Positions 1-64,000 of a stretch of DNA of 64,000 nt are shown here, in pieces (position 1 is the stretch's first letter; the number at the start of each line of letters is the position of its first letter). The DNA comes from Gemmatimonadaceae bacterium (GTDB taxonomy: Bacteria; Gemmatimonadota; Gemmatimonadetes; Gemmatimonadales; Gemmatimonadaceae). The stretch spans positions 1 through 64,000 of the forward strand of contig JACCRF010000169.1 in the NCBI GenBank assembly GCA_013813715.1, written 5' to 3'. The position numbers were made by a program, and so were the translations under genes. The notes under the pieces were generated by a model. It was not told where the DNA came from. It saw only the letters and a program-made list of their open reading frames with translations, and made no database searches.

Positions 1-1251
1 GCTCTGGGCGCCGCTGGATTTTTCATGCATGGGCTTCTTGGCGCTGTACGTCCCACCGTATGTTGGGGACCTGATCCAATCCGGGGCGTGCGGTCCCCAA
101 TCCTTGAAGGGCACGCCGTCCCGGCCAACTGTGAAGTCCAGCCGCGGATCGACCGTCTTTGCCGCAGACGCCGATGCCGTGAGGTTTGAGCTGCTGGCGT
201 TCCAGTTCGGATCCGTCAACGCCGCCGGAAGTCCGGTGCCCGGGTCAGTGGCGAAGTAGTTGACCAGGTTCTGTGACGGCTGGTGGAACCCGCAGCAACC
301 GAACGGGCTGCCGGAATGCGGGAACGTCAGTCGTTCACCCCAGTTGGAATTATCTCCATTCGCCTGGTTGTCATTCGCGGAAGCCTGGTACGCCAGGATG
401 GTCTCCTTCCCGTTTTCAAGGTCCTTGTAACCGGTCCAGACACGATCATAGCTCGCTTCGAGCGCGTACGGCCCGCTCGCCCTGACCTCCCGTAAAGTCG
501 TCAACGCTGCGGCATACTGGCCGGCATAGACTTGAACCCGTCCCTTGTAGGCCTTGGCGGTCCACTGGGTAACTCGTCCCACCTGAGCGTTCCGCGGAGT
601 TGTCGGCAGCAACGCGATGGCGGCATCGAGGTCCTTGATGATCTCCGGGCCGACCTGCTCTGCTGTCGAATTCGCCTTCCGAAAATCCGTGTCGGTTTCG
701 CGGTAGTACGGAATGTTCCCCCACATCCGCCACGCCTCGAAGTGGTAGTGCGCTCTCAGGAAGAGCGCTTCGCCCTCGATACCTTTGGCGTCCACGGCCA
801 GAATCTCACCCGGCTTTGACGTCGTGACGTTCTTGAGGAGGTTGATCGTGGCATTGCTTCGAACCACCCCTTCGTACACGGCGCGCCATTTGTCATTCAA
901 TTCACTCTCGACGCCGGACACGGACCACTGGTATTGCTCGATGGGATCGATGTTAGGCTGGTCGGTAGCCTCGGATCCCTTGTAAGCGTCGTCGCTCGTG
1001 ACGCTCCCCCAGATCCAGTTGCTGGCGGCGGAACCCCAGGCTCCGCCGGCACCGTTGGTATGGTCCAGCTGGCGGTACGCGGCGATGAGGTTGCCTTCCA
1101 CCCCCGCCTTATTCGCGAGCGTACCTGCATCCAATGTTCCCTGCGGCTTCGCGGCATCGGTCAGGAAGTCCTTGCACCCATAAAGCGTGCCGGCCAACCC
1201 CAACACGACTGCCATCCCGCGAAGTAGAGGCTGCCTCGATACCTTTTTCAT
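1..1251 (-). CDS. RagB/SusD family nutrient uptake outer membrane lipoprotein (3' end runs off window)
   Basis: Minus-strand frame from ATG at 1251: MKKVSRQPLLRGMAVVLGLAGTLYGCKDFLTDAAKPQGTLDAGTLANKAGVEGNLIAAYRQLDHT; lipoprotein signal, directly downstream of SusC. Confidence 0.85.
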   Translation of the reverse strand, partial: MKKVSRQPLLRGMAVVLGLAGTLYGCKDFLTDAAKPQGTLDAGTLANKAGVEGNLIAAYRQLDHTNGAGGAWGSAASNWIWGSVTSDDAYKGSEATDQPNIDPIEQYQWSVSGVESELNDKWRAVYEGVVRSNATINLLKNVTTSKPGEILAVDAKGIEGEALFLRAHYHFEAWRMWGNIPYYRETDTDFRKANSTAEQVGPEIIKDLDAAIALLPTTPRNAQVGRVTQWTAKAYKGRVQVYAGQYAAALTTLREVRASGPYALEASYDRVWTGYKDLENGKETILAYQASANDNQANGDNSNWGERLTFPHSGSPFGCCGFHQPSQNLVNYFATDPGTGLPAALTDPNWNASSSNLTASASAAKTVDPRLDFTVGRDGVPFKDWGPHAPDWIRSPTYGGTYSAKKPMHEKSSGAQS

Positions 1252-1280
1252 CGCCGCCCTCTCATTGAAGAATATCATTG

Positions 1281-4200
1281 TCAGAACTGAGTCCTCAGGC
1301 CAACACTGAACGTCCTGTTGCTGGGATAAACTCCCCGATCGACGCCCCGGTACTGATCGCGGATGTCCCCGGCGGATCCGTTCACGTTGGCCGCGGGCAG
1401 TGCTGGATCGAGACCGTCATAATTGGTACGGGTGAACAGGTTCTCCGCCTGCACGTAGATTCTCGAGGCGGGCAGATAGCGTGCCGTGTTCGGCACGTTA
1501 TACCCGAGCTGCAGATTGCGCATCCTCACGTACGAGCCGTCCTCGATATAGTAACTGCTAATCGTCTTGCTGAAGGTGTCGTTCTGATCCAGGCGCGGAT
1601 ACTTGGCGTCCAGGTTCGTCGGCGTCCACGACTCCGCCAGCAGATCTTTGCGAACATTCGTGGAAAAATCCCGGAACACGTAGAAATCCTTCTGGGCGTC
1701 GAAGATGTCGTTCCCGAATGTACCGAACACGGTGCCGGCCAGGTCAAAACGCCCCCGTTGAAATCCCAGGTCCAGGCCTCCCGTGAAGCTCGGATGGGGA
1801 CTCCCGATGATGACGCGGTCGGCCGACGTAATCACCCCGTCGCCGTTCGTATCCCGGAACTTGATCCGGCCGGGCGCGGCGCCGTCTTGTTTCGCATGGG
1901 CTGCGACGTCGGCGGCATCCTTGAAGTAGCCGTCCGCCACCAGCCCGAAGAACGAACCGATGGGCGAGCCCACCTGGTTGATCACCGCATTGCCAATTCG
2001 CGTGCCGATCGGACCGTAGAAGAAGTCCTGAACTCCATCGATGGAGACGATCTCGTTCTTGTAGTGGCTTCCCTGGAAGGTTGCGTTCCAGCTACTCCCC
2101 GTATGCCCGATGGAGAAATCAAAGCCCCTGTTCTTCATCTTCCCAATGTTTACGATCGGCGGCGCCGCAACGCCAGCGGTTGCGGGAAGAGCCGGATTGA
2201 ACAACAGGTTGTGCGTCGCGCGACTGTACACATCGAAGATGACATTGAGCGCGCCGTCGAAAAGCGCGACGTCGGCACCGACGTTTGTCGATCTGTTCTC
2301 CTCCCACTTCAGATTCGGGTTACCGAGGGAGGTCTGGCGGTAACCGGCCAGCACCGAGGTGTTGGATCCTGCGACGTCGTAGTAGGTGTCTCCATTGTTG
2401 CCGCCAAACTGGTTGACAATCCGTCCCGAAGGGATGGACTGGTTTCCCGTCACCCCCCAACCAGCGCGGAGCATTACGTCGGAAAGAACGCGGTTCCCCT
2501 CGAGGAACGGCTCCCGGGAGATTCTCCATCCGAGGCCGAACGCTGGGAAGGTTCCCCACCGTTTCGTCGGGCCCAATCGGGAGGAGCCGTCACGTCGCAC
2601 CGTAAAGCTTGCAACATATTTGTCGGCAAAGTTGTAGTCGGCCTTTCCGAAGTAGGACAACAGCGCGCTCTCGCCGCCGAAGCTGTTGACGACCTTGGTC
2701 TTGGCATCACCAAGGGCATCCCGGACATATCTGGCATTCACGTCCTCGGAGAGGAGGTTGCTCAACGAGCCCTCGATAAACCGGCTGGTGCCATGCGAGG
2801 CTTCCTGCCCCAGCAACACGTTGAAGCCGTGTTGGGAAAACTGCCGGACAAATTTCAGCGTGTTGCTCCACCCCCAATCCGTCGCTTTGTTCTGGTTTTC
2901 ATAAATTGAATTGGTAAATTGGGGCTCGGAGTTTTCAGGAGTAATCTGAGTGAACCCCGAGAATGAGCCTTGATTCACGCTGAATCCGAGATTGCTCCTC
3001 AACGACAGCGAGGGGTTCACGGCGAGGCCGGCAAACACGTTCCCGAACACCCGGTTGTTCGCGGCAATATTATTCCGACCCTCGTACGCATTCTTGAGGG
3101 GATTGGTGTTGTTGCCCAGGCCCACGGCTTTCCCCGACGCGAAATTGCCTTGCACGTCACGCACCGGGACCACCGGCTGCATCAGAATGTTCTTGCCGAT
3201 GAGGCCGGTTTCCCCGCCCTGGTCATCCGGCAGGCCGCCGAAGTGACGCTCACCCGAGACCGCAACGTTCTCGCCGAATTGGAGTTTCTTTCGGGTGAAT
3301 GAGGTGTTGACCCGAACGCTGGCCCGCTTGAAGTTGTTATAGGCCGCCGTGCCGTCCTGATCGAAGTAATTGAAGGAGACGCGGTACGCGTTGTCCTCAC
3401 CAGCGCCTGCGATGCTCAGGTTGTAGTCCCCAACCCTGGCCGCCTTACCAAAGACCGCGTCCCACCAGTTGGTACCGGCGCTGCCAGGCATGATCAGATT
3501 GAGCGGATAGGAATACTTGCTTACATCCACACCGACCGGCCGCCCGTACTGGTCCTCCCCCGTCCTCGTCCCAGGCGCTGCAAAGGTGAACTCAGGCACG
3601 GTGGGGTTGTTGGGGTCCCCGTAAATGTTGGTGGGAACCGGCAATCCCGCGTTCAGATAGCTCTGCTTGACGACTTGGAAGTAGTCAAGTGAGTTCGTGA
3701 TCAGGAACTTATCATAGCCGTTAGTCGGAGTGGCGATTCCGGTTCTCACCGACAGCGTCATCCGCGGGGGACCAGCTGCGTCCCGCTTGGTCGTTTCGAT
3801 GAGGATCACACCGTTGCTGGCTCGCGAGCCGTAAATCGAAGCAGCCGACGCATCCTTCAGCACCTGAACGGACGTGATGTCGTTCGGGTTCAGAAAGTTG
3901 ATGTAGGAGTCCTGAACCGCCACACCATCGATGACGTACAGCGGATCATTGTTCTGGAATGAGCTGATGCCCCGGATTCTGATGGTGCTTCGTGAACCAG
4001 GCGAACCGCTCGCGGCAACCGTGATACCGGGTACGGCGTCCAGCCGCTGCAGGACACTTGCCCCAGTCTGTCGGGCAACGCTCTTGATGTCGATACTGGA
4101 GACGCCGCCGGTGATATCCCCGCGCCGCTGTTCCGTATAGCCGGTAACCACCACCTCCTCCAGATAGGAGACCTGCGCCATGGTGACATCGATCGTGGTG

Positions 4201-4568
4201 CGTCCGGCAATCGTTGTCTGGACCGGGCGCTGGCCGATGTAGGAAAAAGTCAGCACTCCATCTGTGGGTGCCGTGATCGAGTATCTGCCGGTCTCGCCTG
4301 TAACGGCACGGGTAACCGTCCCCTGTACCCTGACCGTAACTCCCGGAAGAGGATCACCGGCCGTAGAGGTTACGGTGCCAGTGATCACTGTTTGCTGGCC
4401 CAATGCGGTTCCGCTCAGAACCAGCGGCAACAGAAAGCTCATCCCTACCGCGCGAAGGAAGCGTGGACGGCTATTCAATGACTGCCTGCGTGACAGAACC
4501 CTCTCCATGAGCAAACCTCCATTTGACTGCATGAGCACTCCTCCATGATGATGCGCGTGCGTCTTCAT
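1281..4568 (-). CDS. SusC/RagA family TonB-linked outer membrane protein
   Basis: 1095 aa; CarboxypepD_reg-like N-terminus (GTVTSTAGDPLPGVTVRVQGT), plug (VLQRLDAVPGITVAASGSPGSRSTIRIRG...PLYVIDGVAV), C-terminal barrel. Confidence 0.95.
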   Translation of the reverse strand: MKTHAHHHGGVLMQSNGGLLMERVLSRRQSLNSRPRFLRAVGMSFLLPLVLSGTALGQQTVITGTVTSTAGDPLPGVTVRVQGTVTRAVTGETGRYSITAPTDGVLTFSYIGQRPVQTTIAGRTTIDVTMAQVSYLEEVVVTGYTEQRRGDITGGVSSIDIKSVARQTGASVLQRLDAVPGITVAASGSPGSRSTIRIRGISSFQNNDPLYVIDGVAVQDSYINFLNPNDITSVQVLKDASAASIYGSRASNGVILIETTKRDAAGPPRMTLSVRTGIATPTNGYDKFLITNSLDYFQVVKQSYLNAGLPVPTNIYGDPNNPTVPEFTFAAPGTRTGEDQYGRPVGVDVSKYSYPLNLIMPGSAGTNWWDAVFGKAARVGDYNLSIAGAGEDNAYRVSFNYFDQDGTAAYNNFKRASVRVNTSFTRKKLQFGENVAVSGERHFGGLPDDQGGETGLIGKNILMQPVVPVRDVQGNFASGKAVGLGNNTNPLKNAYEGRNNIAANNRVFGNVFAGLAVNPSLSLRSNLGFSVNQGSFSGFTQITPENSEPQFTNSIYENQNKATDWGWSNTLKFVRQFSQHGFNVLLGQEASHGTSRFIEGSLSNLLSEDVNARYVRDALGDAKTKVVNSFGGESALLSYFGKADYNFADKYVASFTVRRDGSSRLGPTKRWGTFPAFGLGWRISREPFLEGNRVLSDVMLRAGWGVTGNQSIPSGRIVNQFGGNNGDTYYDVAGSNTSVLAGYRQTSLGNPNLKWEENRSTNVGADVALFDGALNVIFDVYSRATHNLLFNPALPATAGVAAPPIVNIGKMKNRGFDFSIGHTGSSWNATFQGSHYKNEIVSIDGVQDFFYGPIGTRIGNAVINQVGSPIGSFFGLVADGYFKDAADVAAHAKQDGAAPGRIKFRDTNGDGVITSADRVIIGSPHPSFTGGLDLGFQRGRFDLAGTVFGTFGNDIFDAQKDFYVFRDFSTNVRKDLLAESWTPTNLDAKYPRLDQNDTFSKTISSYYIEDGSYVRMRNLQLGYNVPNTARYLPASRIYVQAENLFTRTNYDGLDPALPAANVNGSAGDIRDQYRGVDRGVYPSNRTFSVGLRTQF

Positions 4569-5533
4569 CCTGCGGGTCGTCGCATTGACTTCAGGCCTTG
4601 CATGGTAATCAACTGCCGATACGTCAAGAGCTGAACGTTGCGGGCCTTGAGCGCATCGCTGAAACGCTTTGACGTGAGCGCATCCAGCTCTCCCTGACGA
4701 TTCTTGCTCATTTCGGGGAGTGGCCCGCTGGTGTTCATGTCCAGTAATGCGCCCAACTCGGCGTCGTCTATCCCGACGTGTGTGACCACCATATTGAAGC
4801 GCGGGGAGAGACGATTGATCATCGCCTCGAGGCTGTCGGTTTTTTTCGGCGGCGTCGCCGCGTATTGCGGATCATGCTGGGTCTCGCCAAAGTACCCCGA
4901 CATGCCCAGACCGTAGTCCTTTGCGAGGCGCTCCGTGATGTCACGGAACTCGGGATAGCGGAGCACCGTTCCCATGTGGTAATCGAGGTAGTCGATCTTC
5001 AGTCCCGACCGCTTTGCCCGCTCGATCTGCGCTCGCAGCTCCCTCTCGACTTCCTTCAGATCGGGGCGGTTCTTGTAGAGCTCGTCGGCGGAGGCAAAAA
5101 AATATCCCTCCGCGTCAACCAGCGAAGGGACTGCGGTTCGGCCCAGCACGGGACCCCAGCGATAATTCTTCCACTCGGAATTCAGCGTGAGGTGAATGCC
5201 GACGGCGACTTCGGGATGCCGCTTCAGGATATCCACCGTCTCCTGATACCACGGAGTGGGAAACATCACCGACACCGAAACGGGCAGGCCGGTCGCGATG
5301 AGTTTTTCGAGCGCCATGTTCACGCTGTGGCTCATTCCGGCATCGTCACTTCGGATGACGAGGTAGACCTGCTCGGCAGCAGCGGGACGGCTCGATGTGC
5401 CGGCCTGACCGACAGCGTAAGTCGGCGAGGCGGACAACAACGGGACACACAACACCACTGCTACACACAACAGCACGACTAAAGAACGAAGCAGTCGCGT
5501 ACGACCCTCCGTGGGAGCGGCAATTGCCACCAT
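4565..5533 (-). CDS. ChbG/YdjC (HpnK-like) family carbohydrate deacetylase
   Basis: VIRSDDAGMSHSVNMALEK, VGIHLTLNSEW, DYLDYHMGT motifs; 4-bp overlap with SusC. Confidence 0.85.
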   Translation of the reverse strand: MVAIAAPTEGRTRLLRSLVVLLCVAVVLCVPLLSASPTYAVGQAGTSSRPAAAEQVYLVIRSDDAGMSHSVNMALEKLIATGLPVSVSVMFPTPWYQETVDILKRHPEVAVGIHLTLNSEWKNYRWGPVLGRTAVPSLVDAEGYFFASADELYKNRPDLKEVERELRAQIERAKRSGLKIDYLDYHMGTVLRYPEFRDITERLAKDYGLGMSGYFGETQHDPQYAATPPKKTDSLEAMINRLSPRFNMVVTHVGIDDAELGALLDMNTSGPLPEMSKNRQGELDALTSKRFSDALKARNVQLLTYRQLITMQGLKSMRRPAG

Positions 5534-5571
5534 CTTTACTGCCCCCGGTTCGAGTTGTCAAGTATCCGTGT

Positions 5572-7962
5572 TCAGCGCATCGCTTCGCAGGTGGCCGGTA
5601 CCCTGACGGAACGACCATCCGCTGTCTCCATGCGGAAGCGCAACTGTTTCGTGTCCGCTGAGCTGCCGCCGACCAACACGGCAAAGCTTCCCGGCTCTGC
5701 CACGCGAGCCATACCTGCATCGTGAAACGCGAGATCCTGAATGTCGATCGCGAAGCCGATTGTGCGCGTCTCTCCCGGCGTCAACCGCACGCGGCGAAAT
5801 CCGCGTAGCTCCTGCACCGGACGCGTCACGCTCCCGACGTCATCGCGAACGTAGAGCTGCACGACCTCATCACCCGCGACTCTGCCCGCGTTGGTCACGT
5901 CCACCTCGACGCGTATCGAGTCCCCGGGCCGCATCATCGTCGCGCTGAGTCGCGGCGTGCCGTAACGAAAGCTCGTGTAACTCAGGCCGTGCCCGAACGG
6001 ATAAAGCGGCGTCCATGGCACGTCGTTGTATTTCGACGTGTACTTGTCGTTGGTCGGGGGACGGCCGGTGTTGCGATGATTGTAGTAGATCGGCACCTGG
6101 CCAGTCACGCGCGGGAAGGTCGCGGTCAGCTTGCCGCCGGGGTTGTAATCACCAAACAGCACGTCAGCTGTCGCGGTCCCGTGCTCGACGCCTAGAAACC
6201 ACGTCTCCACGATTGCCGGCACTTTGTCGTGAAGCCATTGAAGAGCCAGCGGGCGTCCATTCATCAGCACGACCACTACAGGTTTTCCTGTGGCGACGAT
6301 CGCCTGCGCGAGCCGCAGCTGCGCGCCCGGAAAGTCGATGCTGGCCCGACTCTCCGCTTCTGCGCTCTGTGAGGGCGACTCGCCGATCACGAGCACGATT
6401 GCATCCGCCCGCTTCGCGAGGCGCACTGCGGCGGCGATTCCCGTAGTGGAGTCGTTCATAGGAGCTGCGCCCCGCTCATACACGACCCGCGTGCGCGGCG
6501 AAACCGCGCGTCTGATACCAGTGACCACCGACACTGCATCCTCCCCGCGGCCAAGCGCTGACCAGTTGCCGATGGCAGCACCGCTGTCTGCGGCCAGCGC
6601 ACCGATCACTGCCAGCGTGCGCAGGTTCTTCGACAGGGGCAGGACGTTGCGATCGTTCTTGAGAAGAACGATTGACTCGCGCGCCACTTCGCGCGCGGCC
6701 GCGCGGTTCGCGGCCGGGAGCGCGACCGCCAGCGCCTGCGCCTGTGCAGCGCTGCCCACTCGGTACGGGTTCTGGAAGAGACCGAGTCGATACTTGAGGC
6801 GCAGCATTCGGCGCACCGCTTCGTCCAGCGTTTGCGGCGCGACGCTTCCCGCACGCACGAGCGACGGAACCTTCTTGCGGTAGATCTCGCTCACCATGTC
6901 GATGTCGACACCCGCATTCATCGCGAGGCGGCCGACGCTGCCACTGTCGGCGCCGACGCCGTGATTTAGCAGCTCGGCGATGCCGGTCCAATCACTCACT
7001 ACCACACCATCGAATCGCCATTCGCCGCGAAGAATATCCGTCAGCAGACGCTTGTGCGCGTGCGCGGGGACGCCGTCGATCTCGTTGAACGCCGCCATCA
7101 GGGTCTCCACGCCGGCGCACACCGCTCCCTGAAACGGTGGCAAATACACGTCGCGCAACGTGCGCTCCGGCACATCGGCGATGTTGTAATCCCGCCCGCC
7201 TTCGGCCGCTCCGTACGCGGCGAAGTGCTTTACTGTCCCCGCGATGGTGGTGGGGTCGCGGAGGCTGCTGCCCTGAAAGCCACGCACTCGCGCGGCGGCC
7301 ATTACCGCCCCCAGATAAGGATCTTCTCCGGAGCCTTCGACGATCCGTCCCCAACGAGGATCCCGCGCCACGTCCACCATCGGCGCGAACGTCCAGCTGA
7401 TGCCTTGCACGGCAGCCTCGGCTGCGGCGGTCCGTGCCGAACGCTCGGCCGCAGCCGGATTCCAGCTGCTCGCCTCGGCGAGAGGGACTGGAAAGATCGT
7501 GCGGAACCCGTGAATCACGTCGAGCGCGAAGAGCAGCGGAATGTGCGTCCGCGACTGCTCCACGGCGATCCGCTGCAATCGCATGACCGTATCTCTCCCC
7601 ACGACATTGAGGAAGGAGCCGACGTCGCCGCGTCTGATCTGCTCGAATCCTGCGGGAGCTCCGCCGGGCCCGGTGGGTTGTCCCAGTCCCGAGAGCTGGT
7701 TGAGCTGCCCCACCTTCTCCTCGAGTGTCATTCCGGCGAGCACAGAGTCGACGAAGCGTCGTTCTTCCTGCTTTTCGCCTGACGCGACCGCTGCGGCTGA
7801 CCCTGTTACGACGGGCTGTTTGCTTGAGCAACCGAGGGTTGCCACAGTACCCAGCAGGTACAGCGTTCGCGACAACTCCGTTCGAGCAAGTCTGATGGCT
7901 GTTCGCACATAGACCTCGCTGGTGGTTAAGGCGCGGGAGCTCAGTTGGACAACAACTACCAC
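5572..7962 (-). CDS. Glycoside hydrolase family 3 beta-glucosidase (lipoprotein-like N-terminus)
   Basis: KHFAAYGAAEGGRDYN, GVVVSDWTGI nucleophile motif, C-terminal FnIII-like domain; real start may be a downstream GTG. Confidence 0.93.
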   Translation of the reverse strand: MVVVVQLSSRALTTSEVYVRTAIRLARTELSRTLYLLGTVATLGCSSKQPVVTGSAAAVASGEKQEERRFVDSVLAGMTLEEKVGQLNQLSGLGQPTGPGGAPAGFEQIRRGDVGSFLNVVGRDTVMRLQRIAVEQSRTHIPLLFALDVIHGFRTIFPVPLAEASSWNPAAAERSARTAAAEAAVQGISWTFAPMVDVARDPRWGRIVEGSGEDPYLGAVMAAARVRGFQGSSLRDPTTIAGTVKHFAAYGAAEGGRDYNIADVPERTLRDVYLPPFQGAVCAGVETLMAAFNEIDGVPAHAHKRLLTDILRGEWRFDGVVVSDWTGIAELLNHGVGADSGSVGRLAMNAGVDIDMVSEIYRKKVPSLVRAGSVAPQTLDEAVRRMLRLKYRLGLFQNPYRVGSAAQAQALAVALPAANRAAAREVARESIVLLKNDRNVLPLSKNLRTLAVIGALAADSGAAIGNWSALGRGEDAVSVVTGIRRAVSPRTRVVYERGAAPMNDSTTGIAAAVRLAKRADAIVLVIGESPSQSAEAESRASIDFPGAQLRLAQAIVATGKPVVVVLMNGRPLALQWLHDKVPAIVETWFLGVEHGTATADVLFGDYNPGGKLTATFPRVTGQVPIYYNHRNTGRPPTNDKYTSKYNDVPWTPLYPFGHGLSYTSFRYGTPRLSATMMRPGDSIRVEVDVTNAGRVAGDEVVQLYVRDDVGSVTRPVQELRGFRRVRLTPGETRTIGFAIDIQDLAFHDAGMARVAEPGSFAVLVGGSSADTKQLRFRMETADGRSVRVPATCEAMR

Positions 7963-7995
7963 TGTTGCAGCGGAGCCGCATCCCAGAGCAACACG

Positions 7996-8082
7996 CTACG
8001 GAACGCGATACGCGCTTACATAGTCCATCACCCTCTGCTGCGGGAACGTCGGCGACACCGGATCGCCGGGCCAGCCTCCGCC
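7996..8082 (-). pseudogene. C-terminal remnant of a GH16-like glucanase
   Basis: Frame reads GGGWPGDPVSPTFPQQRVMDYVSAYRVP*, aligning with the intact GH16 tail in this window (GGNFDGDPRSDAIFPATMLVDYVRVYKP). Confidence 0.6.
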
Positions 8083-8161
8083 TTGTCCGACTTCATAGGG
8101 AAATAGGCACGAAATGTCTGAGGCCATGAGGCCGAATGTCCAGGAATGTCGCAGTCGATTG

Positions 8162-8178
8162 TTGCAACATTGTAGCAA
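8162..8178. promoter_or_regulatory. 17-bp near-perfect palindrome TTGCAACATTGTAGCAA overlapping an extended -10 (TGCTACAAT, minus strand); candidate operator of the GH3-ChbG-SusC-SusD operon
   Basis: Arms match except one position; minus strand reads TTTTTGCTACAATGTTGCAA. Confidence 0.5.
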
Positions 8179-8229
8179 AAACCTGAGTTAGCACCAGACT
8201 TTTGCCCGGACTTTCCCGTCATTCATGCC

Positions 8230-8727
8230 CTACTTTGCCGTGAGAAACAGCCCCCAAAACGCCCCCTCCTCGCCCGCGTGAGCAAGCGGATTACGGCGGG
8301 AGCGAGACGGGTTGATCGCCACCTTCGTCCTCACTTCAATCACCCCACCAGTACCGCCCTTCAATCCGAATGTGCCCCCGGCTTCGGTAACGTCGTAATA
8401 ACGGAAATCGGCTACCTGATTGGCTGGGATGTTACGAAGCGAGTTGAGTCCGCCATACTGCTGTCCATCGACGAATACAATCGCGAAGTCGCTACCCCGG
8501 GGGTCGAACGATGACACCCCATGCGCCTTCAGCCAGTTCGGACGCAGGCGCGCTAATGCGTCGTACGCAGTCATGACGTCGGCATTAGCGGCAAGGATCT
8601 CCTCGGCAGCTAGAAAGTTAGCCCTTCGAGGATCCGTGGATATACGCGACGGACCGGATGTACCGCTGGCAGGGGCGCAGGCGATGATGGCCGTGACTGC
8701 CACCAGATAAAGATGTTTGAGCGACAT
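8230..8727 (-). CDS. Small lipoprotein resembling an isolated TonB-receptor plug domain
   Basis: Lipobox-like ...TAIIACAPAS; FAIVFVDGQQYGGLNSLRNIPANQVADFRYYDVTEAGGTFGLKGGTGGVIEVRTK resembles plug C-terminal strands; no barrel. Confidence 0.6.
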   Translation of the reverse strand: MSLKHLYLVAVTAIIACAPASGTSGPSRISTDPRRANFLAAEEILAANADVMTAYDALARLRPNWLKAHGVSSFDPRGSDFAIVFVDGQQYGGLNSLRNIPANQVADFRYYDVTEAGGTFGLKGGTGGVIEVRTKVAINPSRSRRNPLAHAGEEGAFWGLFLTAK

Positions 8728-8760
8728 TAGTGTCCTCCCAGTTTTGTCACCGCCGCTCTA

Positions 8761-9000
8761 TCAATTCTGCGGCGGATCTTCCGGGACCGCCAGCGCCAAA
8801 TGCTGCACGAACTCGGGGCCCCGCCACATCCCGTCGCAATGCACCCGTGTCTGCGACCCACTTTGTCCGATCGAACGAGCGCCCGCCGGTCCGGCGAACT
8901 CGTGGTGCCATATAGCAGTGGGCGATGTTGCGCGACCGACACAGGCGGCGAGCGCGAAGATCGCGACGAAAACTGGTTTCACCTTAGACCTCTTTCTCAT
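8761..9000 (-). CDS. Hypothetical small lipoprotein
   Basis: 79 aa, MRKRSKVKPVFVAIFALAACVG signal/lipobox. Confidence 0.4.
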   Translation of the reverse strand: MRKRSKVKPVFVAIFALAACVGRATSPTAIWHHEFAGPAGARSIGQSGSQTRVHCDGMWRGPEFVQHLALAVPEDPPQN

Positions 9001-9140
9001 ACAAGCTTTCCTGCCCTCGAGTTCGACCTCCGGACGCTAACGTTGGCTCTGATGGCGCATACACGATAGCGTAGCTCAGCCGAACGCGACATTTTGCGCC
9101 AGCGGCCGCATGACGGTCAACCTCGCCGATCGCCGAGAGC

Positions 9141-9647
9141 ATGAATCGGAACCTGTATGTCGTGATGGGCGTTACCGGCTGCGGCAAGAGCACCGTCGGC
9201 GCGATCCTGGCGCATACGCTCGGCGTCGACTTCGTCGAGGGGGATGACTACCATCCACTCGAGAACGTGCAGCGCATGGCGTCGGGAACTCCGCTCACGG
9301 ACGAGCACCGGGCGGATTGGCTTCAGGCTCTCGTGACTCGCGTTCGCGAAGCAAAGGACGCCGGCACCGGACTGGTGCTGACCTGCTCCGCCCTCAAGCG
9401 ATCGTACCGTGATGCTCTCCACGAAGCAGCGCCTGAGCTGCGATTCGTGTTTCTCGAGGGACCGCGAGAGCTGATCGCCGAGCGCCTCGCCGGTCGGCGC
9501 GGACACTTCATGCCGGCGTCTCTGCTGGACAGTCAGCTCGCGACGCTGGAGCAGCCGGCATTTGACGAGCACGCGTGGGCGTACGACATCAGACAACCAG
9601 CACAGCGAATCGTCGATGACGTCGTGGCCCGCGCATCGGCCAGTTGA
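9141..9647 (+). CDS. Gluconokinase
   Basis: MGVTGCGKSTVGAILA P-loop, EGDDYHPLENVQRMASGTPLTDEHRADWL, TCSALKRSYRD. Confidence 0.95.
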   Translation: MNRNLYVVMGVTGCGKSTVGAILAHTLGVDFVEGDDYHPLENVQRMASGTPLTDEHRADWLQALVTRVREAKDAGTGLVLTCSALKRSYRDALHEAAPELRFVFLEGPRELIAERLAGRRGHFMPASLLDSQLATLEQPAFDEHAWAYDIRQPAQRIVDDVVARASAS

Positions 9648-9763
9648 AGACACGGACGTGACGGAGGATCTTGGTGTGGCTGGTTTGGGGTTCACGATGC
9701 CTTTTGATGTGGGGGTCTAACCGTTCTCGGCGGCGCGTTCGGCGCCGGTCTGGAGGAGGTTCC

Positions 9764-10522
9764 ATGCAGGTTGAGAGTAGAGCGCGGCGATGTTGGGTCT
9801 TCGCGGCTGGATTACTCGGCACTTTTGCGTGTGCTCAGCAATCGGCGTCCCGGATTGGCGAGGGTGCCTTCATTGCAGCTGGGTGGATCGACGCTACGGC
9901 GACTCTGGATGAGTCGACGACGCCGGTGTACGAGGGCGATGCGCCGATGTCTTTCGAGTTTCTGAAAGACATGCGCCGGGGCGATGCGCTCACACTGTCG
10001 AAGTTCTCGTTGGGCGCGCACAGCGGAACGCACGTCGACGCACCGATGCATTTCGTGCGCGACGGTGCTTCCATCGATAGAGTGCCGCTGGAGCCGCTGA
10101 TCGGGCCGGCGCGCGTGATCGAGATTCCGGACAGCGTACAGTCGATCGACGCCGCGGAGCTGAACCGACACGGGTGGCGCAACGCCGAGCGGGTGATCTT
10201 CCGAACGAGAAGCTCCGTGCGGGGTTGGATGAGGTCACCGACGTTTCATCGCGACTTCGCCTACGTCGCGCCCGATGCCGCTCAACTGCTGGCCGACGCG
10301 GGTGTACTGCTCGTTGGCATTGACTACATCTCGGCAGAGCAGTTCGGCGCACCGGCGCCCATTACCCATCGCATCCTGCTCGGCAAGGGCATTCCAATCG
10401 TCGAGGGATTGGCGCTCGAGAAGGTCTTCGCCGGTGACTACGATCTGGTCGTGTTGCCGATGAAGGTGGCTGGACACGAGGGAGCACCCGCCCGAGCGAT
10501 CATGCGGAAACTCGCGAGATAG
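9764..10522 (+). CDS. Cyclase family protein (kynurenine formamidase-like), secreted/lipoprotein
   Basis: GAHSGTHVDAPMHFV motif; N-terminus MQVESRARRCWVFAAGLLGTFACAQQ. Confidence 0.85.
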   Translation: MQVESRARRCWVFAAGLLGTFACAQQSASRIGEGAFIAAGWIDATATLDESTTPVYEGDAPMSFEFLKDMRRGDALTLSKFSLGAHSGTHVDAPMHFVRDGASIDRVPLEPLIGPARVIEIPDSVQSIDAAELNRHGWRNAERVIFRTRSSVRGWMRSPTFHRDFAYVAPDAAQLLADAGVLLVGIDYISAEQFGAPAPITHRILLGKGIPIVEGLALEKVFAGDYDLVVLPMKVAGHEGAPARAIMRKLAR

Positions 10523-10528
10523 CGTGCC

Positions 10529-11422
10529 TCATCTCGTCCGATTCGGCTTGTAGACACGCACGTAATCCACGAGCATGGTAGCGGGAAAGATCGCATCCGA
10601 CCTCGGATCGCCGTCGAAGTTCCCGCCGACAGCCAGATTGAGGATCAGAAAGAAGGGCTGGTCGAGCACCGATTTCCCATAAAGCTCTAGCTGGCTGCGG
10701 GTGACCGCGTAGTGCGCAGTGTTGTCGACGAAGAATTTTACCTGCGCAGAGTCCCACTCAACGCCGAAAGTATGGAAATCGTCGGAGAAGCCGCCCTGGG
10801 CCAGCACATATCCCCGGACGAAAGGAGTGTTACCGGAGTAGCCCGGTCCGTGTACCGCCGAGCTCATTCCCGCCGTAGCGCTGCCGCGGTTTTCCAGGAT
10901 GTCGAGCTCTCCGCACTGCGGCCATGGCGTCGCCGGGAAGGAGCTGCCCAGCATCCAGAACGCCGGCCAGAGTCCCTGTCCCCCCGGAAGCTTGATGCGT
11001 GCCTCCACGCGGCCGGGCGCGGCGTTCATCTTCCCACGGGTTGTGACCTTGGCCGACGTGTAGCGGCACGGACCGTAGTAACATGTCATGCCGGGAGGAG
11101 CGAGTCGCGCGACGATCATCAAGTGTCCGCTTCCATCGAGCGCGATGTTATCGCCTGCGTCGGTGTAATACTCTTTTTCGTTGTTGCCCCAGCCGCAGAT
11201 CCCCGCTGCGCACCCGTCCGAGACATCGTGGCGCCACTTCGTGGTATCGATTCGTGCGCCGGCCGGCCCCTCGAACTCGTCCCTCCAGACCTCGATCCAT
11301 TCACCGGTAGAGACAGTGGGCACACTGGACGGTGTGTTGCTCGTGCACGCGAATGAGGCGCCGAGCATGAGGACCCATCGAACGTGGAGGGCGCGACGTC
11401 GTGCAGAGCGATCAGCGCTCAC
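10529..11422 (-). CDS. Glycoside hydrolase family 16 (beta-glucanase)
   Basis: CGELDILENRG catalytic motif; AVGGNFDGDP...VDYVRVYKP C-terminus. Confidence 0.93.
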   Translation of the reverse strand: MSADRSARRRALHVRWVLMLGASFACTSNTPSSVPTVSTGEWIEVWRDEFEGPAGARIDTTKWRHDVSDGCAAGICGWGNNEKEYYTDAGDNIALDGSGHLMIVARLAPPGMTCYYGPCRYTSAKVTTRGKMNAAPGRVEARIKLPGGQGLWPAFWMLGSSFPATPWPQCGELDILENRGSATAGMSSAVHGPGYSGNTPFVRGYVLAQGGFSDDFHTFGVEWDSAQVKFFVDNTAHYAVTRSQLELYGKSVLDQPFFLILNLAVGGNFDGDPRSDAIFPATMLVDYVRVYKPNRTR

Positions 11423-11449
11423 GATTGCGAAGAACGCGTCGAATCCGTT

Positions 11450-13168
11450 TCACCAGGGGATTTGGGGCGATCGATAATAGTTGACGCCGAGGAAGTTCCA
11501 TCTGGGCGCATGCGTCGCGAGCCGCCTGCTGAAGGCGTCCCAGTTTCGCGCGCTCTGCGGCGCCCAGGCGACCTCAGCGAGCGCGGGCAGTCGCGGCATG
11601 GCCAGATACTGCACCGCCGTGATGTTCCGCACGGTCTCGGACCAGATTGGCGCCTCGACGCCAACGATGTTCGATTCCGTGACGCCCTTCATATACGTCG
11701 CTGGATCCCAGTCGTACGCATCGCGCACTTCGATGACTGCCGCCCACGTGAGCCCGAGCTCCGTGGTCTGGTTGTATTTCATGTCGAGATATGTGCGCTT
11801 GGCTGGTGATAGAATGACTTTGGCGCCGTACTGCACCGCGGCGGCGGCTACGGAATCCGTTGCCCAGGCCTGGGCGATCGTCGTCGGCCGCAGGCGCGCC
11901 CGCGCGATCTCTTCCCAGCCCACCATCTGCTTGCCGTGTCGCGCCACGATGTCCTGCGTGCGTTCCACAAACCTGGCGTAATCCTCTTTGCTGAGGATTG
12001 GATTCTCGTCGCCGCCCATGTGGAAATACCGTCCGGGCGTCAGCGCGGCGATCTCGCGCACCACGTCGTCAACGAGCGCGTACGTCTCTTCCTTGTTAGC
12101 GCAGAACGTGCTGAAACCGACTTCGGTTCCGGTGTACGGCGCCGGAGGCCGCACGCTGCAGCTAATCTCCGGGTATCCTATGAGCGCTGCGTTCGTATGT
12201 CCCGGCATATCGATCTCGGGAACGATCGTGACATACCGTTCCTGCGCGTAACGCACGATCTCCGCGTACTCATCCTGCGTGTAGTATCCGCCAGGACCGC
12301 CGCCCACCTGTGTGACGCTTCCAGCGGCGGTGAGCTTCGGGCGCGATTTGATTTCGATGCGCCACCCCTGGTCGTCGGCCAGGTGGAGATGCAGCACGTT
12401 CATCTTGTACAGCGCGAGCAGATCGACGTACTGCTTGACCTCCCGTACGGTGAAAAAATGACGCGCGACGTCGAGCATAGCTCCGCGCCAGGAATAGCGC
12501 GGCCGATCCATGATCGTGACCGGAGAAACCCTCCAGGCCACTGCCGAAAGCGCCATGTGCGACTCGATCTGCGGCGGCAGCAACTGCCGCAGGGTCTGCA
12601 CGCCGTGGAATAGTCCGGCGGGCGCATTGGCAGTGACACGCACGGAATCGCGCCAGACCGCGAGCCGGTAACCCTCCGGGCCGAGCGCCGTGTCAGTCGA
12701 GAGTCTAAGAACAATCGCGCCACGAACGGAAGTTCCGATGCTCGAGATCGGAACTGCGAATCCCGTGGAGGGCCGCAGGAGCGAGGCTAGAAGCTGTGCC
12801 GTGCGCAACACTTCTGCGTTTCCCGGATCAACGACGATACTGGTCGAGTCCGTGAGCACGAACGCGTCGCCGCTCGCAAGCGTGATAGACACCGGCTCCG
12901 GAACGACGCCCGGAAACACCGTGGGACGAAGTTGCGCCCGCGAGGGTGCGCCGGCAGGACCTGTCGTTCTACACGCGGCGAAGAGTCCGATGCAGGGAAC
13001 GAGGATGGCAAATCGGCGCAACAGTGTCTCCCACGGGATACCGCTCAGCCACTTCCTTTCTTGAGCTGAAGAGCACCGAGCAACGCTCGCACTCTGCCGC
13101 GTTTGCATGTCCGTCATCGCATGTGTGATGGAGCGGCTGACGCTCTCGAATGATGGGCCATTTGTCAA
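11450..13168 (-). CDS. Glycoside hydrolase family 20 beta-N-acetylhexosaminidase
   Basis: YFHMGGDENP catalytic motif; MDRPRYSWRGAMLDVARHFF; LHLADDQGWRIEI. Confidence 0.95.
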   Translation of the reverse strand: MTNGPSFESVSRSITHAMTDMQTRQSASVARCSSAQERKWLSGIPWETLLRRFAILVPCIGLFAACRTTGPAGAPSRAQLRPTVFPGVVPEPVSITLASGDAFVLTDSTSIVVDPGNAEVLRTAQLLASLLRPSTGFAVPISSIGTSVRGAIVLRLSTDTALGPEGYRLAVWRDSVRVTANAPAGLFHGVQTLRQLLPPQIESHMALSAVAWRVSPVTIMDRPRYSWRGAMLDVARHFFTVREVKQYVDLLALYKMNVLHLHLADDQGWRIEIKSRPKLTAAGSVTQVGGGPGGYYTQDEYAEIVRYAQERYVTIVPEIDMPGHTNAALIGYPEISCSVRPPAPYTGTEVGFSTFCANKEETYALVDDVVREIAALTPGRYFHMGGDENPILSKEDYARFVERTQDIVARHGKQMVGWEEIARARLRPTTIAQAWATDSVAAAAVQYGAKVILSPAKRTYLDMKYNQTTELGLTWAAVIEVRDAYDWDPATYMKGVTESNIVGVEAPIWSETVRNITAVQYLAMPRLPALAEVAWAPQSARNWDAFSRRLATHAPRWNFLGVNYYRSPQIPW

Positions 13169-13295
13169 GTCCGAGGAGGTTGGATGAGACCAGAACTGCT
13201 CAGGTGAAGCGAAGCATTTTCAGCTTGAATGACTTGTAACGGTGATGCCGCATTGCACGGGCCCAGACAAACTTTGATCAATATCGAAAGTTTCG

Positions 13296-13754
13296 TCACC
13301 CGGTTTGACGCGATGGTATCACGGCTGTCGCTTCAATCTCTACCTTCGCCCGTTCCTCGATCAGTCCACTCACCTCCACGACTGACATCGGCGGAAATTT
13401 TCTGCCGAGCGTTTCTCGGTATGCCCGCCCTGTTTCCCGTCGCGCAGCTCCATACTCGGCACGATCGGTGATGTACCAGGTGAGCCGGACGAGATGACTC
13501 GGTTCAGCTCCCGCCTCCTTTAACAGCTCGACGATGTTAGCCAGCGCCTGTCGCACCTGCTCAGCGAAATCGTCAGTCTCGAACGTGGAGGTCGCTGGAT
13601 TCCATCCAATCTGTCCCGCAAGAACGACGTATCGCCCCGACGCCACGACACCATTCGCGTACCCGCTCGGCTCGGCCCAGCCAGGTGGCTGCAACACCTG
13701 CACGCCCGAACTTGGATCGGTACCAGCGGCGTTATCGTTTCCTGCTGTATTCAT
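13296..13754 (-). CDS. RidA family protein (enamine/imine deaminase-like)
   Basis: GYANGVVASGRYVVLAGQIGWNPAT...FAEQVRQALANIVELLKEAGAEPSHLVRLTWYI; C-terminal KVEIEATAVI. Confidence 0.9.
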   Translation of the reverse strand: MNTAGNDNAAGTDPSSGVQVLQPPGWAEPSGYANGVVASGRYVVLAGQIGWNPATSTFETDDFAEQVRQALANIVELLKEAGAEPSHLVRLTWYITDRAEYGAARRETGRAYRETLGRKFPPMSVVEVSGLIEERAKVEIEATAVIPSRQTG

Positions 13755-13811
13755 GTGTTCCGTCTGTGAATCATCAGTTCATCTTGTGTTAACGCCTTTC
13801 CTGTTTTCCGC

Positions 13812-15467
13812 TCAACCCGCACTCTCGCGCAATCGGTATCGCTGAAGTTTTCCCGTATTCGTGCGCGGTAACGCGTCAACGAATTCCACCGCCCGCGGAT
13901 ACTTGTATGGCGCAATCCTCGCCTTCACGAAGTCCTGAAGCTCCTTGACGAGCGCCGCGTTCCCGTCGTGGCCCGGCCGGAGAACGATCACCGCCTTCAC
14001 AATGTGACCCCGCTCATCATGCGGCTCACCGATGACGCCGCACTCGAGGACGGCCGGGTGCTCGAGCAGCACGTTCTCCACCTCCGGACCGCCGATGTTG
14101 TATCCACCGGAAATGATCATGTCGTCGGTTCGTGCCTGATACCAGAAGTATCCGGCCGCGTCCCGCTTGTACGAATCCCCGGTGAGATTCCATCCATCGC
14201 GCACGTACTCCCGCTGACGCTCGACATTGCCCAGGTAGCGGCACCCCGTAGGGCCGCGCACTGCCAGACGGCCAATTGATCCGTCGCTTACGTCGTTGCC
14301 GTCGTCACCCACGACCTTCGCCTGATATCCGGGGACGACCTTCCCTGTCGAGCCCGGGCGAAGCTCGTCTTCGGGAGAGCTGATGAAGATGTGGAGCATT
14401 TCCGTTGCGCCGATGCCGTCGATGATGCTGATGCCGGTAGCGCTGCGCCACCCTTCGAACACCGTCAGGGGAAGCGTTTCGCCGGCCGACACACACTTGC
14501 GCAGGCTCGACACATCATGTTCCGATACCATCGCGGTCATCGCCCGATACGCCGTCGGTGCGGTGAAGCAGATCGTCGGCCGATGCTCTGCAATGGCCCT
14601 GATGAGGTTCGGCGGCGTCGCCTGCTCGAGCAGCAGGGAGCACGCGCCGAATCGCATCGGGAAGAGGAGCAATCCGCCGAGTGCGTAGGTGAACGCGAGT
14701 GGCGGGGAGCCGCAGAAGATGTCTTCCGCGGTGGGCTTCAAGACGTAGCGCGGGAAGCAGTCCGTAATTGCCATGATGTCGCGATGCGAATGCATCGTTC
14801 CCTTTCCCTCACCGGTCGTGCCCGACGTAAAGGCGATTATCGCGATGTCGTCCGCCGCTGTATCGCAATTTCGGAATGTCGCCGGTTTTCGCCGCATCAT
14901 CGGCTCTAGACTGTCGTGCGCGTCGCTGTTGAAGTGGACAACGCGCGCGTCCTTTCGCTGCTGTCCGTGGGCGTGTGTCTGGAATGCCGCGCTGCACTCG
15001 TCGGCGAATCTCACATCGGTGAGCGCCAGCCTGATCTCGGCCTTGTCCGCGAGATACCGCAGCTCGCGCTCGCGCAAGAGCGGCATCGTACACACCACTA
15101 CTCCACCTGCCTTGAGAATCCCGAACCAGCAGGCGGCCATCATCGGGTTGTTGGGACCGCGTAACAGCACCCGGTTGCCAGGAAGCACTCCGTGATCCTC
15201 CGCGAGAACGTGCGCAATCCTGTTCGCGGTCTCGAGGAGGCCTCGATAAGTCCAAGCGCCTCCCTCAGAGCGGAACACAAGGCGGTCTCCATTCCCGGAC
15301 TCGACCATCCGGTCGAGAAGCTCCGCGGCACAGTTGAGGCGCGCCGGATACGCGAGCTCGGGAACGCCGGTCCAGTCCGTCACCGGCCAGAGCTCGCGCG
15401 GCGGAAGATTATCGGCGCAGAACGTATCAACGTGTCCCGTGCGAGCCGGCGTTCCCATCTCAGGCAT
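13812..15467 (-). CDS. AMP-dependent CoA ligase, benzoate/2-aminobenzoate-CoA ligase type
   Basis: [30 protein letters not shown]-type N-terminus, [32 protein letters not shown]. Confidence 0.85.
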
Positions 15468-16659
15468 TCATCTCCCGGGCTTGCCGATGGGCATCGAGCA
15501 CCTGCCGCGCGATGACGAGCTGCTGTATTTCCGTCGTGCCCTCGTAGATCCTGAGAGAGCGGATTTCCCGGTAGAGCCGCTCCACTGGATGTCCGGCCAC
15601 TACGCCCCGTCCGCCCAGGAGCTGAACCGCATCGTCGATCACCTTCTGCGCCGCTTCGGTCGCGTACATTTTCGCCATTGCCGCCTCACGCGTGATGCGC
15701 GCCACGCCATTGTCGCGAGCCCATGCGGCACGATAGACGAGCAGCGCGCTGGCATCGATCGCCGTCGCCATCTGGGCAATGCGCGCCTGCGTGAGTTGAA
15801 AATCACGAAGCACGCCGCCGAACATCTTTCGCTCCGAGACGTGCAAAAGCGTTTCGTCGAGCGCGCGCCGCGCGAATCCGAGCGCCGCTGCTCCTACTGC
15901 CGCCCGAAATACGTCGAGCGTTCCGAGGGCCACCTTGAGCCCCTTCCCCGGATCGCCCACCAGCCGGTCGGCGGAGACCCGGCAGGCCTCGAATCGAAGA
16001 GTGCCGAGCGGATGCGGGGCGATAGTCTCGATGCGGTTGGCGATGCTGAATCCAGCATCCGACGGCTCTACCACAAGAGCGATGAAAGCGCGCTCCGCGC
16101 CCTCGAGCCGGCAGAAGACAACGTACTGGTCGGCGATCCCGCCGTTCGAGATCCAGGTCTTCTCGCCATCTATGACGTAGTCGCTTCCGTCTCGCTTTGC
16201 AGTGGTCGTCATCGCAGCGATGTCGGAGCCCGCGTCAGTCTCCGATATCGCGAACGCCGATATGGCTTCGCCGCTGGCGACACGCGGGAGATAGCGCTGT
16301 TTGAGTGCGGGCGATCCGTAGAGAGATATCGGGCCGGCGCCGAGCGCCTGCATGGCAAATGAGAAATCGGCGAGCCCCGATACGCGCGCCAACGTTTCGC
16401 GAGCGATGCAGAGTGAGCGCACGTCGAGCCTTTCGCTGACTCCGCCGTACTCCTCCGGAATCCCGTGACGCAGCCAGCCTGCCGCGCCGAGCTGTCTTAC
16501 AAGCCCACGACACACGGCGTCCACGTCACGGGGTTGATGGTCGTCCCCGGTAGGCGTCGCCGACCAGGCGACTTCCCGCTCAGCCCATTCCTGAAGCGAT
16601 CCCGCGAGCTCGCGGTGCACATCGGTGAAGAACGGCCAGCTCAGCGTCGCCGCATCCAT
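15460..16659 (-). CDS. Acyl-CoA dehydrogenase
   Basis: [66 protein letters not shown] at 16659. Confidence 0.93.
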
Positions 16660-16661
16660 GC

Positions 16662-17507
16662 TCAGTTTCCCTCGAACACGGGCGGTTTCTTCGCGACGAA
16701 ACCCTGGTACGCGCGCTCGAAGTCGTCGGTCATCATGCACTTCGCCTGCATCCGGGCTTCGTGATCAATCGCTTCGTCGATCCCCATCGACCATTCCTCA
16801 TGGAGACACCGCTTCGTCATCGCATGCGCTGCCGAAGGTCCGTCGGCGAGCGTCTTCGCGAGCGCAACCGCATCTTCAAGCACCGACTCCGGGGCACACA
16901 GCCGGTTGTAGAATCCCCATCGCTCCGCTTCCTCACCGCCCATCGCTCTGCCAAGGTAGAGGAGCTCACTCGCGCGGCCGAACCCGATGATGCGCGGGAG
17001 GATCGCGCACGCGCCCATGTCGGCGCCCGATAGCCCCACCCTCACGAACAGGAAAGCGACCTTGCTGCGCGCCGTACCGAGTCTGAGGTCGCTCGCCATG
17101 GCGAGGATGGCGCCGGCGCCGACGCAAACGCCGTCCACCGCGGCGACGATCGGCTGCGGACAGGCTCGCATTGCCTTCACGAGGTCGCCCGACATCTGCG
17201 TGAACTCGAGGAGGCCTTCCTCGTCATTGTTCGCTTTCATGTCGACCAGGCGGCCGATGATGTCGTGGACGTCGCCACCACTGCAGAAATTTCCTTCCGC
17301 GCCCGTGATCACGACAGAACGGACATCGCGAATGCCCTGTAGCGCGAGAAAAGTATCCGTGAGCTCACGATACGACTGAAGCGTCAGCGGATTCTTTCGC
17401 TCCGGACGGTTCAGCGTGATGATGGCAACGCGCTCCTTCATTTCCCACCTGAAGTGCTTTGGCGCGATGCTCGCCGCGGATGTCGCCTGGCTCCGGGGCA
17501 CGGTCAC
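16662..17507 (-). CDS. Enoyl-CoA hydratase/isomerase family protein
   Basis: [45 protein letters not shown] start at 17507 inferred. Confidence 0.92.
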
Positions 17508-18295
17508 GGTATCTCGCCCCCTGCGACTGGCAGTGCGATGCCGGTCACCGCCCCGGACTCCGGCGAGCACAGCCAAGCGACGGCGCTCGCCACCTCGTCC
17601 GGCGTGATCAGCGCCCCGCGTGGGATCGTCCCCACCAGCATCGCCCTCGCCTCCTCGCGTGATTTGCCGAGCGCGGCCGACAGCTTTTCGACAGATCCAT
17701 CGGTCAGATCAGTGTCCGTATATCCCGGACAAACGGCGTTGACAGTCACTCCGTGCTTCGCCGTTTCGAGGGCGAGTGCCCGCGTCAGTCCAATCACGCC
17801 GTGTTTGGCCGCGCAGTACGCGGTCATCGTCTTGTATCCGCGAAGGCCAGCGGTCGACGCAATATTCACGATTCGGCCGCTCTTCATGGCTATCATCGCC
17901 GGAAGCACTTCGGCCGTGCATGCATAGGTGCTCGTCAGATTTACCGCGATCATTCGGTCCCAGATCTCGCGCGACATCCGGGTAAAGGGCGCTCCATCCG
18001 CGGCGCCCGCGTTGTTGACGAGAATGTTCACCGGTCCGAGCTCATCTACGGCGGCCCTGAATGAAGTGCTGATCGAGTCCCCGTCGGTGACGTCGCATTC
18101 TATAGTAGTGGCTGTCGTGCCGAGGTCGGTGCGCAACGCGGCTGCATGCTGCTCGAGCTGTGTTAACGAACGCGACATGAGAGTGAGCTTCGCACCACGT
18201 TGCGCGAGAGCGAATGCGATTGCGGCTCCGATTCCGCGACTCGCTCCAGTCACAACCGCGTGCATTTCGTCGAGATAACGCTCAGTATCAGCCAT
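17504..18295 (-). CDS. SDR family oxidoreductase (3-hydroxyacyl-CoA dehydrogenase-like)
   Basis: [34 protein letters not shown]. Confidence 0.93.
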
Positions 18296-20708
18296 TGACC
18301 TGCTTGTTCCTGGGATTGGCGGCCGGTGCGGGGGCGGCCATCGCCTTCGCCCTTTCGATCTCGCGCTCGAGCTGGCGCCGCCCCTGGTAATACTGCACCG
18401 GCCAGCGCGCGCCCGCGAAACCCTGCTGCGCCGCGGCGTGCAGCACCCAATGCGGGTCGCTCAAGTGGGGCCTTCCGATAGCAACAAGGTCGGCGCGTCC
18501 CGCAGCGATTATCGAGTTGACCTGGTCAGCCTCCGTGATGTTCCCAACCGCGATCGTAGGCACTCGTGCCTCGTTGCGGATGCGATCGCTGTACGGAGTT
18601 TGAAACAGCCTGCCGAACACCGGGTTCGCCTCGGTGGTCGTCTGCCCGGTGGAGACGTGGATAATGTCCGCTCCAGCCGCCACGAATGCATTTCCTATCG
18701 CCACCGATTCCTCGGCCGTGATGCCGTCCTCCACCCAGTCTGTCGCCGAGATGCGCACCGACATCGGTTTCGCTTCCGGCCACTCCGAACGCATGGCGGT
18801 GAACACCTCGAGCGGGTACCGAAGCCGGTTTTCGAGAGAGCCGCCGTACTCGTCACCACGACGATTGCTCACCGGCGTCAGGAAGCTCGAAAGCAAGTAT
18901 CCGTGCGCGCAGTGCAGCTCGATCATATCGAACTTCGCCTCGGTCGCCATTCGCGTGGCCCGAACGAAATCCTCGAGAATCTGCTGCATGTCCGCGCGGC
19001 TCATCTCGCGCGGTGGCGGCAGTGTCGGTCCGTAGGTGATCGGCGACGGTCCGATTCTCTCCCAGTTCTGATCCGCAAGCGGGAGATCCGTTCCCTCCCA
19101 GGGAAGGCAAGTGGAGCCTTTTCGCCCCGAGTGCCCGAGCTGAAGACAGACCTTCGCCTCCGTCCACTCGTGCATGAACGCGACGATGCGCCGCCACTCT
19201 GCGACATGTTCGTCGCTGTACAATCCGGTGCATCCCAGCGTGATTCGCGCCTCCGGCGATACACAGACCATCTCCGTCATCACGAGCGCCGCCCCCCCCA
19301 ACCCGCGCGCTCCAAGATGCACGAGATGAAAGTCGTTCGGTGTGCCATTGGTCGCGCTGTACATGTCCATCGGAGACACGATGATCCGGTTGTGGAGCGT
19401 CATCCCGCGCAGCCGGAAAGGTGTGAACATAGGGGGCGGGGTGTCCGACATTTCATCCGTCCCGCCACCCGCCGTGACCTGTCCTTCCTCCCTATTCTTG
19501 ATTTTCTCTGCGTTCTCAGCGGTTTCAGCAGTTCCCCCAACGAGAGAAACAAGGCTGGCAAACCACCTCTCCACCCCAGCCACATACGTAGCATCCCGCA
19601 GGCGCAGGTTCTCATGACTCACCCGCTGACTCCGCGTAAGCAGGCTGTACGCGAACTGCTCAGCTGGCAGATGCACGTACCGCTTCACGTGCTCGAACCA
19701 CTCCATCGAGTTTCGCGCTGCGTTCTGGAGACGCAACGACTCCATCATCCGGTCGTCCTCATACCGCTGCAGCGCAAGGGACATGTCACCCGCCCCGGAG
19801 ATCGACCGGCCAAGCGATATCGCGTCCTCCATCGCCAGCTTCGTCCCCGATCCTATCGAGAAATGCGCGGTGTGCGCGGCATCACCGATGAGCACGATGT
19901 TTTCATGGAACCAGTGGGCGTTCCGGACGCGCACGAAGTTCGTCCACGGTGAGCCTGCGCGGTGGGCGGCGTTGGAAATGAGAGGATGCCCGCCCAGCCA
20001 TTCGCCGAACATCGCCTCGCATCGAGCGATCGTCTGCGGCGTGTCCATCCGGTCGAATCCCGCCGACAACCATGACGCTTCATCACATTCGACGATAAAC
20101 GTGGATGTTGCTTCGTCGAACCGATAACAGTGCGCCTGAAAAACACCATGCTCGTTTTCGACGATGTAGAACGTGAACGCATCGAACGGGAAAGTCGTTC
20201 CGAGCCAGATGAAGCGCGCCGACCGTGAATCCAGATCGGGCTGAAAATGGCGCTCATGCTTGCGGCGGATAGTACTGTTGACACCATCGGCCGCGACAAT
20301 GACATCGGCGTCCCCGAGACCCAATGACGGGAGTTCACCATCGTCACGTACATCGGTGCAGAACCTGAGCTCCACTCCTAACCCGGCAGCCCGCTCCTGA
20401 AGGATCTGAAGGAGCTTCTTGCGCGCGATCCCGCTGAAGCCGTGTCCGCCGGAGGTGATCCGCCTGCCGTGAACGAAAACGTCTATGTCGTCCCAGTGCG
20501 CGAAGTTGTTCGTTATCGCCTGAAATGTCGGCTCGTCGGCGGCGCGGAAATTCTCGAGCGTCTGATCGGAGAAGACGACGCCCCAGCCAAAGGTGTCCTG
20601 GGCGCGATTCCGTTCGAGCACTGTGACCTCGTGCTCGGGGCCTGCCTGCATGAGGAGCAAAGCCGTATAGAGTCCAGCCGGCCCGCCGCCAACGATGACG
20701 ACTCTCAA
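18288..20708 (-). CDS. Bifunctional flavin monooxygenase / NADH:flavin (OYE-like) reductase; 2-aminobenzoyl-CoA monooxygenase/reductase or salicylyl-CoA 5-hydroxylase type
   Basis: N-terminal GGGPAGLYTALLL...WGVVFSDQTLENF and FAD motif VLIGDAAHTAHFSIGSGTKLAMEDA; C-terminal FTPFRLRGMTLHNRIIVSPMDMYSA. Confidence 0.88.
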   Translation of the reverse strand: MRVVIVGGGPAGLYTALLLMQAGPEHEVTVLERNRAQDTFGWGVVFSDQTLENFRAADEPTFQAITNNFAHWDDIDVFVHGRRITSGGHGFSGIARKKLLQILQERAAGLGVELRFCTDVRDDGELPSLGLGDADVIVAADGVNSTIRRKHERHFQPDLDSRSARFIWLGTTFPFDAFTFYIVENEHGVFQAHCYRFDEATSTFIVECDEASWLSAGFDRMDTPQTIARCEAMFGEWLGGHPLISNAAHRAGSPWTNFVRVRNAHWFHENIVLIGDAAHTAHFSIGSGTKLAMEDAISLGRSISGAGDMSLALQRYEDDRMMESLRLQNAARNSMEWFEHVKRYVHLPAEQFAYSLLTRSQRVSHENLRLRDATYVAGVERWFASLVSLVGGTAETAENAEKIKNREEGQVTAGGGTDEMSDTPPPMFTPFRLRGMTLHNRIIVSPMDMYSATNGTPNDFHLVHLGARGLGGAALVMTEMVCVSPEARITLGCTGLYSDEHVAEWRRIVAFMHEWTEAKVCLQLGHSGRKGSTCLPWEGTDLPLADQNWERIGPSPITYGPTLPPPREMSRADMQQILEDFVRATRMATEAKFDMIELHCAHGYLLSSFLTPVSNRRGDEYGGSLENRLRYPLEVFTAMRSEWPEAKPMSVRISATDWVEDGITAEESVAIGNAFVAAGADIIHVSTGQTTTEANPVFGRLFQTPYSDRIRNEARVPTIAVGNITEADQVNSIIAAGRADLVAIGRPHLSDPHWVLHAAAQQGFAGARWPVQYYQGRRQLEREIERAKAMAAPAPAANPRNKQVNG
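19485..19540. repeat. Tandem ~9-mer repeat-like segment (TTCTCTGCG TTCTCAGCG GTTTCAGCA) inside the interdomain linker of the bifunctional monooxygenase/reductase
   Basis: Direct reading of ctattcttgattttctctgcgttctcagcggtttcagcagtt. Confidence 0.5.
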
Positions 20709-21073
20709 GTCGGCGCGAGTTTTTCGAGAAGTTTCTTCGGAGCAGTAAGCCTGTACGCGTCTCGGAGAATGTCGGCCACCAGGTCCCAGTCTGGCTTGTC
20801 ATCGAGCCACACTCCCACCCACCCCTTGCACCCGACATACGGCGGTGAGAAGAACCGCGCTGGATCGTCGTGAATGAGCAGATCCTGGTTGGTCTGGCGC
20901 GAATTGCACCACACGGCAGGGCGACCGGCGCCATGGTGGTTGTCCGCAGCCGCATACATCGCGAACAGCTTGTTGCGTATTCGAAATGTCGGCTCTCCCC
21001 ACGCTTCGACTTCATGCGCCTCGGGCAATGCGAGGCAGATCCTGCGCAGTCTTGGAAGAGGGGTTAAGGGCAT
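20705..21073 (-). CDS. MmcQ/YjbR family protein
   Basis: ICLALPEAHEVEAWGEPTFRIRNKLFAMY...DLVADILRDAYRLTAPKKL; overlaps next gene by 4 bp. Confidence 0.88.
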   Translation of the reverse strand: MPLTPLPRLRRICLALPEAHEVEAWGEPTFRIRNKLFAMYAAADNHHGAGRPAVWCNSRQTNQDLLIHDDPARFFSPPYVGCKGWVGVWLDDKPDWDLVADILRDAYRLTAPKKLLEKLAPT

Positions 21074-21259
21074 GAATGGGTCGGCGAGGAGTATCCAGGT
21101 TCCGTTAAATATGGGTCTTTGGGAAGCCGAAAAGGCATCCGTACTTCCGTTTCATGGGCCAGCGAGCATCTTGTCCGCTGCACATAAGGTGATGCCACCC
21201 AACCAGCCACATCGAGCCGATCCATGCCTGACGTCATTCGACGGCCTCATTCCCCAGTA

Positions 21260-22642
21260 ATGGCTCCGTACGTTGTCCCTTTGATCCTGCTGCTCGCTAC
21301 GTCGCTCAGTGCGCAGTCTCCGGCAGATATCGACAGACTCGGCGAGGAAGCGGTACGCCGCACACAGGAGTACCTCCGGATCAACACAACGAACCCGCCG
21401 GGGAACGAGGCGGCGGCCGCTGCTTTCTTCGCCAGGATTTTCAAGCAGGAAGGAATCGTCTTCGACAGCGCGTCATCAGCTCCTGGCCGTGGCAACATCT
21501 GGGCGCGGCTCAAGGGAACAGGGTCCGAGCCCGCGCTCGTCCTGCTGCATCACATGGATGTCGTGCCCGCCGACCCAAAATACTGGGAGTCTGATCCGTT
21601 CGCGGCCGCGATAAGGGATGGACACGTTTACGGACGCGGCACCCTGGATACAAAGACACTTGGAATCGTCCAGCTCCAGGCTTTCCTCGCTCTGCACCAC
21701 GGGCGGGTACCGCTCAAGCGCGACGTCATTTTCATCGCGACTGCCGATGAGGAAGCCGGAGGTGCCTATGGCGCCGGCTGGCTCGTGAAGAACCGCCCCG
21801 ACGCATTCAAAGGTGCAGGTCTGGTGTTGAACGAGGGTGACGGCGGATCCGTCGAGGATGGCCGGGAGTTGTTCTCCATTGAAGTGACGCAGAAAGTGCC
21901 GCTATGGCTCGCACTCGTCTCGACGGGGAAGCCGGGCCATGGCTCGGGTCCGCCGGTGAGTACGGCGGTCACACGTCTCATCCGCGCCCTGTATCGCATC
22001 CAGACCCATGAATTCGAGTCACGCATTGTTCCAGCCGTGGACGCGTACTTCAAGGGCATGGGCCGCAGTGCCAGTCCGGAATGGAAGGAATTTTTCAAGG
22101 ACATCGCAAGAGCCTCTACCGACAGAAACACGATGCTCAAGCTCCAGATGTGGCAGCCGGGGCTGGCGGCACTTCTCCGAAACGCCTGCTCGATCACCAT
22201 GCTCCAGGGAAGCGCCAAGATAAACGTCATCCCACCGGAAGCACGCGCACAGATAGACTGCCGACTCGTTCCGGATCAGGATCCCGCCGCGTTCACGCGC
22301 GAGCTCGAGTCGGTGATAAACGACCCGCAAATCAGCGTCGAGAAGATCATGGGCTTCACACCCGCCGTCTCCTCCACCGATACGCCGCTGTATCGGGCAA
22401 TCGAAGCGACGATCCGCCGCCATTTTCCCACAGCCAACATCACGCCTTCCGTGCAGACTGGCTTCACCGACAGCCACTTCTTCCGCGACTTGGGGTTGGC
22501 GAGCTACGGATTCGCACCCTTTCTGATTCCTGTCGCCGACGATTCAGGCGTACACGGCAACAACGAGCGGATATCTCTGGAGAACATCAGGCGAGGAACG
22601 AGCATGATGCTGGAGATCGTGAAGGCAGTCGCGGCAAGGTAG
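21260..22642 (+). CDS. M20 family metallopeptidase, secreted
   Basis: LVLLHHMDVVPADPKYWESDPF, GRGTLDTKTLG, ATADEEAGGAYGAGW; signal peptide MAPYVVPLILLLATSLSAQ. Confidence 0.93.
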   Translation: MAPYVVPLILLLATSLSAQSPADIDRLGEEAVRRTQEYLRINTTNPPGNEAAAAAFFARIFKQEGIVFDSASSAPGRGNIWARLKGTGSEPALVLLHHMDVVPADPKYWESDPFAAAIRDGHVYGRGTLDTKTLGIVQLQAFLALHHGRVPLKRDVIFIATADEEAGGAYGAGWLVKNRPDAFKGAGLVLNEGDGGSVEDGRELFSIEVTQKVPLWLALVSTGKPGHGSGPPVSTAVTRLIRALYRIQTHEFESRIVPAVDAYFKGMGRSASPEWKEFFKDIARASTDRNTMLKLQMWQPGLAALLRNACSITMLQGSAKINVIPPEARAQIDCRLVPDQDPAAFTRELESVINDPQISVEKIMGFTPAVSSTDTPLYRAIEATIRRHFPTANITPSVQTGFTDSHFFRDLGLASYGFAPFLIPVADDSGVHGNNERISLENIRRGTSMMLEIVKAVAAR

Positions 22643-22667
22643 CCGACGCTGCGCCGTCCTCTGATCG

Positions 22668-25016
22668 CTATAGACGGAAGAGGTAGCTAACCTTTCCGAA
22701 CAATCCGTCGGACGTCCGCTTCAAATCGCGGAACCGAAACTCCCTCGGCTCTTCCAGTATCGAACCATAGCCAAGATAGACGAGTGTCCCCGGCACGGGC
22801 CGGTAGCTCACGAGCCAATCCGTTGAAAGCTCGTTCGAGACGCTGCCGGTATCCCTGATATCATTCACGAGAATCGGATTACCGAACCGGTCCTCCAGCG
22901 GCGACCGCGAGCGGGCCGCGTATTGCCCGACCAGACGTAGAAAGAGAGCGTGCGTGAGCTGGTACTCAACCTTCACGCGTGGGATCGTCTCAGTGGAGAA
23001 TTCCGATCCGTCGCGCGAACGTTCGAGCTCGAGACGTGTGAGCTGAAGCGAGCCGCGAAGCGCGGTGGTCGGCCGCACGTCCACCGCAGCATCTACGCGC
23101 AAGCTGCGGCCGGACGCAGCCTCTCGGAAGATTGGGACCTTGCCGAGTGACATGCTTGCCGTAGCGCTGAAGAAGCGATGAGTTGGAGTGGTGACCCTCA
23201 CCGAACCACTCCATTGACCCCGTGCCGGCCCGGGAACCGTGAACGCGGCGGTGTCCACAGACTGCTCGACCTCGTACGACTCGTAAAGCGACCGGTCGAA
23301 GGCGAACGAATTGCGCCCCAACGACCCCCCGACCTGCCACCCGCCGCGTAGCGTCGCGCTTGGCGACACCGACTCGCCAGTTTCGATCGCGGCGTGGCCC
23401 GGGCCCGCGTTGTCCCAGATTCGCTGCACACCGAAAAACGAGCCATACGTCTGGACGAACGCGCCCGGCTCGCCGTAGAAGCTGATTCGGTTGAACGCTC
23501 GCGCCTCGATCAATCCGGTTCTGTTCACGAACCCGGCAGCAGCGTTGAAACCGGGATCGATCGCTTTCAGCGTATAATGAAAGCCCCATGCTCGACCGGT
23601 GCGGTCCCAGTCCGCCTGTAGAAGCGATCCTTCTCTGTTCCGGCCCGCGCTGTCAGTCCACGACTGCGCCGCCTGAAACTCGGCGAAGTACAGCCTGTCG
23701 TGATAGAATCGCAGATCAGCGCTCGCCAGTCGCGAAAAGTCGGCGCCGTCTTCCCTTGTCGTTAGCACCGCCCCCAGCGTCGAGCTGGGCCCGATCGTGC
23801 GCCGCAAACGGGCCACTCCGAACAGCGGAACACGCTCGTCGTTCCATGAATAAGCCTTATCGTCAGCGACGAGCATTACACCCGCGTTTGCACCGGCCAG
23901 TTTGCCCGTCAGCTTCACCCCACCTCTCGGAGCGACAATGCGGCGGGTATAGATGAGCTGGTTCGGGCTGTCGAACAATTCGAGTCCGTCAAGAAAGAAC
24001 GGCCGCTTCTCGGGATAAAACAGCGCGAACCGCTCATTCAACAGCACTTGACCGACGTCTGCCTCGACCTGGGAAAAATCCGGGTTGATCGTTCCGTTCA
24101 ACGTGAGATTCTGCCGGACACCCCATCGCACGTCGGCGCCCGTCTCTCCACCCGGCTCATACTCACGATCTCCAGTCGCGAATGCGGATCCTGTTACTCT
24201 GCCAGTGGCGGTTGGAGTTACCTCGAGAACGAGGCCGCGATGCATGTCATGCAGCCCCCGAAGCGCGCCCATTTGCGCGAGAAAGTTCGAGTTTGCCCTC
24301 ACCGCCGGCGTCCAACTATCCTGAAATCCGGAGTGCTGGATTCGGCGGAGCACATGCAGTCCCCAGTTCTGCACGCGCAAGTCCTGATATCGAATGCTCT
24401 TGAACGGGATGCGAATCTCGACGTCGTAACCGCGGTCTACCAGTCGACCGCGGGACTGGAAAACGTAGTCCGGATTAAGGTCAACAGATCCCTCGAGAGG
24501 ATTGATATTGCGCGACCCTCCGCCAGTGGCCGACGAACCGCCGGCGCCTCCGAAGAAGCTGGACGACCTCGTTCCATCCTGCTGCACGCCCAGGGGATTC
24601 ACTCCAAACAGATACGCGATAGATCGGTCATTGTTCGTATCGAGAAGAATCTGAATCTGATCCTCGCTCGCGATGTTGTCGCGATTGGCCTGTGTCGCAC
24701 GCACGACATTCCCGTGCAGCTCACTCGCTCGGACACCAAAATGGATCGCCTCGCTGGAGTACCACACCATTACTTCGGTCGGATCCTCGGCAGGCCGCCC
24801 ATCCACGGGCTGGTACTGAGAGAAGGCGTTGAGACGCGCGGCGCGGGTCCAGACCTGTTCGTCGAGGCGCCCGTCGACGACGATCGTGGTGTCCACGCGT
24901 GGTATATCGACATCGATGCGTTTCGATGTCCCGCTATAGACCACCGTCGAATCCTGAGTAAGCGCGAGCATGAGAACCAGGGCGGGATTCATCGGATCAG
25001 CAATGTACTCTCGCAA
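22668..25016 (-). CDS. DUF5916-type protein with N-terminal CBM9-like domain (outer membrane barrel-like)
   Basis: VVDGRLDEQVWTRAARLNAFSQYQPVDGRPAEDPTEVMVWYSSEAIHFGVRA; NPDFSQVEADVGQVLLNERFALFYPEKRPFFLDG. Confidence 0.88.
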   Translation of the reverse strand: MREYIADPMNPALVLMLALTQDSTVVYSGTSKRIDVDIPRVDTTIVVDGRLDEQVWTRAARLNAFSQYQPVDGRPAEDPTEVMVWYSSEAIHFGVRASELHGNVVRATQANRDNIASEDQIQILLDTNNDRSIAYLFGVNPLGVQQDGTRSSSFFGGAGGSSATGGGSRNINPLEGSVDLNPDYVFQSRGRLVDRGYDVEIRIPFKSIRYQDLRVQNWGLHVLRRIQHSGFQDSWTPAVRANSNFLAQMGALRGLHDMHRGLVLEVTPTATGRVTGSAFATGDREYEPGGETGADVRWGVRQNLTLNGTINPDFSQVEADVGQVLLNERFALFYPEKRPFFLDGLELFDSPNQLIYTRRIVAPRGGVKLTGKLAGANAGVMLVADDKAYSWNDERVPLFGVARLRRTIGPSSTLGAVLTTREDGADFSRLASADLRFYHDRLYFAEFQAAQSWTDSAGRNREGSLLQADWDRTGRAWGFHYTLKAIDPGFNAAAGFVNRTGLIEARAFNRISFYGEPGAFVQTYGSFFGVQRIWDNAGPGHAAIETGESVSPSATLRGGWQVGGSLGRNSFAFDRSLYESYEVEQSVDTAAFTVPGPARGQWSGSVRVTTPTHRFFSATASMSLGKVPIFREAASGRSLRVDAAVDVRPTTALRGSLQLTRLELERSRDGSEFSTETIPRVKVEYQLTHALFLRLVGQYAARSRSPLEDRFGNPILVNDIRDTGSVSNELSTDWLVSYRPVPGTLVYLGYGSILEEPREFRFRDLKRTSDGLFGKVSYLFRL

Positions 25017-25094
25017 CCGCCCTGTTTCACGCTGCCGGCTGATCCACAGCTCACCACGCGGCAGGGAACTTCGACCCTCCGCGTGGTGGGCGCG

Positions 25095-27722
25095 TCAGAA
25101 ACTGACGCGTAGCCCCGCGCTCAGTGTCCGGCCCGGCAGGACGGTGACGTTGTCGGGCTCTCCCGTCTGTTCATCCAACAGATTCTCGCCGTCCACCGTG
25201 AAGGTCACTCCTCGACTGACGGAAAAACCAAACCGGCCCCCGAGACGCGTCACACCATCATACGCCTTCCAGTAGGAGCGAAGCTCCGACCCGACGAATT
25301 CGCGCGCGTCACGGTTCTGATTGGCGAAATCGCTGAGCAAAGCAACCCGGTCGTAGTTGATCCAGTTCGACGCACGCGCCACACTCCCCGACGTGTACCA
25401 TCTGCCGTGCCTGTACGAACCATTCAGGCCGATCGTCCGCGAGGGAACCTCAAGCATACGGTCAGCGGGACGGAGATCTCCGCTGTAACGGGCGGCGAGC
25501 TTCGCGACCCTGCTGTCAACCTGGGAGAAGGTCGCGCCCACCGACCACGGCCCTGCATCCAGCGCACCCTGAAATTCCCAGCCGCGATTCGTTATCTCTC
25601 CGACATTTTGCAGCTCATACGAGATGCGGCGGTACTGTGGCTGACTGTCGGCCGCGATCGGCAGGGGGTACACACTCACCGGCTGAATCAACCCTGAGGC
25701 ACGCTGATCGAAACGTGTCACGTGAAGCGTTAGATGCGATCCGATGAAGGCATCCACGCCGAACTCAATGCCCGACTGTTCCTCGGGCGAAAGCGTCGCT
25801 CCCGCAGACGGGCCCCTCAGGCCCAGCAGCGTCCCGGCGCGGCTCGATGTCTGAACGGGACGAATTCCCTTCCCGTACGCCGAGCGAAGCTTCAGCGTCG
25901 CGATTCCGAAGGTGCGGATTGCCGAGACGCCGAGCATGGGCAGAACCGCGATGTCGCTGACGTCGCCGAGCCCGGAATTCCGCTCGACCCGAAGCCCGCC
26001 ATTCATGAAGAGAGCGGATCGGAAGCCCGCGTTCGCCTGCGCAATGACACCTGTGTTGCTTCGGTTCTCGACGAAAGATTGCCGGCTGTAACGCGGACCT
26101 GATCGCGCCGGCGCGAATAGCCCGTGCGTGTTCGTCTCATCACGTACGACGGAATGTTCTGCCGCGAGAGTCAGTGTCGCGAAGGCATGCTCCTCGCCTC
26201 CGAATTCCCCAACGGTGCTGCCCCTCAGCGTAGCGCGGGTTGCATTGCCGGTCGCGGTGCGGAGGGCCGAGTCGATCGCCGAGGGGAAAGCACCGTCCAG
26301 CACAGCGGCGCTCCGCAGGCGGTAACCGTCGATGCCGACCGTTACGGAGTGGGTCCACCTGTCGTTCTGAGTGAACATCGCGTTGCCCCCGACCGTGAAC
26401 TGGCGGACCGATTGCCTGTCGCTGGAATCGCTGATTACAAGTCGGGACAGGGAATCCAGCCGATGCATCGTCGGAGGTCCGAGTTCGCCGCGACGGGCTC
26501 GGCCATTGGGCGCGGAGGCTTCTCCGTAGTCCCGGGTGGGTGCCGGCCCCGGTACCGGAGAAGGAGTCCACAGATCCAGTCCTGCGAGAATTGGAGATGA
26601 CGGCGTATCGGCATCCTGCGCGAACAGGCGGAAAGTTCCGGTGAGGATGCTTCGCGAGCTCACGAGGCGTGCGCTCCCGTGAGCCATGATCTGCTGGCTG
26701 GACGCATCAGGAATGAATGCACCAATGCGCGCTACATTCAGGCCCAGGCGCGCCGAACGGAGCCCTGTGCCATACCTCAGGCTCGCCGAATGATTCTGCG
26801 TGAGGACGCTGGCCACTGAGTAGTCGCTGGACGACGCACCACCCTTCGTATTGAGCTGCGCTGTGGAGGCCCCGCCTTCAGTGCCATCCTGACGCGTGAC
26901 GATGTTCATCACCCCGCTGATCGCGTCGGCTCCATACAGCGCTGCGCCCTGAGGTCCGCGAATGACCTCGATGCGCGCGATGGACTCGGTGTCGAGATGC
27001 GTAACCAGGAGCGAGTTAGCGACTTCGATTCCGTCGACGTAAACCTTCGGGTAGCTGACACCGAACGAGCTCGCGCCACGGATGCTTCCGTACCGGGCGA
27101 CGAGGCTGAGCGGTGATTGTTCCCATAGCCACAGCCCGGGTACGACACCATCGAGGGATCCTGACAATGAGCCCGCCCCACGCTCGGCGAGCTGCTCCCC
27201 GCTCACTACATCGAGCGCCACGGCGAGCGAACGCTGCGAGCCACCTGTCGCGCTTCCCGTCACAACCACACGGTCGAGCTGCCCCACTTGCTTGAACACC
27301 GGAGCAGGCGCAGCGGGAAGACTGAAAGCGGTAGCCGCGGGTGTGAGCACTATCTGATCGCCGCCAACCACGACCGGCTGAACCTTCGCGCCGACGAGGA
27401 GATCGGCGAGTACGCGCGAAACGGGTACTGATTTGTACTCGAGGCATACTGAGCGCGAGAGCTGGAGCTGATCGGCGGTGTAGGAGAGTCGCACCCTCGC
27501 GGCTGCTGCCAGGCGATCGAGCGCTTCGCGCAGCGAGACACCGCGTCCGTAAAGAGAAACCGGGCGCTCCATGACGGGCGCCAGCGTCGCGTTGGCGGCA
27601 TTGACCGCAATAGCGCGGCTGTCCGATCCGCAATGCGTCTGCGCGTCAGCCGCAACAGAACAAAAAGCGGAGATTGCGATCGCGAGGAAAAACGAGCGCA
27701 CCGGCGTTGGAGAAATCCGCAT
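25095..27722 (-). CDS. TonB-dependent receptor with N-terminal STN (FecA-like) signalling domain
   Basis: STN-like RPVSLYGRGVSLREALDRLAAAARVRLSYTADQLQL; plug IRGPQGAALYGADAISGVMNI; ATG at 27722. Confidence 0.92.
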   Translation of the reverse strand: MRISPTPVRSFFLAIAISAFCSVAADAQTHCGSDSRAIAVNAANATLAPVMERPVSLYGRGVSLREALDRLAAAARVRLSYTADQLQLSRSVCLEYKSVPVSRVLADLLVGAKVQPVVVGGDQIVLTPAATAFSLPAAPAPVFKQVGQLDRVVVTGSATGGSQRSLAVALDVVSGEQLAERGAGSLSGSLDGVVPGLWLWEQSPLSLVARYGSIRGASSFGVSYPKVYVDGIEVANSLLVTHLDTESIARIEVIRGPQGAALYGADAISGVMNIVTRQDGTEGGASTAQLNTKGGASSSDYSVASVLTQNHSASLRYGTGLRSARLGLNVARIGAFIPDASSQQIMAHGSARLVSSRSILTGTFRLFAQDADTPSSPILAGLDLWTPSPVPGPAPTRDYGEASAPNGRARRGELGPPTMHRLDSLSRLVISDSSDRQSVRQFTVGGNAMFTQNDRWTHSVTVGIDGYRLRSAAVLDGAFPSAIDSALRTATGNATRATLRGSTVGEFGGEEHAFATLTLAAEHSVVRDETNTHGLFAPARSGPRYSRQSFVENRSNTGVIAQANAGFRSALFMNGGLRVERNSGLGDVSDIAVLPMLGVSAIRTFGIATLKLRSAYGKGIRPVQTSSRAGTLLGLRGPSAGATLSPEEQSGIEFGVDAFIGSHLTLHVTRFDQRASGLIQPVSVYPLPIAADSQPQYRRISYELQNVGEITNRGWEFQGALDAGPWSVGATFSQVDSRVAKLAARYSGDLRPADRMLEVPSRTIGLNGSYRHGRWYTSGSVARASNWINYDRVALLSDFANQNRDAREFVGSELRSYWKAYDGVTRLGGRFGFSVSRGVTFTVDGENLLDEQTGEPDNVTVLPGRTLSAGLRVSF

Positions 27723-28819
27723 TATTTCGATCGCGTTCTCCCGCGCGCAGATCGAACGATTGCGGTATCTCCACGACGCAGGATCTCCGCGCCGAAGGCC
27801 AGGCGCAACACCTCGAGCACCCGATCGGAAGATTCTCCGGCAAAGCTGGCAGTGAGCCTCTTGCCGGCGATGTCCGGATCGGTTACGCGAAGCTCGATTC
27901 CATACCATCTGCGTATCGATGTTCTGACCTCATCGATGGGTGCCTCGCGAAAGACAAGGCGACCGGCCAGCCACGCAACATCGTCCTCGGTCGCCGACCC
28001 GCGGCGCGCGATCACCTCGCCCCCGATTCTGACGACACCGTTATCTCCTGCCTTTAGAACTACACCCTGTCGAGCCGGAGTGTTCGCTTGGCGAAGAGAG
28101 ACCGATCCTTCGGTCACAGTCACAGTAACACCCTCTGAAGCATCGGTTCGCACCGCGAACCTGGTGCCGATGTCGAGCACCGCGGCGTTGCCTGCGCGAA
28201 CGGTGAAGGGACGACGCTCATCGTGCACAATGTCGAACCAGAGGTCACCGCGAATCGTCACGTCACGCGATGTGGCGCCGTAACCTGAAGCAATCGTGAT
28301 CGAGCTTAACGGCCCCAGCACCACCTTGCTACCGTCGGGAAGTTCCATGGAGTCGCGCACGCCGACGCCGGTTGCCAGCATTCGCGCAGCGGGAGCGACA
28401 GACTTCCCGGCGCGCGCGCCGCCAACCGCGAGCCAGCTTCCGACGCCGATCGCAAGAAGCCCCGCCGCAGCGATGGCTGGGACCGGTACCCGCCATCGAG
28501 GCTGGATGGAGGTCGATAAGCCCTTCCACCGCTTCGCGTTCTGATCGATCGGAGTAACGCCCGCAGCGTCGCGCCGCGCTTTGACATTCGCGAGAGCCGC
28601 TTCGACATCGATGTCGTGCGGCGCTTCCCGGGTCATCCGTGCCAATGCTGCGCCAAGCGCGGCGAGCACCTCGCGGTCCCGCGGTTGCCCGGCGAGTATG
28701 GCTTCGATGCGAGCCGATTCGGCGTCGGTGCTTTCGCCCGCCAGGTGGCGTGCGAAAGCATCCCACTCGTCCGAGTCGGGAGGAACTGAAGCGCCTGACT
28801 GCGTAGCGTCGTCCTTCAT
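27722..28819 (-). CDS. FecR family anti-sigma regulator
   Basis: MLATGVGVRDSMELPDGSKVVLGPLSSITIASGYG...DLWFDIVHDERRPFTVRAGNAAVLDIGTRFAVR; ATG at 28819. Confidence 0.92.
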   Translation of the reverse strand: MKDDATQSGASVPPDSDEWDAFARHLAGESTDAESARIEAILAGQPRDREVLAALGAALARMTREAPHDIDVEAALANVKARRDAAGVTPIDQNAKRWKGLSTSIQPRWRVPVPAIAAAGLLAIGVGSWLAVGGARAGKSVAPAARMLATGVGVRDSMELPDGSKVVLGPLSSITIASGYGATSRDVTIRGDLWFDIVHDERRPFTVRAGNAAVLDIGTRFAVRTDASEGVTVTVTEGSVSLRQANTPARQGVVLKAGDNGVVRIGGEVIARRGSATEDDVAWLAGRLVFREAPIDEVRTSIRRWYGIELRVTDPDIAGKRLTASFAGESSDRVLEVLRLAFGAEILRRGDTAIVRSARGRTRSK

Positions 28820-28871
28820 ATGCCCAATTAAACACCCCAGGGGCACGTTACCCTCACCGGTCGATAGGTTG

Positions 28872-29470
28872 ATGTTTGGCAGCGGCTACCGCCATCATCA
28901 TTTTCCGACTACGCAACGATCCTGGACAACAACGGACTTCTCGAACGGCTTCGCCGTGGGGACGAAGCGGCGTTCGATACGATCTTCAGAACGTGGTATC
29001 CATCCCTCGTCCGGGCTGCCGAGTCGATTACGCGGTCGCGTGACATAGCAGAAGAGCTTACCCAGGACGTGATGCTTGAGTTATGGAAGCGACGCGAGAC
29101 GCTGGCTGATGAGAGCACTCTCCAGGCATACCTCTTCCGGGCGGTGCGCAACCGGTCGCTCAATCACGTACGCCACGAGCAGGTGGCACGCGCCGGGGAG
29201 CCATACGCATCCCGGGAGGAAGCCGTCCCGCCGACGGCGCACGGCCTGATGGTGGAGGAGGAAATTGACGTCGCGCTGAAGCGTGCGGTGGGCCGGCTTC
29301 CTGAACGGTGCCGCGAAGTTTTCGAACTCAGCCGCCGGGACGGGCTCAAATACGCCGAGATCGCGAGCGTCCTGGGAATCTCCGTGAAGACGGTGGAGGC
29401 CCAGATGGGGAAAGCATTGCGCACGCTCCGTCAGGAGCTCGCGCAGTGGCTCCCGGGGGGCGAGGCGTAG
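28872..29470 (+). CDS. ECF sigma-70 family RNA polymerase sigma factor (start/frame uncertain)
   Basis: LLERLRRGDEAAFDTIFRTWYPSLVRAAESITRSRDIAEELTQDVMLELWKRRE (region 2) and CREVFELSRRDGLKYAEIASVLGISVKTVEAQMGKALRTLR (region 4); region-2 frame lacks an ATG/GTG/TTG before 29069. Confidence 0.85.
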
Positions 29471-29636
29471 GGCCAGCCGCCCTGTTTCACAAGAGATTCA
29501 GCGCGAATTCGAGGCGGGGCATCATACCGATGGCCACGCCGGCTCCTGCGCCGAGTAGGGGTAACCCTGGGATCGTGTGTCTTTCGAGATGCGGTCGAGA
29601 GGTGTTGCGTTCACAAACGATTCGAGGAAACTCACA

Positions 29637-30560
29637 ATGAAGAGAATTGCGCAGGGGATTGCCGCCGGCCTGGTGGTTATGACAGCACTGGCGTGCACTG
29701 AGACGACGAGCCCCGCAGGCTCAGCGATGTTGCTAACGCAGGCCTTCGCCACACTTCCGGCGGGGTTCACCGAGACGAGCAACAGCTTTGCCTCGGACGC
29801 CAGCCTCGGGGACGCATTCATGCCACGTATGCATCACGGCGGAAGGGACGGGAGAAACGGCGGCGACGAACTCGGCGGTCGCGGAATCATGGGTGGACTC
29901 GGCGCCGATTTCCACGGAGGAATCGGATTCGGCAGAGGGTTCGGCCGCGGGCCCTTTGGCGGGGGCGTGCTTCGCGGAACGTGCGCATTCAACAGCTTGT
30001 CGGCACGTGTCGAGTGCACCGATACCAGACATGGGCTGACAATAGTTTCGTCGGCCTCATATAAGACAGCGGAAGGAGCGGTGCAATCCGCTCCCGACAA
30101 CACGACCGATGTCGTCAACATCCAGTCGAGCGTTACGGGCACCGTCATACGTCGAGACAGCGCGGTGTCCATCATCAGTCACACGAGTAACCGGACCGTC
30201 ACCGGTCTTTCCGCCGGCAGTACCCAGCGCACGGTGAACAGCACCGCACGCGGTGAAGAGTCGACGAGTGGCAAGACTGACTCAGCGGTCGCGTTCACGG
30301 CGACGCGGCTCGTCGGTGACACGACGACGGGACTCGTGATTCCCATCGTTGAAGGAAAGCCGACGTATCCGACAGCAGGAAAGGTCGTACGCCAGATGAA
30401 GGTCAGCGTGACACTCGCGAGTGGCTCACACGTGACGAGAGAACGGCGTGAGGTAATCACCTACGACGGATCGGCGACCGCGACGCTCGTCATCACAACT
30501 GACGGGACGGCTAAGACCTGCACACTCGAACTGCCGCGCGGCAGACCAGTCTGCGGGTGA
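29637..30560 (+). CDS. Hypothetical lipoprotein with His/Gly-rich segment
   Basis: MKRIAQGIAAGLVVMTALACTETTSPAGS; MHHGGRDGRNGGDELGGRGIMGGLGADFHGGIGFGRGFGRGPFGGG. Confidence 0.75.
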   Translation: MKRIAQGIAAGLVVMTALACTETTSPAGSAMLLTQAFATLPAGFTETSNSFASDASLGDAFMPRMHHGGRDGRNGGDELGGRGIMGGLGADFHGGIGFGRGFGRGPFGGGVLRGTCAFNSLSARVECTDTRHGLTIVSSASYKTAEGAVQSAPDNTTDVVNIQSSVTGTVIRRDSAVSIISHTSNRTVTGLSAGSTQRTVNSTARGEESTSGKTDSAVAFTATRLVGDTTTGLVIPIVEGKPTYPTAGKVVRQMKVSVTLASGSHVTRERREVITYDGSATATLVITTDGTAKTCTLELPRGRPVCG

Positions 30561-30567
30561 TCTGAAA

Positions 30568-30610
30568 GGGATAGCCGGCTGCGCAATGTATCACGCAGCT
30601 GGCTTGTCCC
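30568..30610. terminator. Long imperfect inverted repeat between convergent genes, candidate bidirectional terminator
   Basis: GGGAtAGCCgGCTGCG caatgtatca CGCAGCtGGCTtgTCCC; no U-tract. Confidence 0.5.
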
Positions 30611-30619
30611 TGAGTCTAT

Positions 30620-31282
30620 CTAATCGACGAATGGTTCCGAAGGCGTGCCGCGAACCGAGACAATTACTGTGTAGCCGTCTCTCGCGAGAAGCATGCGGAG
30701 CATCTCGGCTGCACTTTCACTGGCGTGACGCAGCAGCGACACCTCCCGGCCAGCCGCATTGAGTTGAGCTCGGGCCTGTCGCTGTATTGCGTCCCTGTCA
30801 GCCGGCGTGAAGGGATTCCACAGCCCGCCGCGCTCGTCGTACGTGCGCATGTCCGCGATCTCCACGCCGAGCAGCTTTGCTGGGGGTATGCGAATCGTGA
30901 TGCGATGCGCATCGTTGTCGATCGCAACATCGGGCCTGTCTCCGAGATCAATTCCCGCCATGAGACGGCCGGTGACCACGACGAGCGAGCGCTTCGTGGA
31001 GCCATACCACGTATTTTCGTACACCACCACGTCGCGCACGGTGGCTTCGGTCGAGACCAGCTTCGCTACCGCTTGCATCTGCTGGATCACCACATCGTGC
31101 GTCACGCGCGTCTCGTGGCGGCCGATGCCCCGCGGCAGCAGCCGCGTGCCGCAGTAGCCCAATCCCATCAGAACGAGAAGTCCTGCAGCGAGGATCGCGG
31201 AGCCGGTGCCGATCAGCGGTCGACGCGAGTCGCTCGACGAACGCACATCGGGCGGAGGGCCGGTCATATCACGGGTCTTCAA
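30620..31282 (-). CDS. DUF4230-type membrane-anchored protein
   Basis: N-terminal TM then VIQQMQAVAKLVSTEATVRDVVVYENTW...RITIRIPPAKLLGVEIADM. Confidence 0.7.
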   Translation of the reverse strand: MKTRDMTGPPPDVRSSSDSRRPLIGTGSAILAAGLLVLMGLGYCGTRLLPRGIGRHETRVTHDVVIQQMQAVAKLVSTEATVRDVVVYENTWYGSTKRSLVVVTGRLMAGIDLGDRPDVAIDNDAHRITIRIPPAKLLGVEIADMRTYDERGGLWNPFTPADRDAIQRQARAQLNAAGREVSLLRHASESAAEMLRMLLARDGYTVIVSVRGTPSEPFVD

Positions 31283-31352
31283 TGGATTTCAGCAACACCT
31301 GCTCAATATACACAGCCGTGATCTCAATCAATTCATTCCGTTCCTTATCCGT

Positions 31353-32504
31353 TCAATCTGATCGATCGTGTTCTCCGAATCTGCGAATGCTGAAAGGCGA
31401 GAGGTCGAACTGCGCCCGCCCTTCTATCAATAGGTCAGCTTGAATGTCACCAATCACGCTCGCGAACTTGAACCCATGCCCGGAACACGCGCTCGATACC
31501 AATACCTGCGGGTAGCCAGGGTGGAAATCCACGATGAAATCGTGATCCGGCGTATTGGTGAACATGCACGTGTCGGTCGCCTGCACCTCTGACTCGGCCA
31601 GCTCCGGAAGGATCGGGCGGAGGGCAGCACGCAGTTGTTCGATATCCGCGGCGCCGACATCTCGCCTTACGGCGCTCGGGTGCCCTGCGATCTCGCCCGC
31701 ATGCATCACCGATGCTTTCACTCCTTTCGCCAATCGCGGAAACCCGTAGCAGACGTCACCGGGCTGGTACTCGTACGCGTAAATCGGAAACTGCCCGAGC
31801 GCGTAAGAAGACCGTGGCCCGGCCGGGTCAAGCCAGAAAACAGCTTGCCGCTCCACCGTTAGAGGAAGATTCAGATCCGGAAGAAGATCGCCGCTCCAGC
31901 CGCCTGCGGCAATCACGAGGCTATTCGTGAGATAGCTGTTCACCGCCGTATTCACCCGCACGCCATCGCCGTCAGGCTTCCAGCCGATCACCCGTTCGCC
32001 CCACCGGACCTCTGCGCCTGTTGCTCGGGCGACATCGATATGGGCCGCGTTGCAGGCGTCGGGATCCAGTACTCCCGCCCGCGGATCCCACACCGCGAGC
32101 ATGTCTTCCGTTGGACGAAACGCAGGGTATCGCACCCGCAGCGCGCCTGCATCGAGAATTTCGTGCGGAAGATCGTGTTCGATTGCGCTTCGCCTCGTAC
32201 CGGTGACGACCATGCCATCGGGGGGTCCGATCATCAGCCCACCCGTAATCGTCATCAACGAGTTCCCTGTGCGCCCCTCGAGCTCGCGCCAGAGGGCATG
32301 GGCGCGCTGCACCAGCGGAACGTAGAGCGGGTGTTCGAAGTAGGTCTCCCTGATTATCCGGCTGTCGCCGTGAGAGGAGCCCAGGGAATGGCCCTGATTG
32401 TATTGCTCGATTCCCAGAACGCGGCGGCCTCGAAGTGCGAGCTGGCAGAGCGTTGCACTTCCCATCGCTCCCAACCCGATGACTATGGCGTGGTATGTCC
32501 GCAC
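31353..32504 (-). CDS. Monomeric sarcosine oxidase / N-methyl-L-tryptophan oxidase family FAD enzyme
   Basis: AIVIGLGAMGSATLCQLALRGRRVLGIEQYNQGHSLGSSHGDSRIIRETYFEHPLYVPL; C-terminal SACSGHGFKFASVIG. Confidence 0.92.
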   Translation of the reverse strand: MRTYHAIVIGLGAMGSATLCQLALRGRRVLGIEQYNQGHSLGSSHGDSRIIRETYFEHPLYVPLVQRAHALWRELEGRTGNSLMTITGGLMIGPPDGMVVTGTRRSAIEHDLPHEILDAGALRVRYPAFRPTEDMLAVWDPRAGVLDPDACNAAHIDVARATGAEVRWGERVIGWKPDGDGVRVNTAVNSYLTNSLVIAAGGWSGDLLPDLNLPLTVERQAVFWLDPAGPRSSYALGQFPIYAYEYQPGDVCYGFPRLAKGVKASVMHAGEIAGHPSAVRRDVGAADIEQLRAALRPILPELAESEVQATDTCMFTNTPDHDFIVDFHPGYPQVLVSSACSGHGFKFASVIGDIQADLLIEGRAQFDLSPFSIRRFGEHDRSD

Positions 32505-32532
32505 ACGAGGTTTCTAATGGCCTGTCCGCTCA

Positions 32533-35448
32533 CTACCGCGCCGGTCCGAGATATTTGTCCAGCCAGCTCAATGACTCCGCGATCAACTGCGTTCTCGGAA
32601 CGAAATGCCCGCCTTCGTAGAGCACATACCGTTTCTCGCCCGCGGGTGTGCCAAGTAGCCGGAAGAATGGCTTCTGTGAGGTTTCCGGCGGAAAGAAGTG
32701 GTCGTATTTCCCGTTCAGCATAATCACGGGAATGCGAATTCGGGGTAGAAAATTGAGGGGATCCACCTCAGGCCGCGACCGCTCCATTTCCAGTCCGGCG
32801 ACGTACAGTATCGCTGCCGTGATTCGCGGCTCGATGGCTGGCATGATGCCGCCCAGGTACCCGCCCCAGCTCACGCCGAAGTATGCCAGTTTCTTCGAGT
32901 CGATGTCGGGGCGTGTCTCGAGGTAATCCACCGAGCGCCGGAGATCCTTCGCCCACATGAGTACGTGGTCGCGATAGAAGATCGTCTGGTCAGCATAATC
33001 ACTCTTGAGACTGTCGCCCCGTTCGTAAGTCCCTTTGTAGATCGGGTAAATGATTGCTCTGCCGCTCTTGAGAAAAAAATCGATCCGATTGATCTCGAGA
33101 TTGTTCTGACTCGACCTCGTGTTGATCGCATTCGAGCCAGGGAAGTACACGACCGTCTGATACGGCGGTTTGCCTCCCTTAGGCAGAAACACGTACGCAG
33201 TTACTCGCTCGTTTCCGTAAGCCGCCGCGAAGCTGACCTTCTCGCGAACCATGGCGGGGTCGCTGATGTCCCGGTCTTCAATCCTCGCCTCGAGCGGGGT
33301 CGGGTCGTAGTCGTACAGCGTTAGAAAAGTCCTGAACTCCGCGTCCGACACCGGCTTCTCTGAAACATAGTCGCGGTAGGCACGCGTGACTGGCTGCATT
33401 GCCACACGCAGGTTGGATTCGTCACTCAGATATTTCGCGAGCCGAATGCCGTTGATTACAGACCGGTCGAAGGGGGGTTGAGTAAATGCGTCATTGAACA
33501 GATATGTCGCATCGCTCCAACCTCCACCAAGGATGAAGCGATTTCGTCCGTCGCTGTTGAAACACCATTCCCGAACGTTTCCCGCCATGTCGAACACTCC
33601 GAATCCGCTCATGCCGCTCGTTGTTCCTCCAGGTGAGGCGCTCTGGCCTCCGAAATTGCTGCCCGGTACGATGTAAGCGCTGATCGGCAAGGTCGCGGCT
33701 CGACTCCAGTGATATATGGAAGGGAGCGACTTGCCCGCGAACTTTGCGTAAGCGGCTGCCTCGTACCAGCTCACGCCGCCCACTGGCAGATCTGCTTGAC
33801 CCGATGGAAAGTCTCCGGCCTCCCATGTGGATGGCCCAGCTCGGCCCGTCCTGTCTATGAACAGCGACACTGCTTCGTCGAAGCCGATTCGCCGAGCATC
33901 CTTCATAAACTCGTGCTCCCAGTAGTCCGGTTTGCTGTATCCGCCTGCATCCACGAACGCCTTGTACTGACGATTCGTCACTTCATGGCGATCCAGCAGA
34001 AAATCAGAAAGCGTTATCGGCTTGAGGGCATCCAGACCAGGCAGTGAGCCGGGAAGATCACCTCCCGCCACGCGCACCATTTCCGGATTGGGTGCCCTTT
34101 CCGCATCGAGGACGATGGGCCGCGTTGGAATGCCGACGATCAAGCGGTTTACCGTCCTGTACCCTGGCATTTCGATTCGCACTCTCGAGACTGACGGATG
34201 CCACGGAAGGCGCACCGAATCCGTGGGAGTGGTTCCCACCAGCTCCCAGTGCGTCGTGTCGTTGAACAACGCCCGGTATACCTTGGCGCCCGCCGGCTCA
34301 GTTTGAAAAACTCCCTTTCGCGAAAACCGAGGCCAGAGAGATTCGAGAACGGAATCTCCGGGAAGCACTTCCGCCGCCTGCATCGCGACCAGGAACGCGC
34401 TGTCGTTCGCGCCTGCGTCGATGTACCGACGGATTGCCGGAATTGCATCGCTCCCCACCCAGCGTTCCCGGCGCCCATTGGAAGTAAGGGCGTAGGTTGC
34501 CCCGGCTACGATGACGATACCGGCGGCGACCATCACGGCGATGCGTTTTCCGCCTGGTGGTCTGCCGGTGCCCGCCATGCCGCCTGCAAGCATGCCGGTG
34601 GGAGTTTCGAGACCCTCGAGCGCGCTGAGCAGATCATCGGCGCTTTGATACCGCGCTTCGCGCTGCTTCTCGAGGCACTTCATCACGATGCCCGCAACCG
34701 CCGGTGGAACTGACGGTTGCACTGCGGACAATGGGCTTGGCGGCGTCACCATGTGTGCCGACATCACTTGCTGCGCATTACCGGTAAACGGTGGCTTTCC
34801 GGCGAGCATTTCGTATGCGACGATACCGGCCGCGTAGATGTCAGCCCGCTGATCGACGTCCGGATCGGCGCTCACTTGCTCCGGCGCCATGTAAGCGGGG
34901 GTGCCCAGCGACATACCGATCGTCGTGAGATTGTGATCTCCCACCGCGTCGCCCATTGCCTTGGCCACGCCAAAGTCGAGCACCAGCGCGTGACGATTGG
35001 AAATCATCACATTGTCGGGCTTGATGTCCCGGTGAACCATGCCGTGCTGATGTGCATGCGCGAGGGCATCCACGATCTCACGGAAGAGCCGGGTGGCCTC
35101 CGATACTGGCAACGCACCATCGCGAGCAAGTCTCGACCTCAGCGATTCTCCATCTACGAACGGCATGACGTAGTGGAGGAATCCGTCCGCCTCGCCCGAG
35201 TCAATCAGCGTCAGAATGTTCGAATGCTGGAGCTGCGCAGCGATCGAGATCTCCCGCAGGAAACGCTCGCTGCCGACCGCGCGGGCGAGCTCGCGGTCAA
35301 GGACCTTGATAGCGACCACCCGCGAGTGACGGAGATCCCGCGCGAGGTACACCGTCGCCATTCCGCCGTGCCCGAGCTCTCGCTCGATCTCATATCGGTC
35401 CGCAAGTGCGGCGCGTAAGCGCGTGACGTCTTCGGCCATCGGCTGCAT
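32533..35448 (-). CDS. Ser/Thr protein kinase - PEGA-like - formylglycine-generating-enzyme (SUMF1-like) - alpha/beta hydrolase fusion
   Basis: Kinase VAIKVL/HRDIKPDNVM/DFGVA; FGE-like VTNRQYKAFVDAGGY...GFGVFDMAGNVREWCFN...LGGGW; hydrolase FGVSWGGYLGG, LNGKYDHFFP, YEGGHFVP. Confidence 0.92.
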   Translation of the reverse strand: MQPMAEDVTRLRAALADRYEIERELGHGGMATVYLARDLRHSRVVAIKVLDRELARAVGSERFLREISIAAQLQHSNILTLIDSGEADGFLHYVMPFVDGESLRSRLARDGALPVSEATRLFREIVDALAHAHQHGMVHRDIKPDNVMISNRHALVLDFGVAKAMGDAVGDHNLTTIGMSLGTPAYMAPEQVSADPDVDQRADIYAAGIVAYEMLAGKPPFTGNAQQVMSAHMVTPPSPLSAVQPSVPPAVAGIVMKCLEKQREARYQSADDLLSALEGLETPTGMLAGGMAGTGRPPGGKRIAVMVAAGIVIVAGATYALTSNGRRERWVGSDAIPAIRRYIDAGANDSAFLVAMQAAEVLPGDSVLESLWPRFSRKGVFQTEPAGAKVYRALFNDTTHWELVGTTPTDSVRLPWHPSVSRVRIEMPGYRTVNRLIVGIPTRPIVLDAERAPNPEMVRVAGGDLPGSLPGLDALKPITLSDFLLDRHEVTNRQYKAFVDAGGYSKPDYWEHEFMKDARRIGFDEAVSLFIDRTGRAGPSTWEAGDFPSGQADLPVGGVSWYEAAAYAKFAGKSLPSIYHWSRAATLPISAYIVPGSNFGGQSASPGGTTSGMSGFGVFDMAGNVREWCFNSDGRNRFILGGGWSDATYLFNDAFTQPPFDRSVINGIRLAKYLSDESNLRVAMQPVTRAYRDYVSEKPVSDAEFRTFLTLYDYDPTPLEARIEDRDISDPAMVREKVSFAAAYGNERVTAYVFLPKGGKPPYQTVVYFPGSNAINTRSSQNNLEINRIDFFLKSGRAIIYPIYKGTYERGDSLKSDYADQTIFYRDHVLMWAKDLRRSVDYLETRPDIDSKKLAYFGVSWGGYLGGIMPAIEPRITAAILYVAGLEMERSRPEVDPLNFLPRIRIPVIMLNGKYDHFFPPETSQKPFFRLLGTPAGEKRYVLYEGGHFVPRTQLIAESLSWLDKYLGPAR

Positions 35449-35466
35449 GGAGGGAGAGCGCTACAT

Positions 35467-35483
35467 GGGGACAGGGTGTCCCC
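35467..35483. promoter_or_regulatory. Perfect 7-bp stem hairpin/palindrome GGGGACA-GGG-TGTCCCC just upstream of the kinase start
   Basis: Direct reading. Confidence 0.35.
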
Positions 35484-35604
35484 CGAAAAACTCATGCTGG
35501 AGCGCTAATCTAGAGAAGGGCCTGAGCCGAAGCCACCTGAGCATCAGGTGTCGGCGATTACCGGAAAAAGCGGTGCTCGGCCATTCGAATGAGTCGTTGA
35601 CGCC

Positions 35605-36411
35605 TCAGGCGATACGAGGCACCTCAAACTCGGCGTCAACCATCCAGTCGCCGTCCAGGCGGAGCAATCGCGCGATTGCAATCGCAGAAGATGGAATATC
35701 ACTACTGACCCCAATCACACAGACCTCCTCGACGCACGGAAAACGGGGATCGTCGGTTTCCAATCTGGACAACTCGGGGCATGGATGCTCCCAGAAACGC
35801 AGTGTGACGTACCATTCGTCACCGCCTACCCGAATTACGAACGTCGCGCCATCGGGTAGTGCGATTTCCTCACCACGCGAGTCGATCGCGTAGCCGGGTT
35901 CCACAATGATTCGTAAGCCGCCTTGATCGTCAGCGCGCGATACACTTACGCCGAGTCCGGAGATTATGCCAATGCCATGCAGCCGGCGGTTGTGCCGCCG
36001 CAATTTTTCACGGAAGTAGTTCTGCTCGGCCCGAAGCGTTCCGACGTCCAGCAATTGACCACTGAAGTAGGACGGGCGCTTCAATGCCTCGGTGTCCGTC
36101 GCTGGCGAGCTAGCGAGTTCGAGCAATCGCGCGGCTGCGCGAAGCGCCCAGATACTGCCGCTGTCCGGCATCTTTTCGACGCGGTTTCCAAGTACATCGG
36201 CGAGATGGGCGATGAGCTGCAGCAGCGTCACGCCAGGATCGGAATCGTTGAATGTTGTCCACTTCGGGAAATGGGAGGACACGACGCGCTGCAACTCCGT
36301 AACCAGCGACTGCAGGTGTTCGTTGTCGATCGAGGTAGAAACTGCGGCGACAGGTTCCTCTGCCGCCTCAATCCCTTCCACGTAGACACCTGGGCACAGG
36401 TATTCCGGCAT
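35605..36411 (-). CDS. Mosaic protein with phage-tail/contractile injection system-like segments
   Basis: MPEYLCPGVYVEGIEAAEEPVAAVSTS (sheath-like N-terminus), WTTFNDSDPGVTLLQLIAHLADVLGNRVEKMP (baseplate J-like), YFSGQLLDVGTLRAEQNYFREKLRRHNRRLHGIGIISGLGV (module I associate with CIS loci). Confidence 0.7.
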   Translation of the reverse strand: MPEYLCPGVYVEGIEAAEEPVAAVSTSIDNEHLQSLVTELQRVVSSHFPKWTTFNDSDPGVTLLQLIAHLADVLGNRVEKMPDSGSIWALRAAARLLELASSPATDTEALKRPSYFSGQLLDVGTLRAEQNYFREKLRRHNRRLHGIGIISGLGVSVSRADDQGGLRIIVEPGYAIDSRGEEIALPDGATFVIRVGGDEWYVTLRFWEHPCPELSRLETDDPRFPCVEEVCVIGVSSDIPSSAIAIARLLRLDGDWMVDAEFEVPRIA

Positions 36412-36532
36412 CAATCTCCTCGCGGTGCGCGGTTGTGTGACTCGCTCGGGGAACGTAGCATTTTGACAGGGGAAGTTTTTTGTTTTTCGGCGCTCGAAGA
36501 ATAAGGCGCAAGCAAAAAGGAGGAGGATCGCA

Positions 36533-36988
36533 ATGGCTACTCGGAAACGGAGTGCGAAATCCGCCGCAGGGACGCTCCTGCCCACCAGGCCATCCGCCTG
36601 TATCGGTGGGATGTGTGATCCGCAACGGATTCAGGGACTCAAGGCCCCTGCGCCCAAGGGCACCCATAATCTTATCACTCTCGAAGGACCAGGCCTCTTT
36701 CTCGCCGGCCACGTCTCGAAACAGGGCGGAGCGACCGGCCTTACCTTCGTACAGCTCCGGATAGACGGTCGCAGCGTTGTTGATCTTTCTTTTGTGGCCG
36801 CCCGCAACCTTGGCTTTACGCAACAGAATCCCTACGGCATCGTCGTCCTGGGTAGTCTCGGGCTGCAGAACCTGACGTTCGGCTGGCCTGTCCCGCTAGT
36901 GTTCAAGCGAAGTCTCACTCTTACGGTAGTCGTGAACGAAACCGGGGTCGTGCAGCTGCTGGCGAACGTGATTCGAGGAAGTCTCTAG
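36533..36988 (+). CDS. Hypothetical beta-rich protein, possibly virion/CIS-related
   Basis: 151 aa; strong RBS (aaggaggagg) before ATG; TLEGPGLFLAGHVSKQGGATGLTFVQLRIDGRSVVDLSF. Confidence 0.75.
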   Translation: MATRKRSAKSAAGTLLPTRPSACIGGMCDPQRIQGLKAPAPKGTHNLITLEGPGLFLAGHVSKQGGATGLTFVQLRIDGRSVVDLSFVAARNLGFTQQNPYGIVVLGSLGLQNLTFGWPVPLVFKRSLTLTVVVNETGVVQLLANVIRGSL

Positions 36989-37012
36989 GCTGTCTTCAGG
37001 TTCGGGCTCATT

Positions 37013-37065
37013 GAGATCAGGAGATCGCCGAGATCAGGAGGGATCGGAAAAGATCGGAGATCGCC
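37013..37065. repeat. Cluster of six GATC sites within short direct repeats (GAGATCAGGAG x2, GGAGATCGCC x2)
   Basis: Direct reading of gagatcaggagatcgccgagatcaggagggatcggaaaagatcggagatcgcc. Confidence 0.8.
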
Positions 37066-37105
37066 TGTTCGCACGTCGCCCGTTATTCTCAGCCTCAGCC
37101 CTGCC

Positions 37106-38209
37106 GTGACTTACGCGGCGGGGCTTTGTGCCCTCTGGAAGTTCGTCAGGCTGGGCTTCCTGTGTTTTGCAGTCTCGCTTCTCTTCGCTGCCTGCGCAAC
37201 GAGAGGTCATCGCGTGACGGATGAGATCGACGTGCTGATGCGTGCCTACGACGGAGTCGTGCCGGGTGCATCGTTACTCGTTGTCAAAGAAGGCGTGCCG
37301 GTGATTCGACGCGCATGGGGGCTGTCGAATCTCGAGGATCGCGTTGCCGCGACTCCGGCGACGAACTACCGGCTTGCGTCGGTCACAAAGCAATTCACTG
37401 CCGCCGCCATTCTACTTCTCGCCGAGGGTGCCAAGCTCAGTCTCGATGACCGTGTGGGAAGGTGGCTGCCCTCACTTCCTGCGGCTGCTGGCACGGTCAC
37501 GATACGCCATCTTCTCACTCACACCTCGGGCATCGTCGACTACGAGGACCTGATTCCGGCGGGCGCCACCGTGCAGCTCCGTGATGCTGACGTGCTGCGC
37601 CTGCTCGAGTCGGAAGACAGCACATATTTTGTGCCCGGCACCAACTATCAATACAGCAACAGCGGTTATGCCCTGCTTGCGCTCATCGTGGAGCGTGTGT
37701 CCGGCCAGCGCTTCGCATCGTTCCTCCAGAGCAGGATTTTCCTGCCGCTTGGCATGCACAACACGGTCACGCACGAAGACGGAGTTTCGTCGGTTTCGAG
37801 GCGCGCGTTCGGGTACACCCGGAGGAATGGTGACTGGGCGCTGAAGGATCAGAGCATCACGAGTGCCGTGCTCGGCGACGGCGGCGTCTATTCGTCAATC
37901 GATGATCTCGCGAAGTGGGATGCGGCGCTCTACGACTCGCGTCTGTTGAGCAACGAGTCGCGGCGACTTGCGTTCACACCGCACATTGCGACGAACGATG
38001 CGGGCACACAGTACGGCTTCGGGTGGCGCATCACCGGCGAAACGGTCTGGCACTCCGGGGAGACGAGTGGATTCCGGAACGTCATCGTGCGCTTCCCTGC
38101 GAGACGGCTCTCCGTCGTGATTCTCACCAACCGCGACGATCCGCCACCGCGCGCAACGGCGTTGGCAATCACAAGGGTCACCCTCGGCCAGGGCCTCAAA
38201 GCGCGCTGA
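37106..38209 (+). CDS. Serine hydrolase (beta-lactamase class C family), lipoprotein-like
   Basis: RLASVTKQFTAAAILLLAEGAKLSLDD (SxxK), YSNSGYALL, HSGETSGFRN. Confidence 0.93.
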   Translation: MTYAAGLCALWKFVRLGFLCFAVSLLFAACATRGHRVTDEIDVLMRAYDGVVPGASLLVVKEGVPVIRRAWGLSNLEDRVAATPATNYRLASVTKQFTAAAILLLAEGAKLSLDDRVGRWLPSLPAAAGTVTIRHLLTHTSGIVDYEDLIPAGATVQLRDADVLRLLESEDSTYFVPGTNYQYSNSGYALLALIVERVSGQRFASFLQSRIFLPLGMHNTVTHEDGVSSVSRRAFGYTRRNGDWALKDQSITSAVLGDGGVYSSIDDLAKWDAALYDSRLLSNESRRLAFTPHIATNDAGTQYGFGWRITGETVWHSGETSGFRNVIVRFPARRLSVVILTNRDDPPPRATALAITRVTLGQGLKAR

Positions 38210-38424
38210 TCTGCATCTTCGATCAGCCCAAGCGACCAACCCGTTGGCATCGCCGCGTCCTCGTCCCCGTACTCATCCAGGATGCTCGCTACTTCGCTCG
38301 AGCCCGAAAGCTCCAAACTGCGGGCTTGTGCTTTTCTCTTGGTCCTTTCCAGCATCGGGCATTCCCCTTGCGGTTCGTCGATCCGGGGAGCAAGCGACGG
38401 TCGATACCGAAGCATGGAGGCACA

Positions 38425-38802
38425 ATGGCGGACGCCAACCGAAGCAATGAGCTGGGATCCAGCACAACCGGCAGCATCTCCGGCGCGGTGGCGAGCATGG
38501 CCGGCACGTTTGCCCCCGACTGGCAATCGGACGAGTCCTGGTGGCAAGAGAACTTTCGCGACCGGTCCTACGCCACTGCTGACCGTGACTTCAGCTACTA
38601 CTCACCTGCATACCGGTATGGATACGAGTCGGCCGGAAAGTATCAGGGGCAAAGCTGGAGCGACACGGAAAACGACCTTCGCTCCGGATGGGACAAATAT
38701 GAGTACCGCGGAGCATCTACCTGGGAAAACGTGAAGGACGCCGTTAGAGACGCCTGGGACCGGGTGACCGAACGGTACGACGTGCACGTCAGCAATCGCT
38801 GA
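38425..38802 (+). CDS. Conserved hypothetical acidic/Tyr-Trp-rich protein
   Basis: DFSYYSPAYRYGYESAGKYQGQSWSDTENDLRSGWDKYEYRGASTWENVKDAVRDAWDRVT. Confidence 0.8.
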   Translation: MADANRSNELGSSTTGSISGAVASMAGTFAPDWQSDESWWQENFRDRSYATADRDFSYYSPAYRYGYESAGKYQGQSWSDTENDLRSGWDKYEYRGASTWENVKDAVRDAWDRVTERYDVHVSNR

Positions 38803-38833
38803 TCGAAACGGCGTCATCGACTTTTCGGAGCCG

Positions 38834-39073
38834 TCAGGCGTTTAGCCGGGCGACCTCCACTCTGACGGTGCCTTCGCTGAAGCGCACGCTGACCTGCCAG
38901 GGATTACAGCATACTTCGCAGTCCTCGACATACTGCTGAAAGCTGCCGCTCCCGGGGTCGACAGCGATTGACACCGTCTCACCGCAGTACGGACACGCTA
39001 CGTCGGCAGAATCCTCCGCCGTTCCGTCCCCGAGCGGAAACTCTTCGTCGAGATTGAAGTCGTCTTCGGCCAT
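38834..39073 (-). CDS. CPXCG motif-containing cysteine-rich protein
   Basis: VACPYCGETVSIAVDPGSGSFQQYVEDCEVCCNPWQVSVRF. Confidence 0.9.
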   Translation of the reverse strand: MAEDDFNLDEEFPLGDGTAEDSADVACPYCGETVSIAVDPGSGSFQQYVEDCEVCCNPWQVSVRFSEGTVRVEVARLNA

Positions 39074-39114
39074 ATAATTGTCGCGTCGTAGCGAAGCTGC
39101 TGCGACAGGCAGAG

Positions 39115-39363
39115 TTATCGCGCTGATTCGAGCCAGCGCCGTCCCTCTTCTGTCAGCGACAGATTGTCGATCGAGACGTACTGATTCGTGTTCCGGTTGC
39201 CGACGCGAGGCTCACCGCTTGTGAGCATTCCGCGGCGCGACAGAGCGAGGACGTGCTCGATGAGCTCCGAGAAGTTCTCTCCCGATTCTCCCGGATTTCT
39301 GGGCGCATATAAAGCCGTTTCGCCCTGAGCTACGCGTTGCAGCACGCCGATCAGGTAGACCAT
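39115..39363 (-). CDS. Hypothetical, winged-helix-like C-terminus
   Basis: MVYLIGVLQRVAQGETALYAPRNPGESG...VSIDNLSLTEEGRRWLESAR. Confidence 0.55.
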   Translation of the reverse strand: MVYLIGVLQRVAQGETALYAPRNPGESGENFSELIEHVLALSRRGMLTSGEPRVGNRNTNQYVSIDNLSLTEEGRRWLESAR

Positions 39364-39419
39364 CCAATAAAGTTGGCATATCCGCGATCGGCGCGACGAG
39401 TCGCTCGTAAGAGCTAGAG

Positions 39420-39591
39420 CTAGAGCCCAACCGGAATTCCGCCGTTCACCAGATGTTCCTGGAGGCGGTCGAAGCATTCGTTCCATCCGCCCGCGTGCCC
39501 GTCACGCGAGATCCCGAGGAGCGGCGAAGGCACGGGTAATGACCAGCTCGCTGTCGCTGATTGTCTGAGTGTCACCGTTTTTTTCGGCCAT
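39420..39591 (-). pseudogene. Internally deleted SRPBCC/AHSA1-family gene
   Basis: N-terminal MAEKNGDTQTISDSELVITRAFAAPRDLA* followed in another frame by the family-like C-terminus GGWNECFDRLQEHLVNGG. Confidence 0.7.
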
Positions 39592-39955
39592 GTTTCTTCT
39601 CCTTTGATTGGACTTCGCGCAGATAGTCGTCCAGTTGATCGAAGCTCTGTTCCCAGTATCGGCGGTAGTGCTCGATCCAGGCGGCGGCGGCTTTCATCGG
39701 AGTTGCCTCGAGCCGGCATGGCCGCCATTGCGCCTCACGCCCTTGCGAGACCAGACCGGCGCGTTGCAGCACTTTGACGTGCTTCGAGATCGCGGGCAGC
39801 GTCATCTCGAAGGGCTTGGCCAGCTCGGTCACCGAAGTTTCGCCTGCGGCGAGCCGGGACAGGATGGCACGCCGGGTGGGGTCGGCGAGAGCGCCGAAGG
39901 TGAGGTTGAGGGATTCGGGAACCGCGTGGGAACCCTTTGGAGCGTATTTAACCAT
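39572..39955 (-). CDS. ArsR family winged-helix transcriptional regulator
   Basis: LADPTRRAILSRLAAGETSVTELAKPFEMTLPAISKHVKVLQRAGLVSQGREAQWRPCRL; ATG at 39955. Confidence 0.95.
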   Translation of the reverse strand: MVKYAPKGSHAVPESLNLTFGALADPTRRAILSRLAAGETSVTELAKPFEMTLPAISKHVKVLQRAGLVSQGREAQWRPCRLEATPMKAAAAWIEHYRRYWEQSFDQLDDYLREVQSKEKKHGRKKR

Positions 39956-39989
39956 ATGGTATAATACAGAGCGGGTGTCAGCCTGTAAA
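39951..39989 (-). promoter_or_regulatory. sigma70-type promoter TTTACA-N17-TATTAT with palindrome ACCATATGGT over the start codon
   Basis: -35 at 39989-39984, -10 at 39966-39961, palindrome 39951-39960 containing ATG. Confidence 0.65.
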
Positions 39990-40196
39990 GAGCAGCTGGA
40001 TGTCGTCACACGTCAGTTGAGGAGGATCTTCGTTTATCGCGAGTCCGTCCTGATTCAGCTCTTGTCCAAGCGACATCGAGGGAGGTCCTGCCGCCTGCAG
40101 TCCGGTGCCGTGGGGTGAAAAACTCTCGCGCTCTCCCACGAGTGATTGTATCCTGCGGGGCTGCTCACATGACCCCTCTACAAAGGAGCGCTTCCA

Positions 40197-40619
40197 ATGC
40201 CGCACATCAACTACCTCGCGGTTCTGGTTTCGGCGGTCGTGATCTTCATGCTCGGTGGCTTGTGGTACTCGCCCGTGATGTTCGCGAAGAGGTGGATAGC
40301 GCTCCAGGGCAGGACGGTGGAAGAGATGCAGGCCTCGGGAGGCGCCAGCGCGGCGATGTACATCCAGGTCTTTCTTTGCGGTCTCATCACCGCCTGGATA
40401 ATGGCGATCGTCCTTGGCTTCCTTCCGCGGCTCGACCTGGTGCGTGGACTCAAGCTCGCCGGTATCTGCTGGCTCGGATTCGCTGCGGCGACAAGCTATG
40501 GAACAGCGTTGTTCTCGATGAAGCCGCGGGCGCTCTGGCTCATCGACACGGCCTACAACCTCGTGGCATTCCTTGCGGCAGCGACCATTCTGACACTCTG
40601 GAGACCGATTATTCCCTGA
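40197..40619 (+). CDS. DUF1761-type membrane protein
   Basis: INYLAVLVSAVVIFMLGGLWYSPVMFAKRW...TAYNLVAFLAAATIL. Confidence 0.85.
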   Translation: MPHINYLAVLVSAVVIFMLGGLWYSPVMFAKRWIALQGRTVEEMQASGGASAAMYIQVFLCGLITAWIMAIVLGFLPRLDLVRGLKLAGICWLGFAAATSYGTALFSMKPRALWLIDTAYNLVAFLAAATILTLWRPIIP

Positions 40620-40666
40620 GGCATCCAATTCGTTGACAGAGCGGGAAGGGGTCGGGAGCTTTGCGC

Positions 40667-41827
40667 ATGGCAATCGCTCCTGATGATATCCGGATCTGTC
40701 TCGAGGATCATCCCGCTCGCGAGCCCGGCCCGCAGCCGATGGCCGAGCCACTTGTGCAGACATCGCTTTTCGCGTTTCCGAATTACGATGCGATGCTCGA
40801 GGCATTCCGTGCGGAGCACCGTAACTACGTCTATTCGCGGGGGCAGAATCCGACAGTAGAGGTTCTCGAGAAAAAGCTTGCGGCACTCGAGCAGGGCGAG
40901 GCCTGCAAATGCTTCGCGTCGGGCATGGCTGCTGTCAGCGCCGTGATCATGGGCCTGTTGAAGGCAGGCGACCATATCCTCTTCGTCAACCACACCTACG
41001 GCCCGACGATTCAGCTCGCGAGGCACCTGAAGCGATTCGGCATCGAGCACGATCTGTTGCTGGACCTTTCTCCTGACGATGTCACGCGCGCCCTGCGGCC
41101 GAACACGCGCCTCGTGTGGCTCGAGAATCCGGGGACGATGCTGTTTCGGACGATGGACGTCGATGCAATTGGCGATGTCGCCCGCGCGCATGGTGCTTTG
41201 ACGTGCATCGATAACAGTTGGGCGTCGCCTCTCTTTCAAAAACCCATCCATCACGGTGTGGACATCGTCGTCCATTCCGCGACGAAGTACATCGGCGGTC
41301 ACAGCGATGTCGTCGCGGGTGCAGTGATAGCGACTGCTGAAAGGATGGAACAGATCTTTTATCGCGCATATCTGTTGAACGGCGGGATGCTCGCGCCGTT
41401 CGATGCGTGGCTACTGCTTCGTGGAATACGGACGCTCCCCGTACGGATGCAGCAGCATGAAGTGGATGCCTTGCGTGTTGCGGAGTGGCTGCGCTCGCGG
41501 CCGGAGGTGGGTGCGGTGCATCATCCGGCGTTTGGCGAGCCTTCGCGATCACTCACCGGGCATTCCGGATTGTTCAGCTTCGAGCTCGCTGCGGGCGGGT
41601 TTGATGCGGTGCGCCGGTTCATCGATGGACTAAAGCGGTTTCGGATCGGAGTGAGCTGGGGTGGGGTCGAGAGCCTGGTGATATCGCCGAACCGCGGGAG
41701 CAACCTGGCGTATCTCGATGCACAGCGGATGCCGCATTCGCTTGTGCGGATTTCGATCGGGCTCGAGGGTGCCGAGGCGCTGATCGAGGATATCGAATCG
41801 TCACTCCGTTCGTTGTCCCAGGCCTAG
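40667..41827 (+). CDS. PLP-dependent Cys/Met metabolism family enzyme (cystathionine gamma-synthase/lyase-like)
   Basis: YVYSRGQNPTVEVLEKKLAALEQGEACKCFASGMAAV, VHSATKYIGGHSDVVAG. Confidence 0.93.
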   Translation: MAIAPDDIRICLEDHPAREPGPQPMAEPLVQTSLFAFPNYDAMLEAFRAEHRNYVYSRGQNPTVEVLEKKLAALEQGEACKCFASGMAAVSAVIMGLLKAGDHILFVNHTYGPTIQLARHLKRFGIEHDLLLDLSPDDVTRALRPNTRLVWLENPGTMLFRTMDVDAIGDVARAHGALTCIDNSWASPLFQKPIHHGVDIVVHSATKYIGGHSDVVAGAVIATAERMEQIFYRAYLLNGGMLAPFDAWLLLRGIRTLPVRMQQHEVDALRVAEWLRSRPEVGAVHHPAFGEPSRSLTGHSGLFSFELAAGGFDAVRRFIDGLKRFRIGVSWGGVESLVISPNRGSNLAYLDAQRMPHSLVRISIGLEGAEALIEDIESSLRSLSQA

Positions 41828-41878
41828 TTCAGTTGAAATGTCCAAGGGGGGGCTTGCCTGTCCCGACATACCGAGACC

Positions 41879-42577
41879 TCAGGGCGGCGGCAACAGGCCG
41901 CTGAGGGTCACAACGTTGTACCCTCTCCGCGCGAGCTCGGGCAAGAGACGTGCGAGTACCTTCACCGTGTTTCGGCCCTTGTATCCACCATCGTGCAGGA
42001 TGATGATCGATCCCGGGCGAACTTGCCGCAGAATCACGCGCACCGAGTAACTGGCAACAGGAATCTGCGGGTCGAAGGGATAGACCGAGCCGAGAGCGCA
42101 GCGGTAGTTGTGCTTGCGAATTGTCGAGATCATTCTTTCGTTGTACCACCCGGAACCCGGTCGCATCCAGCGAGGTGTCGCAAACCGCCTCAGGGCACTG
42201 TCGGCCACGAGTAGCGAGCTCTCGAACGCGGACGGCGAGAGAAAGATGCTCGCTTCGTTCCGACTCATGTGGTTTCCGATCTCATGGCCATCCCGCAGCA
42301 TGCGGAGGACAAGGGAGTCGTTTCCAGGGATGTGTGACGAGATCAGAAAGAACGTCGCGCGTGAATCGTATCTGCGGAGGAGATCCAGGATGCGCGGGGT
42401 TGTCTCGCGGTCGGGGCCATCGTCCAGGCTGAGCGCGACAGTTCTTGTCCGAGTCGAGTCGGCGTGGAATACGCATCCAGGGTGTGCCGCCGCGATTCGC
42501 TGAACGAGAGGATATGGCGTGCATGCCGTCAGCAGAAATGTCACGGAGACAAAACTGCCAAGCCGGCTTGTTCGCAC
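41879..42577 (-). CDS. Polysaccharide deacetylase family protein (NodB homology)
   Basis: VALSLDDGPDRETTPRILDLLRRYDSRATFFLI, GHEIGNHMSRN, RPGSGWYN, IILHDGGY. Confidence 0.92.
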   Translation of the reverse strand: MRTSRLGSFVSVTFLLTACTPYPLVQRIAAAHPGCVFHADSTRTRTVALSLDDGPDRETTPRILDLLRRYDSRATFFLISSHIPGNDSLVLRMLRDGHEIGNHMSRNEASIFLSPSAFESSLLVADSALRRFATPRWMRPGSGWYNERMISTIRKHNYRCALGSVYPFDPQIPVASYSVRVILRQVRPGSIIILHDGGYKGRNTVKVLARLLPELARRGYNVVTLSGLLPPP

Positions 42578-42648
42578 TACCGGCTCGACGCCGGATCTCT
42601 ACTGTGCACCATCGCTCACAGGATATTGTCGGACAACCATATCACCGA

Positions 42649-44325
42649 CTATCCCCGCACCAGCGCCCTGTACTTGATCCGGTGCGGCTGATCCGCATCC
42701 GCGCCCTTCCGCTTCTTCAGGTCCTCGATGTACGCCTGGTAGTTCCCCTCGAACCAGACCACCTCCGAATCTCCTTCAAACGCCAGCATGTGCGTTGCAA
42801 TACGATCCAGGAACCACCGATCGTGCGAGATAACGACAGCACATCCTGAGAAATCGAGCAGTGCATCCTCTAAAGCTCGCAGCGTATCGACGTCGAGATC
42901 ATTGGTCGGCTCATCCAGCAGGAGCAGATTCCCACCGCTTTTCAACAGCTTAGCGAGATGCAGCCGGTTCCTCTCGCCTCCGGAAAGATTCGCAACAGAT
43001 TTCTGCTGATCTGCGCCCTTGAAATTGAAGCTGGACAGATACCCGCGCGCATTGATTTCGCGCTTCCCCACCTGGATCATGTCCTGCCCGCCACTCACCT
43101 CAGCGTAAACGGTCTTTGACGCATCCAACCCGCGATCCTGATCGACATACGCGAGCTGCACCGTCTCCCCAACCTTCAACGATCCCGCATCGGCCGATTC
43201 CTCACCGACAATCATCCGGAACAACGTCGTCTTTCCCGCACCGTTCGGCCCGATCACTCCAACTATTCCGCCACGCGGCAGAGCGAACGACAGGGAATCG
43301 AACAGCACCTTTTCGCCATACGACTTCGCTAATCCATCCGCTATCACGACGTCATTTCCAAGCCGCGGAGCTGGCGGAATCACGATCTCGTTCTGCGCGA
43401 TCCGCTCCTCCTGTTTCTCGGAAGCGAGCTCTTCATACTTCTGCAATCGCGCCTTGCTCTTCGCCTGCCGGGCACGCGGCGCCATCCGCACCCATTCCAG
43501 CTCGTGCTCGAGCGTCCGCTGGCGGGCAGATACCTGCTTCTCCTCGGTAGCCAGCCGATTCTTCTTCTGTTCGAGCCACGACGTGTAATTTCCCTCCCAC
43601 GGAATCCCGTACCCGCGGTCGAGCTCGAGAATCCACTTCGCGACGTTGTCCAGAAAGTACCGGTCATGCGTAACAGCGACGACCGTCCCCGGAAACTCGG
43701 CCAGATACCGCTCTAGCCACGCCACCGATTCTGCGTCGAGATGATTCGTGGGCTCATCGAGCAGCAGCATGTCCGGCTCTTCAAGGAGTGTCCGGCACAG
43801 CGCGACACGCCGCATCTCGCCACCCGACAAGGTCGAGACGTCGGCATCCGCAGGTGGCAGACGCAGGGCATCCATCGCGATTTCTATCTTCCGGTCCAGC
43901 TCCCAAAGGTTCGCCGCGTCGATCCTCTCCTGAACCCGCCCCTGCTTGTCCAGCAGCTTCTGCATCTCGTCGTCGCTCATCGGCTCGGCGAATTTCATCG
44001 AGATCTCCTCGAACTGCTTCACCAGAGCCCGCTGCGCTTGCACCGCGACTTCGACATTCTCCTGCACGTTCTTCGACGCATCGAGTTCGGGTACCTGCGA
44101 CAGGTACCCAATGCGCGTGCCCTCGTGCGGCCAGGCCTCACCCTGAAAATCGTGATCGACTCCGGCCATGATGCGCAACAGAGTCGACTTTCCAGCGCCA
44201 TTGCCACCCAGCACGCCGATCTTCGCGCCGGGATAGAATGAGAGCCAGATTCCGCGCAAGATCTCCCGCGATGGCGGGACGACCTTGCGGAGGTCCTTCA
44301 TTACATAGATGAACTGGGGTGCCAC
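42649..44325 (-). CDS. ettA: ABC-F family ATPase, EttA type
   Basis: Two ABC domains; [49 protein letters not shown]; full-length EttA-like. Confidence 0.93.
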
Positions 44326-44441
44326 AAGGAGCCTCGATTACTGGGGTTGCCGCGTTCCTGCCAGCCGCGCCGGGGCGCTCCTAAACCTAAAACGCTCCAG
44401 CGCGCTGCAGGACGATCAGGAATCTGGCTCCGGGGGAGCGC

Positions 44442-44717
44442 CTACGTCCCCGCACCTACTCCACTGGGCAGGCCAATCGAGTCCTTGTTCTCCACCTCGA
44501 AATAGTCGTTGTTGCTGAAGCTGCTCACGTGACCTTCGAGAAAGGTCTGGACCTTGGCCACCGATTCACCCTCCCAGATACAAATCCCCCGCGTGCCGTC
44601 CTTTGTCGGCATGCAGTGATGTAGCTGAATTCCTTCCGGCAAACTGGGAACGAGCTCCTGCGCTTTCCCCCAAAACTTTTCGGGGTCGCTGATCCGATGC
44701 TGCACTGCGACGTACAC
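44442..44717 (-). CDS. Hypothetical small protein
   Basis: GTG at 44717 with AGGAGG RBS; VYVAVQHRISDPEKFWGKAQELVPSLPEGIQLHHCMPTKDGTRGICIWEGESVAKVQTFLEG. Confidence 0.7.
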   Translation of the reverse strand: MYVAVQHRISDPEKFWGKAQELVPSLPEGIQLHHCMPTKDGTRGICIWEGESVAKVQTFLEGHVSSFSNNDYFEVENKDSIGLPSGVGAGT

Positions 44718-44904
44718 TTGGGCCTCCTTTGCTGGAGAGACTATACTCGGGAATAAAATACTGCCGCCTCCTGAGGCACCCCGCAATTCCGCCGTCAGAT
44801 TCCAGCTCTCCCAGAAGCCCCTCGTGCGCGCGATCGACCTCGAAGCGCCTCCCGCTTCTTCTCCTACCGCAATAACATAGAGCCAGCCCCCACTAAGAGC
44901 CTCC

Positions 44905-46716
44905 ATGAACCATACAGCCTCGCGCACAGCTCTTCTCGTGCCTTTGATTTTCGGATGTCATGCAGCTCCTTCCAGCACCGCCGTTTCCTCTGTCACAGTA
45001 GGCAAGCCTGCTGAAGACGCCCGAAGCGATACAGCCCAGGCCCGCCGCGTCTTTGAGGCGAACATCGACGCCATACACAAGCGAGATCGCGCCCGCTACC
45101 TCTCCTATTACCTCCAGACCGATCAACTGGCGCGGAACGGACCCAGCGGCCTCGACCTCGGCTTCGCCGACTGGCCCGCGCGAAGAGACAGCACCTGGCC
45201 CGACACGCTCGTCGCACGCGACCTCCGCCTCGTGCCCGTCGCGCCAGGAATGGTGTACGGCACGTACCACTACCGCGTCACGCAAGCGGGTGCGACAAGC
45301 GAAGGCATCTCCGAACGCGTATTCGTCAGGACACCTGCGGGTTTCAAGATCGCGGTCAGCACCGCGTTCGGATTGCCTGAGGGAGCGGCGCCGCCGCCGG
45401 TAACGCTCCTGGGAGGAACACTCATCAATCCCGGTGCGGCAGCCGTGTCGAACGCGTCGATCGTCGTACGCGACGGACGCATCGCCTGCGCCGGCACGCG
45501 CGCAGAATGCGTTCCACCTCCGGGCGCGGAGAGAGTAGACGTATCGGGAAAGTTCATCACCCCCGGTCTGATCGACGCGCACGTGCACTACTCGCAGACG
45601 GGCTGGGTCGACGCCCGGCCCGACGCGGTGGATCTGCGCGCCGAGCATCCATACGACTCCGTTATCGCGGCACTTCAGCGCAACCCGGCCCCCTTCGATC
45701 GCGCCTGGCTCTGCTCCGGCGTCACTGCCGTCTTCGACGTGGGAGGCTTCGCGTTTACGATCCCGATGGCTCGTGCTCACGAGCGATCGCTGACAGCGCC
45801 CAGAATGGCCGCCGCCGGCCCGCTCCTCTCGAGCCGCGCGCATTGGCTGAACCTGCCGTTTCTCCAGCAGTTCATTGCGATGACCGGTGACTCGATCGTT
45901 CGCGCCACCGTAAGCGGTCTCGACCAGATGGGCGCCGGTGCGCTCAAGGTCTGGTATCTCCAACTGCCGGATTCACTGCAACCTCAGGCTCGCGAGATGC
46001 TAATGGCTGCTGGCGACGCCGCCCGGCGCGCCGGTCTGCCGCTGATCGTACACGCCACCCAGCTCCCGCGTGCGAAGGAGGCCCTCACGGCAGGTGCGCG
46101 TATCCTCGTGCATAGCGTGGACACTGGCCAGATCGACGACGCGTTCATCACGGCTGCCCGCCGAAACGGTACGATCGTCATCCCCACTCTCACCGTTCGC
46201 GAAGGATACGCCGACGTGGCGCTCGGTCGCTCACCCGCAGCCCGATACCCTCTCGAATGTGTGGACGCAATTACACGATCGAAGCTCGAGCGCGTAATCC
46301 CTGAGGCTCGTCGCACACGCCTGCTGACAGTTGCACGCGGCGGTGTCTGGGATCGACAGCGGCCAACCATGGAACTGAACCTCCGAAAGCTTCATGAGGC
46401 CGGCATTCCCATCGCAATGGGCACCGACGCGGGCAACCCCGGCACCGCACACGGCCCGAGCGTCTATCGCGAGATGGAGGCAATGCAGGCCGCGGGCATG
46501 ACCGCCCGCGAGGTCCTTCGCTCGGCGACTCTGATCGCCGCTCGCGCGATGGGACGAGACGCCGACATCGGTTCCCTCGAGCGCGGCAAGCACGCGGACC
46601 TCGTCGTGTTTGACGCCGACCCGAGCGCCGACATCGCCAACGCTCGCCGGGTGCGCATGGTCATGCGCGGAGGCGCGCTCTACGGCCGCGCGGAGCTCCT
46701 GCCAATGGCCAGATGA
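44905..46716 (+). CDS. Amidohydrolase family protein
   Basis: ITPGLIDAHVHYSQTGW, IAMGTDAGNPGTAHGPSVYREMEAM, GSLERGKHADLVVFDADP. Confidence 0.9.
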   Translation: MNHTASRTALLVPLIFGCHAAPSSTAVSSVTVGKPAEDARSDTAQARRVFEANIDAIHKRDRARYLSYYLQTDQLARNGPSGLDLGFADWPARRDSTWPDTLVARDLRLVPVAPGMVYGTYHYRVTQAGATSEGISERVFVRTPAGFKIAVSTAFGLPEGAAPPPVTLLGGTLINPGAAAVSNASIVVRDGRIACAGTRAECVPPPGAERVDVSGKFITPGLIDAHVHYSQTGWVDARPDAVDLRAEHPYDSVIAALQRNPAPFDRAWLCSGVTAVFDVGGFAFTIPMARAHERSLTAPRMAAAGPLLSSRAHWLNLPFLQQFIAMTGDSIVRATVSGLDQMGAGALKVWYLQLPDSLQPQAREMLMAAGDAARRAGLPLIVHATQLPRAKEALTAGARILVHSVDTGQIDDAFITAARRNGTIVIPTLTVREGYADVALGRSPAARYPLECVDAITRSKLERVIPEARRTRLLTVARGGVWDRQRPTMELNLRKLHEAGIPIAMGTDAGNPGTAHGPSVYREMEAMQAAGMTAREVLRSATLIAARAMGRDADIGSLERGKHADLVVFDADPSADIANARRVRMVMRGGALYGRAELLPMAR

Positions 46717-46756
46717 CCGGTTGTCACAATGGTCACAGAACTGCCTGATGCAATCC

Positions 46757-46785
46757 CGTATTAGTATTAATAGGATACTAATACG
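46757..46785. repeat. AT-rich inverted repeat CGTATTAGTA-N9-TACTAATACG between convergent genes
   Basis: Perfect 10-bp arms (11 with flanking T-A pair). Confidence 0.8.
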
Positions 46786-46794
46786 CTGGTCGCC

Positions 46795-47055
46795 TCAGAC
46801 CTCCTTCTCCACCACCAGCGTGTAGTCGGCCGCAAGAGCCGCAATTGCCCCGATCGCAGCCCACACCGGAAGCAGCGCCACTCCCACCACACCAATCGTC
46901 AGCGGGATTTCGAGGAGGGATTTCCCCTTTGCGTTCTTGATCGTGATCCGGCGGATGTTGCCCTGTCGAACGATCTCCTTCACACGGCCCAGCAGATTCT
47001 TCCCGGACACTTTATGCTCTTCGGTCTGCATTGTCTTCCTCGGCAGTGATTCCAC
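46795..47055 (-). CDS. DUF4342-type protein
   Basis: EEHKVSGKNLLGRVKEIVRQGNIRRITIKNAKGKSLLEIPLTIGVVGVALLPVWAAIGAIAALA. Confidence 0.85.
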   Translation of the reverse strand: MESLPRKTMQTEEHKVSGKNLLGRVKEIVRQGNIRRITIKNAKGKSLLEIPLTIGVVGVALLPVWAAIGAIAALAADYTLVVEKEV

Positions 47056-47148
47056 CTGTGCTCCCGCCCGCGGCTGCGAGCCCTGATGGTTATTCCCTAC
47101 GGAAACCCTGATCCCTGCGTTTCCTTCGATTTATTCGCATCATTCTGT

Positions 47149-48429
47149 ATGAGCCTCTCCAAGCTATGCCTCGCCCTCCTGACTTCAACCGCGGTGCCCT
47201 TCGCCGCATCGTCGCAGCAAACCAGGTCGGACTTTGCTGCCGCGGTAGACAGGATCTTCGCCCGCTTCTCAACGCAGAATTCTCCGGGCTGCGCCGTGGG
47301 AGTGAGTCGTAACGGTTCCACCATCGTCACGCGGGCCTACGGCTCCGCTAACCTCGAGTACGGGATCCCCAATACTACCGAGACAATCTTCGAATCGAGG
47401 TCGGTGGCGAAGCAGTTCACCGCAGCCGCGATCATTCTGCTAGCCCAGCAGGGAAAATTGTCGCTCGACGATCCAATCAGAAAGCTCCTTCCCGAGCTGC
47501 CGGAATACGCATCGCGTGTCACCATCCGACACATGCTCAATCACACGAGCGGGCTTCGCGACTGGGGCACCGTAGCCTCAGCGGGCGGGTGGCCCAGGGG
47601 ACTGCGATCTCACACGATGGCACACGCGCTCGGTATCTCGAGACGCCAGAAAGCGCTCAATTATCCGCCCGGCACAGAGTATCTCTACAGCAACACCAAC
47701 TTCACTCTTGCGGCACTGATCGCCGAGCGTGTGAGTGGAATGTCGTTCGCGGAGTTTATGCGGACGCGGTTCTTCGTTCCCCTCGGCATGAAGAACAGTC
47801 GCTGGCGGGACGATTTCACCCGGGTGGTCAGAGGCCGGGCAACCGCTTACTCGGTGGCTGTGGACGGACCGCACATCGACATGCCCAACGAGAACGTCAT
47901 CGGGCATGCTGGTCTTCTCACTACCATCGCCGATCTTCTCATCTGGAATGAGAACTTCACCAATCCCAAAGTCGGAGGTCGGGCGTTCGTCGACGAGATG
48001 GAGCGGCGAGGCCGGCTGCTTAACGGAAGGGAAATCGACTACTCGGCGGGTCTCGACGTCAGCAGATATCGAGGCGTGCCGCGGATCTATCACACTGGCT
48101 CCACTGCCGGCTATCGCGCGTTCCTCGCACGCTATCCTGAGCAACGGCTTTCAATCGCGATTCTCTGCAATGCAGGCAACGCGGGTCCGGAACCGCTTGG
48201 CAATCAGGTCGCAGACGTGTTCCTGGGCGGCGCCCTTGCCACTCCGGCATCTGTTGACAGTGTAACCGGTATCACGCTATCCGATGAGGAGATGACCACG
48301 GTCGCCGGGATGTACCGGAACGTGCGCACGGCTGAACCGCTCCGCCTTGCGGCCCGCGGAAGTAGCCGCGTGAATGGGCTGACGATGTCGCTCGGACGAG
48401 TCCGCGCACTGCATTTCGAGCGGAATTAG
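47149..48429 (+). CDS. Serine hydrolase (beta-lactamase class C family), secreted
   Basis: FESRSVAKQFTAAAIILLAQQGKLSLDD, YSNTNFTL, HTGSTAGYR; signal peptide from ATG 47149. Confidence 0.92.
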   Translation: MSLSKLCLALLTSTAVPFAASSQQTRSDFAAAVDRIFARFSTQNSPGCAVGVSRNGSTIVTRAYGSANLEYGIPNTTETIFESRSVAKQFTAAAIILLAQQGKLSLDDPIRKLLPELPEYASRVTIRHMLNHTSGLRDWGTVASAGGWPRGLRSHTMAHALGISRRQKALNYPPGTEYLYSNTNFTLAALIAERVSGMSFAEFMRTRFFVPLGMKNSRWRDDFTRVVRGRATAYSVAVDGPHIDMPNENVIGHAGLLTTIADLLIWNENFTNPKVGGRAFVDEMERRGRLLNGREIDYSAGLDVSRYRGVPRIYHTGSTAGYRAFLARYPEQRLSIAILCNAGNAGPEPLGNQVADVFLGGALATPASVDSVTGITLSDEEMTTVAGMYRNVRTAEPLRLAARGSSRVNGLTMSLGRVRALHFERN

Positions 48430-48440
48430 GGCCGCCGCTA

Positions 48441-49231
48441 GTGCCTGTCCAACGAGTCGGGGACCTGAATGTCTACTACGAGATCGCCGGCGACGGCGAG
48501 CCGCTTCTTCTCATCCACGGACTTGGCTCGTGCACCGAGGACTGGGAAGCACAGGTCTCCGAGCTCGCGCGCAGTTTTCGCGTAATCACGTACGACGTGC
48601 GCGGTCATGGCAGAACCGGCAAGCCGCCGGGCCCATACAGCGTCGTCCAGTTCGCGGCGGACTCAGCCGGTCTCCTGGAAGCGCTTGGCATTGGCCCCGT
48701 TCACGTCGTGGGACTCTCAATGGGTGGCATGATCGCTTTTCAGATGATGGCCGACTATCCGGACATCGTGCGCAGTGCGATCATCGCCAACAGCGGGCCT
48801 GCACTCGTTCCGCAGAACAACGCGCAGCGCAGAATGCTTTCGCAACGCAAGCTTCTCGTACGGCTGCTCGGCATGCGCCGGTGGGGCGCGATACTGGCGA
48901 AGCGGCTCTTTCCGCTTCCCGGACATGCTGCTCTTCGGAACACTTTCACCCTCCGAATGAGCCGAAACAACAAGCGCGCGTACCTCGACACGCAGAACGC
49001 GTTAATCGGCTGGAGTGTCCTCGATCGTATCGCTGCGATGCATCATCCGACGCTGGTGATTGCTGCTGATCAGGACTACACACCGGTCGCTGTGAAGGAA
49101 GCCTACGCTGCGAAAATGTCCAACGCCCGCGTGATCGTCATCCCGAACGCCCGGCATGCCGTCCCGATGGAGCGGCCCGAAGAATTCAATCGGATCGTGC
49201 TCGATTTCCTGACAGCCCAGCCGAGCACCGC

Positions 49232-49235
<4 letters not shown>
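48441..49235 (+). CDS. Alpha/beta fold hydrolase
   Basis: LLLIHGLGSCTEDW, VVGLSMGGMIAFQM, NARHAVPMERPEEFN. Confidence 0.92.
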
Positions 49236-50770
<1,535 letters not shown>

Positions 50771-50776
50771 GGCCCG

Positions 50777-51391
50777 CTACTCCCAGCGGACGTCCCACTC
50801 GCAGAACGCATCTCCCTCGACAGCGCAACGCACGTGGCGCACCCGCGCGCCTTTCCCGCCTGAGAGGGTAAGCGCGCGCTCGAGTCCACCCGTCTGTCGT
50901 CTGCAGAACAGCTGATCGCGCTCGTCGCTCTCGAGGCCGATCAGCCGCAACGTGGCGCGGTTATTGTGCTGCTCAACGACAACCATGTCTCCGCCGCGAT
51001 AGTAAAGTCTGAACAGCGAAACCTGTTGCGTCAGGAACTCCGCGGGCGTCGTCTTGCGAAGAATTCCGCCATAGGACTGGACGCCGCGAAGCTCGATCGA
51101 GAATGCACCTGCGCGCTCCACCCAACCCGGATCTCTTTCGCCGATCTCCGCCTGCACCGCGCGCCAGAGACGCGACGGGAGGGCCAGCGGCACTTCGTCC
51201 GTCGCAACGACAGCCGCGATCTGCGTTCTGTCGTCGCTGGACAGACCAGCGAGCACCCGCTGGGCGGCAGCAGCCCCAATCTCGGCGGAAAGAAATTCGA
51301 GCGTCGCCATCACTGTGGAGCCACGAGCCACCGGCGATGCCTTTTCCCCCTTCTCCTGCATTTTTCTTTTGTCTGCCTTGACCGCCATCAC
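50777..51391 (-). CDS. V4R/DUF2378-like domain protein
   Basis: VRHVRCAVEGDAFCEWDVRWE resembles V4R-type C-terminus; 4-bp overlap with upstream ligase. Confidence 0.55.
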   Translation of the reverse strand: MMAVKADKRKMQEKGEKASPVARGSTVMATLEFLSAEIGAAAAQRVLAGLSSDDRTQIAAVVATDEVPLALPSRLWRAVQAEIGERDPGWVERAGAFSIELRGVQSYGGILRKTTPAEFLTQQVSLFRLYYRGGDMVVVEQHNNRATLRLIGLESDERDQLFCRRQTGGLERALTLSGGKGARVRHVRCAVEGDAFCEWDVRWE

Positions 51392-52935
51392 CTCATCTCC
51401 GCGAGCGCCCGCCGGTCTGGTTTTCCCGAACCGAGCCGAGGCATATCGGTTAACACAACCACTGATTTTGGAACCTTGTACCGTCCCAGCCGCGCGCGCG
51501 CATGCGCAAGCACCTCTTCATTGGAGACCGTCGCATCCCTGCGCGGAACCACGAAGGCACGTCCTACTTCTCCCCACAGTGAATCTGCAACCCCCACAAC
51601 CACTACCTCTGCGACGCCCGGACAGTCCGTGAGCGCGGCTTCGACCTCGCCCGGAAACACATTCTCTCCTCCCGAGATGAACATCTCCTTCCGCCGGCCG
51701 CAGATTCGGTAGGAACCCGATTCATCCTGCACTGCGAGATCGCCAGTCTTGAGCCAGCCGTCGCGCGTCATTACTTCCGCCGTCAATTCGGGCGCATTCA
51801 GATATCCGCTGAATACCTGTGGCCCACGCAGCAACAACTCGCCCGGCTGGCCGTCGCCTGCCCCTGTCCTGCCGGTCTCTGCACCTCTGAGTGCGCCAGC
51901 CTCAGCCTCTCTTGTTTCCGCGAGTCGCATCTCTAGAAATGGAACCGGACGCCCGACGCTTCCCGGCCGCTCGGCGGCTTCCTTCCCAGAGATCGCGAAG
52001 CAATTGGGCCCGCACTCGGTGAGACCGTATCCCTCGCGCAGCTCGTATCCCGCGCTTCTCACCTTTGCGGCCAACGGGGGAGGACACGGGGCTCCGCCCG
52101 AAATCAACCATCGCAGCGACGGGATCTTCCGCCCCCAATCCGGAGACTCGGCGAGCATCATTAGCTGAGTGGGCACTGTCAGTGCGACCGTGCACTTCGC
52201 ATCGGCGAGCTCACCGAGAAACGTCGCTGTGTCGAACTGATCCATCACCACCACCGATCCGCCGCGGAGCCACAGAGGCGTCGCGAACACATGCCATCCA
52301 CCGGTGTGAAAGAAAGGAGTCGTGATCGGCGCGACATCGCTCGAGCCCAGCTCCCAGGCAATTGTGGTCGCGATCGCGTTATAGAGAAGCTGTCGGTGCG
52401 GAAGCACCGCACCCTTCGGTCTTCCGGTGCTGCCCGATGTATAAATCACCATCGCGGCGTCTTCGCCGTCCACCCGTGCGCAGGGCGACGTGAAGCCTGA
52501 CGGTGCACCTTCGAGCATCCCGATTGCATCGTCCTCGACGTCGAGCCATCGGAGTGACACGCCTGCCGCTCTCTCTGCTTCTTCGGCGAGCGCGCGGAAC
52601 GTCCCCTCGCCGATCACGAGAGCGGGTGTGGCGTCAGCGAGAATTACACCAAGCTCCTTCGCGGAAAGACGCCAGTTGAGCGGCACCAGTGCCACACCGA
52701 GTCTCACGCACGCAAAGAACAACTCGGCGAATTCTCTCCGGTTGCCCATCAGTAAGGCCAGCCGATCACCGCGCCGAATTCCGATCTGCCGATCGAGGAC
52801 GTCCAGCCATCTGTCGCTTCGTCGATCCAGGTCGGCGTACGTCAGGCGATCATCCGCATTCCTGTCGACAAGAGCGATCCGTTCCGGAGAGAATCGCCGC
52901 CACCAGCGAATCGGATCTCCGTAACCGGGGCTCAT
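51388..52935 (-). CDS. AMP-binding acyl/aryl-CoA ligase
   Basis: MVIYTSGSTGRPKGAVLPHRQ, GRRKEMFISGGENVFPGEVEAALTD. Confidence 0.92.
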   Translation of the reverse strand: MSPGYGDPIRWWRRFSPERIALVDRNADDRLTYADLDRRSDRWLDVLDRQIGIRRGDRLALLMGNRREFAELFFACVRLGVALVPLNWRLSAKELGVILADATPALVIGEGTFRALAEEAERAAGVSLRWLDVEDDAIGMLEGAPSGFTSPCARVDGEDAAMVIYTSGSTGRPKGAVLPHRQLLYNAIATTIAWELGSSDVAPITTPFFHTGGWHVFATPLWLRGGSVVVMDQFDTATFLGELADAKCTVALTVPTQLMMLAESPDWGRKIPSLRWLISGGAPCPPPLAAKVRSAGYELREGYGLTECGPNCFAISGKEAAERPGSVGRPVPFLEMRLAETREAEAGALRGAETGRTGAGDGQPGELLLRGPQVFSGYLNAPELTAEVMTRDGWLKTGDLAVQDESGSYRICGRRKEMFISGGENVFPGEVEAALTDCPGVAEVVVVGVADSLWGEVGRAFVVPRRDATVSNEEVLAHARARLGRYKVPKSVVVLTDMPRLGSGKPDRRALAEMR

Positions 52936-54014
52936 CGCCCGCTGTTCTCCGTGCTCTTGAAGAAACTGACTATCGCACTGCTGACGTCGGGCCCCCGCTC
53001 GTCGGTGAAGGTGCCTTCCTTCGATCCCCCTGACCAGGCGTGGCCGAGCCCCTGGATCATCCAGAGATCTACCATAGGCGGTCCATTGGCCGCGCTGTAC
53101 ACAGAGCGCACCACAGAATACGCCGGTGGGCCTCCAACCTTCGCGCTTAACCCCGTCTTCTCCTCATTCCGCTTCTGTTTCGTCTTCGGTTCCTTGTTTG
53201 GCTTCCCTTCTTTCACTGCTTCCGCCTTCGCCGTACCGAGGCCGTTGGCACTGGCCCATTGAGCGGCGAGCAGTGGCCCGTTCGCTTGATTTACTGACGC
53301 GTCTACCGTTCCCTGTACAATGAGTACCGACATTACTCGCTTCCGATCGCCCATTGCCGTCGTAACCGTAGACCCTAGTGCGTCCGCAGCTCCGCCGGGT
53401 GTGCGCATCGCGCCGAGCGCCTGCGACACATCGGTCGCGAGCCCATATGCAATTCCGGAGTGGAGTGCGAGCGCACGGTAGATGTCCGGATACGTGGCCC
53501 CGAGAATTGCTCCCATCGCCGCGCCTGCTGAGAGGCCCGCGAGATACACGCGATTCGGATCCACTTCGTTCTCGCGCATGACTCGCTGCGTCATGCCGGC
53601 GATAATCCCTGGCTCTCCCTTGCCTCTCTGCTGGTGAGACTTGTCGTACCACGTCCAGCACTTGAGCGGCTGCGCGGACGCCGGCTGCTCGGGATAAAGC
53701 ACCAGAAAACCATCGCGCCTGGCGAGCTCGTTCATTCGCGTACCGCGTGCGATGTCATCCGGGTCCTGCGTGCATCCATGAAGCATCACGATCAGACGCG
53801 TTCCTTTGGTTCCATCGCGCCGGGTTGGTACGTAGAGCTTGTACCGACGGCTTCCCTCGGGACCGTCGTAGGTGCCCCAGGCGAAGCTTCCCCCATCAGC
53901 CGAACTCGTATCGGCTGAAGGGGAAAGGTCACTCGCCTGCGGTCTGCCCCCGCCAACTGAGCCCCCCGGTGACAAAGGCGCGACCGTGAGCGCAGCCAGA
54001 AGGATCAGATCCAT
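52932..54014 (-). CDS. Secreted PHB depolymerase/feruloyl-esterase family esterase
   Basis: LIVMLHGCTQDPDDIARGTRMNELARRDGFLVLYPEQ, YLAGLSAGAAM, GLGHAWSGG; signal peptide MDLILLAALTVAPLSPGG. Confidence 0.9.
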   Translation of the reverse strand: MDLILLAALTVAPLSPGGSVGGGRPQASDLSPSADTSSADGGSFAWGTYDGPEGSRRYKLYVPTRRDGTKGTRLIVMLHGCTQDPDDIARGTRMNELARRDGFLVLYPEQPASAQPLKCWTWYDKSHQQRGKGEPGIIAGMTQRVMRENEVDPNRVYLAGLSAGAAMGAILGATYPDIYRALALHSGIAYGLATDVSQALGAMRTPGGAADALGSTVTTAMGDRKRVMSVLIVQGTVDASVNQANGPLLAAQWASANGLGTAKAEAVKEGKPNKEPKTKQKRNEEKTGLSAKVGGPPAYSVVRSVYSAANGPPMVDLWMIQGLGHAWSGGSKEGTFTDERGPDVSSAIVSFFKSTENSGR

Positions 54015-56521
54015 CACCGCATTGCTGGGTTGAACGCCCATCGCAGCCCAACAAACACCATCGTCCCGATCTCCGGCATGTTGATCAGCTCCGTGTGTTT
54101 CTGCCCGAAGCCGCACTTCCGCTCTGCCTCGAATACGCCGGGCGGCGCAACGTTCGCCGGAATGTTGTATCGGCCCGACGAGCAACTGAAGAGATTCTGC
54201 AATGACACCTTGACCTGCATCCCCTCGAAGGGCAGCCGATAGCCGACGTTGAGGTCAGCGGCCGTGAAGCCGGCGATGCGGCCGGTGTTGATCGCGCCGG
54301 AGCGGTACGAGAATCCCGTCACCGTTCGGGTTACGAAGCTTCCCCACCAGTTCGCCGGAATCTCGTTCCAGTCGATGGTCAGAGTGCCTTTGTGTTTTGG
54401 TGAGTTGAGCGCCGTCGCCTCACGCAGGGCCGTCTGAGTCGGAAGGATGTTGAGCGGCTTGAGCTGGACGAAGCTGTAGTTCAGATCCGCCCCGATTCGA
54501 TCCGTAATCAGATACCTGAACCCCATGTCCGTCCCGAGCATCGTCGCGTTACCGATGTTCAGGTAGCTCAGCGTGAGCTGCTGGGAGTTGTTGGGCCCGA
54601 CGAATCGCTCGCCGTTCGCGAGGTGGACGTATGTCGGACCCCCAGCTGCGGCCGCCCGGAAGAGATTGTTGAGCGTCGTCAGCGGGGTGAGAAAGTCCTT
54701 GAATTTCGACTGGTAGCCAGTGATGTCCACGAACATCCTGTTCCGGATGATTCCCTTGTAACCAAGCTCGTAGGTTGTGTTCACCTCTGGCTTGATTGGA
54801 TCGTACGTCTGCTCGATCGTGCCCGCGGCGTTCCGAACCGTCAGTCCCTGATTTCCAACTACCCCGATCCCGAGCGCTGGCCCCAGCAACGCGAAGTTCG
54901 GAATGTAGAAATCGGTCTGGAGAATCGATGGAGATTTGAACGCACGGTTGAAGCTGAACCGGAAGGTATGGTTCTCTACCGGGGTCAGGAGGAGCGCCGC
55001 CTTCGGGCTGAACTGTTCGCTGTACCGTTCGTGGTCATCGTATCGCGCCGCCATCACGAGCCGGAGCCTGGGGCCAAGCGGGGTCTCGGTCTGTGCATAG
55101 ACTCCCTTCTGGTTGATCTTGACGTCTTCCCCAGTGAGACGATCGCTCAACCACCGCCTCTTGCTCGTCACCTGGTCGTGGCGGATCTGACCGCCCGCGA
55201 CGAAGCGCGTTCCGAGCAACTCATAGTTGCCCTGGATTTCCGCGGCGGTGAGAGTTCCGCCACCGGGAAAGTTGGAGACGTGCTTGATGGAGTCGTCGGT
55301 CAGCGTCGGGAAAGCCAGCTTGTTCTGCGAGTACGCATTGATCGCGTAGGTATCGCCGCTCCCAGTCTTTAGTCGGTACGCATTCGCGTAGACCCGCGGA
55401 TTTGTGAAGCGAAGCTGAAGATGGCCAGCGTTGTACCCGATAAGCTGGTTCCGGCCCACGCTCGTCTGGCCGATTCCGTCAACTGTCGCGTAGCCGCCGT
55501 TGAACTCGAGACGCCCCGGAATACCGTACCATACGAGCGACCCATTGCCGCGCGCGACGCTGGTGTTCCAATCGACGGGCTGCTCAGGAGTACGGGTGGT
55601 GCGCGGAGCAACCGGTCCGTAGTTAAGGACGTTCGAGAAGTCATTTGCGCTCTGGTACTCGCCCGAAACCTTGAACCCAAGGTCGCCGCCGGCCCACGCG
55701 TAACGGCCCTGCAGATCCCGGTAGCTTCGGTTTCCGCCGGTCAGCTCAACCGTCATACCCGGGTACGCCCGCGGATCCCTCGTGGAAAGTGTGATTACTC
55801 CGTTCGACGCGTCCGGACCGTAGAGTGCGGACCCGGGGCCGACAAGAACCTCAGCCGAAGCAAGGTCGACCTTGGGAATCGCCGACATCAGCCCGAGTGG
55901 AAGTCCGCTTTCGGGAAGGACCGAAATTCGCCCGTCTTCCATCAGCAGCATACGGTTGTTAAACGAGGAATTGAATCCCCGAGCGTTCACCGCGACGGCG
56001 GTCATTCCGATCTGAACGAAGTCGAGGCCTTTGGCACCCTTGAGCGCGGATGCGAACCCACTGCCGCCGGAAGCGTTGTCTATAGCTGGCCCTTCGATGC
56101 GCGTCACAGTGGCCGGCGCATCGGTGATCTTCTCGGCGCGTCGCGAAGCCGAGACAACCACGCCGCCGAGCTCGATCGGGGCTCTCGTCAGTTGGACGTC
56201 GGCTCGGCTGTCGCCCGCGCCGATGACGTCTATCGCGACAGTGCGTGGTCGCTCGCCAATGCGCTGCACACGCATCTCGTATCGGCCAATGGGCACGCCA
56301 GCGATGGAAAATGCTCCGCGTGCATCGCTGACGGTGCGAAATGACGTGTTGACGAGCGTTACCTGCGCATCGGCAATCGGACGATTGTCCGCAGCGGTGA
56401 TCGTTCCGGTGATTCGCCCGCCCTGCGCGGCGGTAATGGACGGCAGGGCCGCCATCATCGCGAACAGTGCGGCGAACAGCGCAAGCGTCTTGCGAACTGA
56501 TCGGTTACGGGTTTCCAACAT
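54014..56521 (-). CDS. TonB-dependent receptor with carboxypeptidase-regulatory-like N-terminus
   Basis: GRITGTITAADNRPIADAQVTLVNT; VLVGPGSALYGPDASNGVITL; ATG at 56521. Confidence 0.93.
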   Translation of the reverse strand: MLETRNRSVRKTLALFAALFAMMAALPSITAAQGGRITGTITAADNRPIADAQVTLVNTSFRTVSDARGAFSIAGVPIGRYEMRVQRIGERPRTVAIDVIGAGDSRADVQLTRAPIELGGVVVSASRRAEKITDAPATVTRIEGPAIDNASGGSGFASALKGAKGLDFVQIGMTAVAVNARGFNSSFNNRMLLMEDGRISVLPESGLPLGLMSAIPKVDLASAEVLVGPGSALYGPDASNGVITLSTRDPRAYPGMTVELTGGNRSYRDLQGRYAWAGGDLGFKVSGEYQSANDFSNVLNYGPVAPRTTRTPEQPVDWNTSVARGNGSLVWYGIPGRLEFNGGYATVDGIGQTSVGRNQLIGYNAGHLQLRFTNPRVYANAYRLKTGSGDTYAINAYSQNKLAFPTLTDDSIKHVSNFPGGGTLTAAEIQGNYELLGTRFVAGGQIRHDQVTSKRRWLSDRLTGEDVKINQKGVYAQTETPLGPRLRLVMAARYDDHERYSEQFSPKAALLLTPVENHTFRFSFNRAFKSPSILQTDFYIPNFALLGPALGIGVVGNQGLTVRNAAGTIEQTYDPIKPEVNTTYELGYKGIIRNRMFVDITGYQSKFKDFLTPLTTLNNLFRAAAAGGPTYVHLANGERFVGPNNSQQLTLSYLNIGNATMLGTDMGFRYLITDRIGADLNYSFVQLKPLNILPTQTALREATALNSPKHKGTLTIDWNEIPANWWGSFVTRTVTGFSYRSGAINTGRIAGFTAADLNVGYRLPFEGMQVKVSLQNLFSCSSGRYNIPANVAPPGVFEAERKCGFGQKHTELINMPEIGTMVFVGLRWAFNPAMR

Positions 56522-56598
56522 CGGGGTCTCCAGAAAAGTGAATTGTCGAACAACGGGTGGTGCACTTTCGGCCGCCATTGTGGCGGCAAGGGGAGCGT

Positions 56599-57033
56599 TT
56601 ATCCTCCCGGTGGTGCACGTTCGTCCGGCACCATTACTGTGGCCTCGCCTTCGAGAACGCTTTCGCCGTGCTGATTCGTGCAGACAGTCGCGAGCCGAAC
56701 CCGTCTCTTCGCGGCGATTATCTCGAGTACTTCCAGGCGAACATTGACCGTGTCGCCGATCCGCACCGGGCGTGTGAAACGGAGGGTCTGACCGAGGTAA
56801 ATCGCTCCTGGTCCCGGCAGCCTCGACGCGATCGCCGCCGACACGATGCCGGCCGTCAGCATGCCGTGCGCAATGCGGCCGCCAAACTGCGAGCGGGCCG
56901 CCACCTCGTCATCGAGATGCACGGGGTTGTTGTCTCCTGTTGCTTCGGCGAACAGCTCGACCTCACGCGCCGTAATAGTTCTGCTCAACTCGGCGGTGTC
57001 GCCGACAGCGAGCGATTCGATCATGGCAGTCAT
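56599..57033 (-). CDS. MaoC family (R)-specific enoyl-CoA hydratase-like protein
   Basis: FAEATGDNNPVHLDDEVAARSQFGGRIAHGMLTAGIVSAAI. Confidence 0.93.
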   Translation of the reverse strand: MTAMIESLAVGDTAELSRTITAREVELFAEATGDNNPVHLDDEVAARSQFGGRIAHGMLTAGIVSAAIASRLPGPGAIYLGQTLRFTRPVRIGDTVNVRLEVLEIIAAKRRVRLATVCTNQHGESVLEGEATVMVPDERAPPGG

Positions 57034-57086
57034 GTGGCCACCGCGGACATGATCAATCCAATGAGAGCAAGGCGCTTTGCCATGAG

Positions 57087-58766
57087 TCAGGTATAGAGGG
57101 CGTTGAGCTGCACCGAGTATTTCTCGAGCACCACGCTCCGCCTCACCTTGTGCGTCGGCGTTAGATCGCTGTCCGCAACCGATAGCTCGCGATCGATCAC
57201 CACGAACCGGCGGATGCTCTCGGCGCGAGAGAGATTTCCGTTCACGGCATCTACCGCTTTCTGTACTTCCGAGACGACCTGCGGATGAGAGACCAGTTCA
57301 GCGTAGGGCTGGGCGATCCCCTGGTCGCGCGCCCACTCTTCGATCAGGTCACGCCGCAGCGCGATCAGCGCAGACACGAACTGCAGCCCTTCCGCGTGCA
57401 GCACCGCCTGCGCAATCCACGGATGCTCAGCCAGCCGGCTCTCTATCGGGAGCGGTGCCACCTTTCTCCCGCTCGACAAGACCATCAATTCCTTTTTCCG
57501 TCCTGTGATACGGAGCCGCCCGCGTGAGTCGAGCTCACCGATATCACCGGTTCGCACCCATTCGCCATCTTCGGTGAATGCCGCCCGTGTCTCCGCCGGC
57601 TGGCTGTGATAACCACTGAAGGTCAGCTCCGAACGCCGAACGAGAACCTCGCCGTCGTCCGCGATCGCTATCTCGCTTCCGGGCATTGGCAGGCCAACCG
57701 TATCAAAGCAGAAATCATCTGGCCGGTTCATGGCGACACAGAGATGTTCGGTAAGGCCATACGCACCGAGAACAGTTACTCCGCCATCATGCAGCGATGC
57801 CGCCACTCCCACCGGGAGAGCGGCTCCACCCGATGTTGCGATACGCACACGTCCCCCGAGCAGATCTCCCGCACGCGTCCGCCCTGGGTCAGCACCATTG
57901 CTCGATTTCGCAAGCTTGTCGAGCTTCTCGAAAAACCGCGGCATTCCACCGAATACAGTCGGCTTGACCTCGCTCGCTACTTCCCACACCCGCCCAGGCT
58001 CTTCTACGAACACGGCCTCCATCCCACAGCGGATTCGTGTGTAATGCCCGAAGATGCGCTCCGCAGCGTGGCTGAACGGCAGGAAAGAGATCGCGCTGTC
58101 CGACTCGACGAGGCCAAGCGTCCGCTCGATCGATTCCGCCGACGCGTCGATGCAGCCGTGAGAGAGCACGGCGCCCTTGGGCTCTCCCGTAGAGCCCGAT
58201 GTGTAGATGATGATCGCGGGAGCTTCGCGAGCCATCACACGGGCGCGTGCTTCGATCGATTCAATGAGAGACGGATTCAATTCGAGCTCGCGTGCGCCTC
58301 GCTCGAGCCACTCCGGCCAATGTTCCACTCCGGGTGTAGTTGGGCCGGTCGACGCCGAAATCACCATCCGCAGCGCCGGCAGTCGCGTTCTCATTTCGAG
58401 AATGGCCTCGAGCTGCTGTGGATCATCAACCACCGCGGCACCGGCTCCGCAGTCACGCAGCATGTGCTCGATCTGCGAGCGGGAGCTGGTGGGGTACAAC
58501 CCAACGGTCGTCATCCCTGTTGACAGAGCGCCGAGGTCCGCAATTGGCCACACGAAGTCGTTGCCAGCGAGTATCGCGACCGCGGCCGAATCGGCAGCCT
58601 CGCTCGACAGAATCGCTGCCGAGAACCGCAGCGAAGCATCACGCCATTCGCCCCAGGTCATCGCACCATCGGTTCCGCCTGACGTAGTTCTGGCGGTGCG
58701 CAGCGCGACGCGGTCCGAGTGCCGCTCGGCTCGATCGAGGAACCACGTGAGGATCGTCTCGCTCAT
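57087..58766 (-). CDS. Long-chain fatty acid-CoA ligase-like AMP-binding protein
   Basis: IIIYTSGSTGEPKGAVLSHGC, ITGRKKELMVLSSGRKVAPLPIESRL; ATG 58766 overlaps upstream stop. Confidence 0.92.
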   Translation of the reverse strand: MSETILTWFLDRAERHSDRVALRTARTTSGGTDGAMTWGEWRDASLRFSAAILSSEAADSAAVAILAGNDFVWPIADLGALSTGMTTVGLYPTSSRSQIEHMLRDCGAGAAVVDDPQQLEAILEMRTRLPALRMVISASTGPTTPGVEHWPEWLERGARELELNPSLIESIEARARVMAREAPAIIIYTSGSTGEPKGAVLSHGCIDASAESIERTLGLVESDSAISFLPFSHAAERIFGHYTRIRCGMEAVFVEEPGRVWEVASEVKPTVFGGMPRFFEKLDKLAKSSNGADPGRTRAGDLLGGRVRIATSGGAALPVGVAASLHDGGVTVLGAYGLTEHLCVAMNRPDDFCFDTVGLPMPGSEIAIADDGEVLVRRSELTFSGYHSQPAETRAAFTEDGEWVRTGDIGELDSRGRLRITGRKKELMVLSSGRKVAPLPIESRLAEHPWIAQAVLHAEGLQFVSALIALRRDLIEEWARDQGIAQPYAELVSHPQVVSEVQKAVDAVNGNLSRAESIRRFVVIDRELSVADSDLTPTHKVRRSVVLEKYSVQLNALYT

Positions 58767-59776
58767 GCTGCCCGTCTCTCGGGATTCCACTCGAGCGCGA
58801 GACAGCCCATCGCCAGCCCGGCGCCAGATGCGGTGAGCATCACCAGATCGCCTCGATTCAGCCGACCCGACTTCACCGCGTCGTCCATCGCCATGGGCAG
58901 GCACGCCGATCCGGTGTAGCCCCACTTGCCCATCACCGTGTGCGCCTTCTCGAACGGCTCGCCAAGTGACGCCATCACTATGCGGATCGTGGACAGGTTC
59001 ACTTGCGTCCAAAGCCACATATCGACGTCTTCGACACGTCGCCCGATCCGGCCCAGCACGGCGCGCGCAATTCGAGGCCAGCCCTCTTCATTCACCGACG
59101 CGGGATACTTCTGCACGAAGCGCAGATGATTCCGGTAGCCGCTGGCGAGAACTGCTTCTGTTATCGGCTCCGCGGTACCCCCGGCAAACACGCCCATTCC
59201 GCTCGACAGGCTGCCGTCGGCATACAGCTCCGAGGCAAGGATGCCGCGATGAAGCGAATGCCCGAGCACGACGGCACCCGCTCCATCAGCGAAGATCGTA
59301 GACGTCTTCTTATCGGCTCGATCGAGGAATTTCGACATCGCATACGCGCCAACTACCAGTATCCGATCGTAGCGATCGTCGGATGCGATGTACTTCCAGG
59401 CGGTGTCGAGCGCAGTGACGAATCCCGCGCAGCCAGCGTTGATGTCGAACGCGCCCGTGCTCCCTTCCATTTTCAGGCGGCCGTGAACCGCCGACGCGGT
59501 CGCCGGCGTTATGTACTCCGGTGTGTCCGTGGACACGATGAGCAAGTCGATCTCCGAAGGAGCTACGCCCGCGCTTTCCATCGCGCGTCTGGCGGCCTGC
59601 TCTGCCAGATCGGCCGTGGATTCTTCTGGCGCGCAGAACCTGCGCTCGCGAATGCCGAGAGTGCCGGAAACGAAAGGGTCGATGTCCTCACCCAGCGCCG
59701 CGGACAGCTCGGCGTTCGTCACCACCTTTTCCGGCACATAGCTTCCGGTACCGGTGATGGTCGCGTACCGCGTCAC
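58763..59776 (-). CDS. FabH-like (KAS III fold) protein with non-canonical catalytic residues
   Basis: INAGCAGFVTALDTAWKYI (Cys present); MWLWTQVNLSTI where FabH has His; WGYTGSACLPMA where FabH has GNTSAAS. Confidence 0.88.
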   Translation of the reverse strand: MTRYATITGTGSYVPEKVVTNAELSAALGEDIDPFVSGTLGIRERRFCAPEESTADLAEQAARRAMESAGVAPSEIDLLIVSTDTPEYITPATASAVHGRLKMEGSTGAFDINAGCAGFVTALDTAWKYIASDDRYDRILVVGAYAMSKFLDRADKKTSTIFADGAGAVVLGHSLHRGILASELYADGSLSSGMGVFAGGTAEPITEAVLASGYRNHLRFVQKYPASVNEEGWPRIARAVLGRIGRRVEDVDMWLWTQVNLSTIRIVMASLGEPFEKAHTVMGKWGYTGSACLPMAMDDAVKSGRLNRGDLVMLTASGAGLAMGCLALEWNPERRAA

Positions 59777-60801
59777 GACCGATCTCCAGGCGCCGGCCCG
59801 CTCGTGCCGCGCGCCACCAGCACCACGGGAAGGAGTCGCCCGAGATATTTGCCGGGAGCTTTTCCTTCGATCGTCCGGATTAGCAGCCGCGCCGCTCGCC
59901 CTCCGAGTTCCCGTGCCGGCACCTTTACTGTCGTGAGCTCGGGGGTGACGAGTTGAGCGAGCTCGATGTCATCGCAACCGACGATGGAGATGTCGCCCGG
60001 CACGTGCGCGCCTGCTGCGATACATGCCTTGAGGGCGCCGATCGCGACAACGTCGTTCACGCAGAACACGGCCGTCGGCCGCGGATCGAGCGCAAAAAGG
60101 GAGCGCATAGCGGCCCGCCCATCGAGAGCAGTGGCGTTGGCGCGCACCAGATACTCGGACGGAAGTGATATGCCGGCGGCACGGAGAGCATTCCAGAAGC
60201 CGCGCTCGCGCATGCGGAACGAGTGGACGTCGATGGCGGGGCCAATGAATGCGATCCGGCGGTGTCCGAACGCGATGAGATGATCGGCCGCCTGCGCGCC
60301 CGCGCTCTCGGCGTCGGTCGCTACCCCCGGCCAGCGCCCGGGAAGCTGATCGATGAGCACGACATTGGTCCGGTCCAGCAGATCGGCGTGCACCGAGGAC
60401 GCCCCGACCGCATCGATGATTACGCCATCGATTATTCTCGCGTGCAGCGCGTCGAGGTATTTGGCCGGGCTCGATTCCCCGGCCTCGCACAGCAGCACGG
60501 CATAGCCCTCCTCGGCTGCGACGCGCTCCACGCTGCTCACGACGTCGGCAAAGAAGGGATTCCGAAAATCGGGAACGATGATTCCCAGCGCGTATGACCG
60601 GCTCCGCACCAGGCTGCGCGCGACCAGATTCGGGCTGTACCTGAGCTCTTCGGCGGCCTTGATGATCCGCGCCCGGGTCTCGGGAGAGATGCGGGCAGTC
60701 GGGTTCTGACTGAGCACGAGAGATACGGTGGGCTGGGACACTCCGGCCCGTTCGGCTACGTCGCGGGTCGTGACCCTAGGTGATGGAGCGCGTTTCTGCA
60801 C
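59773..60801 (-). CDS. LacI family transcriptional regulator
   Basis: VTTRDVAERAGVSQPTVSLVLSQNPTARISPETRARIIKAAEELRYSPNLVARSLV. Confidence 0.95.
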   Translation of the reverse strand: MQKRAPSPRVTTRDVAERAGVSQPTVSLVLSQNPTARISPETRARIIKAAEELRYSPNLVARSLVRSRSYALGIIVPDFRNPFFADVVSSVERVAAEEGYAVLLCEAGESSPAKYLDALHARIIDGVIIDAVGASSVHADLLDRTNVVLIDQLPGRWPGVATDAESAGAQAADHLIAFGHRRIAFIGPAIDVHSFRMRERGFWNALRAAGISLPSEYLVRANATALDGRAAMRSLFALDPRPTAVFCVNDVVAIGALKACIAAGAHVPGDISIVGCDDIELAQLVTPELTTVKVPARELGGRAARLLIRTIEGKAPGKYLGRLLPVVLVARGTSGPAPGDRS

Positions 60802-60804
60802 CCC

Positions 60805-60836
60805 GCTAATACGTGTTTGCTAATTCGTATTGTCAA
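60805..60836 (-). promoter_or_regulatory. Putative promoter/operator of the LacI-headed operon: TTGACA plus two 10-bp direct repeats ACGAATTAGC / ACGTATTAGC
   Basis: Minus strand TTGACAATACGAATTAGCAAACACGTATTAGCGGGGTG, GTG start at 60801. Confidence 0.5.
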
Positions 60837-60900
60837 GACCTTTTTTTTGTTCCCGCACAGCTATATCCAGATCGGTCCCTGAGAGTTTGATCCCGCACCT

Positions 60901-61080
60901 CCCGTACGGCGCGTGGGTGGCACCGGCAGCTCATCAAGCGCCTTTCGCCATTGCCGAGACGACCGGATGACGGTTGTCGTTCTCACCAATCTTCAAGGCA
61001 TCGACCCCGACGCTCTGGTTGATGGTGTCGCAGCCCTTTACGTGCCCGCTCTCGCATCCCTCAACAGCGAGCGGAACTGA
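60901..61080 (+). pseudogene. C-terminal remnant of a beta-lactamase-like serine hydrolase
   Basis: Frame reads PVRRVGGTGSSSSAFRHCRDDRMTVVVLTNLQGIDPDALVDGVAALYVPALASLNSERN*; DDRxxVVVLTN...VAALY is typical of the family C-terminus. Confidence 0.6.
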
Positions 61081-61119
61081 TTCGTATCAGATTCATACGC
61101 TGCTGACTGGAGACCAAAG

Positions 61120-61758
61120 ATGAAAGAGCCCAAGGTTCCGGACGAGACCCGCCGACGCCTCCTCCGCACAATCGCTGTTGCGCCGGTAGTGATGGCCTTC
61201 CCCTCTCTCTTCGCCATCAAAGGCTGCTCGGCCGGTTCGGCCGGTGACGCCCGCGCCGAGTTGCCCCCAACTCCCTCTTGCCCGGACGACGACGAGCCGA
61301 CCGAGGCGCAGACCGAGGGACCGTTCTTCAAGGTGAGCTCCCCGCGGAGAACCTCCCTCCTCGAACCTGGAATCACCGGCACGAAGCTCATCGTGAGCGG
61401 GCTCGTCCTCACGCGAAGCTGCAAGCCCGTAGCGAACGCGCTCGTGGATTTCTGGCAGGCGGACGACGCCGGCGAATATGATAACGTCACATTCAAGCTG
61501 CGCGGCCACCAGTTCACCGACGCAAAAGGCGCGTGGCGGCTGGAGACAATCGTGCCCGGGCTCTATACGGGACGTACCCGGCATATCCACGTCAAGGCAC
61601 AGGCTCCCGACAAAGCGGCACTCACGACGCAGCTATATCTGCCGGGAGAAAAGGGCAACACATCAGATCGTATCTTCGACTCCGATCTCGTGATGGCAAT
61701 GACCGATCGCGAAGGAGTGAAGGCAGGACGCTTTGACTTTGTCCTCGATTTGCCCTGA
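61120..61758 (+). CDS. Intradiol ring-cleavage dioxygenase-like protein with N-terminal signal
   Basis: TEGPFFKVSSPRR, ANALVDFWQADDAGEYDN, PGLYTGRTRHIHVKA; N-terminal RRRLLRTIAVAPVVMAFPS. Confidence 0.88.
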   Translation: MKEPKVPDETRRRLLRTIAVAPVVMAFPSLFAIKGCSAGSAGDARAELPPTPSCPDDDEPTEAQTEGPFFKVSSPRRTSLLEPGITGTKLIVSGLVLTRSCKPVANALVDFWQADDAGEYDNVTFKLRGHQFTDAKGAWRLETIVPGLYTGRTRHIHVKAQAPDKAALTTQLYLPGEKGNTSDRIFDSDLVMAMTDREGVKAGRFDFVLDLP

Positions 61759-61761
61759 GTC

Positions 61762-62853
61762 TCAGCGAACCCAGTCGGCCACGAACAGATTCGTCTCGCC
61801 TTCCTTCACCGCGCCGCGATTCGACGCCCAGACGACCTTCGTGCCGTCGGGACTGAACATCGGAAACCCGTCGAAACTCGCATCGAAGGTGAGCTGCTCG
61901 AGTCCTGACCCGTCGGAGTTCACAAGGTAGAGATCGAAGTTGCCGCCGCGTGGATTCCTGTAGTTGGACGAGAATACAATCTGTTTCCCGTCCGGAGTCC
62001 ACGAAGGCCCGAAATTCGCACCGCCCAGCCGCGTGATCTGCCGCTGGTCAGAACCGTCCGCATTCATTACGAAAAGCTCGACGCGGCGCGGACGCACGAG
62101 CCGCTGAGCCAGCAGGTCGCGGTACTCGCGAAGCTCCGTTGAATCGGTCGGGTGGTTTGCACGGTACACGATCCGTTTTCCATCCGGAGACCACCACGCA
62201 CCGCCGTCGTATCCAGGTGTCGTGGTGAGCCGGCGGACGTCCGACCCGTCAGTATTCATCGTATAAATATCGAGATCACCGTCCTTGAGCGACGTAAACA
62301 CTATCCGTCTTCCATCGGGAGACAGCACGCCCTCCGCGGTATAGACGTCGTACTTCGTCAGCCGCTTCAGGTTTGTTCCATCGCGATTGACCGTGTAGAT
62401 GTCGTACCGGTCGAGGGGCCACACGTATCCTTTGGATAGATCGGGACGGGGCGGGCACGCTGAGTCGTGCGCTGTCGTCGAGGCGAAGAACAGGCGGTTT
62501 CCGCCTGGGAAGAACCAGCCGCAGGTAGTCTTGCCGCGGCCGTCCGACACGCGCTGGAGCCCGCTTCCGTCCATCCGCACCACGTACTGCTGATCGCACG
62601 TGCGGCTCTCGCGCGTACTCTGCATCGTCAGCCACTTCCCATCGGGGCTGAAATAGGCTTCGGCATTCTCACCGCCGAAGGTGATCTGACGAATCTTCGA
62701 GAAGCGGCGCTCGCCCGCTGCCGATGCGACTTCTCGCGCCGGAGACACATCGGATCGCTCGTCGGGCACACGGACACCGTCGGGTTGATGGCGTGGCGTG
62801 CACGCGCTCGCCAGCAGCGAAAGCAGGAGGAAACCCTTTGGATGAAAACGCAT
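61762..62853 (-). CDS. TolB-like beta-propeller (PD40 repeat) lipoprotein
   Basis: Repeated FSPDGxxIVF/xxNxDGSxxxxLT blocks; LLSLLASACTP lipobox. Confidence 0.9.
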   Translation of the reverse strand: MRFHPKGFLLLSLLASACTPRHQPDGVRVPDERSDVSPAREVASAAGERRFSKIRQITFGGENAEAYFSPDGKWLTMQSTRESRTCDQQYVVRMDGSGLQRVSDGRGKTTCGWFFPGGNRLFFASTTAHDSACPPRPDLSKGYVWPLDRYDIYTVNRDGTNLKRLTKYDVYTAEGVLSPDGRRIVFTSLKDGDLDIYTMNTDGSDVRRLTTTPGYDGGAWWSPDGKRIVYRANHPTDSTELREYRDLLAQRLVRPRRVELFVMNADGSDQRQITRLGGANFGPSWTPDGKQIVFSSNYRNPRGGNFDLYLVNSDGSGLEQLTFDASFDGFPMFSPDGTKVVWASNRGAVKEGETNLFVADWVR

Positions 62854-62986
62854 GCCGTGAAAATAGCGACGTATTCCTTCGGGTGTACTACCGGCAAACT
62901 TGTAGTTCTCCGTTGCGGTTACACATATTGAGTTCGCGCCCTGCAGCTTCTGGGCTGGCCGTACCGCGCTAGAACATGAGGCCGGA

Positions 62987-64000
62987 ATGCTCCATCATAT
63001 CCTGTATCGGTATCGCGGCCTGAGCGTGGCTTGCACGATCGCCGCTGCTTCGATGTCGTGCACCGACGGAAGCGGGCCAACCGGGCCCGACAATTCAGTG
63101 ACGACCGTTGAAGTCGCCGCCCCGTCAGCCTCATTGATGGTGGGTGAGACATTCCAACTCGCTGCTGTCGCGCGTAATGCGGCCAGCGCATTCGCTGTCG
63201 CCGGCCAGGTGACCTGGACATCCTCGAACAACTCTGTTGCAACCGTTTCGCCGAATGGACTCGTGACGGCTGTGGAGACGGGTGCCGCCCAGATCTCCGC
63301 CACCCACGAGGGAAGGACTGGATCGGCTCGCGTGACAGTGGTCACAACCGAGCTGATCCAGAGCATCGATCAGTACGCTGATGGGACACTCGCTTTCACG
63401 AGCACGCGTGGTGGCGCATTCGACGTTTTTACGGCCGGTCCTTCAGGCCTTACAAGAGTCACCGCGAATCCCGACCATGAGCAGTTCGACGGATGGTCGC
63501 CGGACGGCTCCCGTCTCGCCTTCATCCGGTTCCCCGTCAACGCCGGAGTCTTCACGTCGCACGTCATCAACTCCGACGGAACGAACGATATTGTCGTCGC
63601 AAGCGGATTGGTTCAATGGTCTCCCAACTGGACGAAGCGCAACGCATTCCGTGACGGACAGCTGGTCGTGACAAACGCTGACGGAAGCGGTGCGGTCGTC
63701 GTGAGCCCGCCGGTTGGAGACACGATATTCGGGGGGTGGTGGTCGCCCGATGGAACCCGGATTGCCTTCGGGTACGCGCCGTCGGGCAGTGTTCTCACTG
63801 ACATTTACGTTGTCAACGCCGACGGTACGGGACTCCGCAACCTCACCAATTCGCCCAACATCGCGGAAGACTATGCCGACTGGTCCCCCGATGGCACGCG
63901 GCTGGCGCTCACTGGACATAACTACCAGAACGATGTCGGCAGCTCTCTCTACGTGGTCGGCGCCGATGATGGTACGGTAACCCGGTTCACGTCCAATGAC
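62987..64000 (+). CDS. BIG2 (Ig-like) plus TolB-like propeller lipoprotein, truncated by window end
   Basis: VTTVEVAAPSASLMVGETFQLAAVARNA...VTWTSSNNSVATVSPNGLVTAVETG; GWSPDGSRLAFIR, WWSPDGTRIAFGY. Confidence 0.88.
   Translation, partial: MLHHILYRYRGLSVACTIAAASMSCTDGSGPTGPDNSVTTVEVAAPSASLMVGETFQLAAVARNAASAFAVAGQVTWTSSNNSVATVSPNGLVTAVETGAAQISATHEGRTGSARVTVVTTELIQSIDQYADGTLAFTSTRGGAFDVFTAGPSGLTRVTANPDHEQFDGWSPDGSRLAFIRFPVNAGVFTSHVINSDGTNDIVVASGLVQWSPNWTKRNAFRDGQLVVTNADGSGAVVVSPPVGDTIFGGWWSPDGTRIAFGYAPSGSVLTDIYVVNADGTGLRNLTNSPNIAEDYADWSPDGTRLALTGHNYQNDVGSSLYVVGADDGTVTRFTSND

Follow-up and report, generated by a model that had tools for sequence, protein, structure and literature searches.

The window analysed here is a stretch of 64,000 nucleotides from the genome of a Gemmatimonadaceae bacterium (labelled G000). 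It lies on a 101-kb contig of a draft assembly of 3.73 Mb in 183 contigs, which is 96.6% complete. Between positions 35,605 and 36,988 the window holds two divergent genes, P0001 and P0002, the first of which encodes a mosaic of contractile injection system (CIS) parts. The features of the locus are as follows.

35605..36411, minus strand: P0001, mosaic CIS protein of 268 amino acids; intact open reading frame with a strong Shine-Dalgarno sequence
36328..36411, minus strand: module 1 of P0001, sheath N-terminal arm, residues 1-28, MPEYLCPGVYVEGIEAAEEPVAAVSTSI; placed by an arm HMM and the register of 8bky/9ezm
36097..36327, minus strand: module 2 of P0001, Cis11 N-terminal core-bundle segment, residues about 29-105; placed by TIGR02243 and 9gtp_1K
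35608..36096, minus strand: module 3 of P0001, Cis13/Cis19 fibre-base domain, residues about 106-268, up to the stop; placed by NF053767, All3314, Foldseek and an orphan protein of the genome G008
36412..36532, no strand: divergent intergenic region of 121 bp with two strong ribosome-binding sites
36533..36988, plus strand: P0002, 151-amino-acid ORFan, divergent from P0001

The reading frame of P0001, its length of 268 residues and both of its coordinates were given correctly in the first-pass annotation. Its strong Shine-Dalgarno sequence lies a few bases before the start (GCGAGGAGATTG-ATG). A sigma-70-like promoter was looked for in 36412..36532 and none was found. The composition of P0001 resembles that of neighbouring genes. 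Its codon use exceeds the composition null (z 2.6) and is weaker than in the majority of its neighbours. In a Pfam scan the flanking genes are metabolic or regulatory, and no defence family was recognised among them. At 32533-35448 of the window, on the minus strand, a 971-amino-acid fusion combines a protein kinase, an FGE-sulfatase domain and an alpha/beta hydrolase-like domain.

P0002 also has a strong Shine-Dalgarno sequence (AAGGAGGAGGATCGCA-ATG), as had been noted at first pass, and is probably a real gene because of this ribosome-binding site. It likewise belongs, as annotated, to no recognised family (Pfam, PHROGs, curated HMMs), and its relatives in 399 phylum genomes do not rise above noise (lowest E 0.0015, in an alignment covering part of the protein). 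The beta-sandwich that had been suggested for it is not confirmed by the structural model, which consists mostly of strands at a pLDDT of 38. The proposed pairing of P0001 with P0002 is likewise unsupported. In the other genomes searched neither of the two turned up, so the idea of a conserved pair was dropped; the two are linked by adjacency only, and a CIS connection of P0002 is unsupported.

The first interpretation was right in reading three CIS segments in one protein, and both of its alternatives, a reduced or repurposed element and a decay product, are weighed below. Sequence matches confirm P0001 as a series of three N-terminal modules: a sheath arm, a Cis11 core-bundle segment and a Cis13/Cis19 base domain. 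For the sheath-like start, an arm HMM was built from ten real sheath N-termini and run on the 5306 open reading frames of all fetched loci. It matches sheaths and residues 1-28 of P0001, the latter at E 2.9e-7 (5306 ORFs), and over these 28 residues P0001 is 43-57% identical to four sheaths. In a phmmer search of the PDB, residues 1-28 are aligned with residues 1-28 of the CIS sheaths 8bky and 9ezm, a match that is weak alone (E about 0.5).

The second module, earlier described as a baseplate segment of the Afp11 type, corresponds to the N-terminus of Cis11. TIGR02243 matches residues 29-87 (E 8.7e-11), and the Cis11-type baseplate protein 9gtp_1K matches residues 25-108 (PDB, phmmer; E 3.9e-10, or 8.7e-23 with a profile). 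The same profile also matches the N-termini of Algo12, Afp12, Pvc12 and pyocin Tri1. We take the module to be a helical segment of the baseplate core bundle.

The third module had been associated with CIS loci at first pass without its family, that of the Cis13/Cis19 fibre-base (crown) proteins, being recognised. NF053767 (CIS13_fam) matches residues 110-211 at E 1.5e-16, and a profile match links the module to Anabaena Cis19 (All3314, PDB 7b5h; E 2.6e-9). The gene all3314 has been named cis19, and Cis19 forms a crown of six trimers (PMC8894136). Residues 108-259 also match a 172-residue orphan protein of G008 nearly end to end (27%, 3e-16). The structural model of P0001 is weak, with a pLDDT of 55 overall, below 50 in the arm and best in module 3; a Foldseek search with it placed 7b5h Cis19 chains first and TssK lower, at E 0.01-0.5. 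Each junction is near the point where a natural Cis11 or Cis13-type protein begins, and the reading frame stops near the end of the domain. Pfam and PHROGs searched with P0001 gave no match.

As a whole protein, P0001 falls outside the families that its modules come from. It scores 60.7 bits against the NF053767 whole-protein cut-off of >370 (model positions 4-105 of 392), and its E of 1.5e-16 belongs to the N-terminal base domain of that family. For TIGR02243 it scores 41.1 bits against >155.8 (model positions 3-61 of 659). The Cis13/Cis19 tail-fibre or crown proteins (NF053767; All3314, 7b5h; the PKD-domain protein of 9wt0) have module 3 as their N-terminal base domain, whereas P0001 is without all of their downstream parts (All3314 has 1476 amino acids) and lies outside any CIS locus. 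Cis11 (TIGR02243; 9gtp_1K) and the N-termini of Cis12/Tri1 share with module 2 a helical segment with the SDPG-T-L motif, but P0001 has about 75 of the some 650 residues of Cis11 and the J-like core is absent. The CIS tail sheath (PF04984/PF17482; 8bky, 9ezm) has residues 1-28 as its N-terminal arm. In P0001 this arm stands alone: Pfam found no match to the sheath core and C-terminal domain (PF04984), and the core is instead a separate, arm-less gene on another contig. The view of P0001 as an ordinary single-domain family was dropped.

The architecture of P0001 was seen in no other genome searched. Searches with P0001 in 149 genomes of the family, 399 of the phylum and 19 of the genus, sets that overlap, found no protein with two of the modules, and P0001 is absent from 18 congeners. 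At the same site in G111, which belongs to the same genus, neither P0001 nor P0002 is present; the kinase gene next to the site is 78% identical there, but is followed at about 145 bp by a different gene. Given its absence from the congeners and from this site, P0001 may be young. A contig-collection search gave no match with P0001, and with a Cis13-type alignment it gave six relatives of module 3 and no mosaic. Phage records contained no match to P0001 or P0002, and the plasmid matches listed were Cis11-type N-termini of Streptomyces, Deinococcus and others. A match over residues 40-183 in locus L011 was rejected as a two-module relative, because the alignment reads through a stop between two genes.

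No sheath or tube lies near P0001, as the first-pass annotation had stated. It had missed the one sheath gene found in G000, which lies elsewhere, on the 9-kb contig C166.

C166 (L064:7757-8875): orphan sheath gene of 372 amino acids without an N-terminal arm (PF04984 + PF17482)

This gene is divergent from a TPR gene. It starts at a GTG at position 19 of the arm HMM, and in frame upstream of the GTG there is a stop and no arm. Since the sheath begins after the arm and P0001 has the arm, the part missing from the one is, by alignment, the part carried by the other. A tube (PF06841) is absent from G000 at E up to 10, in a search that found it in six relatives. No second Cis11 was found in G000, nor a second Cis13-type domain at E 0.001, and neither spike, ATPase, Cis12 nor tape measure was recognised beside the C166 sheath or beside P0001. 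The contig ends 88 bp past the sheath, and CIS genes beyond this end may be missing from the assembly. Its composition is borderline: at r 0.876 it falls slightly short of the values for the window contig (0.887-0.956). In addition, contig C249 (L100) of G002, a bin of another genus, has a stretch like C166 at 94-97% DNA identity, in which the sheath carries a large internal deletion. In view of the short end, the composition and this near-identical stretch, it is likely but not certain that C166 belongs to G000.

An assembly in 183 contigs, and a sequence found in no second genome, could also point to a chimeric contig built from reads of three CIS genes. This reading is very improbable. It would take two in-frame joins within an 807-bp reading frame that has its own Shine-Dalgarno sequence and the composition of its neighbours, and the joins would be to otherwise absent sequences, because no source gene was found intact elsewhere in G000. 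Another explanation sees in P0001 a decoy or immunity factor whose bundled assembly interfaces would poison the assembly of a CIS or a phage tail. This agrees with the nature of all three modules, which are assembly interfaces, and with a host in which a full CIS was not seen. However, the flanking genes are metabolic or regulatory with no defence family recognised by Pfam, and such a decoy would be narrow since CIS parts vary widely between systems; we regard it as very improbable.

In G022, G003, G031 and G094 a sheath, a tube, Cis11 and Cis13 are present, and the order of the modules in P0001 equals the order of the genes there. This order supports the explanation that P0001 is a scar of decay, in which two in-frame deletions would have collapsed a CIS operon into a fused remnant without function in which no stop has arisen so far. 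No further baseplate or tube genes were found in G000, and sheath remnants occur with stops in G111 and with deletions in G002; the arm-less sheath in these close relatives looks like a decaying gene. The weak codon score, the divergent module 2 and the restriction of P0001 to one genome fit decay as well. Decay is a serious contender, to which we give distinctly less than an even chance. It accounts poorly for 268 codons free of stops behind a strong Shine-Dalgarno sequence, for two in-frame junctions near natural protein starts, for a stop near the domain end and an undecayed module 3, and for a second mosaic whose order is not that of an operon.

This second mosaic is found in G155 and came from a sheath search, not from the searches with P0001.

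L052 and L109:3-1517: G155 mosaic open reading frame, a mini-Cis11 joined to a sheath (Cis11 N-terminus, FGDG segment, arm-less sheath core)

The contigs that carry it, C53 and C34, overlap exactly at their ends by 141 bp and give one open reading frame when read together. The match on C53 was rejected as a stand-alone gene for a Cis11 N-terminus, being the front of the C34 mosaic. The FGDG segment has its best matches in Cis11-type proteins (E 4e-4). Like P0001, the mosaic joins the N-terminal segment of Cis11 in frame to an element of a sheath, and no tube was detected in its genome either. In contrast to P0001, its order is Cis11 followed by the sheath core, and both the arm and the Cis13 module are absent.

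The sheath part of this mosaic and the sheath remnant of G111 both start at arm-HMM position 18. The TPR gene next to the C166 sheath also adjoins the G155 sheath and lies about 6 kb from the G111 remnant. In a tree, the G000 sheath groups with the sheaths of G155, G027, G391 and G139 (98/95), and for the arm-less sheaths as one clade the AU test gives a p of 0.21. In G027 the tube lies directly behind the sheath; around the sheath of G139 and G391 no CIS genes were seen.

Five genomes (G000, G008, G155, G391 and G198) have Cis11 or Cis13 modules outside a CIS locus; in G008, G155 and G391 this is a Cis11 or Cis13 N-terminal module. Four of the five, namely those covered by the tube search (G000, G008, G155 and G391), have a sheath and no PF06841 tube, compared with a sheath match in 15 of the 149 family genomes. 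Solitary sheaths without recognised CIS neighbours were observed in G391 (L065:10912-12603), G139 (L104:17330-18967), G054 (L101:9632-10768) and G008 (L108:5520-7142). These may be tube-less, the tube search having covered G391 and G008. The orphan of G008 (L055:4912-5430) is a stand-alone Cis13/19 base-domain protein of 172 amino acids beside a glutamate-dehydrogenase-like gene. In G391, a lipoprotein-like reading frame of 185 amino acids (L039:1234-1791) contains a Cis11 N-terminal segment (TIGR02243 7e-9). A 313-residue orphan of G198 (L035:1009-1950) has a Cis13-type base domain preceded by an additional N-terminal region, and G403 has an apparently frameshifted copy of it (L040).

The preservation of the modules was scored with HMMs built from relatives, the relatives themselves being scored leave-one-out. 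Module 3 of P0001 reaches 94.8 bits; its relatives, which mostly lie in CIS loci, span 53-106 bits, and the module is therefore not decayed. The arm reaches 37.9 bits, compared with 7-57 for relatives. Module 2, at 67 bits, lies below every CIS-locus Cis11 in the set (90-113) and has drifted, as have the other displaced Cis11 modules (58 bits in G391, 49 bits in G155). From the module scores, the codon use and the positions of the junctions and of the stop, selection on P0001 is slightly favoured.

The explanation that we tentatively prefer, at a little under an even chance, is that P0001 is an exapted adaptor docking on the orphan sheath. It starts from the module identities, the intact reading frame and the gene content (no detectable tube, and an arm-less sheath in the same assembly). 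Random breakpoints in genes of 400-700 codons would rarely give junctions so close to natural N-termini together with a stop near the end of a domain. Also in its favour are the undecayed module 3, the codon z of 2.6, the arm-less sheath of G000, the non-collinear G155 mosaic, the stand-alone base domain of G008 and the sheaths without a tube in genomes with stray modules. Counted against it are the absence of P0001 from congeners, the 67 bits of module 2, the weak codon use, the decaying sheaths of G002 and G111, the doubts about C166 and the poor structural model. The adaptor is thus favoured over the decay scar, and the evidence does not separate the two decisively.

In the proposed mechanism, the CIS operon of the lineage would have collapsed in such a way that the starts of its sheath, cis11 and cis13/19 genes were joined in the order of the operon. 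P0001, whose gene is intact and has a good ribosome-binding site, would then act as a small adaptor. The three pieces kept are contact surfaces of a CIS. The arm is interwoven with adjacent sheath subunits, the Cis11 helices belong to the baseplate core bundle, and the fibre trimers (Cis13/Cis19) are seated on the baseplate by the base domain. The arm is predicted to insert in trans into the arm-less C166 sheath, the helical and base domains to make an oligomer and a docking surface, and the outcome to be a tube-less, non-injecting structure.

An analogy is provided by diffocin. There the sheath initiator links the first ring of the sheath with the baseplate core bundle via a handshake interface, and non-sheath proteins contribute handshake strands, namely the initiator and, at the other end, the collar (PMC10996793). 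Comparable contacts are conceivable for P0001, which has a sheath arm adjacent to a core-bundle segment and a fibre base; its arm would then complete the arm-less sheath. Like an initiator (Cis9/gp25 type), it would be one protein bridging core bundle and sheath handshake. Unlike the initiator, to which no sequence relation was seen, it would use the sheath arm and a core-bundle piece themselves.

A broader and unlikely extension is that CIS parts were domesticated repeatedly in Gemmatimonadota, giving sheath structures without a tube whose baseplate would be replaced by chimeras such as P0001 and the G155 mosaic; in G000 the sheath arm would have been split off, and P0001 would supply it in trans. 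If P0001 is functional, the assembly interfaces of a CIS can be recombined into an adaptor made of one protein, and a contractile sheath can persist without a tube, for a use that is not injection. Should it be a scar, P0001 would be a readable intermediate of injection-system loss.
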